Below are positions 1 through 40,402 of a stretch of DNA of 40,402 nt, in pieces. A model generated the notes under the pieces. That model made no database searches and was not told the origin of the DNA. It was given only the letters and a program-made list of their open reading frames with translations. The translations under genes and the position numbers were made by a program. Numbering within the stretch: the first letter of the stretch is position 1; each line of letters begins with the position of its first letter. This stretch comes from an uncultured Caryophanales bacterium (GTDB taxonomy: Bacteria > Bacillota_I > Bacilli_A > RFN20 > CAG-826): the NCBI GenBank assembly GCA_946612115.1, contig CAMOEI010000009.1, forward strand, positions 1 through 40,402. Direction: 5' to 3'.

Positions 1-55
1 TAACTGCATACTTTTACGAAAAAATATGCAATTAAAATTGACACACATTTATCGC
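1..55. repeat. 55-bp direct repeat, left copy
   Basis: This copy matches 1111-1165 at 54 of 55 positions; the only difference is C at 42 against T at 1152. The match ends at base 55 on the right. Its left limit cannot be set because the window starts on it. The repeat begins with TAA, which in the right copy is the stop codon of the Fic gene. The left copy carries the -35 box (TTGACA, 38-43) of the Fic promoter. Confidence 0.95.
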
Positions 56-66
56 TATATTATTAT
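38..66 (+). promoter_or_regulatory. Promoter of the Fic gene, leaderless layout
   Basis: TTGACA at 38-43 and TATTAT at 61-66 are separated by exactly 17 nt, a near-consensus sigma-70/SigA promoter. The -10 box ends only 6 nt before the ATG at 73 and there is no Shine-Dalgarno sequence, so transcription should start at or next to the start codon. The -35 lies inside the direct repeat and the -10 lies just outside it. In the right repeat copy the -35 reads TTGATA. Confidence 0.75.
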
Positions 67-72
67 ATAGTC

Positions 73-1113
73 ATGAAAATAATTAATTTAAAAGAAACTG
101 TCCTAAACTTAAATGACCCTTTTATTATTTCTATGCTTCAAGCTGTAGAAATGAATAGGGGACGAACTTTTAATTTACCAACAAAAGTAAAGTTAAATAG
201 ACTTCATGATTTAAACAAAAGAAGAAGTGTTACTTCTAGTAACGAGATTGAAGGAATTAAAATTGGCAAAATTCGAGAAGAGGACATCTTGCTTAAGCAT
301 ATGGATCCTGAAACAAAGGAAGAATATCTTTTGTTTGGGTATAACAAAGCTTTAGAGAATGTTTTTCAAGTTTATAAATATCAATCTTTGTCTGAATCTT
401 ATATTAAAGATTTACATTATTACCTTTACGAATCCTTAACTCCTGATTTTGGCGGGGAATATAAAACAGAACAAAATTACATACGTGAATTTGATAAGAA
501 TAACAATTTAGTCAGAACAGTTTTTATTCCATCAAAACCTGAAGATGTCGATGGTTTAATGGGCAATTTAGTTTATCAATTTAACGAATGTATGAAAGAT
601 ATAGAATGTAATAAATTGCTTACTATTTTTGCCTTCATTCTAGATTTTTTGTGCATCCATCCTTTCTACGATGGTAATGGTCGTGTATCCCGCTTATTAA
701 CAACATTTTTACTTTTGAAATATGGCTATGAGTTAGACCAATATTATTCTTTTAGTTATGTTATATTAAATAACATCGACAAATATTATGAGTCTTTAGA
801 AAAATCCTCAATTGGGTGGCACGAAGGAAAAAATGACTATGGTTTCTTTGTTCATTTTATGCTTGAATGCCTTAAAGAAGGTTATTCAAAACTAGCGTAT
901 ATCCTTGAAGTAAATTCTATGAACAGTGTTGCAAATGAAAAAGTGTTGAGAGTTATAAATGATTATAAAACCCCGATTACCAAAGGCGGTATTGAAGAAA
1001 TACTTGTTAATCTATCAAGGACTACGATTGAGAAATCACTAGGTGAACTTGTTGGTTTAAAGCGTATTCAAATGATTCAAAAAGGCAAATACACTAAATA
1101 TTATAAAATCTAA
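73..1113 (+). CDS. Fic-domain protein (probable AMPylase) with inhibitory motif and C-terminal winged helix
   Basis: Fic enzymes usually transfer AMP from ATP to a hydroxyl of a target protein. The catalytic motif HPFYDGNGR is intact at residues 196-204 (catalytic His196, phosphate-binding loop to Arg204). An N-terminal Fic_N-like region contains SNEIEG at 56-61, which fits the class II inhibitory motif [S/T]xxxE[G/N] that occludes the ATP gamma-phosphate site. The last ~60 residues look like a winged-helix domain, common in Fic proteins of the DUF4172/Fic_N type. The 346-aa length is normal for this class. The gene stands alone between two 55-bp direct repeats and its stop codon is the first triplet of the right copy. 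No antitoxin gene is adjacent, consistent with self-inhibition. The target is unknown; a mobile or defence-type cargo role is inference. Confidence 0.9.
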   Translation: MKIINLKETVLNLNDPFIISMLQAVEMNRGRTFNLPTKVKLNRLHDLNKRRSVTSSNEIEGIKIGKIREEDILLKHMDPETKEEYLLFGYNKALENVFQVYKYQSLSESYIKDLHYYLYESLTPDFGGEYKTEQNYIREFDKNNNLVRTVFIPSKPEDVDGLMGNLVYQFNECMKDIECNKLLTIFAFILDFLCIHPFYDGNGRVSRLLTTFLLLKYGYELDQYYSFSYVILNNIDKYYESLEKSSIGWHEGKNDYGFFVHFMLECLKEGYSKLAYILEVNSMNSVANEKVLRVINDYKTPITKGGIEEILVNLSRTTIEKSLGELVGLKRIQMIQKGKYTKYYKI

Positions 1114-1165
1114 CTGCATACTTTTACGAAAAAATATGCAATTAAAATTGATACACATTTATCGC
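1111..1165. repeat. 55-bp direct repeat, right copy
   Basis: This is the second copy of the repeat at 1-55, with one mismatch at 1152. It begins exactly at the TAA stop of the Fic gene, so the repeat pair brackets the gene. Either the upstream flank once carried a second fic-like gene ending at position 3 (tandem duplication), or the repeat marks an insertion boundary. Confidence 0.95.
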
Positions 1166-1320
1166 CTGCACTAGAAAAGAAAAGTGAAATTTCCCCCAAA
1201 ATTTTGCCCAATCGGTTTGCTTATCCAAAAATGGTTACTGCTAGAATCAAACATCCAGAGAGTCAATATGAAAGCGTTCGAATAATTGATATTGGAGAAT
1301 GGTTAAATAATAGCAATTAG
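1114..1320 (+). pseudogene. Start-less 3' remnant of an unrecognised gene
   Basis: An open frame directly after the Fic stop runs 68 codons to TAG at 1318-1320 without a convincing start codon or ribosome-binding site. The only in-frame ATG lies about halfway in (around 1231). The conceptual product is rich in charged residues and ends IDIGEWLNNSN. The first 17 codons lie in the direct repeat. It looks like the tail of a gene cut off by the event that created the repeat. No family was recognised, and a chance open frame cannot be excluded. Confidence 0.4.
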
Positions 1321-1359
1321 TATAAAACTGTCATTTGACCCATTCAACAAACACAACAA

Positions 1360-1385
1360 AGTCTGTATAAAATCAGGCTTTTTTA
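1360..1385 (+). terminator. Weak Rho-independent terminator after the Fic region
   Basis: AGTCTG (1360-1365) pairs with CAGGCT (1374-1379), including one G-U pair, around an 8-nt loop. A run of T follows (1379-1384). It would end transcripts from the Fic gene and the remnant. The rest of 1386-1466 is AT-rich; it contains the small palindrome CCAAG-ATTAT-CTTGG at 1428-1442 just before the next gene. Confidence 0.5.
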
Positions 1386-1466
1386 TTTACAATTATTTTA
1401 ATAATTTTTTATTATATATTTGATAAACCAAGATTATCTTGGCACTTGTTTTGGGAGGTAACTCAT

Positions 1467-2294
1467 ATGAACGGAAGTGAACCAGCGAAAAAAGGTGGCG
1501 CGCTTTTTGCTGCTAGTTTAGTTGTTTTAGGCATTGTTTTTGCCGAAGCAACTGCCGCACTTGTACTCCAAGTTGCTAGAAGTGTTGTGCTAGATAAACA
1601 GCAAAAAGGAAGTGGAGGAGATACCCCTGCTCCAGTACCTGAACAAACATACACAATTACATGGCTTAATGATGATGGAACAGTCTTAGAAGTCGACACT
1701 GATGTCGCTAAAGATGCAACTCCATCTTATGATGGAACAACTCCAACAAAAGCGTCTCAAGGATTAATTTCTTATACATTTAAAGGATGGAATCACGAGC
1801 CTACTATTGTGACCGCGAACGCAACTTATGTTGCGACATATACGATCGCGTATAATAACGCTACTGTGACATTTAATATGGGCGGACACGGCAATCAAGT
1901 CGATCCTCAATTGGTTGCTTATAATACTTTAGTTACTAAGCCTGTAGATCCAACCGCGGAAGGCTATGTCTTTGTTGGCTGGTTTAAAGAAGCTACTGCT
2001 TTATTAGCGTGGAACTTTGCAAGTGACAAAGTCACTTCAGATGTTACTCTTTACGCTAGATGGGTTGAAGTTCAGAACCTTACTGTAACGTTTGATAATG
2101 GCGGACATGGAGATCCTGTTGCTTCACAAGTTGTTCCTTATGGTGGCAAAGCAATTAATCCTGGAGCCCCACAAAATTATGACACAGTTAATTGGGAATT
2201 TGTTGGATGGAATTACAACGATGAACCATGGGATTTTAATAATAGTGTGACCAGCGATATGACCCTAGTTGCCGAATGGATTGGCATTAAATAG
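1467..2294 (+). CDS. Membrane-anchored InlB-repeat (Listeria-Bacteroides repeat) surface protein, copy A
   Basis: The product is 275 aa from the ATG at 1467, chosen because GGGAGG (1453-1458) sits 8 nt upstream; a TTG at 1446 would overlap that site. A short basic N-terminus and one membrane segment (about residues 11-36, with the motif FAEATAALVLQV) are followed by a Gly/Pro-rich linker. Then come three beta-rich repeats: a divergent one (TITWLNDDGTVLEVD to ATY) and two classical InlB B-type repeats with FxxGGHG, P-x-GY/FxGW and TSDxTLxAxW. These modules are extracellular and are found in internalins and many gut Firmicutes surface proteins. There is no LPXTG signal, so anchoring should be by the N-terminal helix. 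The next gene is a close paralogue, probably in one operon. Confidence 0.8.
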   Translation: MNGSEPAKKGGALFAASLVVLGIVFAEATAALVLQVARSVVLDKQQKGSGGDTPAPVPEQTYTITWLNDDGTVLEVDTDVAKDATPSYDGTTPTKASQGLISYTFKGWNHEPTIVTANATYVATYTIAYNNATVTFNMGGHGNQVDPQLVAYNTLVTKPVDPTAEGYVFVGWFKEATALLAWNFASDKVTSDVTLYARWVEVQNLTVTFDNGGHGDPVASQVVPYGGKAINPGAPQNYDTVNWEFVGWNYNDEPWDFNNSVTSDMTLVAEWIGIK

Positions 2295-2311
2295 GAAAGA
2301 GGTAAAGAATT

Positions 2312-3154
2312 ATGGAAGAAAATAGACCAGTTAGAAAAGCGAGTAAATTTCCTATTATTTGCCTTGCTATATTAGGATTGATTTTTGCTGAAGCTACCGC
2401 AATGTTGGTACTTCAAGTTATTAAAACAGCAGACACAAAAGGACAAGGTGGAAGTAGCGGAGGAGAGACTCCTATACCAGCTCCTACCCAAGATCCAACA
2501 TACACAATTACATGGCTTAATGATGATGGAACAGTCTTAGAAGTTGACCAAGATGTCGCTCAAGGCGAGATCCCAACTTATGATGGAGTAGCTCCAGCAA
2601 AGTTGTCTGTTGGACTTACATATTATACCTTTGCTGGCTGGAACCACGAAGTGGTTGCTGCTGTTGCTAATACAACATATGTCGCTACATATTCTATTGG
2701 ACATAATAAAGCGACTGTTATCTTTGATATGGGCGGTCATGGTGACCAAGTTGATTCCCAATCTGTCGAATATAATGGCCGTGTAACAAAACCAACTGAC
2801 CCAACCTCAGATGAATACACTTTTTATGGTTGGTATACCGAACCATCATGTACAATTGTGTGGAATTTTGAAACCAACAAAGTAACAACTGATATTACTC
2901 TATATGCAAAGTGGGAAAAAACTATATTCTATACAGTTAGTTTTGATAATGAATATGGCGATCCTATTCCATCGCAAACCATTGCAGCTGGTGGTAAGAT
3001 TACAAATCCTGGCGAACCAGCAAACCTTCCAGATAATATTCACTTTAATAGCTGGATTTATGACGATGGCCATTCTTATATTGAATGGTTGTTTGACACC
3101 ATGGTAGTGACAAGTGACATGACTTTGTTTATGTATTATAGTGAAGCCATTTAG
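2312..3154 (+). CDS. Membrane-anchored InlB-repeat surface protein, copy B
   Basis: This 280-aa paralogue of the preceding gene starts 17 nt after its stop, behind a GAAAGAGG site. It has the same plan: a short cytoplasmic tail, a membrane helix (about residues 13-37, again with FAEATAMLVLQV), a Gly/Ser/Pro linker, the divergent TITWLNDDGTVLEVD repeat and two InlB-type repeats. The last repeat is decayed: its GGHG is replaced by NEYGD and its end reads TSDMTLFMYY instead of the usual LxAxW. DNA identity with copy A is highest around the first repeat, where about 40 bases (2498-2540) repeat those at 1647-1689. This indicates tandem duplication followed by divergence. The gene ends at a strong terminator. 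Function beyond surface display or adhesion is unknown. Confidence 0.8.
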   Translation: MEENRPVRKASKFPIICLAILGLIFAEATAMLVLQVIKTADTKGQGGSSGGETPIPAPTQDPTYTITWLNDDGTVLEVDQDVAQGEIPTYDGVAPAKLSVGLTYYTFAGWNHEVVAAVANTTYVATYSIGHNKATVIFDMGGHGDQVDSQSVEYNGRVTKPTDPTSDEYTFYGWYTEPSCTIVWNFETNKVTTDITLYAKWEKTIFYTVSFDNEYGDPIPSQTIAAGGKITNPGEPANLPDNIHFNSWIYDDGHSYIEWLFDTMVVTSDMTLFMYYSEAI

Positions 3155-3182
3155 CTCGGCCAAATCGATACAAATTAATTTA

Positions 3183-3212
3183 CCAACTCAGAATTATCTG
3201 GGTTGGTTTTTT
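3183..3212 (+). terminator. Strong terminator of the InlB-repeat pair
   Basis: CCAACTCAGA (3183-3192) pairs over 10 bp with TCTGGGTTGG (3197-3206), with one G-U pair and a 4-nt loop. Six T follow (3207-3212). Confidence 0.85.
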
Positions 3213-3234
3213 GTTGGTAAGAAGCCTTTACGTT

Positions 3235-3257
3235 AAAAAAACAGGCATAGCCTGTTT
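3235..3257 (-). terminator. Terminator of the minus-strand XRE gene
   Basis: Read on the minus strand, ACAGGC and GCCTGT (3241-3255) form a 6-bp stem with a 3-nt loop. A T run follows, seen as the A tract at 3235-3241 on the plus strand. It lies just downstream of the gene ending at 3280. Confidence 0.75.
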
Positions 3258-3279
3258 AATTACTACATTTACAATTATG

Positions 3280-3900
3280 TTATTTTCTTAATCTTTCTAA
3301 TAGAATAATCGCTACTTGAACTGGCAAACCAATAAAGAATAAGTACCAGTAGTTTCCTCTATCTAACACCGAGATAAAAGCTGCTAATAAAACGCCCCAA
3401 GCAAAGACTGAATTAAGAATGATACTAACTTTATAATCTTTAAAGAATCTTCTAAAGCCTAAAGAGGCGATTAATGCTGATAGTGGAATAGCCCATAAAA
3501 AGACAACCCACCAGCGGTTCTTTGTAAAATTAGCGGTTCCTAGGTTATAAATACTAGCAACATAAATTGTGATGCAAATAAACCATAAAGCGGTAATAAC
3601 TAAGCTGATAATGGTGATCTTTCTAAAATTATCAGGTGTTTTTGTAAACTTAGATTTGAATTCATTAAAAGTGTGTTTGGTCAAAATAAAGTCAACAGTG
3701 ACCCCATAGTAATCAGCGATTTGTTTTAAAACCTCGACTGATGGAACAACACTTCCTTGTTCCCATTTTGAGACTGTTTTGTCTGAATAATTGAACTTTT
3801 CGCCGAGCTCTAATTGAGTTAATCCAGCGCTTTTTCTGAGATAAATTAAATTCTCTCCAATAATTTTTTCTAACTCTTCCATACGAAATATTTTTAACAT
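3280..3900 (-). CDS. XRE-family helix-turn-helix regulator with C-terminal four-helix membrane domain
   Basis: Residues ~13-70 form a Cro/C1-type helix-turn-helix (GLTQLELGEKF, SDKTVSKWEQG, PSVEVLKQIADYYGV). The remaining ~110 residues hold four hydrophobic segments (about 94-116, 130-149, 160-181 and 184-200), so the DNA-binding domain is tethered to the membrane. Two in-frame ATGs lie 18 nt apart (3900 and 3882) and neither has a Shine-Dalgarno, so the start is uncertain. The gene is divergent from two membrane-anchored proteins of unknown family and separated from them by 171 bp containing a perfect palindrome. Its likely job is to sense an envelope or membrane signal and control itself and the divergent genes. 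That role is inference from layout. Confidence 0.8.
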   Translation of the reverse strand: MLKIFRMEELEKIIGENLIYLRKSAGLTQLELGEKFNYSDKTVSKWEQGSVVPSVEVLKQIADYYGVTVDFILTKHTFNEFKSKFTKTPDNFRKITIISLVITALWFICITIYVASIYNLGTANFTKNRWWVVFLWAIPLSALIASLGFRRFFKDYKVSIILNSVFAWGVLLAAFISVLDRGNYWYLFFIGLPVQVAIILLERLRK

Positions 3901-3968
3901 ACACGAGAGTGGATTTCAATGCATTTATATAATAATTTGATAATTTTTAATAAGAAAATGCATCCAAT

Positions 3969-3983
3969 TCTCAAATTTTGAGA
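3969..3983. promoter_or_regulatory. Perfect 15-bp palindrome, candidate XRE operator
   Basis: TCTCAAA-T-TTTGAGA is perfectly symmetrical and lies between the divergent XRE gene and the gene at 4072. Further GAGAG/CTCTC half-sites occur nearby (about 3905, 3998 and 4023). Symmetry and position fit an operator for the dimeric HTH protein encoded next door. Confidence 0.5.
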
Positions 3984-4048
3984 GTTATTTTCTCGACTCT
4001 CACATTTAGGAAATAAACTTTAGAGAGCGTGCGCCTTGCGTATATGTA

Positions 4049-4054
4049 TATAAT
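4049..4054 (+). promoter_or_regulatory. -10 box upstream of the 294-aa protein gene
   Basis: TATAAT lies 17 nt before the ATG at 4072. No good -35 is found at 17 nt (AGCGTG at 4026-4031), so activation or an extended -10 is possible. The 5' leader would be only about 10 nt, without a Shine-Dalgarno. Confidence 0.45.
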
Positions 4055-4071
4055 TTGCCTCGGTAAATTTT

Positions 4072-4956
4072 ATGATCAACAAAACATTACTGATTTACTT
4101 AATAGTTGGAGGCGCCGCTCTAGGAGTAGGAGGAACCACCGGAGTTGTTGTGAAAAGAGTCACTGGTAGCGAGCAAGTTATTTACAAGGGATTCGATATC
4201 AATAACTACATCATGGATTCGGATAACTTATTAATTGAGTTTGAGAATTATCACGGCAGTTCACCTGAAAGACAATTCACAGTCGCAGAGCTTATTAACA
4301 TCTCCTTAGAAAAGTACCGTAGATGTGAGAACTCATGGTCTCAAGGTATTGGTCTAGCGGACACGATAGTTAAGCAGACAATTCGTAACGCTCAGGTGAA
4401 AAATGGTAACCAATATTATGAAGAGTCTATTTCTCACTCTGATATGGTCTCTGTGGCTAACAAGGTCTATCAAACTGGCGTTGGTACCGAAATCAAACTT
4501 TATTCAGGAACAAATGTTTCTACTGAAAATGCGAATTTCGGATCTACACCTAAGATCTTCGCTTCAGAAGATTATAAAAAGTCCTATGGTAAGACGCTTG
4601 ATGAGATGTTTATCTACCTCATCTGTAACGAAACAGTAAATTCAGGCGAATGTAAAAAGCAAGATGATGGATCATATGTCATTACGTGTGAGTTAGATAC
4701 AGTTATATCTACGTACATGTATAAATATCAAATGAAAACTTTATCAAACTTAGACGGACTTCCAACATTCAGTTATGTGAAGCTCAAATACGTTGTATCA
4801 AGTGACTTCATGTTAAAAACATGTGAAGTTGATGAAAAATTTGAAGCAAGAATGGGTGTTCCTGCAACGATTAGAAACACAATTACCTACACCTATCACC
4901 CAAATGAGTATCTTAAGATACCTGAACCAAATGAAAAATTCAATTATTCCAAATAA
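4072..4956 (+). CDS. Membrane-anchored protein of unknown family (294 aa)
   Basis: No known family was recognised. The N-terminus (about residues 5-27, LLIYLIVGGAALGVGGTTGVVV) is a single membrane segment or uncleaved signal anchor. The remaining ~265 residues are hydrophilic, rich in Tyr, Asn, Ser and Thr, and should be outside the cell. Three cysteines near 185-200 and one further on could form disulfides. There is no lipobox and no LPXTG motif. The gene is first in a pair: the 1152-aa protein starts 16 nt after its stop behind a good ribosome-binding site, so the two are probably co-transcribed and may act together at the cell surface. It is divergent from the membrane-bound XRE regulator. 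The short leader lacks a Shine-Dalgarno. Confidence 0.65.
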   Translation: MINKTLLIYLIVGGAALGVGGTTGVVVKRVTGSEQVIYKGFDINNYIMDSDNLLIEFENYHGSSPERQFTVAELINISLEKYRRCENSWSQGIGLADTIVKQTIRNAQVKNGNQYYEESISHSDMVSVANKVYQTGVGTEIKLYSGTNVSTENANFGSTPKIFASEDYKKSYGKTLDEMFIYLICNETVNSGECKKQDDGSYVITCELDTVISTYMYKYQMKTLSNLDGLPTFSYVKLKYVVSSDFMLKTCEVDEKFEARMGVPATIRNTITYTYHPNEYLKIPEPNEKFNYSK

Positions 4957-4972
4957 AGGAGAATAACGTCAT

Positions 4973-7900
4973 ATGAAAGAAAAGAAAGTAAAAAAGATAA
5001 AACAATTGCCTGGTAAGATTGCTACCGGAGTTAGCGCTTTTATTCTTGCAGCAGCAGGAGCATATTTCCTCACTCCAGTAAAAACTAGAGTGGTGGATTT
5101 AGGAAAGCCAAAAAGCGAAGATGAAGAATATAGTCAAAACTTTGATCACTTCTTAACTAAATTACTCGATTACACCGAAAATGGTATCGATGGTTTACAC
5201 GCTGAATTTGTTGATTTCAACGTTCAATTCCAAGAAGAAGGCAAGGCCTTAAATAATATTGATTTAGATGGTTATTTTGATTTCAAGATGAGAAATCTTA
5301 ATGACATCGAACTCAAAATGGACGCTGATGTGGATTATAACGGAGTTCATCTTCCATTAACTTTTGGTTATGCAGATAGCACTGTCTTTATGGCGTTTAA
5401 AGATCTCAAGATTAAATCTTCAAGCCAAAACACTGACAGTTTATTTACCATCTTTAAATATTATTTAACTTCAAGCGCAGGTTTAAATATTGACGCTGAA
5501 GGACAACTTGATAAACTCGTTAGTTCAGTTATGGGTAGTTCTTCAACAACTGATTTAACTAGCTCATTATCTTCTATTACTGGTGGTGGAATGAGTTTTA
5601 AACTCGGTGATGAAGAAACTGAAAATGGTTATTTATTCACCGTAACTGTCAATAGCAATTCAATGGCGGTTGATATCGAAATTACAACTGATAAAGATTA
5701 CACAATGGAAAACGTTAACTTTAAAAAGTTAGAGGTTGCTGGAGTAAAAATTAGTGGTCAAATCGATATGGATATTAGACCAATCAATATTACAACCCCA
5801 GATTTCTCTAACGGAGAATGGGTTGAAATGATTGCCTATTCTGGTTGGATTGAAAAACTTGCTAACTTATTAGGAGAATCTAATCAAAAATTAGGTATGA
5901 CTTTTGGTTTAGATGTTTCCTTAAAAGGAAAAGAGATGGGCTCTATTAAAGGAGATGTCAATGTTGATTTCTCTAGATTAATTGATTTTACTTCAATTCA
6001 AAATGAGCCAGGTCACGATACCCCTCATATCCCAGGAGATGATCCAAAAGATGAAGGATATGAAGATAAGATTAACGCTAAACGTTCTAAGATGCTTGAT
6101 ACCGTCAAAGAAATGACTAGCAAAGTTCAATTAGGCGTCAATGTTAATATGTATGGTCAAAAAGGAACATTAGAGGAAGCGCCTTTATACGCGACCCTAG
6201 GTGTTGACTATGTCAACAATGATGGTTATATCAGATTAAATGAAAACGAAGGTGTAATGAAAGCGGTCGTTGAAAGCGACACCATTAACTGGTTAATTTC
6301 CGATATGCCAAATCTCATTAATGACACCATTAAATCATTAGGAGTGAATCTTGATTCTTCAAAATTATCTTCTTCATTTGATTTCATCACTGATTCAACT
6401 GTCGTTTCTAGTTTGAAAGAAGGAGATTATTCAAAAATCTTAAATATTTTAAAGACATTAAAATCTACTTCAGAAGATCACATTTATGAAACAGAAGTTG
6501 ATAATGAAATTAAGGTTCAGACTATCACCGAAGGTCAAATTCTCGTTGAGTTAGATTTATCTATTTTAGGATTAGGCGAAAACGCTCTTGTGAAAGTGAT
6601 TCTTGATTCTTCAAGAAAACAAGACGCTCACGTATTAGACGTTGAAGTTAATAACCTTGAAATGGGAGATGTCGAAATCAACTTCAACGTAAAATCATCT
6701 GACTTCAAAGAAGTCAATCCAGGTGATAAAACTACTTATGACAATATGAATTTTTTACCAGGTGTGATTTCTCAAGTCGCAGGAATGGTTCAATCTAAAG
6801 TTGGTTCCTTTGGTCTAGAAGGAAGCGTCTTAGATGATAATGGCTTAGGGCTTACATTAACTGGAGATGCCGTTTTCTCAGATGTCTCCACTAATAGATT
6901 TGGATACGGCCAACTTGAAATCAAACAATATAAATATCACGCTGATAAGGTGTGGTATACACATAATATCGCCCTTGATGTTAGAAATAATAATCCTTCA
7001 ATGATGTCTAAGGACAACAACATCAAGTTCGTCTATGGAAAAGTCAATCCAGGAGAAGGAGAGCACAATATTCAAGGCAAGATGACTGTTCAAACTATCC
7101 TTGATATTAAAGATCTCGTCATGGAATTTGTTAACGGCGCTGCTGGAGAGAGCAAATTCACCAAATTCTTAGCGCCTCTTAAAGAGATGATGACTATGGG
7201 TGAAATTAGCGAAATTGTCGAAAGTGGAGATTACCTTAGCTTTGCTAAGAGCACCTTTATTAAGAAGATTGCTCAATCTAATGGCGGTAACGCTCTTGAC
7301 ATCGTTATTGCCGGAAATATTTTGGGTCTTGATAGCGATTTAAATTTAAGACTCGAACTCGAAGATAATGGTAATGGTTCCAAGAGAATGACACATATTA
7401 GACTCGTTAATCTCAAAGCGGGTGGGAAGACTATTAACTTCTCCGCTTATATCGACGAGAACTATAACGGGGAAGATCACACTCCACTTAATTTAAATGC
7501 CCAATATATGGACTTCTCTGATATCAAAACTTTATTAAGATTTGGTATCAATACCACCGAATTAGGCGTCTATGAATTAAGTGGAACAATTAATTTAACC
7601 GCCTTAAAGATTTTCAATACTGATTTCTATCTCAATGCCTATGTCGTTGTTGACGGTGTCAATGTTAAAGTTTATGTGACCACCCATGTTAAGAAACTAT
7701 TAAGCTTTGCTTCTGGTCTCATTCAAGAAGATTATGGCCTATTTGATGGCACTAAAGACGTTAAATCAGAATTGACCTTTGAAACTTATAAGACAGGTGA
7801 TCCAAATAAGACAAATGATATCGGAGGATATTTCGATATTAAGAGATCGATCACTCACACTGAAACTTACACTGACTGGACATTCCCATTTGTTCATACT

Positions 7901-8431
7901 AGAGACGCATATAAGTACGTCCATTACCGCTGCACAAGCGATTACTTCTTAGACAACATCATCTTCTATTTACTCGGTGGATTTATGGGCATCAAGAAAG
8001 ATACAGTTGATAGCATTGGTAACTTAGCTTTAGGAAATGATTCTGAAGAGAAGGCGCCAGGAGAATACACAAACGTCTTCACAAGTACTGGTTTCCAATA
8101 TGATGAAGCTACAACAACATGGAATGTTGGAATTAACATCGGTGCACTAACTGGTATTGAAGCTCTTCAATCAATTGAAGCGACAATCGTTGGAAAAGAA
8201 GTTGATGGAAAAGGTTATTTCCATAATTTAGATGGTACACTTAACATCCAAGCCTCATTAGCGAGTATCGTCATCGGATTTGATTTAACTCTTGATAACA
8301 TCGATCCTAGTAAGACCGATTGGAGTCAAGATATCGCTGATGCATTTGCAGGTATTAGAGGTGTCTCATTCTCTAGCAATGATGGCTGGGGCAGTTATTT
8401 AAATAACACCAGTAAATACCGCACCATCTAA
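4973..8431 (+). CDS. Very large membrane-anchored extracellular protein with three degenerate beta-rich repeats (1152 aa)
   Basis: The start is well defined: AAGGAG at 4956-4961 lies 11 nt before the ATG. A basic N-terminus (KEKKVKKIKQL) and one membrane segment (about residues 15-33) are followed by ~1100 extracellular residues. I see three loosely related blocks (roughly 45-340, 370-650 and 690-920). Each has amphipathic helices and a GDY-like motif leading into beta strands ending in patterns such as LEVNNLEMGDVEINFNV and IRLVNLKAGGKTINFSA. This alternation resembles LolA/LppX-like lipid-carrier half-barrels, but that is only an impression. The remaining ~230 residues, rich in Tyr, Trp and Thr, may be a separate domain. 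There is no cell-wall sorting signal. It is probably co-transcribed with the upstream 294-aa gene. Confidence 0.65.
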   Translation: MKEKKVKKIKQLPGKIATGVSAFILAAAGAYFLTPVKTRVVDLGKPKSEDEEYSQNFDHFLTKLLDYTENGIDGLHAEFVDFNVQFQEEGKALNNIDLDGYFDFKMRNLNDIELKMDADVDYNGVHLPLTFGYADSTVFMAFKDLKIKSSSQNTDSLFTIFKYYLTSSAGLNIDAEGQLDKLVSSVMGSSSTTDLTSSLSSITGGGMSFKLGDEETENGYLFTVTVNSNSMAVDIEITTDKDYTMENVNFKKLEVAGVKISGQIDMDIRPINITTPDFSNGEWVEMIAYSGWIEKLANLLGESNQKLGMTFGLDVSLKGKEMGSIKGDVNVDFSRLIDFTSIQNEPGHDTPHIPGDDPKDEGYEDKINAKRSKMLDTVKEMTSKVQLGVNVNMYGQKGTLEEAPLYATLGVDYVNNDGYIRLNENEGVMKAVVESDTINWLISDMPNLINDTIKSLGVNLDSSKLSSSFDFITDSTVVSSLKEGDYSKILNILKTLKSTSEDHIYETEVDNEIKVQTITEGQILVELDLSILGLGENALVKVILDSSRKQDAHVLDVEVNNLEMGDVEINFNVKSSDFKEVNPGDKTTYDNMNFLPGVISQVAGMVQSKVGSFGLEGSVLDDNGLGLTLTGDAVFSDVSTNRFGYGQLEIKQYKYHADKVWYTHNIALDVRNNNPSMMSKDNNIKFVYGKVNPGEGEHNIQGKMTVQTILDIKDLVMEFVNGAAGESKFTKFLAPLKEMMTMGEISEIVESGDYLSFAKSTFIKKIAQSNGGNALDIVIAGNILGLDSDLNLRLELEDNGNGSKRMTHIRLVNLKAGGKTINFSAYIDENYNGEDHTPLNLNAQYMDFSDIKTLLRFGINTTELGVYELSGTINLTALKIFNTDFYLNAYVVVDGVNVKVYVTTHVKKLLSFASGLIQEDYGLFDGTKDVKSELTFETYKTGDPNKTNDIGGYFDIKRSITHTETYTDWTFPFVHTRDAYKYVHYRCTSDYFLDNIIFYLLGGFMGIKKDTVDSIGNLALGNDSEEKAPGEYTNVFTSTGFQYDEATTTWNVGINIGALTGIEALQSIEATIVGKEVDGKGYFHNLDGTLNIQASLASIVIGFDLTLDNIDPSKTDWSQDIADAFAGIRGVSFSSNDGWGSYLNNTSKYRTI

Positions 8432-8458
8432 TAAAATTTAGTTAATTAATTTAACTAA

Positions 8459-8514
8459 CCCTAATATAACGCTTGCACGCATAAAAGAGTTGTGAGTTAA
8501 TATATTAGGGTTTT
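8459..8514 (+). promoter_or_regulatory. 10-bp inverted repeat around a candidate promoter before the PAP2 gene
   Basis: CCCTAATATA (8459-8468) and TATATTAGGG (8501-8510) are perfectly complementary around a 32-nt loop, followed by TTTTC. The loop holds TTGCAC (8473-8478), with GTTAAT or TTAATA 17-18 nt later, a plausible promoter for the gene at 8518. The element could be a long-loop terminator for the upstream gene, an operator flanking the promoter, or both. Confidence 0.5.
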
Positions 8515-8517
8515 CTT

Positions 8518-9183
8518 ATGAAAAAATATCTATATTTATTAATTCCATCTATCTTATTAGCAATCTTTGTTGTTTTTACTATTTTAGTTAAAACAATTGA
8601 TGTTAGTTATATCAACAATTCTTATTACCTTGGTTTTTCTACGATGAATCTAGCGGTCAATGATTTTGTTAAATCTCTAGGCTGGTCTACAACCTTCGAT
8701 AAGATTAGTGATGTATTTTTATATGTTTCCTTCTTATTTCCATTTGGCTATTTGATTATTGGTCTAGTCCAGTGGATTAAAGGAAAATCTCTTAAGGCTG
8801 TCGATAAAGAATTATTTGTTATGGCGGGATTATATGTTTTAATTGCGATTGAATATTTGATCTTCGAATTAGTGAAAATTAATTTCTCTCCAGTAGAAAA
8901 TAAAGCCTCCTATCCTTCTAGTCATGTCTTTATCTTCGTCACCTTAGTTTGTAGTGGAGCCTACTTATATAATAAGTATGCGGTTAAAGGAGATAAGTTT
9001 AGTATACTAAGCATTATTTTCGCTGTCATCGCCTCTATTGGAATGAGTTTAATTAGACTTGGAAGTGGAAAACATTATCTCACCGATATTATTGGTGCGG
9101 TTTTATTATCTAGTTTCCTAGTTGCTACATATTACTTTGTTAATCGCTACGTTATAGTGCGTCTTAATTGCGATAACAATTAA
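8518..9183 (+). CDS. PAP2-family membrane phosphatase
   Basis: PAP2 enzymes remove phosphate from lipid substrates such as phosphatidate, phosphatidylglycerol phosphate or undecaprenyl pyrophosphate. Motif C2 is PSSH at 133-136 (usual PSGH). Motif C3 is intact as R180-x5-H186-x3-D190. Motif C1 (K-x6-RP) is degenerate: Lys120 is present but the RP is not, so activity may be altered. About five to six membrane segments span the 221 residues, with the active site presumably facing outward. The start codon follows the inverted-repeat element and has no Shine-Dalgarno. Downstream lie a GT2 glycosyltransferase and a PlsC-like acyltransferase, which suggests a lipid or glycolipid substrate. Confidence 0.8.
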   Translation: MKKYLYLLIPSILLAIFVVFTILVKTIDVSYINNSYYLGFSTMNLAVNDFVKSLGWSTTFDKISDVFLYVSFLFPFGYLIIGLVQWIKGKSLKAVDKELFVMAGLYVLIAIEYLIFELVKINFSPVENKASYPSSHVFIFVTLVCSGAYLYNKYAVKGDKFSILSIIFAVIASIGMSLIRLGSGKHYLTDIIGAVLLSSFLVATYYFVNRYVIVRLNCDNN

Positions 9184-9196
9184 TCTAAGTTATACT
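9168..9196 (+). promoter_or_regulatory. Promoter of the GT2 operon, leaderless layout
   Basis: TTGCGA (9168-9173) and TATACT (9191-9196) are spaced by 17 nt. The -10 ends 9 nt before the ATG at 9206 and there is no Shine-Dalgarno. The -35 overlaps the last codons of the PAP2 gene. Confidence 0.55.
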
Positions 9197-9205
9197 TAAA
9201 ACGAT

Positions 9206-10522
9206 ATGAATATTAATTATGATATTTTGACATATATACTTGGAATTTCATCACTCGTGATGATTGTTTTCTTATTAGGCATGTCGATATATTACTTAAT
9301 CTATTGGAGTGTTTCCGCTAGAAAAGTGACTCCTGTTCCTCATAGTGATAAGCTCACAAATTTTGCGGTTCTTATCGCTGCGAGAAACGAATCTCACGTT
9401 ATCACTCATTTACTTGAGAGCTTAAGTAGGCAAACATATCCGAAAGAATATTATTCAGTTTATCTCATCGTTGAAAGTCGCAATGACCCGACGATGCAAA
9501 TCGCTAAGGAATATGGATATCACTGTTTTATTAGAGACCACATTACAAGCGATAGAAGAACTAAAGGCTTTGCCTTACAAGAATGTATCGACCACATTAA
9601 TCGCCATGATAGATATTACGATGCTTATATGATTTTTGACGCTGATAACATCCTTGATGATAACTATCTAGAAGTAATGAATGATTTAAGACAAACCGGT
9701 GTCAGAGTGGGACTAGGATATCGTAACTTCACTAATGCGAGCACCAACTGGTTAACTTTGGGTTCAGCGATTATGTTTTCATACATGAATCAAATCACTT
9801 CTAAAGCGAGAAGTATTTTATTCCATAAAGCAACTTTAATGGGCACTGGATATTTCGTTGATCGAAGTGTCATTGAAGAAGCTGGAGGATGGATCTTTAC
9901 TGGAATGACTGAAGACATTCAACTCACCTCGTATTGCATCTATCACGATATCTATATGCGTTATTACCCACTTGTCTGTTTTTATGATGAACAGTCCTCC
10001 GATTTTAAAACTGTCCATAATCAACATTTAAGATGGTTATTTGGTTATTTTGAAAGAAGAACTTTCTTAAAAAAAGCAGGCGTTCAAGATGACTACCACT
10101 CCAAAAACATGCAAAAGCTCATCAAATTTGAATTTGAATGGGGATTAATTCCATTTGTTATTTATAACGTCATCACCTTTGTCATCATGGTTTTAAGCTT
10201 TGTTTTTGGTGCTTTAGCGATTTTCTATGGAAAAGATTATCACGTTGGTTTTTTATTCGCTACGGGCGGATTTGAAGCACTGATGCTTTATAGCGTCTTT
10301 GTCGTTCCAGCGTTGCTTTCAGTTATTCGAGATAATGAATATTTAAAATTATCAACTGGCAAGAAAATCGTTGGTGTTCTTACTTACTTATTCTATTTTT
10401 ATGATTTCGTCTTCGCGTTTTTAGACGGCTTCTTCCATCCTTCTAAGAGAAGAACTTGGAAAAAGATTCAACACACCGGCGAAATTAATAACGAAGATTT
10501 GGTGAACAAAAGTGAACAATAA
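9206..10522 (+). CDS. Membrane-bound family 2 glycosyltransferase
   Basis: This 438-aa inverting glycosyltransferase has an N-terminal membrane helix (about 8-34), a cytoplasmic GT-A domain (about 52-280) and three to four C-terminal membrane helices. Diagnostic residues are DAD at 145-147 (metal/nucleotide sugar), TED at 235-237 (catalytic base) and QHLRW at 273-277 (the QxxRW motif of processive GT2 enzymes). The architecture resembles beta-glycan synthases and membrane glycolipid synthases. Product and donor sugar cannot be told from sequence alone. The gene overlaps the following acyltransferase by 11 nt, so the two are translationally coupled and probably work on the same envelope lipid or polymer. 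Confidence 0.85.
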   Translation: MNINYDILTYILGISSLVMIVFLLGMSIYYLIYWSVSARKVTPVPHSDKLTNFAVLIAARNESHVITHLLESLSRQTYPKEYYSVYLIVESRNDPTMQIAKEYGYHCFIRDHITSDRRTKGFALQECIDHINRHDRYYDAYMIFDADNILDDNYLEVMNDLRQTGVRVGLGYRNFTNASTNWLTLGSAIMFSYMNQITSKARSILFHKATLMGTGYFVDRSVIEEAGGWIFTGMTEDIQLTSYCIYHDIYMRYYPLVCFYDEQSSDFKTVHNQHLRWLFGYFERRTFLKKAGVQDDYHSKNMQKLIKFEFEWGLIPFVIYNVITFVIMVLSFVFGALAIFYGKDYHVGFLFATGGFEALMLYSVFVVPALLSVIRDNEYLKLSTGKKIVGVLTYLFYFYDFVFAFLDGFFHPSKRRTWKKIQHTGEINNEDLVNKSEQ

Positions 10523-11327
10523 AGATTGGAAAAAGACAAAAACTATCTACTGGAAAGATGAACTTCACGATGATTTTGATGAAGTTGGTTTATCTCGTCC
10601 AAATGTTCCAGAAGGATATAAATATAAAAGAACAAATCCGATTAATAACTTTTTCTCTGGAATTTTATATCATGTAATTGCTAAACCAGTCCTTGGTTTA
10701 TATTGCCTATTTAAAGGGATTAAAATTGTTAATAAAAAAGAACTTAAGAAATTAAAAGGACAAGGAGCGTACATTTACTCAAATCACGTAGCGATTAGTG
10801 ACGTCTTTAAATTTCAATCCTTTGTTTTCTTTAATAAGAAAAGAGTGAACATTATTGGCTATAGCGATTCTTTAAGTATGCCGATAGTGAGAAATCTTTG
10901 TCGAGCCTTAGGTTACTTGCCTCTCCCTTTAAAAGGAGATTTAAATAACATGGTGGCGTTAACTGAATCTTTAGATTTCTACACTAAAAAGGGACAATTT
11001 ATCCTTATTTATCCAGAGGCTCATATTTGGCCTTATTATACGAAGATTAGAGATTTTAGAAGTGGTTCATTTATCTACCCTGCTAGAAGTATGTCTCCAG
11101 TAATTCCAATTGTGACAATTTGGAGAAAACCAATACTTGGTAAAAAACCAAAACAAACACTTGTAATCGGAGAAATCATTTATCCGAAAGAAAATAAATC
11201 GATTATGGAAAATAAGGATTATCTCCATAAGAAATGTTTAGAGCAAATGAAAGAGATTTCATCTAGATATGAACAATATGAATACATCACATACATCAAA
11301 GTAGAGGAGGGAAGTAGCAATGATTGA
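10512..11327 (+). CDS. PlsC-like 1-acylglycerol-phosphate acyltransferase family protein
   Basis: The acyltransferase motif NHx4D is present as NHVAISD near residue 91, and a degenerate second block YPEAH near 163 replaces the usual EGTR. This fits a lysophosphatidate or related lipid acyltransferase at the inner face of the membrane. The product is 271 aa. The start is GTG at 10512 inside the end of the glycosyltransferase gene, with a GGTG-like site just upstream. Its stop is TGA, which shows that TGA is not tryptophan here. A second, better-conserved PlsC-like gene lies at 28571, so this one may serve a specialised glycolipid rather than bulk phospholipid. Confidence 0.75.
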   Translation: MNNKDWKKTKTIYWKDELHDDFDEVGLSRPNVPEGYKYKRTNPINNFFSGILYHVIAKPVLGLYCLFKGIKIVNKKELKKLKGQGAYIYSNHVAISDVFKFQSFVFFNKKRVNIIGYSDSLSMPIVRNLCRALGYLPLPLKGDLNNMVALTESLDFYTKKGQFILIYPEAHIWPYYTKIRDFRSGSFIYPARSMSPVIPIVTIWRKPILGKKPKQTLVIGEIIYPKENKSIMENKDYLHKKCLEQMKEISSRYEQYEYITYIKVEEGSSND

Positions 11328-11775
11328 ATTTAAAAGAACCTTAACAGTGCCAGAATTTCGTGAAAGATCAGAAGTCTATTCCGCTCTTGGATATCGAGTT
11401 GTTTCTCAAAAAGAAAAAGGTTATAAAACTAAAATCACTTTTAAAGTGGAAGATAAATATGAAGAGCATTTTCATGAGATACATAGATTTGAAAAATCTA
11501 TCTATCGTAAAGGACCTAGTTTCTTACCGATTATCTTTTTAGTGATCGCCGCTTTTGCCTTAATTACTGTTTATGTCGTTTTAATGGCGGACCGCGGACA
11601 ATATTTTGATATTGTTCCTAGTGCCTTAGAATTTTTATTACCAGCGGGAATATTACTTATTTCCGATGTCATATACACATATTTTTATTTCTCAATTAAT
11701 TTGAAATTGGTCAAAGAACCAAAACCAAATATTGATGATATTAAGACTAGAGTGGAACAAATAATCTCAAAATAG
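11320..11775 (+). CDS. Small two-helix membrane protein of unknown function
   Basis: The product is 151 aa, with a cytoplasmic N-terminal ~65 residues of alternating charged/beta character, two membrane segments (about 66-88 and 100-123) and a short charged tail. It overlaps the acyltransferase by 8 nt and is preceded by a strong GAGGAGGG site inside that gene. The MacB-like ABC gene follows 9 nt after the stop. No family was recognised. Tight packing suggests it assists the acyltransferase or the ABC transporter. Confidence 0.65.
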   Translation: MIEFKRTLTVPEFRERSEVYSALGYRVVSQKEKGYKTKITFKVEDKYEEHFHEIHRFEKSIYRKGPSFLPIIFLVIAAFALITVYVVLMADRGQYFDIVPSALEFLLPAGILLISDVIYTYFYFSINLKLVKEPKPNIDDIKTRVEQIISK

Positions 11776-11784
11776 GAGGCGTTT

Positions 11785-14700
11785 ATGTTAGAACTTATCA
11801 ATATCAAAAAGGATTACGCCTTAAAAGATCAAGAACCAGTGCACGCCCTAAAAGGAATTTCTTTGAAATTCCGCGCTAACGAGTTTGTAGCGATTTTAGG
11901 ACATTCTGGATGTGGTAAAACCACATTACTTAACATTACTGGTGGATTAGACCACTATGATGAAGGAGATTTAGTCATTAAGGGAATCTCCACTAAAAGA
12001 TTTAATGACAGCGATTGGGATACCTATCGAAATCATTCAGTAGGCTTTGTTTTCCAGTCCTATAATTTAATTCCTCACCAAACCATTATTAAAAACGTTG
12101 AACTTGCTTTAACGATTTCAGGAATCAAAAAAGAAGAAAGAATCGCTAGAGCAAAAGAAGCTTTAGATCGAGTCGGCTTAAAGGATTTATATAAGAAAAA
12201 ACCAAATCAACTCTCTGGAGGGCAAATGCAAAGAGTGGCGATTGCCCGTGCTTTAGTCAATAATCCAGAAATCGTCTTAGCGGATGAGCCTACAGGGGCG
12301 CTTGATAGTGAAACCTCACTTCAAATCATGGATTTATTAAAAGAAGTGAGTAAATCTCACCTCGTTATTATGGTTACCCATAATCCTGAGCTCGCTGAAA
12401 AATACGCTTCTAGAATTGTCAGGATGAAAGATGGTTTAATCACTGATGATTCTAATCCATATGATGGAGAGGCTTCTTATAAAGAAGAAATGCCTCTAGA
12501 AGAAACAAAAGTCGCCTCTAAAGGCAAGAAAAAGTCTTCGATGGGTTTCTTTACCGCAACCGCTTTATCAGTCTCTAATTTAATCTCTAAATTAAAAAGA
12601 ACAATTCTTGTCGCTGTGGCGGGAAGCATTGGAATTATTGGAGTTAGCACAATTTTAGGTGTTTCCGTTGGAGTGAGTAATTTCATCAATGAAATGCAAA
12701 ACGATATGCTTTCTAGCTACCCAATTGAAATTGCTGAAAAGACTTTAGATACATCCTCTTTAATTTCTGGACTATCTAATGATGATAAAAAAGAGATTCA
12801 AAAGTTTGATCTTAAAACTCAAGTTGGGATGGATTCGATGATTGCCTACTTGATGAGTAAATACACTGATTTCACAAATATTAAGACTAACGATATCAAT
12901 GAATATTTAGTGGATTACATTAGTGATATGCCTAAAAGCTATTATTCAGCGATTGAAATGAATTATGGCACCGATCCAACTAATAACATTTTTACAGCCT
13001 TCTCTCCTAAAAAAGAAGATCCTAGTTACGATGTTATTTCTGTAAACGGATTAACTCAAAGATATATCAAGACTTTGATGACTGTTAAAGGATTTGAACA
13101 ATATGCGACTTTCGTTGATTTATTCACTTCCTTTATGAAGAAATTACCAGATGAAAAGGATTATATCCTTTCTCAATATGATTTAATCGGAGAAAACTCT
13201 AGATGGGCTGAAAACGATAACGAGATGATGTTGGTGGTTGATGGAGAATCAACCTTAACCGATTTAATCCTCGCCCAGATGGGTTATTACCCTCAAGATG
13301 AATTCTTAAATATCGCTAAAAGAGCGGTCAAAGATAATGAAGCTCAAAAGAAATATAACGAGTCCCAAAAGACTGCAGAAGATAAAAAAGAATATGAAGA
13401 GACTATCGCCTGGAATAAGGAGCATTATCCTTATGATTCAGTCTTTGATATCGATGAGATTTTAGACCATGAATTTGTCTATTATCCTCACGATGCGATT
13501 TATTCCACAACTGCACCAGAAGAATATAAACATCTTGTTCATAGTGAACAAGTCACTATTAATTTATCTGGTACATTTAATAGTCAAACCGCAATTTTAA
13601 GTTTGACTTACTCTAATGCTGCGGACACTTTAGTTGGCACATTCTTACTTCTTGACGCAGATAATGTTATTCAACAAAATCAAACCGTTATCTTATTAAG
13701 AGATAATGATTACGAAGTGACTGATCCAAACGCTTCAGCGATTGATGGTAGATGGTCAATTAACGCCTTAGGAATGGGAATGGATATCGTTATCACTTCT
13801 TCAAATAAGCACCAAAGTCCATTAAGCGATTTAACTTATGAATATGATGCGACCGCAAGTGGAACGATAACCGTTGGTAGCTATAATGTACCTATTAACT
13901 TTACCTCTGGTAAAATCAGTGAAATTCACCCTGTAACTCCAGATTATTACTATGACGCTTATATTGATCGAACTAGTGAAATGTATCTTAATCCTACTAG
14001 TGTTGGCGGTAAGAAGATGAAGGTTACCGGCATATTAAAAGCTAAAGAATCAACAAGATTTGGAACATTATCTCGTGGAGTATATTATACGAACGCTTTT
14101 GCGGATAAATATATGACTGATGCTAGTGATAGTAATATTGTTAATGATTTTAAGACCCATATTGAAACCAAGATGTTTAACATTTCTAATTTCAATGCTT
14201 ACGTCTTCTTCCATTATGATGATTACACTAATGATGATGGTTCTGAAACTTTTGAACCAGAAGATAAAAAAGGCTATGCTAGTGCGTTAAATGGAGATTT
14301 ATCAACCTCAATGGCTTCAATCTTCTTATCTTTCTTACCAAATGCTGGAAATAATTTGGATAACGAAAAAGTTCACCTAAGAGCAGTATCTGGTCTTAAG
14401 ATAGTGGAAACTCCAGATGAATTGAATCCAGGAGAAACAATTTATTCAACGGAGCATTTACCTCAAAATGTTCAAATCTATCCAAAGAACTTTGAAAGAA
14501 AGAATAACGTTACTCGTTATTTAGATAGATGGAATAAAGATGGAGACATCATCATTAATGATGAACCACTACCAAAAGAGAAGAGAAGTGAGATTACATA
14601 TGATGATACGATCAGCATGATTGTTTCAGTTATTTCTACTTTAGTTAATGTCATCTCGATTGCCTTAATTGCCTTTACTTCCTTATCCTTAGTGGTCTCT

Positions 14701-15051
14701 TGCTTTATGATCGCGGTTATCACTTATATCTCGGTCATGGAAAGAGTTAAAGAAATTGGTGTTATCCGTTCTTTAGGCGGAAGAAAGAAAGATGTCTCTA
14801 GATTATTTATTGCTGAGAATTTGATTACTGGCTTATCTAGTGGTATTATCGGTATCTTATTCACCTATTTGTTACAGTTAATTATCAACATTATTGTTAC
14901 TCCTTATGGAGTCACAATGATTTGTGCCTTACCATTTACTTATGCGTTAATTATGATTGGTATTAGTGTCTTACTTTCTGTGATAAGTGGACTTATCCCA
15001 TCATTCTCTGCAAGTAAACAAGATCCTGTTATCGCTTTAAGGAGCGAATAA
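11785..15051 (+). CDS. ABC transporter fusion: ATPase plus MacB/FtsX-type permease
   Basis: Residues 1-230 form an ABC ATPase: Walker A GHSGCGKTT (39-47), signature LSGGQ (143-147), Walker B IVLADE (163-168) and switch His199. This is the LolD/MacB-type subfamily. The fused permease has one membrane helix at about 268-295, a ~650-residue extracellular region, then three C-terminal helices with the FtsX hallmark (VMERVKEIGVIRSLGG, then SASKQDPVIALRSE at the end). Such mechanotransmission transporters move lipoproteins, peptides or lipids, or signal across the membrane. ATPase-permease fusion is usual in MacB, but 1088 aa is long because of the large outer domain. Its stop overlaps the rimO start (TAATG). 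Confidence 0.85.
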   Translation: MLELINIKKDYALKDQEPVHALKGISLKFRANEFVAILGHSGCGKTTLLNITGGLDHYDEGDLVIKGISTKRFNDSDWDTYRNHSVGFVFQSYNLIPHQTIIKNVELALTISGIKKEERIARAKEALDRVGLKDLYKKKPNQLSGGQMQRVAIARALVNNPEIVLADEPTGALDSETSLQIMDLLKEVSKSHLVIMVTHNPELAEKYASRIVRMKDGLITDDSNPYDGEASYKEEMPLEETKVASKGKKKSSMGFFTATALSVSNLISKLKRTILVAVAGSIGIIGVSTILGVSVGVSNFINEMQNDMLSSYPIEIAEKTLDTSSLISGLSNDDKKEIQKFDLKTQVGMDSMIAYLMSKYTDFTNIKTNDINEYLVDYISDMPKSYYSAIEMNYGTDPTNNIFTAFSPKKEDPSYDVISVNGLTQRYIKTLMTVKGFEQYATFVDLFTSFMKKLPDEKDYILSQYDLIGENSRWAENDNEMMLVVDGESTLTDLILAQMGYYPQDEFLNIAKRAVKDNEAQKKYNESQKTAEDKKEYEETIAWNKEHYPYDSVFDIDEILDHEFVYYPHDAIYSTTAPEEYKHLVHSEQVTINLSGTFNSQTAILSLTYSNAADTLVGTFLLLDADNVIQQNQTVILLRDNDYEVTDPNASAIDGRWSINALGMGMDIVITSSNKHQSPLSDLTYEYDATASGTITVGSYNVPINFTSGKISEIHPVTPDYYYDAYIDRTSEMYLNPTSVGGKKMKVTGILKAKESTRFGTLSRGVYYTNAFADKYMTDASDSNIVNDFKTHIETKMFNISNFNAYVFFHYDDYTNDDGSETFEPEDKKGYASALNGDLSTSMASIFLSFLPNAGNNLDNEKVHLRAVSGLKIVETPDELNPGETIYSTEHLPQNVQIYPKNFERKNNVTRYLDRWNKDGDIIINDEPLPKEKRSEITYDDTISMIVSVISTLVNVISIALIAFTSLSLVVSCFMIAVITYISVMERVKEIGVIRSLGGRKKDVSRLFIAENLITGLSSGIIGILFTYLLQLIINIIVTPYGVTMICALPFTYALIMIGISVLLSVISGLIPSFSASKQDPVIALRSE

Positions 15052-16343
15052 TGAAAAAAGTCGGTATTGTTTCATTAGGTTGTCATAAAAATCTCGTCGA
15101 TAGTGAAAATATCCTCGGGCTTTTTGACCGTAATGGTTATGAAATCACTAACGATCCAAGTGAAGCGGATGTAATTGTTGTTAACACTTGCGGTTTTATT
15201 GAAGACAGCAAAAAAGAAAGCATTGAAAATATTTTAGAGATGCTTAACTACAATAAAAAAGTAGTGGTTACTGGTTGTCTAGCGGAACGATATTTAGAAG
15301 ACCTAAAAAAAGAAATTCCAGAAGTTGATGCCTATATTCCAATCAGGGAATATTCACAATTCAATAAACATCTATCAAAGATAGATAATTCAATTGATTC
15401 CTCTTTAGGAATCGATGATGATTATCGCATTGTCTCTACTGGTCCATTTTCAGCCTATCTAAAAATTGGAGAAGGCTGTGACAATAGGTGTAGCTATTGC
15501 GCAATTCCTTTAATTAGAGGTCATTTTGTATCTAGAGACTTTGATGCGATTATTAAAGAGGCAAAAGATTTAGCCTCTAATGGAATTAAAGAAATCGTGG
15601 TTTTAGAGCAAGACACCACCAAGTACGGCATCGATTTAAAAGATGAAAGAGCAAACATTGTTTCTTTATTAAAAGAGTTACTTAAAATCGAAGAACTCGA
15701 GTATATTCGATTACTTTATTTATATCCTGATGAGATTAGTGATGAATTAATCGATTTGATTGGAAACGAACCTCGCTTAACTCCTTATTTTGATATTCCA
15801 ATTCAACATAGTGAATCTCATATCTTAAAAGATATGTATCGTAGAGGAGACAAAGATTTTTTACGTAATTTGTTTAAAAAAATTAGAACTAAAGTTCCTA
15901 ATGCAGTTATTAGAACCACAGTTATGGTGGGATTCCCAGGAGAGACAAGTGAAGATGTTGATAATCTCATCTCCTTTATGAACGAAGTGGAATTTGATCA
16001 TTTAGGAACATTTACTTATTCTCCAGAAGATGGAACACCTTCTATTAATTTCCCTAATCAAGTGGAGGAATGCGAGAAAAAGAATAGAAAAGATAAAGTG
16101 ATGAAAGCCCAACAAAAGATCTCTTATAAACTAAATAAGAAACATGTTGGAGAAGTTATGGAAGGCTTAGTCATCGGAAAAGAAAACGAGAACTATTTAC
16201 TTAGAAGCTATTGGAACGCGCCTGATGATGTCGATGGAAAAATCTATTTCTCATCAGATAAAAATTTAAATCTAGGAGATAAAGTTAAAGTCAAAATCAA
16301 TAACGCCTTTGTCTACGACTTAATGGGGGAATATGTCGATTAA
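15051..16343 (+). CDS. rimO: Ribosomal protein S12 methylthiotransferase RimO
   Basis: RimO is a radical-SAM enzyme that methylthiolates a conserved Asp of ribosomal protein S12. The 430-aa protein has the UPF0004 domain with cluster cysteines C11, C47 and C76, the radical-SAM motif C143-x3-C147-x2-C150, and a C-terminal TRAM domain. The N-terminal SLGCHKNLVDSE is the RimO signature, separating it from MiaB. It begins on the last base of the ABC gene stop and overlaps the next gene by 11 nt. This housekeeping enzyme therefore sits inside an envelope/carbohydrate operon. Confidence 0.93.
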   Translation: MKKVGIVSLGCHKNLVDSENILGLFDRNGYEITNDPSEADVIVVNTCGFIEDSKKESIENILEMLNYNKKVVVTGCLAERYLEDLKKEIPEVDAYIPIREYSQFNKHLSKIDNSIDSSLGIDDDYRIVSTGPFSAYLKIGEGCDNRCSYCAIPLIRGHFVSRDFDAIIKEAKDLASNGIKEIVVLEQDTTKYGIDLKDERANIVSLLKELLKIEELEYIRLLYLYPDEISDELIDLIGNEPRLTPYFDIPIQHSESHILKDMYRRGDKDFLRNLFKKIRTKVPNAVIRTTVMVGFPGETSEDVDNLISFMNEVEFDHLGTFTYSPEDGTPSINFPNQVEECEKKNRKDKVMKAQQKISYKLNKKHVGEVMEGLVIGKENENYLLRSYWNAPDDVDGKIYFSSDKNLNLGDKVKVKINNAFVYDLMGEYVD

Positions 16344-18759
16344 TTTATTGCCACATGAAATATCAGGATTTAACAGAGTTAAATCGGTTGCCTCTGAATG
16401 CACGTTATTTTTTAAGCGTGACAAATCTTTCCCAATTAAAGAACCTTGTTCAGTAGTTTTGATTGGAAGTGGAGTTAGACACACAGTTAAAGGCGGAACG
16501 GGAAGTGGCGACGTTAATTCAAGATATTTCATGAATATCGAAGACGCTTTTACTGAAGCGGGTTTTGATGTGACTTCATCGTCTTGGCTTAAGATGTATG
16601 ACGAATATAAAAAAGAAAGATTCCCAATTCATATTGCTAGAGTTAAAAAAGAAGCTAAAGAATTAGGAGTTATTCCTGCCGCCCACGGGGTGGGTAAATT
16701 CAATTACGACGAGGAATTTGATTTTAATGTCGCTAGATTTTCTGGAGATATCGCTATTTATGTTTTATCTCGAGATGCTGGAGAAGGACATGATCGAGAA
16801 CTAATTAAAGGAGATGTTTATCTCACCGATGGTGAAATTAGAGACATTCTTTATCTAAATGAGCACTTTGAAAAGTTTATGCTCGTACTTAATGTCTCTG
16901 GAGTAGTGGATTTAGAACCTGTTAAAGAAGTGAGAAATATTCTTTATCTTGGCCAATTAGGTGTCGCGACAAGTCAAACTCTAGTGGATATCATCTTAGG
17001 AAAAACTTATCCAAGCGGGAAATTATCGACTACTTGGACCAAGATTAAAGATTATGAATATATCAAAGATTTTGGAGATTATCACAATACTAGGTATATC
17101 GAAGGAATTTATGTTGGATACCGATATTTCGATATCAATAAAATAGATGTCTCTTATCCATTTGGATTCGGACTTGGATACACTGATTTTAAATATGAAT
17201 ATCTAAGTACAAACGCTGATGGGTTACATGTCAATTTGAAGGTTAAGGTCACAAATATTGGTGAGTATCCTGGAAAAGAAGTTATTCAAGTATATCTATC
17301 TTCTCCAAAAACTGAATTAGATAAGCCAGAACAAATCTTGTGTGCTTTTAAGAAAACCAAAGAGCTTCAACCTAGTGAAAGTGAGATTTTAGACATTTCG
17401 TTTAGACTTTATGATTTCCCAAATTATAGTGTCAGTAAACAAGCTTACATTTTAGAAAGTGGCTTCTACTCTATTAAAGTTGGCAATTCATCTAGAAACT
17501 TAACTAATGTCATCAAGCTAAAACTAAACGAAGAACTTATCGTTAAACAAGTTAAGAACCAATTTGTCCATCCTGATTTTGTTGATTTGAAATTTGAAAA
17601 GGAATATTTGGATGATGATCAAACAGAAATAATTATTTTAGATTCATCAAAATATACGACAAAAGTCACTCATTATTGTGAAAATTATCAAAAAACTCCA
17701 AGTGAATTTGTTATGGGATTAAGTGTAAATGAACTCATTCATCTTTCAGTTGGAGATTATAAAAGTGGCATTAGTGGAATGATTGGGCAATCATGTTCTC
17801 AAATTCCAGGAGGTGCTGGAGAAACTAGTTTAAGAGTAAAGAATTTGCCTTCTTTATCAATGGTGGATGGCCCTGCTGGACTTAGAGTAATCAATGAATT
17901 TATTGTCACTCCAAAAGGTGTTTATGAGATTAGTGAAGATTCAATTTGGAAACAGATTAAACATTATCTGCCTTCAATCTTGGTCAAGCTATTAGACAAG
18001 AAGAAAAATGAAAAGAAAAAAGGAACTAGAGTTTATCAATTAACTACCGCTATTCCGGTGGCAACCGCTTTAGCTCAATCGTTTAATCCGATGGTGTTAT
18101 ATGAAATGGGTAGGTTAGTAAGTTCGGAGATGAATTTATACAATGTTGATATCTGGTTAGCGCCTGCCTTAAATATTCATCGCTCTATCTTATGTGGACG
18201 TAATTTTGAATATTATTCTGAAGATCCTTATTTAAGTGCGATATGTGCTTCTAGTATTGTTACTGGTGCTCAAGAAAATAGTAGTCATATTGTTACTATT
18301 AAACATTTTTGCTGCAATAACCAAGAGACAAATAGAACAAACAATAATTCAATGGTGTCTGAAAGAGCGTTACGCGAATTCTACTTATACGGCTTTGAAA
18401 AGACGATTGAGTGGTCAAATCCTCATTCGATTATGACTAGCTATAATCTAGTTAACGATTTACATACATCACAAAATAAGAACCTAGTTACTCATATTCT
18501 TAGAGATGAATGGAAATATGATGGTTTAGTGATGAGCGATTGGATTAAAACTGGTCAATTAAATTACAAAAAATCAATTTATCCAGGTATTAATGCTTAT
18601 AAACAACTTTTAGCGGGTGTTAATTTGACGATGCCTGGCGCTAAAAGTGATATTAAAGACATTAAGAAAGCATTAAAAAGAAAAGAAGTCTCTATAGAGG
18701 ACTTAAGAAATAACGCTGAAATAGTGTATAGCTGGGTACTGAAAGTAAAAAATCATTAA
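16333..18759 (+). CDS. Family 3 glycoside hydrolase with swapped domain order
   Basis: This is a probable beta-glucosidase-type enzyme. The usual GH3 order is barrel, alpha/beta sandwich, FnIII. Here the sandwich (about residues 38-290, including GGTGSGD) comes first, then an FnIII-like domain (about 295-395), then the GH3 barrel (about 465-808). The barrel has DGPAGLR, the KH substrate-binding pair (IKHFCCNNQE) and GLVMSDW with the nucleophile Asp736. This order is known from some ruminal Firmicutes beta-glucosidases. There is no signal peptide, so the enzyme is cytoplasmic and should act on imported oligosaccharides or glycolipid sugars. The start overlaps rimO by 11 nt behind GGGGGA. No sugar transporter is adjacent. 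Confidence 0.87.
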   Translation: MSINLLPHEISGFNRVKSVASECTLFFKRDKSFPIKEPCSVVLIGSGVRHTVKGGTGSGDVNSRYFMNIEDAFTEAGFDVTSSSWLKMYDEYKKERFPIHIARVKKEAKELGVIPAAHGVGKFNYDEEFDFNVARFSGDIAIYVLSRDAGEGHDRELIKGDVYLTDGEIRDILYLNEHFEKFMLVLNVSGVVDLEPVKEVRNILYLGQLGVATSQTLVDIILGKTYPSGKLSTTWTKIKDYEYIKDFGDYHNTRYIEGIYVGYRYFDINKIDVSYPFGFGLGYTDFKYEYLSTNADGLHVNLKVKVTNIGEYPGKEVIQVYLSSPKTELDKPEQILCAFKKTKELQPSESEILDISFRLYDFPNYSVSKQAYILESGFYSIKVGNSSRNLTNVIKLKLNEELIVKQVKNQFVHPDFVDLKFEKEYLDDDQTEIIILDSSKYTTKVTHYCENYQKTPSEFVMGLSVNELIHLSVGDYKSGISGMIGQSCSQIPGGAGETSLRVKNLPSLSMVDGPAGLRVINEFIVTPKGVYEISEDSIWKQIKHYLPSILVKLLDKKKNEKKKGTRVYQLTTAIPVATALAQSFNPMVLYEMGRLVSSEMNLYNVDIWLAPALNIHRSILCGRNFEYYSEDPYLSAICASSIVTGAQENSSHIVTIKHFCCNNQETNRTNNNSMVSERALREFYLYGFEKTIEWSNPHSIMTSYNLVNDLHTSQNKNLVTHILRDEWKYDGLVMSDWIKTGQLNYKKSIYPGINAYKQLLAGVNLTMPGAKSDIKDIKKALKRKEVSIEDLRNNAEIVYSWVLKVKNH

Positions 18760-18764
18760 TATGC

Positions 18765-18793
18765 TTGATTAACGCTTTATCTTTTGATTAAAT
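18765..18793 (+). promoter_or_regulatory. Candidate tRNA promoter within a small inverted repeat
   Basis: TTGATT (18765-18770) and TTAAAT (18788-18793), 17 nt apart, would start transcription about 10 nt before the tRNA. The inverted repeat TTAACGC (18769-18775) / GCGTTAA (18799-18805) brackets this promoter. It could also act as an end signal for the GH3 transcript, but no T run follows. Confidence 0.4.
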
Positions 18794-18811
18794 ATTATGC
18801 GTTAACCATTT

Positions 18812-18885
18812 GCCTCCTTAGTTAAGTGGTATAACGGATCCATGGTAAGGATCTATTGCTAGTTCGATTCTGGCAGGAGGCACCA
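18812..18885 (+). tRNA. tRNA-Thr (anticodon GGU)
   Basis: The full cloverleaf is readable by eye. The acceptor stem is GCCTCCT/AGGAGGC with discriminator A and encoded CCA. The D stem GTTA/TAAC encloses AGTGGTA. The anticodon stem GATCC/GGATC has loop ATGGTAA (anticodon GGT). The variable loop is TATT. The T stem GCTAG/CTGGC has loop TTCGATT. The length is 74 nt including CCA. GGT reads Thr codons ACC and ACU. It stands alone and is followed by its own terminator. Confidence 0.93.
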
Positions 18886-18898
18886 ACCTACATTTAAT

Positions 18899-18920
18899 AC
18901 ACGGTAATGCCGTGTTTTTT
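18899..18920 (+). terminator. Terminator of tRNA-Thr
   Basis: ACACGG (18899-18904) and CCGTGT (18910-18915) form a 6-bp stem with a 5-nt loop, and Ts follow to 18921. Confidence 0.8.
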
Positions 18921-18921
18921 T

Positions 18922-19077
18922 GTTTTATTAGATATAATCTAATAATGTTTAAATATGTAATAATAAGAAAAACCTACATATTTATTACGACTCATTAACA
19001 GTCAAACACCATAGCGTTCTTGATAAACAATCCGTTTAACTGTATATCACAAGTTTATCTAGGTATTGAGATAGTGT
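18922..19077 (+). other. Unassigned stretch with a -10-like box, ending at a terminator
   Basis: This stretch has no convincing gene. TATAAT occurs at 18933-18938 but without a clear -35. A 17-codon ATG frame starts at about 18944 without a ribosome-binding site. The stretch ends at a good intrinsic terminator (19078-19100) that no protein gene explains, so a short non-coding transcript is possible. Confidence 0.3.
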
Positions 19078-19100
19078 AAGGATTCAATGAATCCTTTTTT
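19078..19100 (+). terminator. Intrinsic terminator without an obvious upstream gene
   Basis: AAGGATTC (19078-19085), loop AAT and GAATCCTT (19089-19096) form a perfect 8-bp stem followed by T. The nearest upstream gene, the tRNA, already has its own terminator 160 nt earlier. Confidence 0.7.
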
Positions 19101-19120
19101 AATGAATTACTGTGACACTT

Positions 19121-19149
19121 TTGTGGCAAGACGTGTGATAAAGTAGAAT
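19121..19149 (+). promoter_or_regulatory. Promoter of the leader-peptide gene
   Basis: TTGTGG (19121-19126) and TAGAAT (19144-19149) are 17 nt apart. They are followed by a Shine-Dalgarno AAAGGAG (19154-19160). Confidence 0.5.
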
Positions 19150-19170
19150 CGATAAAGGAGATCTTTGAAC

Positions 19171-19464
19171 ATGAAACAAGATTTATTAAAAGGTTTAACC
19201 GAAGAACAAATTGCAAAAATTAAAGCCTGTAAAAATAGTGAAGAACTTTTAAAGTTAGCAAAAGAAGAAGGCGTGGAATTAACTGGCGAACAATTAAATT
19301 CGATATCCGGTGGAGGCTTAATATGTTCATCTTCAAATAATTGTCCTCAATGTGGCGCTGGATATGATGACATTATGTTCTGGAGTGAACGTTTTGCAGA
19401 TGGGCATGAAACCGTTCATTACGAATGCAAAAAATGTCAATGTCAATGGACCAAGGATAGATAA
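19171..19464 (+). CDS. Nif11/bacteriocin-type leader peptide with Cys-rich zinc-ribbon-like core
   Basis: The product is 97 aa from the ATG at 19171, with AAAGGAG 10 nt upstream; a TTG 6 nt earlier lies too close to that site. Residues 1-48 read as a Nif11-like RiPP leader: short amphipathic helices, then ELTGEQLNSISGG with the double-glycine cleavage site at 47-48. The presumed core (49-97) has CxxC at 58/61, then CxxCxC at 86/89/91, plus Cys52. This could bind zinc or be modified. In Nif11-type systems a modification enzyme and a C39-peptidase transporter normally process the precursor. None is nearby; the MacB-like ABC protein at 11785 has no peptidase domain. Its own promoter and terminator make it a monocistronic orphan. 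A free small zinc-ribbon protein is the alternative. Confidence 0.65.
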   Translation: MKQDLLKGLTEEQIAKIKACKNSEELLKLAKEEGVELTGEQLNSISGGGLICSSSNNCPQCGAGYDDIMFWSERFADGHETVHYECKKCQCQWTKDR

Positions 19465-19535
19465 TTTAGTTCGTGTCAACATTTTAAAAGTGTTCCTTGT
19501 ATTATTCTCGTAGTACTTAGACAAAAATGTTGGTT

Positions 19536-19568
19536 AAGAGATTGATGACTTGTATCAGTCTCTTTTTT
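19536..19568 (+). terminator. Terminator of the leader-peptide gene
   Basis: AAGAGATTGAT (19536-19546) pairs with ATCAGTCTCTT (19554-19564) with one wobble and a 7-nt loop, followed by T. It lies 70 nt after the stop codon. Confidence 0.75.
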
Positions 19569-19575
19569 ATTTGAT

Positions 19576-19599
19576 AAAAACAGGACCCACAAGGGTCCT
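19576..19599 (-). terminator. Terminator of the minus-strand GAF gene
   Basis: On the minus strand AGGACCC and GGGTCCT (19582-19599) pair over 7 bp with a TTGT loop. A T tract follows, seen as As at 19576-19580 on the plus strand. Confidence 0.8.
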
Positions 19600-19604
19600 T
19601 TATC

Positions 19605-20048
19605 TTATTTGAATAGTGGTGATAATGTTTCAGCGACTTGTTCAAGGAAGACTTTATCTTCGTTATTAAATCTATTAATAGAAGGGGAGTCGATATCGAT
19701 GACTCCTTTGACTTCATTATCCTTAATTATCGGAGTGACAATTTCACTTCTAGAGATGGAAGAACAAGCGATATGATTTGGATGTTTTGTAACATCTTCT
19801 ACAATAATTGTTTTCTTTTCTAATAAAGAAGTTCCACAGACTCCTTTTCCTTTAAGTATAACTGTGCAAGCCACATCTCCTTGAAATGGACCAAGATATA
19901 AAGTGTCTTCTTTAACTAAGTAGAAGCCACACCAGTTGATATCTTCTAATTTATTTAAAATAGAAGAGACATTAGAAAGATTACTGACTAGAGGTAAACC
20001 TTTATCAATGATTCCTTTTATTTGTAAGAGTAGATCTTCTTTTTTCAC
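19605..20048 (-). CDS. msrC: Free methionine-(R)-sulfoxide reductase (GAF-domain, fRMsr)
   Basis: The enzyme reduces free Met-R-sulfoxide and so repairs oxidised methionine. It is a single GAF domain of 147 aa, the usual size. The three family cysteines are present in context: Cys61 (GDVACT), Cys71 (GKGVCGTS) and Cys95 (NHIACSS). The YLGPFQG and SEIVTP motifs are also typical. The start is GTG at 20048. A TAGAAT box ends 6 nt upstream on the minus strand and there is no Shine-Dalgarno, so this gene too may be leaderless. Its promoter region overlaps that of the divergent YdeI-like gene. Confidence 0.88.
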   Translation of the reverse strand: MKKEDLLLQIKGIIDKGLPLVSNLSNVSSILNKLEDINWCGFYLVKEDTLYLGPFQGDVACTVILKGKGVCGTSLLEKKTIIVEDVTKHPNHIACSSISRSEIVTPIIKDNEVKGVIDIDSPSINRFNNEDKVFLEQVAETLSPLFK

Positions 20049-20062
20049 GATTATATTCTACA

Positions 20063-20091
20063 TTGCACATATATCTACGTATAGGTATATT
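20063..20091 (+). promoter_or_regulatory. Promoter of the YdeI-like/esterase operon, leaderless layout
   Basis: TTGCAC (20063-20068) and TATATT (20086-20091) are 17 nt apart. The -10 ends 8 nt before the ATG at 20100 and there is no ribosome-binding site. Confidence 0.6.
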
Positions 20092-20099
20092 ATTAAACT

Positions 20100-20663
20100 A
20101 TGTCGGATATTAAAGTCTTAGATGTTCATTCTCGAGAAGAGTTTAGAAAGTGGTTAGAGAAAAATTCTCTTATAGAGAATGAATGCTATCTTTCTTTAAA
20201 AAGAGGTAGGCCAACTGATCCAAATGTTTTTTATTATCTAGATGCGGTAGAAGAAGCTTTATGCTTTGGTTGGATCGATAGCGTGAGTAAAAAACATGGA
20301 AATATCACCATTCAAAGATTTACTCCGAGAAAGAAATATAGTCCCTGGAGTGAGCTCAATAAAGAAAGAGTGAGAAGATTAGAAAAGCTTGGTTTAATGA
20401 CTCCTCAAGGTAGGAAAGCTCTTTCTAGAGGTAAATCTAAGATTGATCCGGAAATAATTGCTGAACTCAAAAAGCATCGATGCTATAAAGCTTTTAAAGC
20501 TTTTCCACCTTTATATCAAAGAGTCAGAGCGTATAATGTCTCTTTTCTAAAAAGAGTGGACAAAGGTATGTATCAAAAAGCGTTATCACATTTGATAACA
20601 GAAACAAGAAAAAATAGAAAATACGGAGAATGGAACGACTATGGTCGTCTATTAGATTATTAA
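20100..20663 (+). CDS. YdeI/OmpD-associated (OmdA) family protein
   Basis: This 187-aa protein has the family's recognisable pattern: WLEKN near the N-terminus, ALCFGWIDS followed by basic residues (about 54-64), RFTPRKKYSPWSELNKERV (about 75-93), and a C-terminal KKHRCYKAFKAFPP...YNVSFLKR...R-KNRKYG region. It is a cytoplasmic protein of unclear biochemical role; members have been linked to bacteriocin or peptide protection, but the mechanism is not established. Its stop codon overlaps the start of the esterase gene (TAATG), so the two are translationally coupled. Confidence 0.8.
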   Translation: MSDIKVLDVHSREEFRKWLEKNSLIENECYLSLKRGRPTDPNVFYYLDAVEEALCFGWIDSVSKKHGNITIQRFTPRKKYSPWSELNKERVRRLEKLGLMTPQGRKALSRGKSKIDPEIIAELKKHRCYKAFKAFPPLYQRVRAYNVSFLKRVDKGMYQKALSHLITETRKNRKYGEWNDYGRLLDY

Positions 20664-21403
20664 TGCAATACGAAGAAGTTAGCTGGTATAGCGATAGATT
20701 AGGAAGAAATATGCGCATCAAGATTTATGGACATTACGGTCCTGCTTTTGTTGCTTTTCCTTGCCAAGATAAGCAAAGCGATGACTTTTCTAATAATGGA
20801 ATGATTGACGCTTTAAGCTGGTATATCGAAAACGGAAAAATGAAGTTATTCTGTTTAGATTCTAACGATGATGAAACAGTCTCTTTCCAGGGTTGGGATA
20901 AAGGTTACGCCGCCTTTAAACTTGAGATGTATCATCAATACTTTGTTAATGAAGTTTATCCTTTTATTATTGACAGACAATGCGGATATAATGAGATTTA
21001 TCTCATTGGCATGTCTATGGGAGCGTCTCACGCCTCTAACCATTTCTTTAGAAGACCAGATTTATTTTCGGGATTTATCGCTTTAAGTGGGAAATATGAT
21101 ATCGCTAGTTTCTTTAACGGATATATGGACGAAAATATCTATCAAAATTCCCCAGTTCATTATTTAAGAAATATGGATAATTCACATTACTATATCAACA
21201 TCTATAACTCTAAAAAGATGTATGTAGTAGTGGGAAAAGGAGCCTGGGAACATTTGGTGATTGATTCTAATTATGAACTATGTGATATCGCTAGAAATAA
21301 AGGAATTAATATTGATTTCAATTTCTGGGATGAAAATAGCGTGCACGATTGGAGTAGCTGGCTATATCAAATGCCGTATTTCATTAATAAAATATTAAGT
21401 TAA
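20663..21403 (+). CDS. Putative alpha/beta-hydrolase esterase
   Basis: The product is 246 aa, taken from the ATG at 20663 that overlaps the upstream stop (TAATG). An earlier in-frame ATG at 20630 lies inside the upstream gene and adds 11 residues without similarity. The nucleophile elbow is GMSMG and the catalytic His is probably in VHDWSSW near the C-terminus. The fold resembles the esterase D family (PF00756). There is no signal peptide, so it is cytoplasmic. The substrate is unknown. The operon ends at a strong terminator just after the gene. Confidence 0.78.
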   Translation: MQYEEVSWYSDRLGRNMRIKIYGHYGPAFVAFPCQDKQSDDFSNNGMIDALSWYIENGKMKLFCLDSNDDETVSFQGWDKGYAAFKLEMYHQYFVNEVYPFIIDRQCGYNEIYLIGMSMGASHASNHFFRRPDLFSGFIALSGKYDIASFFNGYMDENIYQNSPVHYLRNMDNSHYYINIYNSKKMYVVVGKGAWEHLVIDSNYELCDIARNKGINIDFNFWDENSVHDWSSWLYQMPYFINKILS

Positions 21404-21413
21404 ATATCTATAT

Positions 21414-21436
21414 GGCTGATTTTATCAGCCTTTTTT
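21414..21436 (+). terminator. Terminator after the esterase gene
   Basis: GGCTGAT (21414-21420), loop TTT and ATCAGCC (21424-21430) form a perfect 7-bp stem followed by six T. Confidence 0.88.
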
Positions 21437-21479
21437 ATTGAATCTAGCAGTGAAAAGATATATGTTAGATTTGGTAAAT

Positions 21480-21995
21480 ATGAAACACACTTTAAGTGAA
21501 ATAGAGAAAATAGAACTAGAAAAGCTTTACCAATCATTTTTAAACAATGATCACATTTTAAAAATGAAAACTATCCCAATGCATCGAGGAAGTAATTGCT
21601 ACATCCATTCTTTTAAAGTAGCGAAAATCTGTATTAAAAAAGCGGTTAAAAAGGGAGGATATAACTTATCTAACTTATTAATCGCTGCGATTTTACATGA
21701 TTATTACCTCTATGATTGGAGAAAAAATAAGTCTCTTAAAAAGAAGCACGGTTCTAGACATCCTTATGTCGCTAATGAGAATGCGAAAAAGGATTTCCAT
21801 ATTTCTAGCGAAGTGAGCGAGATCATTCTTTCTCATATGTGGCCATTAACTCCAAAATCTTTCCCTAAATCTAAGGAAGCAAAACTAGTCAACTATGTTG
21901 ACGATCTAGTGGCCACAAAAGAATTCTTATTATCCAGTAGATATAAGAAAAAACATGAAGAAGAATATCTTAGGGAAATTTCTTCTCTATTTTAA
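21480..21995 (+). CDS. HD-domain phosphohydrolase-like protein
   Basis: A metal-binding HD signature is present. Numbering from the ATG at 21480, His43 lies in YIHSFKVAK, His73-Asp74 in AAILHDYYLYDW, and further His and Asp residues follow. HD proteins of this size are often nucleotide phosphohydrolases, but the substrate cannot be told. Start choice: a TTG at 21438 and an ATG at 21462 are in frame upstream. TTGAAT (21438-21443) with TATGTT (21461-21466) at 17-nt spacing would make a promoter there, favouring 21480 and a 171-aa product. The gene after it has a strong ribosome-binding site and may be co-transcribed. Confidence 0.7.
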   Translation: MKHTLSEIEKIELEKLYQSFLNNDHILKMKTIPMHRGSNCYIHSFKVAKICIKKAVKKGGYNLSNLLIAAILHDYYLYDWRKNKSLKKKHGSRHPYVANENAKKDFHISSEVSEIILSHMWPLTPKSFPKSKEAKLVNYVDDLVATKEFLLSSRYKKKHEEEYLREISSLF

Positions 21996-22018
21996 GTGGG
22001 CTTTATAAGGAGGAAAAT

Positions 22019-22672
22019 ATGAAAAAACTTACCGTAATTCTTCAACCATTTATGGAGATCATCTTTGGCGCGTTATTAATGCTAAGTTATCTCAACTATA
22101 TCAGTGCGGTTGGCAATAACACAAAGCTCGCTATTGGTATCGTCGCCATGGTTTTAGCAGCCTTCTATTTCTTTGTTGGCTTATTTGGGGTTTTAGGTGG
22201 CAAATTATTTGGAACAGGTAAAAAAGTGATGGACGCCATTACTATTTCTGCCTTCCCATTATTTATGTTTGTCGTCTATTTATTGTTCTTAATTAACGAT
22301 GTCAAAGCCTTCACTGAAGCGGAAACACCTTTCCCAGCAGGAGGATGGTTTATTGGCATTATTAGTCTTATTGGCGCTGTTGGCTTTGGAGTCCTATATG
22401 TTGTCAGCTGCTTTGTTAGAACCAAAGTTATCAAAAGATTAGCGAGATTATTTGGTTTAATTTTCGTTCTTGTTTTACTTTTAAAAATCTTATTTAACAA
22501 TTATGGTTCACCAGTTAAGCTTGGAGAAGTCACCATCTTATTAGTGGTTATTGATTTAGCCTATTGCAATATGATGTTTGCGGCCTTCCCTCAAAAAGAA
22601 AAAGCTAAAAAAGTCGAAGAGAAAAAGGCTGAAGAAGAAAAACCTTCTGAAGAACCTGCTCAAGAAAAATAA
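22019..22672 (+). CDS. Six-helix membrane protein with Lys/Glu-rich tail
   Basis: No family was recognised. The 217-aa protein has six hydrophobic segments (about residues 6-27, 38-62, 74-94, 105-130, 139-160 and 166-186) and a ~25-residue cytoplasmic tail of alternating Lys and Glu (KKVEEKKAEEEKPSEEPAQ). The start follows AAGGAGG closely. Such charged tails are common in small membrane proteins of this kind of lineage. No neighbour suggests a function. Confidence 0.6.
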   Translation: MKKLTVILQPFMEIIFGALLMLSYLNYISAVGNNTKLAIGIVAMVLAAFYFFVGLFGVLGGKLFGTGKKVMDAITISAFPLFMFVVYLLFLINDVKAFTEAETPFPAGGWFIGIISLIGAVGFGVLYVVSCFVRTKVIKRLARLFGLIFVLVLLLKILFNNYGSPVKLGEVTILLVVIDLAYCNMMFAAFPQKEKAKKVEEKKAEEEKPSEEPAQEK

Positions 22673-22717
22673 TCAATTAAAATTATCAAAAATAAAAGGC
22701 GATAAAACATATTTGTT

Positions 22718-23059
22718 ATGGCGTACTTGAAGAAATATTGTGGTCCTTTCTTATTAGAAATTACCGGCAGTAAAATCAAGGAATACTGTGGTCCATACCG
22801 CTACGAATTAAGTGGTAACTACATCAAAGAATATTGTGGACCGTTCCGCTATGAAATTGTTGGGGACAAGATTAAAGAATATTGTGGCCCATATGTTTTA
22901 GAAGTATCTGGAAATAAAGTTAAAAGATATTGTGGCCCATTTATCGCTGAGATTAGTGGTAACTATATCAAAGAATACTGCGGTCCATACTTATATGAAA
23001 TCAGCGGATTCGTCACTCATAAAGAGTTGATGATGCTTATCGCTTTATTATTCGCTTAA
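22718..23059 (+). CDS. Small protein of six 16-residue YCGP repeats
   Basis: The 113-aa product is almost entirely repeats. Residues 4-98 hold six consecutive units of the form IKEYCGPYxYExSGNx (16 residues, the last unit one shorter), each with Tyr-Cys-Gly-Pro, an aromatic, Glu and Gly in register. The C-terminal 15 residues form a hydrophobic tail (THKELMMLIALLFA). The regular strand-turn-strand pattern suggests a small beta-solenoid or beta-flower fold with one Cys per turn, which could form a disulfide or metal ladder. There is no signal peptide. The start lacks a good ribosome-binding site. It has its own terminator. Function is unknown; I have only an impression that similar repeat proteins with the same tail occur in other Firmicutes. 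Confidence 0.7.
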   Translation: MAYLKKYCGPFLLEITGSKIKEYCGPYRYELSGNYIKEYCGPFRYEIVGDKIKEYCGPYVLEVSGNKVKRYCGPFIAEISGNYIKEYCGPYLYEISGFVTHKELMMLIALLFA

Positions 23060-23060
23060 A

Positions 23061-23088
23061 AAGGTAGAAAAGTTTCTATCTTTTTTTA
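23061..23088 (+). terminator. Terminator after the YCGP-repeat gene
   Basis: GGTAGAAA (23063-23070) pairs with TTTCTATC (23073-23080) and a T run follows (23081-23087). The innermost pairs must open to make a loop. Confidence 0.75.
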
Positions 23089-23097
23089 TTTATTATA

Positions 23098-23143
23098 TTT
23101 TGTCACAAAATTATACATTACGTATAAAATCTTTTTGTCACAA
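23098..23143. promoter_or_regulatory. Candidate AbiEi operator: direct repeats plus inverted repeat
   Basis: TTTTGTCACAA occurs twice in direct orientation (23098-23108 and 23133-23143), 35 bp apart. Between the copies lies the perfect inverted repeat TTATAC-ATTAC-GTATAA (23111-23127). All are just upstream of the -35 box of the abiE promoter. AbiEi antitoxins repress their own promoters by binding repeats in this position, so these are candidate operators. Confidence 0.55.
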
Positions 23144-23145
23144 TA

Positions 23146-23174
23146 TTTACACAAAAGCGTTCTAATAGTATAAT
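23146..23174 (+). promoter_or_regulatory. Promoter of the abiE pair, leaderless layout
   Basis: TTTACA (23146-23151) and TATAAT (23169-23174) are spaced by 17 nt. The -10 ends 8 nt before the ATG at 23183, and there is no Shine-Dalgarno. Confidence 0.7.
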
Positions 23175-23182
23175 TTAAGTGT

Positions 23183-23809
23183 ATGAAAACAGTTGATTAC
23201 CTCAGAGAAGTATATGGCTATGGAGTACCAATATTCTTAAAAGACATTAGAATTGGGAAGAAAAGCAAAACTGCAATTAGGCAGGATCTTTCTCGCGCCA
23301 CAAAAGAAGGAACAATTTCCAAAAAAACAAACGGTGTGTATTATCTTCAAAACAAAGAAGAAAACATTACTAATATCTCTTTTGATGACATTATTACAAA
23401 AAAATACATAAAAGATGATTTTGGTTTTATAGGATTAGACATCAATATTTATGGCTACATCACTGGTGAGGCCTTTTTAACTAAACTTGGCATTTCCCAA
23501 CAAATACCAGCAACTTTAGAAATTGTAACAAATAAAACCAGTTGCAAAAGAGTTACTAACGTTGGGTGGAGGAAAATTATTTTAAGAAAACCTAAGGTTG
23601 AGGTTGATCACACTAATTATCAAATACTCCAATTTTTAGATGCCTTTTATTATTTAAGCGATGATGATGTCGAGGAAAACAAGGAATTGCTTAGGCAATA
23701 TATAAGTAAGCACCTATCTAAATATGAATATGTTAGCTACATCAAATATTATAGCTTGAGAATCAATAAACTTATTGTTGAGAAAGGATTAATTTATGCC
23801 TTTAACTGA
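23183..23809 (+). CDS. abiEi: AbiEi-type antitoxin
   Basis: This is the antitoxin half of an AbiE (type IV) toxin-antitoxin/abortive-infection pair. It is a 208-aa cytoplasmic protein with an N-terminal winged helix (about residues 1-55; KTAIRQDLSRATKEGTISKK and VYYL), followed by the conserved AbiEi-like region (YGYITGEAFLTKLGISQQIP, then ILRKPKVEV). It represses its own promoter in known systems and counteracts the toxin without needing a complex. It ends with TGA and overlaps the toxin gene by 14 nt. The two genes look like a self-contained defence cassette between core genes. Confidence 0.85.
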   Translation: MKTVDYLREVYGYGVPIFLKDIRIGKKSKTAIRQDLSRATKEGTISKKTNGVYYLQNKEENITNISFDDIITKKYIKDDFGFIGLDINIYGYITGEAFLTKLGISQQIPATLEIVTNKTSCKRVTNVGWRKIILRKPKVEVDHTNYQILQFLDAFYYLSDDDVEENKELLRQYISKHLSKYEYVSYIKYYSLRINKLIVEKGLIYAFN

Positions 23810-24713
23810 AACTCTTTTAAAACAATTAATTATTGATACGGGTGATTATTTTCAAATTGCAGACGAATATGTTGAAAAAGACTATTGGCTAACCAAGATT
23901 CTCAAGAACATTTTCTCAAAAGAAATAGATTATGTTTTTAAAGGTGGAACCTCTTTGTCAAAATGCTTTCATCTTATAAATCGTTTCTCAGAGGATATTG
24001 ACATTTCTTATTCGATAAGTTATGCATCTATTGGATCATCACAAAGAAATAAAAAATTCAAAGGAATTACTTCTTCTGTCAAAGAAAGTGGTTTAGACAT
24101 TTCTAACAAAGAAAGACTCCTTAGATCAGCTTATTTCAATCAACTAATCTGCCCATATAATTCGGTATTAACTAATAGTGGTGTTTTAATTGACAAACAT
24201 GTAGTTATAGAGCTTGCAGCCCAAACCCCATCTTTCCCTCATGTTCGAAAAAGTATTCAATCGTTTATCGGTGAATATTTGGACAAAATTGGAAGACACG
24301 ACTTAGTGGAAGAATATGAACTTCAAGCGTTTGAAATTAATGTCCAATCACTCGAAAGGACATTTATCGATAAAACTTTCGCTATTTGTGACTATTATTT
24401 AGCAAATAGATGCAAGAAACATTCTAGGCATCTATATGATCTATCAAAGATAATTACTCAAATCTCTCTAGATTCATCTTTAGCAGATTTGTTTAATCAA
24501 GTAAGGGAATATCGTAAAGAAATAGAAGTCTGTTATTCTGCAAAAGAAGATCAAAAACTTGCAAAAATTTTAGCTGAAATCATTGAGAACGATAGTTTTA
24601 AAGAAGATTATGAGAAGATTACAAGACCATTACTATATGAACAAATAACCTATGATTCATGTAGAAACGCGTTAGTTGAAATAAGAGATTTTTTAACGAA
24701 TTTTGATCTATAA
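23796..24713 (+). CDS. abiEii: AbiEii-type nucleotidyltransferase toxin
   Basis: This is the toxin half of the pair and belongs to the DUF1814/AbiEii nucleotidyltransferase family. The core motifs are intact: GGTSLSK at 50-56 (motif I) and the metal-binding acidic pair Asp67/Asp69 in FSEDIDI, followed by the LERTFIDKTFAI block typical of these toxins. Related toxins (MenT) add nucleotides to tRNA; AbiEii binds GTP and stops growth. At 305 aa it is of normal length. It overlaps the antitoxin by 14 nt, so synthesis is coupled. Nothing suggests decay, and the system looks functional. Confidence 0.87.
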   Translation: MPLTETLLKQLIIDTGDYFQIADEYVEKDYWLTKILKNIFSKEIDYVFKGGTSLSKCFHLINRFSEDIDISYSISYASIGSSQRNKKFKGITSSVKESGLDISNKERLLRSAYFNQLICPYNSVLTNSGVLIDKHVVIELAAQTPSFPHVRKSIQSFIGEYLDKIGRHDLVEEYELQAFEINVQSLERTFIDKTFAICDYYLANRCKKHSRHLYDLSKIITQISLDSSLADLFNQVREYRKEIEVCYSAKEDQKLAKILAEIIENDSFKEDYEKITRPLLYEQITYDSCRNALVEIRDFLTNFDL

Positions 24714-24802
24714 AAATATTGGCCAATTCTTGTTATATTATGAAATATAAAGACTTTTATTTTTCTTAGTGTTAGAATAGACCTCGGAATAATAAAATTA
24801 TT

Positions 24803-24808
24803 TATAAT
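24803..24808 (+). promoter_or_regulatory. -10 box of the fakA-plsX operon
   Basis: TATAAT lies 17 nt before the fakA start. The expected -35 position (GACCTC, 24780-24785) is poor. Unlike many other units in this window, this one keeps a Shine-Dalgarno (AAGGTGA). Confidence 0.4.
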
Positions 24809-24825
24809 GATTTTAAGGTGAATAT

Positions 24826-26481
24826 ATGAAAATGACATCAATGAGCGGTTCGGTTTTTACCGAGCTATTAAAGAATGGATATAAAAACTTATTTGCGCAT
24901 TATAAAGCAATAAATGATTTAAATGTTTTCCCTGTCCCCGATGGAGATACAGGAACAAACATGAAACTCACTTACTCAAATGGATTAAAAACAATTAGTG
25001 ATGATGACGCTCCAGCTGGAGTGATCGCTGATGAACTCGCTAGAGGAATGCTTTTTGGCGCTAGAGGAAATAGTGGAGTTTTGACTTCTCAATATTTTCG
25101 CGGTTTCGCTGATGAAGTGAAAGATTTAACTGAACTAAGTGTTAAAGACTTTGCTAAAGCAATGGTGGGAGCTTATAAAAATGCTTATAAAGCCTGTGCA
25201 GATGTTGCAGAAGGAACAATCCTCACTGTTGCTAGAGAAGGAATTGAAAATGTCAAAGTTCTCGACGAAGATGACTTTGAGTCTTTCTTATCTCGTGTTG
25301 TTATGGCGATGAAAGTCTCATTAGACAACACTCCTAACTTACTCCCTGTTCTCAAAGAGAACGGAGTCATCGATAGTGGTGGAAAAGGACTTCTCACTAT
25401 CTTTGAAGGATATTTATATTTCTTCACCGGACAAGAAATCAAAGAAGGCGAAGAAGAAGTTATTGAAGTCAAAACCACTGATGATGGAGCGATTGATTAT
25501 TCATTATTTAATGAAAATAGCAAACTTGAATATGGTTATTGCACTGAATTCCTACTTCAACTTTTAAGAAGCAAAATTGATATTGAGAGTTTTGATATCG
25601 ATTCATTCATCTCTTGGATGATGAGTCATGGAGAATCTCTTGTCTGTTTCCAAACTGGAACGATTGTCAAAGTTCATATCCACACTAAAAAACCACACGA
25701 AGTTATTAAATACGCTCAAAAGTTTGGTGAATTTGTTTCCTTTAAGATGGAAAATATGGCCCTACAACATAACGAAGTAATTTCTAAAAGCGAAACAAAA
25801 GCTAGAGAAAGAAAACCTTTAGCGGTTATCGCTATCGCTCAAGGAGATGGAATTATCGATTCCTTTAAAGCGATGAATGTTGATTTAGTTCTTAACGGAG
25901 GTCAAACAATGAATACCTCTGTTAGTGAGATGATTGACGCTTTTAAATTCGTTAACGCTGATGAAATCATCCTTTTGCCAAATGAAACTAATATGATTAA
26001 AGCAGCCTATCAAGCTAGCGAATTATATAAAGATAGCAAAGTTAGAGTAGTGGAAACTCATAATATCCAAGAGGGTTATAGCGCGCTTCAAGCTTTGCTT
26101 GGAAATTATGAAACTAATGAAGAATGCTATCAAGCAGTCTCTTCTGGAGTGGATCTAATCGACTCGATTACAGTGTTTAAATCCGCTAAAGATGCCAAGA
26201 TTGGCAAAGAAAAAGCTCCAAAAGGAAGCTTTGTCTCTTCTTTTGGACATAAACTCGTCGGATATAAAAACGATTTAATTGAAGCGACTTTAGACGCTTT
26301 AGAAAAACTTGATGATATTGAATCTAGAGAAGTAATGTTTCTCATCTATGGACAAATGGTTCAAGAAGATGTCATCGTGCAACTAACTGCGACTATTTCA
26401 TATAAATACCCACTTCTTGAAGTTGGAGTGGTCTCTGGAAAACAAGATGTTTACGATTTATTAATCGGAATTTATAAATAG
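24826..26481 (+). CDS. fakA: Fatty acid kinase subunit FakA (DAK2/YloV family)
   Basis: FakA phosphorylates fatty acids bound to FakB, giving acyl-phosphate for PlsX/PlsY. The 551-aa length is typical. The N-terminal DAK2 kinase domain (about 1-200) has the Mg-ATP motif NVFPVPDGDTGTNM (33-46; Asp39, Asp41) and GARGNSG near 78-84. A central FakA domain and a C-terminal DegV-like half follow. It starts at the ATG at 24826 behind AAGGTGA and is followed 7 nt later by plsX. Here it heads a five-gene phospholipid operon rather than sitting next to rpmB as in many Firmicutes. Confidence 0.92.
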   Translation: MKMTSMSGSVFTELLKNGYKNLFAHYKAINDLNVFPVPDGDTGTNMKLTYSNGLKTISDDDAPAGVIADELARGMLFGARGNSGVLTSQYFRGFADEVKDLTELSVKDFAKAMVGAYKNAYKACADVAEGTILTVAREGIENVKVLDEDDFESFLSRVVMAMKVSLDNTPNLLPVLKENGVIDSGGKGLLTIFEGYLYFFTGQEIKEGEEEVIEVKTTDDGAIDYSLFNENSKLEYGYCTEFLLQLLRSKIDIESFDIDSFISWMMSHGESLVCFQTGTIVKVHIHTKKPHEVIKYAQKFGEFVSFKMENMALQHNEVISKSETKARERKPLAVIAIAQGDGIIDSFKAMNVDLVLNGGQTMNTSVSEMIDAFKFVNADEIILLPNETNMIKAAYQASELYKDSKVRVVETHNIQEGYSALQALLGNYETNEECYQAVSSGVDLIDSITVFKSAKDAKIGKEKAPKGSFVSSFGHKLVGYKNDLIEATLDALEKLDDIESREVMFLIYGQMVQEDVIVQLTATISYKYPLLEVGVVSGKQDVYDLLIGIYK

Positions 26482-26488
26482 GTGAATT

Positions 26489-27442
26489 ATGGAAAAATAC
26501 AAAATTGTCATCGACACCCTTGGAAGCGATAAGGGTCCTGAAGAAATCTTAAAAGGGGCAAAAAGAATCTTAGAAGAAAACTCAAGAGCAAATCTTGTCC
26601 TTGTCGGAGATGAAGAACTAATTAATAGCTTCAACTTTCCTAGGGAAAGAGTGGAAATTATTGACGCGAAAGAAACCGTCACTAATTACGATAATCCAGT
26701 AGAAGCATTCTACAAAAAACCAAATGTTTCAATTTTTAAAGCTATTGAAAGAGCCAGTAAAGAAGATAGCGCTGGAATTATTACCGCTGGAAATAGTGGG
26801 GCTTTAATGGTGGCTTCCCTTAGATACCTTCTCGATGATAAAAGAACTAGACCATGTATGGCCGCAATTCTTCCAAATATGCAGCATACATTTACTTGTT
26901 TAGTGGATACTGGTGCTTCTATTGATGTCGGTCCTCTTCAACTAGTGGAGTTCGCTCATTTAGGAAGCGACTTTATGAAAAAACTCTATAAAATAGAGTC
27001 TCCTAGAGTGGGCCTACTTTCTAATGGAGCAGAACCTACTAAGGGAAATAAACTTGTTAAAGAAGCTCATAAATTACTCGCTGAAGAAAAAGAGATTAAC
27101 TTTGTTGGCAATATCGAAGGTAATAAAACTCTTTCAGGACTTTGCGATGTTTTGGTGTGCGACGGCTTTGCTGGAAACCAAGTCCTTAAAAACTCCGAAG
27201 GTATGGCGGTTAATCTCATCACTGAGATGGTGAAGTTTTCAAAGAAAACTGGCAATGCCTCGATTATGGAATTAGTTGGTTATTTAATGAAAACATATGA
27301 CTTTGAAAGTTTAGGCGCTGGAATTTTATTAGGCGCGAAAAAATTAGTGCTCAAATGCCGCGGCTCTTCTGGGGCAGAGGCAATTTATAACGCTAGTAAG
27401 ATTTTGATCAATATCGCGGAAAATAAAACGCTTTATGAATAA
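26489..27442 (+). CDS. plsX: Phosphate acyltransferase PlsX
   Basis: PlsX interconverts acyl-ACP and acyl-phosphate, linking ACP to glycerophospholipid synthesis through PlsY. The 317-aa protein has the N-terminal DTLGSDKGPEEI (usual DxxGGDxxP), TAGNSGALM near 93, and GFAGNQVLKNSEG near 225, all family blocks. AGGTGA precedes the ATG. It lies between fakA and acpP. The usual partners fabD and fabG are absent, so its main flux may run from Fak-made acyl-phosphate rather than from de novo acyl-ACP. Confidence 0.95.
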   Translation: MEKYKIVIDTLGSDKGPEEILKGAKRILEENSRANLVLVGDEELINSFNFPRERVEIIDAKETVTNYDNPVEAFYKKPNVSIFKAIERASKEDSAGIITAGNSGALMVASLRYLLDDKRTRPCMAAILPNMQHTFTCLVDTGASIDVGPLQLVEFAHLGSDFMKKLYKIESPRVGLLSNGAEPTKGNKLVKEAHKLLAEEKEINFVGNIEGNKTLSGLCDVLVCDGFAGNQVLKNSEGMAVNLITEMVKFSKKTGNASIMELVGYLMKTYDFESLGAGILLGAKKLVLKCRGSSGAEAIYNASKILINIAENKTLYE

Positions 27443-27453
27443 AGGAGAAATTC

Positions 27454-27681
27454 ATGTACGAAAGATTACTTAAATTAATTAAAGAGAATATGCCTGAAGC
27501 AGATGTCTCTAAAGCCACAATGGATTCTAAACTAATGGATGATTTAGGAATGGATTCCATAGGAATGATGATGCTTTCAATGGCGATGGAAGATGAATTC
27601 GGAATTAGATTTGATGAACCAGTCTTCTTTGAAACTGTTAAAGATGTCGTCAGCTATTTAGAAAAGAATGCGAAAAAATAA
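27454..27681 (+). CDS. acpP: Acyl carrier protein
   Basis: The 75-aa acidic four-helix carrier protein has the phosphopantetheine attachment motif GMDSIGMM with Ser35 (DSI instead of the more common DSL). It carries acyl chains as thioesters. AAAGGAG lies before the ATG. It is placed 11 nt after plsX and 14 nt before the DegV/FakB gene, so it is co-expressed with the acyl-phosphate machinery. In an organism without a complete FASII it could exchange acyl groups through PlsX to feed the acyltransferase downstream. Confidence 0.92.
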   Translation: MYERLLKLIKENMPEADVSKATMDSKLMDDLGMDSIGMMMLSMAMEDEFGIRFDEPVFFETVKDVVSYLEKNAKK

Positions 27682-27695
27682 GAAAGGAAATAAAT

Positions 27696-28565
27696 ATGTA
27701 TACATTATTTTTTGACACAGACTGTGATGTCACTCCAAAAATCGCTAAAGAATTTGGCACTAAATTAATTTCAATGCCTTACTGCATTGACGGAGAAGAA
27801 ATTTTCCCATACGTTGATTTTGAAGAATATAACGCGAAAGAATTTTTCCAAACTTTAAGAAAAGGAGTTATTCCTACTACAAGTGCGTTAAGCGAAGAAG
27901 AATACCGCAAATACTTTGAACCAGAATTTGAAGCTGGTCGCGATATTTTGTATATCCATTTCTCTCGCGCTATGAGCGTCACTTTCCAAAATGTTGATTC
28001 TTGCGTTAAAAAGCTCTTAGAAAAATACCCAGGTAGAAGATTCGAAATGATCGACACCAAAGGAATTACCCTCGGTAGCTTCTCACTTTGCTTACAAATG
28101 GGAAAACTTTATAAAGAAGGTAAATCCATTGATGAAATCAAAAAGTGGGCCGAAGAGAATGTTGATAAGACCGCTTTCTATTTCTTCGCTGATAACTTAA
28201 AGTTCTTCGGTAAGAGTGGAAGAGTCAGCGGATTTTCCGCCTTTATGGGTGGAGTTATTGGCATTAAGCCAATCATCTATATTTCTAGCGAAGGAAAGAT
28301 GGTGTCTTTAGATAAGGCTGTCGGAAGAAAAAAAGCCCTTGAAAAGATTTTACAATACGTTATTGATTTAGAAGATGATATCAAATCTTATCCAGTAATT
28401 ATCGCTCATGGAGACGCGATGCCATTAGTAGAAGAATTCTCCAAAATGCTTAAAAATCAATTTGGTGAAGATTTAAATATTATCGTTGAAGATATTAACC
28501 CAACCGCTGGCAGTCACTGCGGTCCTGACACCTTAGGTGTTACTTTCCACGCCAAACATCGTTAA
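27696..28565 (+). CDS. fakB: DegV-family fatty acid-binding protein (FakB-like)
   Basis: DegV/FakB proteins bind a fatty acid and present its carboxylate to FakA for phosphorylation. The 289-aa protein has the family blocks FDTDCDVTPK at the N-terminus, TTSALS (61-66, carboxylate-binding TTS), the FSRAMSVTFQN loop, DTKGITLGS, and a C-terminal GSHCGPDTLGVTF. Its operon contains fakA, plsX and acpP, strongly supporting FakB function. Chain specificity cannot be read off. Confidence 0.9.
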   Translation: MYTLFFDTDCDVTPKIAKEFGTKLISMPYCIDGEEIFPYVDFEEYNAKEFFQTLRKGVIPTTSALSEEEYRKYFEPEFEAGRDILYIHFSRAMSVTFQNVDSCVKKLLEKYPGRRFEMIDTKGITLGSFSLCLQMGKLYKEGKSIDEIKKWAEENVDKTAFYFFADNLKFFGKSGRVSGFSAFMGGVIGIKPIIYISSEGKMVSLDKAVGRKKALEKILQYVIDLEDDIKSYPVIIAHGDAMPLVEEFSKMLKNQFGEDLNIIVEDINPTAGSHCGPDTLGVTFHAKHR

Positions 28566-28570
28566 AATTT

Positions 28571-29899
28571 ATGAAACAAAAGTATAGTGTTCAGGAAAAG
28601 TTATCTCGTAGAAGATATCATAAACCTAACCCTCTTTGTTATTTCATCTATTATGTAGTTGGAAGAACCAAGCTTTTAGGTGCGAAATATAATCCAAAAC
28701 TTGAGGTTATTGATTCTCCTAAAGATTGTAAGGGTCCATGCTTTTTGATTTGGAACCATCAATCTAGAAGAGATCATACTTTTTTAACGACTGCCGCTTG
28801 GCCTAGAAGACTATCTATCGTTGCAGGATATAACGAATTTTTTAGAAGCCACTTACAGTGGGCTTTTAAGATGAATCAAATCCTTCCAAAGAAAGTTTTC
28901 TGTTCCAATGATATGGCGGGAGTAAGAGCAATCCGCGATATTATTAAACAAGGCGGATGTGTCGCTTTTTCTCCTGAAGGAACTAGTTCCTTATTTGGAG
29001 ATAATCAACCGATTGTTCCTGGAACCGGAAGATTTTTAAAAGCTTTTAATATTCCAGTCTATTCGATGGCGTTACAAGGAAGTTATTTAACCAACAACAA
29101 GATTTCTTTAGACGATCGAATTGGGGAAGTGCACGGACAATTAAAACTTTTATTTACTGCTGATGACCTTAAAAAGATGAGCAGTGAAGAAATCGACATG
29201 AAGATTAATGAAGAATTTCATCACGATGATTATGAATGGAATAAAATTCATCACATCAAATTTGATTCTAAAGGAAAGATTTGTGAACATTTATCTGACA
29301 TGCTTTATAAATGCCCAAAATGTGGAGCGGAATTTAAGATGGAATCTCATAATGATTACATCAAATGCACTTGTTGCGGTAATGGGGCAACAATGGATGA
29401 TTATTATGATTTCCATCCATTTAATAAAGAATGCGTTATTCCAGATACCCCGACTAAATGGGTACATGAAGAAAGACAAGCGGTCATTGATGAGATTAGA
29501 AAAGACCCTAATTTCTCCTTTAAATTCAAATGCAAAGTTGGCTATTTACCAAAAGATCACTTTGTAAAAGATCTGAAAACCACTGAAATATGTGGAGAAG
29601 GGGAATACGAAATCAATCACTCTGGAGTGCATTTTAAAGGAACTAAACTCGGTGAGCCTTGGGAGTTTGATTTATCCTATAAAGTCGTTGAGACTTATCC
29701 GATGACAGTCGATTTAACAATCTTCTCTTTATATATTAATGATGAATATTACGATTTCTATCCAGATACCCCAGTTGTTGGAAAAGTCATCATGTTAACT
29801 GAAGAGATGCACCGATTACATATTAACCATTTCAAAAATTTCCCTTGGTTTGATTACATGTACGAAGGTAAAGAACTCGGAATCGATTTAAAAAAATAA
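28571..29899 (+). CDS. PlsC-like acyltransferase with C-terminal zinc ribbon
   Basis: Residues ~50-200 form a 1-acyl-glycerol-3-phosphate acyltransferase domain with NHx4D (His63, Asp68) and FSPEGTSS (133-140, EGT block). This should make phosphatidate from lysophosphatidate at the membrane. Beyond the usual ~240 aa it carries ~200 extra residues. These include a Cys cluster C248-x2-C251 and C266/C268/C269, which looks like a zinc ribbon, then a beta-rich domain. It begins 5 nt after the fakB-like gene without a clear Shine-Dalgarno and ends at a bidirectional terminator, closing the operon. plsY is not in the window. Confidence 0.85.
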   Translation: MKQKYSVQEKLSRRRYHKPNPLCYFIYYVVGRTKLLGAKYNPKLEVIDSPKDCKGPCFLIWNHQSRRDHTFLTTAAWPRRLSIVAGYNEFFRSHLQWAFKMNQILPKKVFCSNDMAGVRAIRDIIKQGGCVAFSPEGTSSLFGDNQPIVPGTGRFLKAFNIPVYSMALQGSYLTNNKISLDDRIGEVHGQLKLLFTADDLKKMSSEEIDMKINEEFHHDDYEWNKIHHIKFDSKGKICEHLSDMLYKCPKCGAEFKMESHNDYIKCTCCGNGATMDDYYDFHPFNKECVIPDTPTKWVHEERQAVIDEIRKDPNFSFKFKCKVGYLPKDHFVKDLKTTEICGEGEYEINHSGVHFKGTKLGEPWEFDLSYKVVETYPMTVDLTIFSLYINDEYYDFYPDTPVVGKVIMLTEEMHRLHINHFKNFPWFDYMYEGKELGIDLKK

Positions 29900-29921
29900 T
29901 CCTGCAAAGCAGGATTTTTTA
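29891..29921. terminator. Bidirectional terminator of the fak-pls operon and the minus-strand 4-TM gene
   Basis: ATCCTGC (29899-29905), loop AAA and GCAGGAT (29909-29915) make a perfect 7-bp stem. A T run follows on the plus strand and an A-rich stretch precedes it, so the hairpin works in both directions between convergent genes. Confidence 0.85.
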
Positions 29922-29928
29922 TTTGTTT

Positions 29929-30438
29929 TTAGAAATTATTGTCAATCATGTGAGCGACTTTATAAGCTCCAATATCATTAATAAGAGAGGAGACAAAGCC
30001 GACAAGAAGCATAATTGGAATATTGATTAAGAAGCTTATCCCACATTGAGCAGGAGTGGTGTAAATCTTCAAGATGAAATAGTTGAATAAGGTTAACGCT
30101 GGAGTGATCGCTACATAATAAATTAATGTAATGATTAAGGTGGCGAGTAATCTATATGGCATATTGCCTGTATAGGTATCGTTTCTTACTCCAAATAAAT
30201 GAGCGAACCATCTACCTATATTGGTAAGTGGCACGAATGTTCCCACTAACATAGCGATTGTAAATCCGACCAAGAAATTGTAAAGCATATTAAGCCAGAC
30301 AATGCTATTGAAGTTAATCGTTAAAACTCCGCTTTCAACGTTAGTGGCTCCAGTAATAGAGGCTGCTAAACATAAAAAGAAGCAGACTGGAATATTACAG
30401 ATTAGACAATAGACGAATGTAGCTACTTTGATTTTCAT
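29929..30438 (-). CDS. Four-helix membrane protein of unknown function
   Basis: No family was recognised with certainty. The 169-aa protein has four membrane segments (about residues 4-29, 46-71, 96-122 and 132-157). Conserved-looking polar residues near membrane ends (TGATN, NDTYTGNMPYR) might mark a transporter or DUF2798-like fold. It is transcribed alone from a leaderless-type promoter and ends at the bidirectional terminator shared with the phospholipid operon. Its role is unknown. Confidence 0.6.
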   Translation of the reverse strand: MKIKVATFVYCLICNIPVCFFLCLAASITGATNVESGVLTINFNSIVWLNMLYNFLVGFTIAMLVGTFVPLTNIGRWFAHLFGVRNDTYTGNMPYRLLATLIITLIYYVAITPALTLFNYFILKIYTTPAQCGISFLINIPIMLLVGFVSSLINDIGAYKVAHMIDNNF

Positions 30439-30447
30439 ACCCGCAAA

Positions 30448-30476
30448 ATTATATGCACTCTATATTAATTTATCAA
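30448..30476 (-). promoter_or_regulatory. Near-consensus promoter of the minus-strand 4-TM gene, leaderless layout
   Basis: On the minus strand TTGATA (30476-30471) and TATAAT (30453-30448) are 17 nt apart, with TGCA directly before the -10. The -10 ends 9 nt before the ATG at 30438. There is no Shine-Dalgarno. Confidence 0.75.
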
Positions 30477-30516
30477 TAGAAAGAAAAAATAATTTATATT
30501 TTTGTCTAATTTACCT

Positions 30517-30522
30517 TACAAT
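30517..30522 (+). promoter_or_regulatory. -10 box of the HAD gene
   Basis: TACAAT ends 9 nt before the ATG at 30532. The -35 position (TTATAT, 30494-30499) is weak. There is no Shine-Dalgarno at a usual distance. Confidence 0.45.
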
Positions 30523-30531
30523 ACTAACGGA

Positions 30532-31158
30532 ATGAAAAAATATCAGACTTATTTATTTGATTTTGACGGCACGCTCGTAGATTCTCATGACTCTCTCGTA
30601 GATGTTTTTGAAGGTGCTTATTCTTTGGTAGGAGTAAAAGTCCCAGAAGGAATGGTGCTACGCTTGATGCGTATTCCCTTATTTAAAGGATATGAAGAAT
30701 TAGGAGCACCAGATGATTTAAAATCAAAGAAAATCTTTGGTAATAAAATTGAAGAATTGTTAAAAGTTCCAGAGATTACAAAGAAGACAAAAACCTATAG
30801 CGAAGTTAAAGAAGTTCTTTTAGAACTTAAATCTCGTGGAGCGACATTAGGAATCGTTACTAGTAACGCTAAAGAACACGTAAGAGATGTCTTAAGATTT
30901 GTCGATATTGATGAAAATATTTTTTCAGTCATTGTAGGTCATGAATCAACAAAGAATCATAAGCCTAATCCAGACCCAATTGATAAAGCGATTGAACTAC
31001 TCGGTATTACAAAAGATAGCGTCGTTTATGTTGGGGATGCCTTAGATGATCGACAAACTGGAATTAACGCGAAAGTTGATGCGATTTTATTAGATCGATT
31101 AGATGAATTTTCTAATGAAAGTGGTGTAGTCATCACCTCTTTAAAAGAGTTGCTCTAA
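30532..31158 (+). CDS. HAD-superfamily phosphatase (PpaX/Gph-like)
   Basis: The product is 208 aa from the ATG at 30532; an upstream TTG at 30502 would place the start before the likely promoter. The HAD motifs are complete: DFDGTLVDS with nucleophile Asp10 and Asp12, TSN in IVTSNAKEHV (motif II), a Lys in KNHKPNPDP (motif III), and VGDALDDRQTG (motif IV). The helical cap between motifs I and II is of the Gph/PpaX type. The substrate may be pyrophosphate, phosphoglycolate or a sugar phosphate. It looks monocistronic. Confidence 0.88.
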   Translation: MKKYQTYLFDFDGTLVDSHDSLVDVFEGAYSLVGVKVPEGMVLRLMRIPLFKGYEELGAPDDLKSKKIFGNKIEELLKVPEITKKTKTYSEVKEVLLELKSRGATLGIVTSNAKEHVRDVLRFVDIDENIFSVIVGHESTKNHKPNPDPIDKAIELLGITKDSVVYVGDALDDRQTGINAKVDAILLDRLDEFSNESGVVITSLKELL

Positions 31159-31177
31159 CAAAGTCTTTTTTTGTGCC

Positions 31178-31206
31178 TTGAAAAAATAATTTATCCATAG
31201 TAATAT
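31178..31206 (+). promoter_or_regulatory. Promoter of the Sel1-repeat gene, leaderless layout
   Basis: TTGAAA (31178-31183) and TAATAT (31201-31206) are 17 nt apart. The -10 ends 7 nt before the ATG at 31214, and there is no ribosome-binding site. Confidence 0.6.
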
Positions 31207-31213
31207 TATTTCT

Positions 31214-31990
31214 ATGGATAACTATTTAGATAATCTCAGAGAACTCGCCGCTAGTGGAAAGCTTGAAGCAATCATTGAACTAATCGATTTTTACCTTAAA
31301 AACGAAAACTATCTTCAGGCTTATCAAACCGCTTTAAGATTTGAGTATCTTCCATATAAAGAAGGGTATCGCAAATTAGCCTATTTTTATCAAAACGGAA
31401 TTGGTGTAGAGCAAAATAGTGAGAAAGCATTATCGCTATATAAAAAAGCCTATGAATTAGGCGATTCTCCAAGCGGCTATAACCTTGCTTTATATTCCTA
31501 CAAAAACAAAGATTATCCTTCTGCAATTAATTATTTATCTAGTGGAATTGAAGAGAACTATCTTCCTTCAATCAAACTTTTAGCGAGCATGTATATCAAT
31601 GGACTTGGAGTTATTAAAGATCACAATATCGCAATTAAATTACTCCTCAAAGCTTATGAATTAGGAGATAAGATCTCAATCGACAATATCGCTAAGTTAT
31701 ATTACGTTTCAGGAGATTATGAAAAAGCCTTCGAATACTTTAATTTAGGGCTACAAGAAAAGATTCCAGATTGCATTTATCACCTCGCTCTTAGCCATGC
31801 TAAGGGATTAGGGACAAAACAAGATTTTGTGATGGCTAGAAGAATTTATGAAGTAGGTGCAAATCTAAACGAACCAAGATGCTTATATAACCTTGCTCAA
31901 TACTACAAAAATGGTATTGGAGGAGTTCAAAATATTGAACTAGCCGAAACATTAGAAAAACAATCTTTTCAATTTGGTTTCAAAAATTAA
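31214..31990 (+). CDS. Sel1-like/TPR repeat protein
   Basis: The 258-aa soluble helical repeat protein is built of about six to seven Sel1-like repeats. Clear units include LAYFYQNGIGVEQNSEKAL, LASMYINGLGVIKDHNIAI and LAQYYKNGIGGVQNIELAE, each with the hallmark G-x-G-x2-x-(D/N)-x2-x-A spacing. Shorter TPR-like units without the GxG turn lie between them. Such proteins are protein-binding scaffolds. No signal peptide or catalytic domain is present. The partner is unknown and the neighbours are unrelated. Confidence 0.82.
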   Translation: MDNYLDNLRELAASGKLEAIIELIDFYLKNENYLQAYQTALRFEYLPYKEGYRKLAYFYQNGIGVEQNSEKALSLYKKAYELGDSPSGYNLALYSYKNKDYPSAINYLSSGIEENYLPSIKLLASMYINGLGVIKDHNIAIKLLLKAYELGDKISIDNIAKLYYVSGDYEKAFEYFNLGLQEKIPDCIYHLALSHAKGLGTKQDFVMARRIYEVGANLNEPRCLYNLAQYYKNGIGGVQNIELAETLEKQSFQFGFKN

Positions 31991-32038
31991 TGTAAATCAC
32001 ATTAATATATGTAATAATTTTATGTAAGGTAAAACTAG

Positions 32039-33079
32039 ATGGAACAAAAAGATATTCGTAAAATCAAACGGGTTGATGGTTACCGTGTTAATCATCCTCA
32101 TAGCGCCGCAAACATTTTCTATGCGCTATTTACATTAATTATTGCAGCTTTACCAGCTGCGTATTTATTCTTGCCTTTAATCGATAAACTCGGCGGACAA
32201 GAAATCTCTGGACTCCATCTATATCAATTCGGTTTTGCCTTTGTCATGGGAATTATTTCTCATACTGGTATTGCCCCTACTGGCGGTATCCAGCTTGTCA
32301 TGGACGCTAGTGGAGATATGTTTAGAGATCCTGTTGGATTTATCTTTGTTGGTTTATCCGCCGTTTTATATATCATGGCGATATTCTCGCTCATCTTAAT
32401 CATTCTCTTCTTTGTTTTACTCATCAAAGGCTATTTAAAACATAGTAAAGCCGTTAAAGTGTTCACTGTTTTCCAATTCATTTTTGCTTTATTATTCGCC
32501 TTAGCAATGTTAGTTATTTACTTATTAGTAAAAATTGGTAGTTCAGGTGCGACAGACCTATTTGTTTGGGCGAGCTTCTATCCTGCTGCTGGAGCGTTAT
32601 TATTACTTATTATCATTTCCGTTATTCATACTTGTAATTTCGCTAATTCCGTTAGAGAAAAAGATCTTGTTTATCACGAAGAAGAACCAGTCGTGGAACA
32701 CGTTACTAAAGTTAATGAAATCACAAGAATCAAATATGAACCAAGTAACACCATCCCACCAAATACAACTTCTATCGGTGGACATGCTTTTGCGGAAAAT
32801 CAAAACTTAACTGTCGCTAATATTCCTTTAGGAGTTGGTAAACTCGGTAATAGCGCGTTTGCTAACTGCTTAAATTTAAAGGTTGTTTCTTTACCAGCAG
32901 ATTTAAAAGAAATTGGATTCAACTGTTTCTTCAACTGTGTTGAACTTGAGAGAATCAATTATGCCGGAACTAAAGAAGAGTGGAGAAAAATTACTCGTGG
33001 ATCTAACTGGCTTGCTAAAGCAAAGACCACAGAAGTGATCTGCTTAGATGGAGCGATTGTGGTCAATCCATATCACTAA
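32039..33079 (+). CDS. Five-helix membrane protein fused to a C-terminal BspA-type leucine-rich repeat
   Basis: The N-terminal ~200 of 346 residues contain about five membrane segments (near 24-47, 65-85, 102-132, 143-167 and 176-200). A ~45-residue charged linker follows, then BspA/TpLRR-type (LRR_5) units at about 245-315. They read IGGHAFAENQNLTVANIP, LGNSAFANCLNLKVVSLP and IGFNCFFNCVELERINY, followed by the usual cap YAGTKEEWRKI. LRR_5 domains are normally extracellular and mediate binding; here only about three units hang on a polytopic membrane protein. TAAGG 9 nt before the ATG may serve as ribosome-binding site. The role is unknown. Confidence 0.72.
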   Translation: MEQKDIRKIKRVDGYRVNHPHSAANIFYALFTLIIAALPAAYLFLPLIDKLGGQEISGLHLYQFGFAFVMGIISHTGIAPTGGIQLVMDASGDMFRDPVGFIFVGLSAVLYIMAIFSLILIILFFVLLIKGYLKHSKAVKVFTVFQFIFALLFALAMLVIYLLVKIGSSGATDLFVWASFYPAAGALLLLIIISVIHTCNFANSVREKDLVYHEEEPVVEHVTKVNEITRIKYEPSNTIPPNTTSIGGHAFAENQNLTVANIPLGVGKLGNSAFANCLNLKVVSLPADLKEIGFNCFFNCVELERINYAGTKEEWRKITRGSNWLAKAKTTEVICLDGAIVVNPYH

Positions 33080-33102
33080 TCTAATAAAAATATTATTTAT
33101 TC

Positions 33103-33130
33103 TTGATTAAATAATTATTATTCGTATAAA
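33103..33130 (+). promoter_or_regulatory. Promoter of the rimP-nusA-infB operon
   Basis: TTGATT (33103-33108) and TATAAA (33125-33130) are 16 nt apart. Transcription would start near 33137 and give a ~75-nt structured leader before rimP. Confidence 0.5.
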
Positions 33131-33136
33131 ATAGTG

Positions 33137-33198
33137 GAGCATCGCAAGATGCGTGATACTCTATAACAAGAGTGCCAAATTGGGCACTCTTTGTTTTT
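33137..33198 (+). promoter_or_regulatory. Structured leader with possible attenuator before rimP-nusA
   Basis: GCATC-GCAA-GATGC (33139-33152) is a GNRA-capped hairpin. AAGAGTGCC (33168-33176) pairs over 9 bp with GGCACTCTT (33183-33191), followed by GTTTTTG, so it looks like an intrinsic terminator only ~20 nt before the rimP start. ACTCT (33158-33162) can pair instead with AGAGT (33169-33173), which would break the terminator stem. Two mutually exclusive structures are the layout of an attenuator. It could also simply terminate upstream transcription. Confidence 0.5.
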
Positions 33199-33211
33199 GA
33201 AAGGCAGGTCT

Positions 33212-33670
33212 ATGGATTTAAATTACTTAAAACCTTATATCGCTAACAAAGTTAATGAATTGGGATATGAACTCGTTTCTATTTCAAGTAGAAATGAAAA
33301 AGGCGATTTAATTCTCTCGATTGTGGTTGACCGCGTTAACCCAATTGATATGAATGCAATTGTCGAAGTCACTAACGCATTAAATGAAGTGATCGATGAA
33401 GTGGATAAATCTGAAACTGCATATTTCTTAGATGTTTCCTCTTTAGGCGCTGAAAAGCCTCTTAAAGTAGAAAACTTAAAAGACTATGAAGGTAGATATG
33501 TTCATGTTCACCTAGTTAATCCAATTAATGGAGAAAATATTTACGAAGGTGAATTAAGCAAGGTTAACAAAGATAATTTCGATCTTACCTACCGCATCAA
33601 AACTAGAGTTAAAACTATAAATATATTATTTAATAATATATATAAAATTCGTTTAGCAATTAAATTTTAA
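33212..33670 (+). CDS. rimP: Ribosome maturation factor RimP
   Basis: RimP assists 30S subunit maturation. The 152-aa product from the ATG at 33212, behind GAAAGG (33199-33204), is of normal length; an in-frame TTG at 33191 lies inside the leader hairpin and is unlikely. The N-terminal alpha/beta domain reads LGYELVSISSR and then VDRVNPIDMNAIVEVTNALNEVID, with the family's YFLDVSSLGAEKPLK motif leading to the C-terminal SH3-like domain. It is first in the rimP-nusA-ylxR-infB-rbfA order conserved in Firmicutes. Confidence 0.93.
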   Translation: MDLNYLKPYIANKVNELGYELVSISSRNEKGDLILSIVVDRVNPIDMNAIVEVTNALNEVIDEVDKSETAYFLDVSSLGAEKPLKVENLKDYEGRYVHVHLVNPINGENIYEGELSKVNKDNFDLTYRIKTRVKTINILFNNIYKIRLAIKF

Positions 33671-33682
33671 GGAGTACAAATT

Positions 33683-35347
33683 ATGGCTATTAACGTAAAC
33701 GAAGTCAACGCTGCTCTCGAGGCGATTGAAGTCTCTAAAGGAATTAGTAGAGAAACCGTCTTGGAAGCGTTAAAAGAATCAATGGCTAAAGCCTTTAAGA
33801 AATCTCTCGGCGGAGATGATGCTTTAGTCGAAGTGACACTTGACCCAGACACTGGTGTTTTTGAAATGTGTCAATTAAAGAATGTCGTCGCTGATGTTCA
33901 AGATGATTTACTTGAAATCGGTATCGATGAATTACCTGAAAAGGATGTTGGAAAATATAAAGTTGGAGATGTTTATCGCATCCCAGCGGATATTACCGAA
34001 CTCAGAAAAGCGATGGTTTTAACCATTAAAGGATTAATGAGACAAAAATTCGCTGAAGCTGAAAAAGAAATCTTACACGAACAATTCAAAGATAAAATCA
34101 ATACTTTAATCACTGGTAGAGTTGAAACCTTTGATGAAAGAGGTGCTTCTGTTAACATCGGAAGAACTAGTGTTTATCTCTCTAGAAAAGAAATGATTAA
34201 AGATGAGAAGTTCTCCCAGGGAGAAATCATCAAATTATTCGTCGAAGATGTCGCTAGCGGAACTAAAGGTGCCCACATCGTTGTTTCTAGATCTTGCGAA
34301 GGATTTTTAGGCGCGATTATGTCTGAAGAAATTCATGACATCAATGATGGGACAATTTCAATTGTGAAAATCGCTAGAGAAGCTGGTGAAAGAAGTAAAG
34401 TCGCTGTTACTAGTAAAGATCCTAATGTCGACCCTGCTGGAGCATGTATTGGACCTAATGGAAATAGAATTCAAAAAGTTGTCGCTCAATTAGGAAATGC
34501 TTCTACTAAAGAAAAGATCGATATTATCGCTTATAAAGAAGATAGCCGTTTATATATCATGGAAGCTTTAAAACCTGCCCATGTTTTAGGTATTAAAGTT
34601 AACGAAGAAAATAAATCCGCTCTTGTTGTTGTTAAAGATGACTCCTTATCTTTAGCCATCGGTAGAAAAGGCGTCAACGCCCGCTTAGCGGTCAAACTCA
34701 CTGGATATAACATTGATATCAAAGTTGAATCTGATGCAGTTGAACAAGGATTAGAATATGAATCCTATGAAGAATTAATGGCGTTAGAACTCGAACAAAA
34801 GGCTCTTAGAATCGCCGAAGCTCAAAGAGAATCTCTTGTTTATCAAAATCGTGAAGTTTCTTCTTTACCAGGAGTTCCAGAAGGATATGTTGCTCCTCAA
34901 CAAAGAGTGTACGAAAATGAATCTAATGATTTCGACGCTGCTTTAGAGCAAGTTGCTGAAAAAGAAGAACTCGAAGCCCCAGTTAATGAAGAAATTACTC
35001 CAGTTGAAGAAGTCAAAGTTGAAGAAGTTGTTAAAGAAACTCCAAAAGTGGAAGAAGCTCCACAAACTAAAGTTAAGACTACAACCACTTTAGAAGACTT
35101 AGAAAAATCCTTAGAAGAAGATTCTTCTAAAGCCCAAAAGAAGACTGGCTATAAGAAGAATAAGAAGAAGGTTGAGGAGAAAGAAGAACAAGCCTCACTT
35201 TCTCACGCTGATGGTCCAAGAATGTCAATCTACACCGAAGAAGAACTTAAAGCGATGGAAGAAGAAGACAAAGACCAAGAAGAAGTCTACGAAGACGACG
35301 AAGATATTGATTATGACGAATATGATCAATATTACGATGAGGATTAA
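33683..35347 (+). CDS. nusA: Transcription termination/antitermination factor NusA with long acidic tail
   Basis: NusA binds RNA polymerase and nascent RNA and controls pausing, termination and antitermination. The N-terminal domain (about 1-125), S1 domain (about 133-200), KH1 (about 225-290, CIGPNGNRIQKV) and KH2 (about 300-355, AIGRKGVNARLAVKLTGYNI) are all present. After residue ~360, where many Firmicutes NusA proteins end, comes a ~190-residue low-complexity extension very rich in Glu, Asp, Lys and Val and ending in acidic EDDEDIDYDEYDQYYDED. AAGGAG precedes the ATG. Extended NusA tails also occur in Mollicutes relatives. The function of this tail is unknown. Confidence 0.93.
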   Translation: MAINVNEVNAALEAIEVSKGISRETVLEALKESMAKAFKKSLGGDDALVEVTLDPDTGVFEMCQLKNVVADVQDDLLEIGIDELPEKDVGKYKVGDVYRIPADITELRKAMVLTIKGLMRQKFAEAEKEILHEQFKDKINTLITGRVETFDERGASVNIGRTSVYLSRKEMIKDEKFSQGEIIKLFVEDVASGTKGAHIVVSRSCEGFLGAIMSEEIHDINDGTISIVKIAREAGERSKVAVTSKDPNVDPAGACIGPNGNRIQKVVAQLGNASTKEKIDIIAYKEDSRLYIMEALKPAHVLGIKVNEENKSALVVVKDDSLSLAIGRKGVNARLAVKLTGYNIDIKVESDAVEQGLEYESYEELMALELEQKALRIAEAQRESLVYQNREVSSLPGVPEGYVAPQQRVYENESNDFDAALEQVAEKEELEAPVNEEITPVEEVKVEEVVKETPKVEEAPQTKVKTTTTLEDLEKSLEEDSSKAQKKTGYKKNKKKVEEKEEQASLSHADGPRMSIYTEEELKAMEEEDKDQEEVYEDDEDIDYDEYDQYYDED

Positions 35348-35355
35348 TTAGTTTA

Positions 35356-35616
35356 ATGAATCCAAAAGCTCCGATATACCGATATTGTATTGCTTGTAAA
35401 AATAGATACGAGAAGAAGGATTTATTTCGACTTGTCAAAATTAGCAAAGATATTGTCATTGATTTAAATCAGTCTATAGGTGGTAGAGGAGTTTATATCC
35501 ACAAAAGTAAAAAGTGTATTGATCAAGCTAAAAGATTAAAGCTATTAAATAAAGCTTTTAAATCTAGCGAGATTGATGAACAAGTCTATTTAGACTTGTA
35601 TAGTAAATTAGATTAA
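35356..35616 (+). CDS. ylxR: YlxR-family RNA-binding protein (RnpM)
   Basis: This is an 86-aa DUF448 protein. It has the hallmark RYCIACKNRYEKKDLFRLVK at 9-28, with the CxxC pair, and GGRGVYIHKSKKCIDQA. YlxR has been described as an RNase P-binding modulator in Bacillus and is always found between nusA and infB. It starts 8 nt after nusA without a strong ribosome-binding site. The usual next gene, the L7Ae-like ylxQ (rplGA), is missing: infB follows directly. Confidence 0.9.
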   Translation: MNPKAPIYRYCIACKNRYEKKDLFRLVKISKDIVIDLNQSIGGRGVYIHKSKKCIDQAKRLKLLNKAFKSSEIDEQVYLDLYSKLD

Positions 35617-35633
35617 GGAAAGAAGGTATCAAA

Positions 35634-37463
35634 ATGGGCAAGAACAAGAAAAATTTCGAAAGAGAAACTAATGTCTCTACTAAAGTCAGCGCTGATAAAG
35701 CGAAGACCAAAGTTAATGGTGGAGTATTTGTCTATACCGGCGCTATCAGTGCTGGAGAACTTGCAAAGACTCTTAACATCCCTCTTGGAGAAGTTATCAA
35801 ATTCCTTTTCATGCAAGGAAAGATGGTCACCATCAACACTATTTTAGATGATGAATTAATCGGTCTAGTCTGTTTAGAATTTGGCTACGATTTCCAAAAG
35901 AAACACATCGTTGCCGCTGAAAACTTCGAAGAAGTTGAAATTCACGATGATCCTTCTAAACTTAAACCACGCGCCCCAGTTGTCACTATTATGGGACACG
36001 TTGACCATGGTAAGACCACTTTAATCGATGCGATTAGAAATTCTAATCTTGTCGCTGGTGAAGTAGGTGGCATTTCTCAAGAAATCGGTGCTTATCAAAA
36101 AGAGATTAACGGACAAAAAATTACCTTTATTGACACTCCAGGTCACGAAGCTTTTACGGCGATGAGAAGTAGAGGCGCTAGTGTCACTGATATCGTTATT
36201 CTTGTCGTTGCTGCTGATGATGGAGTTATGCCTCAAACCATCGAAGCGATTGACCACGCTAAAAGTGCTGGAGTTCCAATTATTGTTGCGATTAACAAAA
36301 TGGATAAACCGGGAGCAGATCCTGAGCGCGTTAAAAACGAATTAATGCAGCACGATTTAATCGCTGAAGATTATGGCGGAGATGTTATTTGTGTTGAAAT
36401 TTCTGCTAAGCAGAAAACAAATATTTCAGCCTTATTAGAAACTGTCTTATTAGTCGCTGAAATGAAAGATTTAAAAGCTAACCCAGACCGTTACGCTTTA
36501 GGTACTGTTTTAGAGGCTAAACTCGATCGTAATGAAGGTCCAAAGGCCACTTTATTAATTCAAAATGGTACTTTAAAAGAAGGAGACTATTTAGTCGTTG
36601 GTTCATCTTATGGTAAAGCCCGTAGAATGACTAACGAATTTAAGAAAGTTCTTAAAGAAGCTTCTCCTAGTACCCCGGTATCTGTTATCGGTTTAGCGGA
36701 AGTTCCTGAAGCCGGAGATCGCTTTATGGCTTTCGCTGAAGAAAGTGAAGCTCGTCAAATCGCCATGAAACGTAAACTTTTAAAAGAAGCAAAAGAGAAA
36801 AATAAATCCTCTGCCGCCTCCTTAGAAGATTTATATGCGATGGCTAATAGCGATGATGTTCAAACAATCAACATCATCATCAAGGCTGATTCAACCGGAT
36901 CTGCTGAAGCAGTTAAAACTTCTCTTGAGAAGTTAACTACTGACAAGATTAAGATTAATGTTGTTAGAGCGACTTCTGGAGCAATCACTGAAAGTGATAT
37001 TCTTCTCGCTAGTGCGTCTAAGGCTATCGTTTACGGCTTTAATGTTAGACCAGATGCCAAAACTAGAGCGAAAGCGGAAGAAGAAAAAATTGAAATTAGA
37101 TTACATAACATCATCTATGCTTTAATTGAAGAATTACAAGCTGCGATGAAAGGTATGCTTAAAAAAGAACTCGTTGAAAAAGTTACCGGACAAGCCGAGA
37201 TTAGAAAACTCTTTAAAGTCAGCAAGATTGGCACTATCGGAGGCTGTATGGTGACTGATGGCGTTATCAAAGCCAATTCCTTAGTGAGAGTTATTAGAAG
37301 TGGTGTGGTAGTTTTCGAAGGAAAACTTGCTTCCTTACAAAGAGAAAAGGATCAAGCTAAAGAAGTTAAAGCTGGATTTGAATGTGGTATGTTAATTGAA
37401 AACTATAACGACATCAAAGAAGGCGATATCATCGAAGGCTATGAAATGGTGGAAGGCGAATAG
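35634..37463 (+). CDS. infB: Translation initiation factor IF-2
   Basis: This GTPase delivers fMet-tRNA to the 30S P site. At 609 aa it is a short form: a ~30-residue charged start, one IF2_N module (about 33-85), then the G domain with GHVDHGKT (121-128), DTPGHEAF and NKMD, and the beta-barrel, domain III and fMet-tRNA-binding C2 domain. Larger Firmicutes such as B. subtilis have a longer N-terminal extension. AGAAGG lies before the ATG, and rbfA starts 3 nt after the stop. Confidence 0.97.
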   Translation: MGKNKKNFERETNVSTKVSADKAKTKVNGGVFVYTGAISAGELAKTLNIPLGEVIKFLFMQGKMVTINTILDDELIGLVCLEFGYDFQKKHIVAAENFEEVEIHDDPSKLKPRAPVVTIMGHVDHGKTTLIDAIRNSNLVAGEVGGISQEIGAYQKEINGQKITFIDTPGHEAFTAMRSRGASVTDIVILVVAADDGVMPQTIEAIDHAKSAGVPIIVAINKMDKPGADPERVKNELMQHDLIAEDYGGDVICVEISAKQKTNISALLETVLLVAEMKDLKANPDRYALGTVLEAKLDRNEGPKATLLIQNGTLKEGDYLVVGSSYGKARRMTNEFKKVLKEASPSTPVSVIGLAEVPEAGDRFMAFAEESEARQIAMKRKLLKEAKEKNKSSAASLEDLYAMANSDDVQTINIIIKADSTGSAEAVKTSLEKLTTDKIKINVVRATSGAITESDILLASASKAIVYGFNVRPDAKTRAKAEEEKIEIRLHNIIYALIEELQAAMKGMLKKELVEKVTGQAEIRKLFKVSKIGTIGGCMVTDGVIKANSLVRVIRSGVVVFEGKLASLQREKDQAKEVKAGFECGMLIENYNDIKEGDIIEGYEMVEGE

Positions 37464-37465
37464 TT

Positions 37466-37795
37466 ATGGCGGATAAGCATGAAAGAATTGCCTCCATCAT
37501 TAGAAAAAACATCGCTGAAATTATTCAATTTCAAGTTAAAGACCCACATCTAGGATTTGTTTCAATTCCAGAAGTGAAAGTTTCTAATGACTTCTCAGTA
37601 GCGAAAGTTTATGTCTCTTTTATTAAAGAAAGTGACATTGCTCCAAGTTTAGGAGTTTTAAACAAAGCCAAAGGCTTTATTAGAAGCGAACTCGCTAAAA
37701 AACTTGATACTAGAAGAGTTCCAGAGATTAGATTTGAACTCGATGAAGGATATAAAAAAGTCGCTCGTATTGATGAGCTATTAAATAAGAAGTAA
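37466..37795 (+). CDS. rbfA: Ribosome-binding factor A
   Basis: RbfA is a 30S maturation and cold-adaptation factor with a KH-like fold. The 109-aa product has RIASIIRKNIAEIIQ at the N-terminus, the DPHLGFVSIPEVKVSNDFSVAKVYVS block, and the C-terminal LDTRRVPEIRFELDEG. It begins 3 nt after infB; AAGGCGA in the end of infB may act as ribosome-binding site. It ends just before a terminator, closing the nusA-infB operon. Confidence 0.95.
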   Translation: MADKHERIASIIRKNIAEIIQFQVKDPHLGFVSIPEVKVSNDFSVAKVYVSFIKESDIAPSLGVLNKAKGFIRSELAKKLDTRRVPEIRFELDEGYKKVARIDELLNKK

Positions 37796-37816
37796 AAGAC
37801 ACTCGTTGTCTTTTTC
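37795..37816 (+). terminator. Terminator of the rimP-rbfA operon, overlapping the truB promoter
   Basis: AAAGACA (37795-37801), loop CTCGT and TGTCTTT (37807-37813) form a 7-bp stem followed by T. The stem begins inside the rbfA stop codon. Confidence 0.75.
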
Positions 37817-37825
37817 TTTTATAAT
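37796..37825 (+). promoter_or_regulatory. Candidate truB-ribF promoter, leaderless layout
   Basis: TATAAT at 37820-37825 ends 9 nt before the truB ATG, with AAGACA 18 nt upstream as a weak -35 inside the rbfA terminator hairpin. There is no Shine-Dalgarno. Confidence 0.5.
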
Positions 37826-37834
37826 ATATAAAGT

Positions 37835-38689
37835 ATGGACGGTTTCATCTTAATTAATAAACCAGTTGGACCAACTAGTCGAAAGGTGACTGATACAGTT
37901 GGAAAATTTTTTTACACTAAAAAAGTTGGTCATGTTGGGACTTTAGATCCTTTTGCTAGTGGATTACTTATTGTAGCGATTAATAAAGGATGTAAAGCCA
38001 TCCAATTTTTAGATGATTCTTATAAGAGTTATTTAGCCACTATTAAACTTGGTGCAAAAACTAAAACTGGAGATATAGAAGGCGAAATAGTTGAACAAAA
38101 AGAAGTTCCTAATCTAGAAGAAAGCGATATTAAAGATGTATTAACATCTTTTCTTGGAAAATCTTATCAAGTTCCCCCAATGACTAGCGCCATAAGAGTG
38201 AACGGGAAAAGATTATATGAACTCGCTCATAAAGGAGAAGAAATCTCTCGAGCTTCTAGAGAAATAGAAGTTAAATCTCTCGAGCTAGTTTCTTATAAAA
38301 ATAACGAATTAACTTTTAGGGCTAAAGTCTCTAAAGGGACATATATTAGAGTGCTTGGAGAAGATATTGCCACTAAATTAAAGACAGCGGGTCATCTCAT
38401 CAAATTAGAAAGAGAAGAAGTTGGACCTTATAAACTTAGCGATTCTATTGCTCTAGATTCACTATGCGAATCATCCGTTAAATCTACTTACGAAATGTTA
38501 AAAGATGATTCTGAAGTAGTGAAATTATCCGAATTAGAGATTAAAGATGTTAAAGATGGAAAGAGAACAACCTTGACCTATGAATCTAAATTCGATCGTC
38601 TATTGGTAGTGGATGAGAATAACACCGCTATTGCGATTTATTTAAAAAATAAGGATAATAAATTTGTCTTTGCTCGAGGACTATTTTAA
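37835..38689 (+). CDS. truB: tRNA pseudouridine-55 synthase TruB
   Basis: TruB makes pseudouridine 55 in the T loop of tRNAs. The N-terminal motif GFILINKPVGPTS and the catalytic block GHVGTLDPFASGLL with Asp38 are intact, as are the TKTGDIEGE and KGTYIR blocks and a C-terminal PUA-like region. The 284-aa length is normal. Its stop and the ribF start share bases (TAATG), so ribF is coupled to it. It appears to have its own promoter rather than reading through from rbfA. Confidence 0.95.
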   Translation: MDGFILINKPVGPTSRKVTDTVGKFFYTKKVGHVGTLDPFASGLLIVAINKGCKAIQFLDDSYKSYLATIKLGAKTKTGDIEGEIVEQKEVPNLEESDIKDVLTSFLGKSYQVPPMTSAIRVNGKRLYELAHKGEEISRASREIEVKSLELVSYKNNELTFRAKVSKGTYIRVLGEDIATKLKTAGHLIKLEREEVGPYKLSDSIALDSLCESSVKSTYEMLKDDSEVVKLSELEIKDVKDGKRTTLTYESKFDRLLVVDENNTAIAIYLKNKDNKFVFARGLF

Positions 38690-39591
38690 TGAAAATTATT
38701 GAGATTGATTTAAAGAATCTGAATGTTGAAATGAATAAGGACATCAACTTAGTTTTAGGCTATTTTGATGGCGTTCATCTCGGTCATCAATATCTCATTA
38801 AAAAAGCGATTAGTGAGGGTGATACTGGGGTGATGACTTTTGATCTATCTCCTAATTTCGCCCTTGGTAAAAACACTGTTAATTCTTTATTAACTTCATT
38901 AAGCGATAAGGCATCTATCTTCCAACAAATGGGAGTGAAATACTTATATATTTTAAGGATGTCAGAAGACTTATTAAAGTTATCTAAAGATGACTTTATT
39001 AACCAAATATTAAGAAAAATTTCTCCTAAAAAAATCTTTATTGGAACTGATTACCGTTTCGGTTATAAAGCTGAAGGAACTCCAGAGTATTTAAAAGAGT
39101 TTTTTAAAGTCGAAGTCGTGGATTTACAGCTTCTTCATGACCTAAAAATTTCTTCTCGATATATCAAGGAATTTATCTCTAATGGAGAAGTGGAAAAAGC
39201 TAAAGAAAGTCTAGGTAGATATTATTCAGTTTATGGTTTAGTAGTGGAAGGGAAACATAACGGAGAAAAGATTGGCTTTCCTACCGCAAATATTGAAATG
39301 GATTACCCATACGTCCTTCCTAAAATCGGAGTGTATATGGGGTATGTTAAACTTGAAAATAGTTCCTATAAGGCAATTATTTCAGTCTCCACTCATCCGA
39401 CAATTGAAGAATTAAATTCTCCAATTATTGAAGCTCACTTACTTTACTATAAAGGTTCCCTTTATGGTAGAGAGGTCAAATTAGAATTTGTCTCATATAT
39501 GAGAGATATTAAAAAGTTTAATTCACTAGAGGAATTAGGCGAGCAACTGAAAAAAGACCGTGAAATTGCAAAAAATGCTTTGCAAGAATAG
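38689..39591 (+). CDS. ribF: Bifunctional riboflavin kinase/FMN adenylyltransferase RibF
   Basis: RibF converts riboflavin to FMN and then FAD. The N-terminal adenylyltransferase domain has GYFDGVHLGHQ (residues 24-34) and the GTDYRFGYKAEGT block. The C-terminal riboflavin kinase domain has GEKIGFPTANI near 197-207. The 300-aa length is typical. It overlaps truB by 1 nt. A ~100-nt leader region for rpsO follows. Confidence 0.95.
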   Translation: MKIIEIDLKNLNVEMNKDINLVLGYFDGVHLGHQYLIKKAISEGDTGVMTFDLSPNFALGKNTVNSLLTSLSDKASIFQQMGVKYLYILRMSEDLLKLSKDDFINQILRKISPKKIFIGTDYRFGYKAEGTPEYLKEFFKVEVVDLQLLHDLKISSRYIKEFISNGEVEKAKESLGRYYSVYGLVVEGKHNGEKIGFPTANIEMDYPYVLPKIGVYMGYVKLENSSYKAIISVSTHPTIEELNSPIIEAHLLYYKGSLYGREVKLEFVSYMRDIKKFNSLEELGEQLKKDREIAKNALQE

Positions 39592-39610
39592 ATTAAATAA
39601 TTTAATATAT

Positions 39611-39690
39611 TCCACAGCGACTTATCTCTAGGACTTCCGAATCCTCAACGGATCTCCCGGGCTTAAGTTAAGAACACTAATAGGAGGAAA
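39611..39690 (+). promoter_or_regulatory. Structured leader of rpsO, possible S15 autoregulatory site
   Basis: Between ribF and rpsO lies a GC-richer stretch that can fold. GACTTA (39619-39624) pairs with TAAGTT (39664-39669) to close a domain. Inside it TCCG/CGGA (about 39636-39651) or ATCC/GGAT (39641-39653) can form small hairpins. S15 binds its own leader RNA in several bacteria, including Gram-positives, so this is a candidate regulatory site. I could not match it to a known consensus by eye. AGGAGG for rpsO follows at about 39682. Confidence 0.45.
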
Positions 39691-39695
39691 CGAAA

Positions 39696-39965
39696 ATGGC
39701 ACTTTCAAAAGAAAGAAAAGCAGAACTCGTCAAAAAGTACGGTAAAAACGAAAAAGACACTGGCTCAGTTGAAGTCCAAGTTGCTCTTCTTACCGAACAA
39801 ATCAAAGCGTTAACCGAACACTTAAAGAAGAATCACAAAGACGCCGCTAGTAAAAGAGGTTTAATGATTCTCGTTGGTCAACGTAGAAGTTTACTTGATT
39901 ACTTAGCCAGAACCGATAGAGATGCTTATTTAAGACTCATTGTCGAGCTCGGACTTAGAAAATAG
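39696..39965 (+). CDS. rpsO: 30S ribosomal protein S15
   Basis: S15 is a primary 16S rRNA-binding protein that nucleates the 30S platform. The 89-aa length is exact for the family. The conserved blocks KYGKNEKDTGSVEVQVALLTEQI and the HxKDxxSKRGLxxLVGxRRxLLxYL type signature are present. A strong AGGAGG lies before the ATG and a structured leader lies upstream. The gene ends at a terminator shared with the converging gene. Confidence 0.97.
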   Translation: MALSKERKAELVKKYGKNEKDTGSVEVQVALLTEQIKALTEHLKKNHKDAASKRGLMILVGQRRSLLDYLARTDRDAYLRLIVELGLRK

Positions 39966-39973
39966 TAAAAAAG

Positions 39974-40010
39974 CAAAAAAAGAGAACAGCATTAGCTGTT
40001 CTTTTTCTTT
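39974..40010. terminator. Bidirectional terminator between rpsO and the minus-strand gene
   Basis: AGAACAGC (39983-39990), loop ATTA and GCTGTTCT (39995-40002) form an 8-bp perfect stem. It has T-rich sequence on the plus-strand 3' side and an A tract on the other, so it works both ways. The stop codon of the minus-strand gene (39992-39994) lies in its loop. Confidence 0.85.
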
Positions 40011-40372
40011 TCCTTGTTTCGCTTATCTCTAATCTCTTGCATTTCTTTGACATCGATTAAGGTCCAACCCTGAGCTTTAGCGTAATCGACCATTTGAGTT
40101 AAGGCAGCTTTTAAGAAGACGCGAGGAATCTTGACACACATTTGACATGCTTCTTTAGTGAATTTGACTTTGTCATCAATTCGATTTGCCGCATACATGA
40201 CACTTTCTACACTGGCTTCTTTTCCAGCGGGAATAGGTTCTTTGATTGGTCTACCTTTAAACCTGGTGTACCAGAAGTATTGGCTATCGCGATATCCATA
40301 ATCCACTGGAACTTTAGGGAAGTTATTAGCTTTTACTCCATTAATAATCGCGTTATAGAATTTTTCTTTCAT
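39992..40372 (-). CDS. Hypothetical protein, possibly cut by the window edge
   Basis: No family was recognised. From the ATG at 40372 the product is 126 aa: a soluble, basic protein with a CxxC-like CQMC near residue 78 and a Lys/Arg/Glu-rich C-terminus (RDKRNKEKKKNS). There is no Shine-Dalgarno before this ATG, and the frame stays open upstream through 40402 without a stop, so the true start may lie outside the window. Its last codons and stop lie in the terminator hairpin shared with rpsO. Confidence 0.55.
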   Translation of the reverse strand: MKEKFYNAIINGVKANNFPKVPVDYGYRDSQYFWYTRFKGRPIKEPIPAGKEASVESVMYAANRIDDKVKFTKEACQMCVKIPRVFLKAALTQMVDYAKAQGWTLIDVKEMQEIRDKRNKEKKKNS

Positions 40373-40402
40373 CAAAATCTTGTCGATTTTTAAGATGAAG
40401 TG

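Follow-up and report, generated by a model that had tools for sequence, protein, structure and literature searches.

A conserved three-gene unit of small-genome Bacilli predicted to join a membrane-embedded XRE regulator with two surface proteins of LolA/LprG type

In the LolA/LprG beta-clam a strongly curved sheet of antiparallel beta strands (11 of them in LolA, VioE and EPDR1) is combined with a helical lid; the best-known carriers of this kind belong to cells that have a second membrane or a mycolic-acid layer. LprG, LolA, LolB, RseB, EPD and VioE together form the published LolA superfamily, whose fold also covers non-lipid proteins such as VioE (PMC6363788). The mycobacterial lipoproteins LprG and LppX are surface-side carriers of acylated lipids encoded beside a transporter (Rv1410), and LprG binds and moves triacylglycerides (PMC10576003, PMC4709180). 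The Mycoplasma protein P116, located on the surface of a wall-less bacterium, extracts host lipids (PMC10023570). On the side of gene control, transmembrane transcription regulators (TTRs) have a DNA-binding domain and membrane helices in a single protein; helix-turn-helix is their most frequent domain and most of them (56%) are single-pass (PMC10269533).

Here we analyzed a locus in a window of 40,402 nucleotides (the whole stretch of DNA under study) and compared it with these systems. To our knowledge these Bacilli have no outer membrane, and Mur ligases are absent from the genome of the host, which is therefore probably without peptidoglycan. Peptidoglycan-deficient families of RFN20 have been described (PMC10868615), and the host fits these. 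The preliminary description placed an HTH protein divergent from two membrane-anchored genes across 171 bp; the coordinates were confirmed with every element in place, the gap between regulator and 294-aa gene being exactly 171 bp (3901-4071). The features are given below.

3280-3900, minus strand: XRE regulator, 206 aa, with an XRE-type HTH at about residues 14-71 and, after it, four predicted membrane helices
3967-3985, no strand: predicted operator, ATTCTC-AAATTTT-GAGAGT, equal to the consensus ACTCTC-N7-GAGAGT at 11/12 positions and including the palindrome at 3969-3983
3996-4010, plus strand: putative second, imperfect operator copy, an ACTCTC half-site then ACATTTAGG, kept in close relatives (alignment)
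4049-4054, plus strand: likely TATAAT -10 box in the promoter of the 294-aa gene, in conserved alignment columns
4072-4956, plus strand: gene of the 294-aa protein, with a predicted LolA/LprG-type beta-clam domain at about residues 41-294 (AlphaFold2 and Foldseek)
4973-8431, plus strand: gene of the 1152-aa protein, with predicted tandem beta-clam repeats at about residues 53-275, 284-590, 592-845 and probably 846-1130 (HHalign, AlphaFold2, Foldseek)
8518-9183, plus strand: PAP2 phosphatase (Pfam PAP2, E 1e-7), lineage-specific operon member
9206-10522, plus strand: membrane glycosyltransferase family 2 (GT2; Pfam Glyco_tranf_2_3, E 2e-18), lineage-specific operon member
10512-11327, plus strand: PlsC-type acyltransferase (Pfam Acyltransferase, E 3e-9), lineage-specific operon member
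11320-11775, plus strand: 151-aa protein with two hydrophobic helices and no Pfam or NCBIfam family, lineage-specific operon member
11785-15051, plus strand: ABC transporter of MacB/LolCDE-like type, a single chain holding the ATPase and an FtsX-type permease, lineage-specific operon member

The conservation of the three-gene module is well supported. The pair of 294-aa and 1152-aa genes, in this order, was intact in 44 of the 48 genomes inspected, which come from three families, and the divergent regulator adjoined the 294-aa gene in 37 of the 48, so that the expected gene order was indeed found in relatives. Giant single-chain fusions of the 294-aa and 1152-aa families occur in other families, and the neighbours of the trio vary outside the genus. 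In seven genomes the regulator has been relocated together with the GT2, acyltransferase, 151-aa and ABC genes, while the 294-aa, 1152-aa and PAP2 genes stand elsewhere; the operator is retained at both places, and the relocated regulator lies divergent from the GT2 gene with the operator between them.

The predicted operator is likewise well supported, by comparison of the intergenic regions. A perfect 15-bp palindrome, TCTCAAATTTTGAGA, had been noticed between the divergent genes and is present at 3969-3983 (7+1+7); taken alone it is not significant (6% of shuffles hold one as good), and its significance rests on conservation among relatives and not on the single sequence. Counting sites with at least 10/12 consensus positions, ACTCTC-N7-GAGAGT was found in 25 of 37 non-redundant intergenic regions against 0.19 expected, other spacers and permuted half-sites all scored below it in the same regions, and it was undetected in about one third of them. 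At the usual spacing the promoter of the 294-aa gene shows no recognisable -35 box (the candidate is AGCGTG), a lack that would predict activation of this promoter, and no sigma-70-like promoter was found on the plus strand. A genome-wide regulon was rejected: operator site counts did not exceed those of the reversed-pattern control, with no genome-wide enrichment.

The DNA-binding domain of the regulator is HTH_3 (Pfam, E 8e-14), and hydrophobic-segment prediction gave four helices at residues 97-115, 131-149, 160-178 and 186-204, as the preliminary description had it; four such segments were found in 17 of 19 homologues. As its single chain unites a DNA-binding domain with transmembrane helices, the 206-aa protein is by definition a TTR; unlike most TTRs it has four helices with little outside domain, and for it there is a candidate site, conserved among relatives, and a target operon. 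We infer that it binds ACTCTC-N7-GAGAGT and may sense the membrane or lipid state.

Profile searches assigned neither surface protein to a Pfam or NCBIfam family; Pfam LolA, LppX_LprAFG and other LolA-like families were not among the matches of 21 + 19 members, and no sequence profiles link either protein to LolA or LprG. The evidence for their fold comes from structure prediction. The 294-aa protein has a single N-terminal hydrophobic segment, a membrane anchor, and its AlphaFold2 model (pLDDT 83.7, pTM 0.80) shows about 11-12 strands with lid helices. The top Foldseek match of this model is LprG (E 1e-4, probability 1.00), followed by LolB/LolA, RseB, EPD and VioE, and by the model and these matches to solved members it would have the beta-clam fold, with modest TM-scores to known LolA-superfamily members (about 0.5 of target length). 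A PDB sequence search with its family returned no match. Some distant relatives of the 294-aa protein resemble lipoproteins.

The 1152-aa protein also has one N-terminal hydrophobic segment. The three degenerate repeats suspected in it were borne out by HHalign, with probabilities of 96, 71 and 98% among the three segments, whereas reversed controls reached at most 3% and column-shuffled ones about 1%; the model suggests that a fourth beta-clam copy, not detectable from sequence, is probably present. The AlphaFold2 model is of low-to-medium confidence (pLDDT 69.6, pTM 0.50), and its only Foldseek matches of probability 1.00 are LolA, LolA3 and LprG. Barrel matches (LptD, OmpF, FimD, OrfX2; probability below 0.6) were rejected as artefacts that come from the length and beta-rich character of the model. 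In a PDB sequence search its family gave weak matches to Shiga toxin B subunits (E from 0.07 upwards) and to an uncharacterised protein (5j5l/5j5k, E 0.007); we regard these as chance, since Foldseek lent them no support. A search of genome contigs with the single 1152-aa sequence found nothing, unlike that with the 294-aa family alignment, which gave matches. The LolA/LppX-like resemblance proposed earlier for the large protein was found by structure comparison for both. The predicted fold is well supported for the 294-aa protein and less firm for the 1152-aa protein, and the best reading of the models is that both belong to the LolA/LprG beta-clam superfamily as new members.

The neighbouring PAP2, GT2, acyltransferase and MacB-like genes, which the preliminary description had pointed out, are truly linked to the unit, but only in the lineage of the window: they form one run in 8 genomes and two blocks sharing the operator in 7. 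PAP2 is the next gene after the 1152-aa gene in close relatives whose contigs reach that far. The ABC gene carries ABC_tran (E 3e-35) and FtsX (E 4e-17) domains and matches the NCBIfam MacB model with E 1e-78, yet under its equivalog cut-off. In two genomes (G010 and G016) the lipid-enzyme and ABC genes are unlinked to the trio and without operator, and in other families they do not stand beside it, except PAP2 in one genus. The idea that MacB-type transporters generally accompany the 294-aa family was rejected, as the ABC genes examined beside it in other families differ in type, encoding either a duplicated-ATPase protein or ABC_membrane with DUF1854. The run ends with RimO and GH3, which are likely bystanders and were excluded from the system.

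Among described systems LprG supplies the closest solved structures to the 294-aa protein (3mh8, 3mha, 3mh9; Foldseek) and is matched by the 1152-aa protein too; like LprG/LppX the pair is encoded beside a transporter, and it would share with them the role of surface-side carrier. The locus differs from LprG/LppX in having no Pfam sequence similarity, a helix anchor in the window instead of a lipobox and a tandem-domain partner, and its transporter is of the ABC and not the MFS type and is unconserved outside the genus. With LolA/LolB the pair has the predicted beta-clam in common (8orn, 9gtx, 8cgm, 9tp6; Foldseek), and a MacB/LolCDE-like gene lies in the same run in the window's lineage; nevertheless this is not a LolA-LolCDE sorting system, the surface proteins being membrane-anchored and not a soluble shuttle, and the MacB-like transporter not a conserved partner. 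RseB offers a beta-clam match (2p4b, 2v43) and a tie to gene control, as here, but no RseA or sigma-E partner was seen and the regulator bears its own HTH. Mycoplasma P116, whose large ectodomain is anchored to a cell without a wall, resembles the pair by analogy in lipid handling, but its published fold is another one.

We consider it moderately probable that the locus is a conserved regulator/effector unit of small-genome Bacilli, in which a LolA-superfamily pair handles lipids or lipoproteins under membrane-embedded XRE control. The N-terminal helices would hold both proteins in the membrane with the remainder outside, one beta-clam domain in the 294-aa protein and three to four in tandem in the 1152-aa protein, and on the outer side of the membrane the pair would bind lipids or lipid-anchored proteins, or pass them on. 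The four-helix XRE protein would remain in the membrane, read its state or that of its lipids and, from the operator between the divergent genes, control both its own gene and the pair. PAP2, GT2, the acyltransferase and the MacB-like exporter would also come under this switch in the window's lineage, and for this reason the cargo there is probably a glycolipid that these neighbours synthesise and move; lipid binding, lipid cargo and transport direction are inferred. Against this reading, a single-membrane cell offers no outer membrane as delivery target, and across most of the order the trio lacks the lipid-enzyme neighbours.

A rather unlikely alternative is that the pair takes lipids of the host or gut contents to the membrane, as P116 does (PMC10023570), with the regulator reporting membrane lipid shortage. 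The large anchored ectodomains of lipid-carrier fold agree with such uptake, as does the missing set of Mur ligases, so that the surface proteins directly face the outside; the synthesis enzymes and MacB-like pump joined in the window's lineage nevertheless suggest making and exporting, P116 was not among the sequence or Foldseek matches listed, and a family member with four Mur-ligase matches (G023) carries the unit too.

That the pair is structural or adhesive, with a LolA-like fold, an ordinary autoregulated XRE switch and no lipid function, seems to us quite unlikely: the ectodomain is large, fast-evolving and of no catalytic family, and neighbours vary outside the genus, but LolA/LprG matches recur for two separate proteins, and one-chain fusions and order-wide vertical conservation are less typical of adhesins. 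The matches to RseB and the very consistent linkage of regulator and 294-aa gene would also agree with an envelope-stress sensor, in which RseB-like beta-clams sense misplaced lipoproteins or lipids and signal to the membrane regulator while carrying no cargo. We give this a decidedly low probability, as the 1152-aa tandem protein exceeds the size a sensor needs, a sigma/anti-sigma partner was not seen, and pair and regulator are unlinked in seven genomes.

A further and unlikely proposal is that the 294-aa domain and the tandem beta-clams of the 1152-aa protein together make up one uninterrupted apolar groove, which would stand on the membrane of a wall-less cell with a single membrane and be governed by a membrane-reading regulator; if true, repeated LolA units would here compose a device for lipid transfer at the surface. 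The operator and the gene pair are open to direct experiment although the organisms are uncultured. An order-wide family of putative LolA type, with tandem and giant fused forms, in small-genome gut Bacilli and in a host without cell-wall ligases suggests a dedicated, so far undescribed machinery for surface lipid trafficking in wall-less bacteria.

Reading of the open frames in the window gave the following genes at this locus:

within 3280-8431, minus strand, XRE gene of 206 aa
within 3280-8431, plus strand, genes of 294 aa and 1152 aa, 16 bp apart

A gap of 171 bp separates the XRE gene from the 294-aa gene, and all parts of the layout given in the preliminary description (XRE gene, gap, the two surface-protein genes and the palindrome) were found in place. 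In the XRE protein an HTH_3 domain (E 8e-14) is combined with four hydrophobic helices and next to nothing lies outside the membrane; four helices are also present in 17 of its 19 homologues. It is by definition a transmembrane transcription regulator, but such regulators are mostly single-pass (PMC10269533) whereas this one has four helices. Directly upstream of its gene are two adjoining paralogues with Listeria-Bacteroides (Flg_new) repeats (1446-2294 and 2312-3154, plus strand), both with an N-terminal hydrophobic stretch; in several close relatives (loci L061, L062, L064, L065 and L066) a peptidase M6 (immune inhibitor A-like) gene adjoins the regulator gene. The gene run ends with a glycoside hydrolase family 3 protein (16333-18759, plus strand), kept in position in relatives, whose domain order is permuted, the C-terminal domain being first and the N-terminal domain last.

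Of the 18 further genomes in the genus, 17 have the 294-aa and 1152-aa proteins, the remaining one being 72% complete; both proteins also occur in other families of the order. Neighbourhoods were read, and counted by us, in 48 genomes having a 294-aa homologue, drawn from three families and over a dozen genera. The 1152-aa homologue directly follows the 294-aa homologue in 44 of these, and a divergent four-helix regulator adjoins it in 37. The flanking genes vary across the three families while the trio stays, and therefore the trio is the unit. Among 196 genomes of the order, 146 match the 294-aa family profile, and so do 39 of 247 taken as a sample of the class.

Each surface protein has a single hydrophobic segment at its start and no lipobox. 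The profile search named in the preliminary description as able to refute it assigned neither to a known family: no Pfam or NCBIfam family was matched by either, and their homologue sets gave only scattered, chance-level Pfam matches. The LolA/LppX-like resemblance suspected there for the large protein is supported by comparison of predicted structures, in which both proteins matched LolA/LprG. The 294-aa model, built from 24 sequences (pLDDT 83.7, pTM 0.80), has as best PDB matches LprG, LolB/LolA, RseB, LolA, LolB, an EPD protein and VioE, the same proteins that are published as members of the LolA beta-clam superfamily (PMC6363788). For the 1152-aa protein the model is of lower confidence (pLDDT 69.6, pTM 0.50), and its probability-1.00 matches are LolA and LprG only. 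Segments 53-275, 284-590 and 592-845 of this protein are homologous repeats by sequence (HHalign 96, 71 and 98%, against at most 3% in reversed and shuffled controls). Segment 846-1130 resembles them in the helix/strand order of the model, with no detectable sequence similarity to them, and for none of the four segments did sequence comparison detect similarity to the 294-aa protein.

Elsewhere in the order and class, several families carry the 294-aa domain at the N-terminus of longer proteins (about 900-2800 aa), and in some of these 1152-like repeats can be detected behind it; this natural fusion in one chain argues that the two proteins work together. Very large single-chain proteins of about 1900-2800 aa (L090 8578-14808; L178-L186) start with a 294-like domain, and some go on into 1152-like repeats.

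The 15-bp palindrome alone is expected in 6% of shuffled gaps, and it is among the best-conserved stretches in an alignment of ten gaps; gene order and palindrome, whose loss in relatives was to count against the preliminary description, are conserved. Of 37 non-redundant gaps, 25 have a site agreeing with the consensus ACTCTC-N7-GAGAGT at no fewer than 10 of its 12 positions, where 0.19 would be expected, and 16 have one agreeing at 11 or more, where 0.01 would be; these expected counts come from dinucleotide shuffles and, as the gaps are related by descent, are a guide and not an exact probability. The 7-bp spacer was best among the nine tested, and among 60 half-site permutations the true one alone stands out (25 regions), the next best (7) being a shifted version of it. 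Genome-wide site counts do not exceed the reversed-pattern control, so the regulon is small. A conserved TATAAT at 4049 is the likely -10 box, with no -35 box at the usual spacing (AGCGTG there). The operator is about 60-80 bp upstream of this -10 box and probably near the regulator's own promoter, a layout that would fit self-repression of the regulator and possible activation of the 294-aa/1152-aa pair.

The block is split in seven genomes of the genus (G001, G003, G008, G011, G014, G017 and G018), possibly by one rearrangement of a window-like order. One locus has the 294-aa and 1152-aa genes, together with PAP2 if the contig extends that far, and lacks the regulator. The regulator is elsewhere and divergent from the GT2, acyltransferase, 151-aa and ABC genes, those that come after PAP2 in the window. 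The site is kept at both places: it lies between regulator and GT2 in 7 of 7, and six of them also have it upstream of the 294-aa gene, the exception being G017, where the contig stops at that point. This links the site to the regulator and, in these lineages, would put the lipid-type enzymes and ABC pump under the same control. Such wider control is not general, because in G010 and G016 the block from PAP2 to the ABC gene is unlinked and without the site. In the split-locus clade (L069 1833-4006 and relatives) the 294-aa gene is preceded, on the same strand, by genes for a membrane protein and for a calcineurin-like phosphoesterase whose start resembles that of a lipoprotein.

The genome containing the window is 1.23 Mb and 96.5% complete, and no Mur ligase was found in it. 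Its named relatives are uncultured Bacilli or 'Erysipelotrichaceae' MAGs, several bearing the label yak, goat or horse. Most relatives have a single weak Mur-ligase match, in a reading frame about 400-480 codons long that probably encodes a folate enzyme, and two Bacilli at a greater distance give seven and eight matches. This pattern fits the predicted lack of peptidoglycan in the RFN20 families CAG-826 and CAG-288 (PMC10868615). Genome G023 (L080) belongs to a family whose members are mostly poor in Mur ligases; it has the trio together with four Mur ligase hits, and so presence of the unit is not bound to wall loss.

No paper describing the trio was found in literature searches of open-licence papers; new here are the operator, the order-wide conservation, the split-locus evidence, the fusion, the repeat statistics and the structural match. 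Known members of the LolA superfamily include lipoprotein carriers (LolA and LolB), a triacylglyceride carrier (LprG), a sensor (RseB) and an enzyme (VioE) (PMC6363788, PMC10576003, PMC4709180). The main rivals are uptake of external lipid by the pair, as for Mycoplasma P116 (PMC10023570), and sensing of the RseB type. From the known roles in the superfamily we infer, by analogy, that the pair would bind lipids or lipid-anchored proteins on the outside of the membrane, and in the window lineage a glycolipid would be the likeliest cargo, because the run is shared with PAP2, GT2, an acyltransferase and a MacB/LolCDE-like pump.
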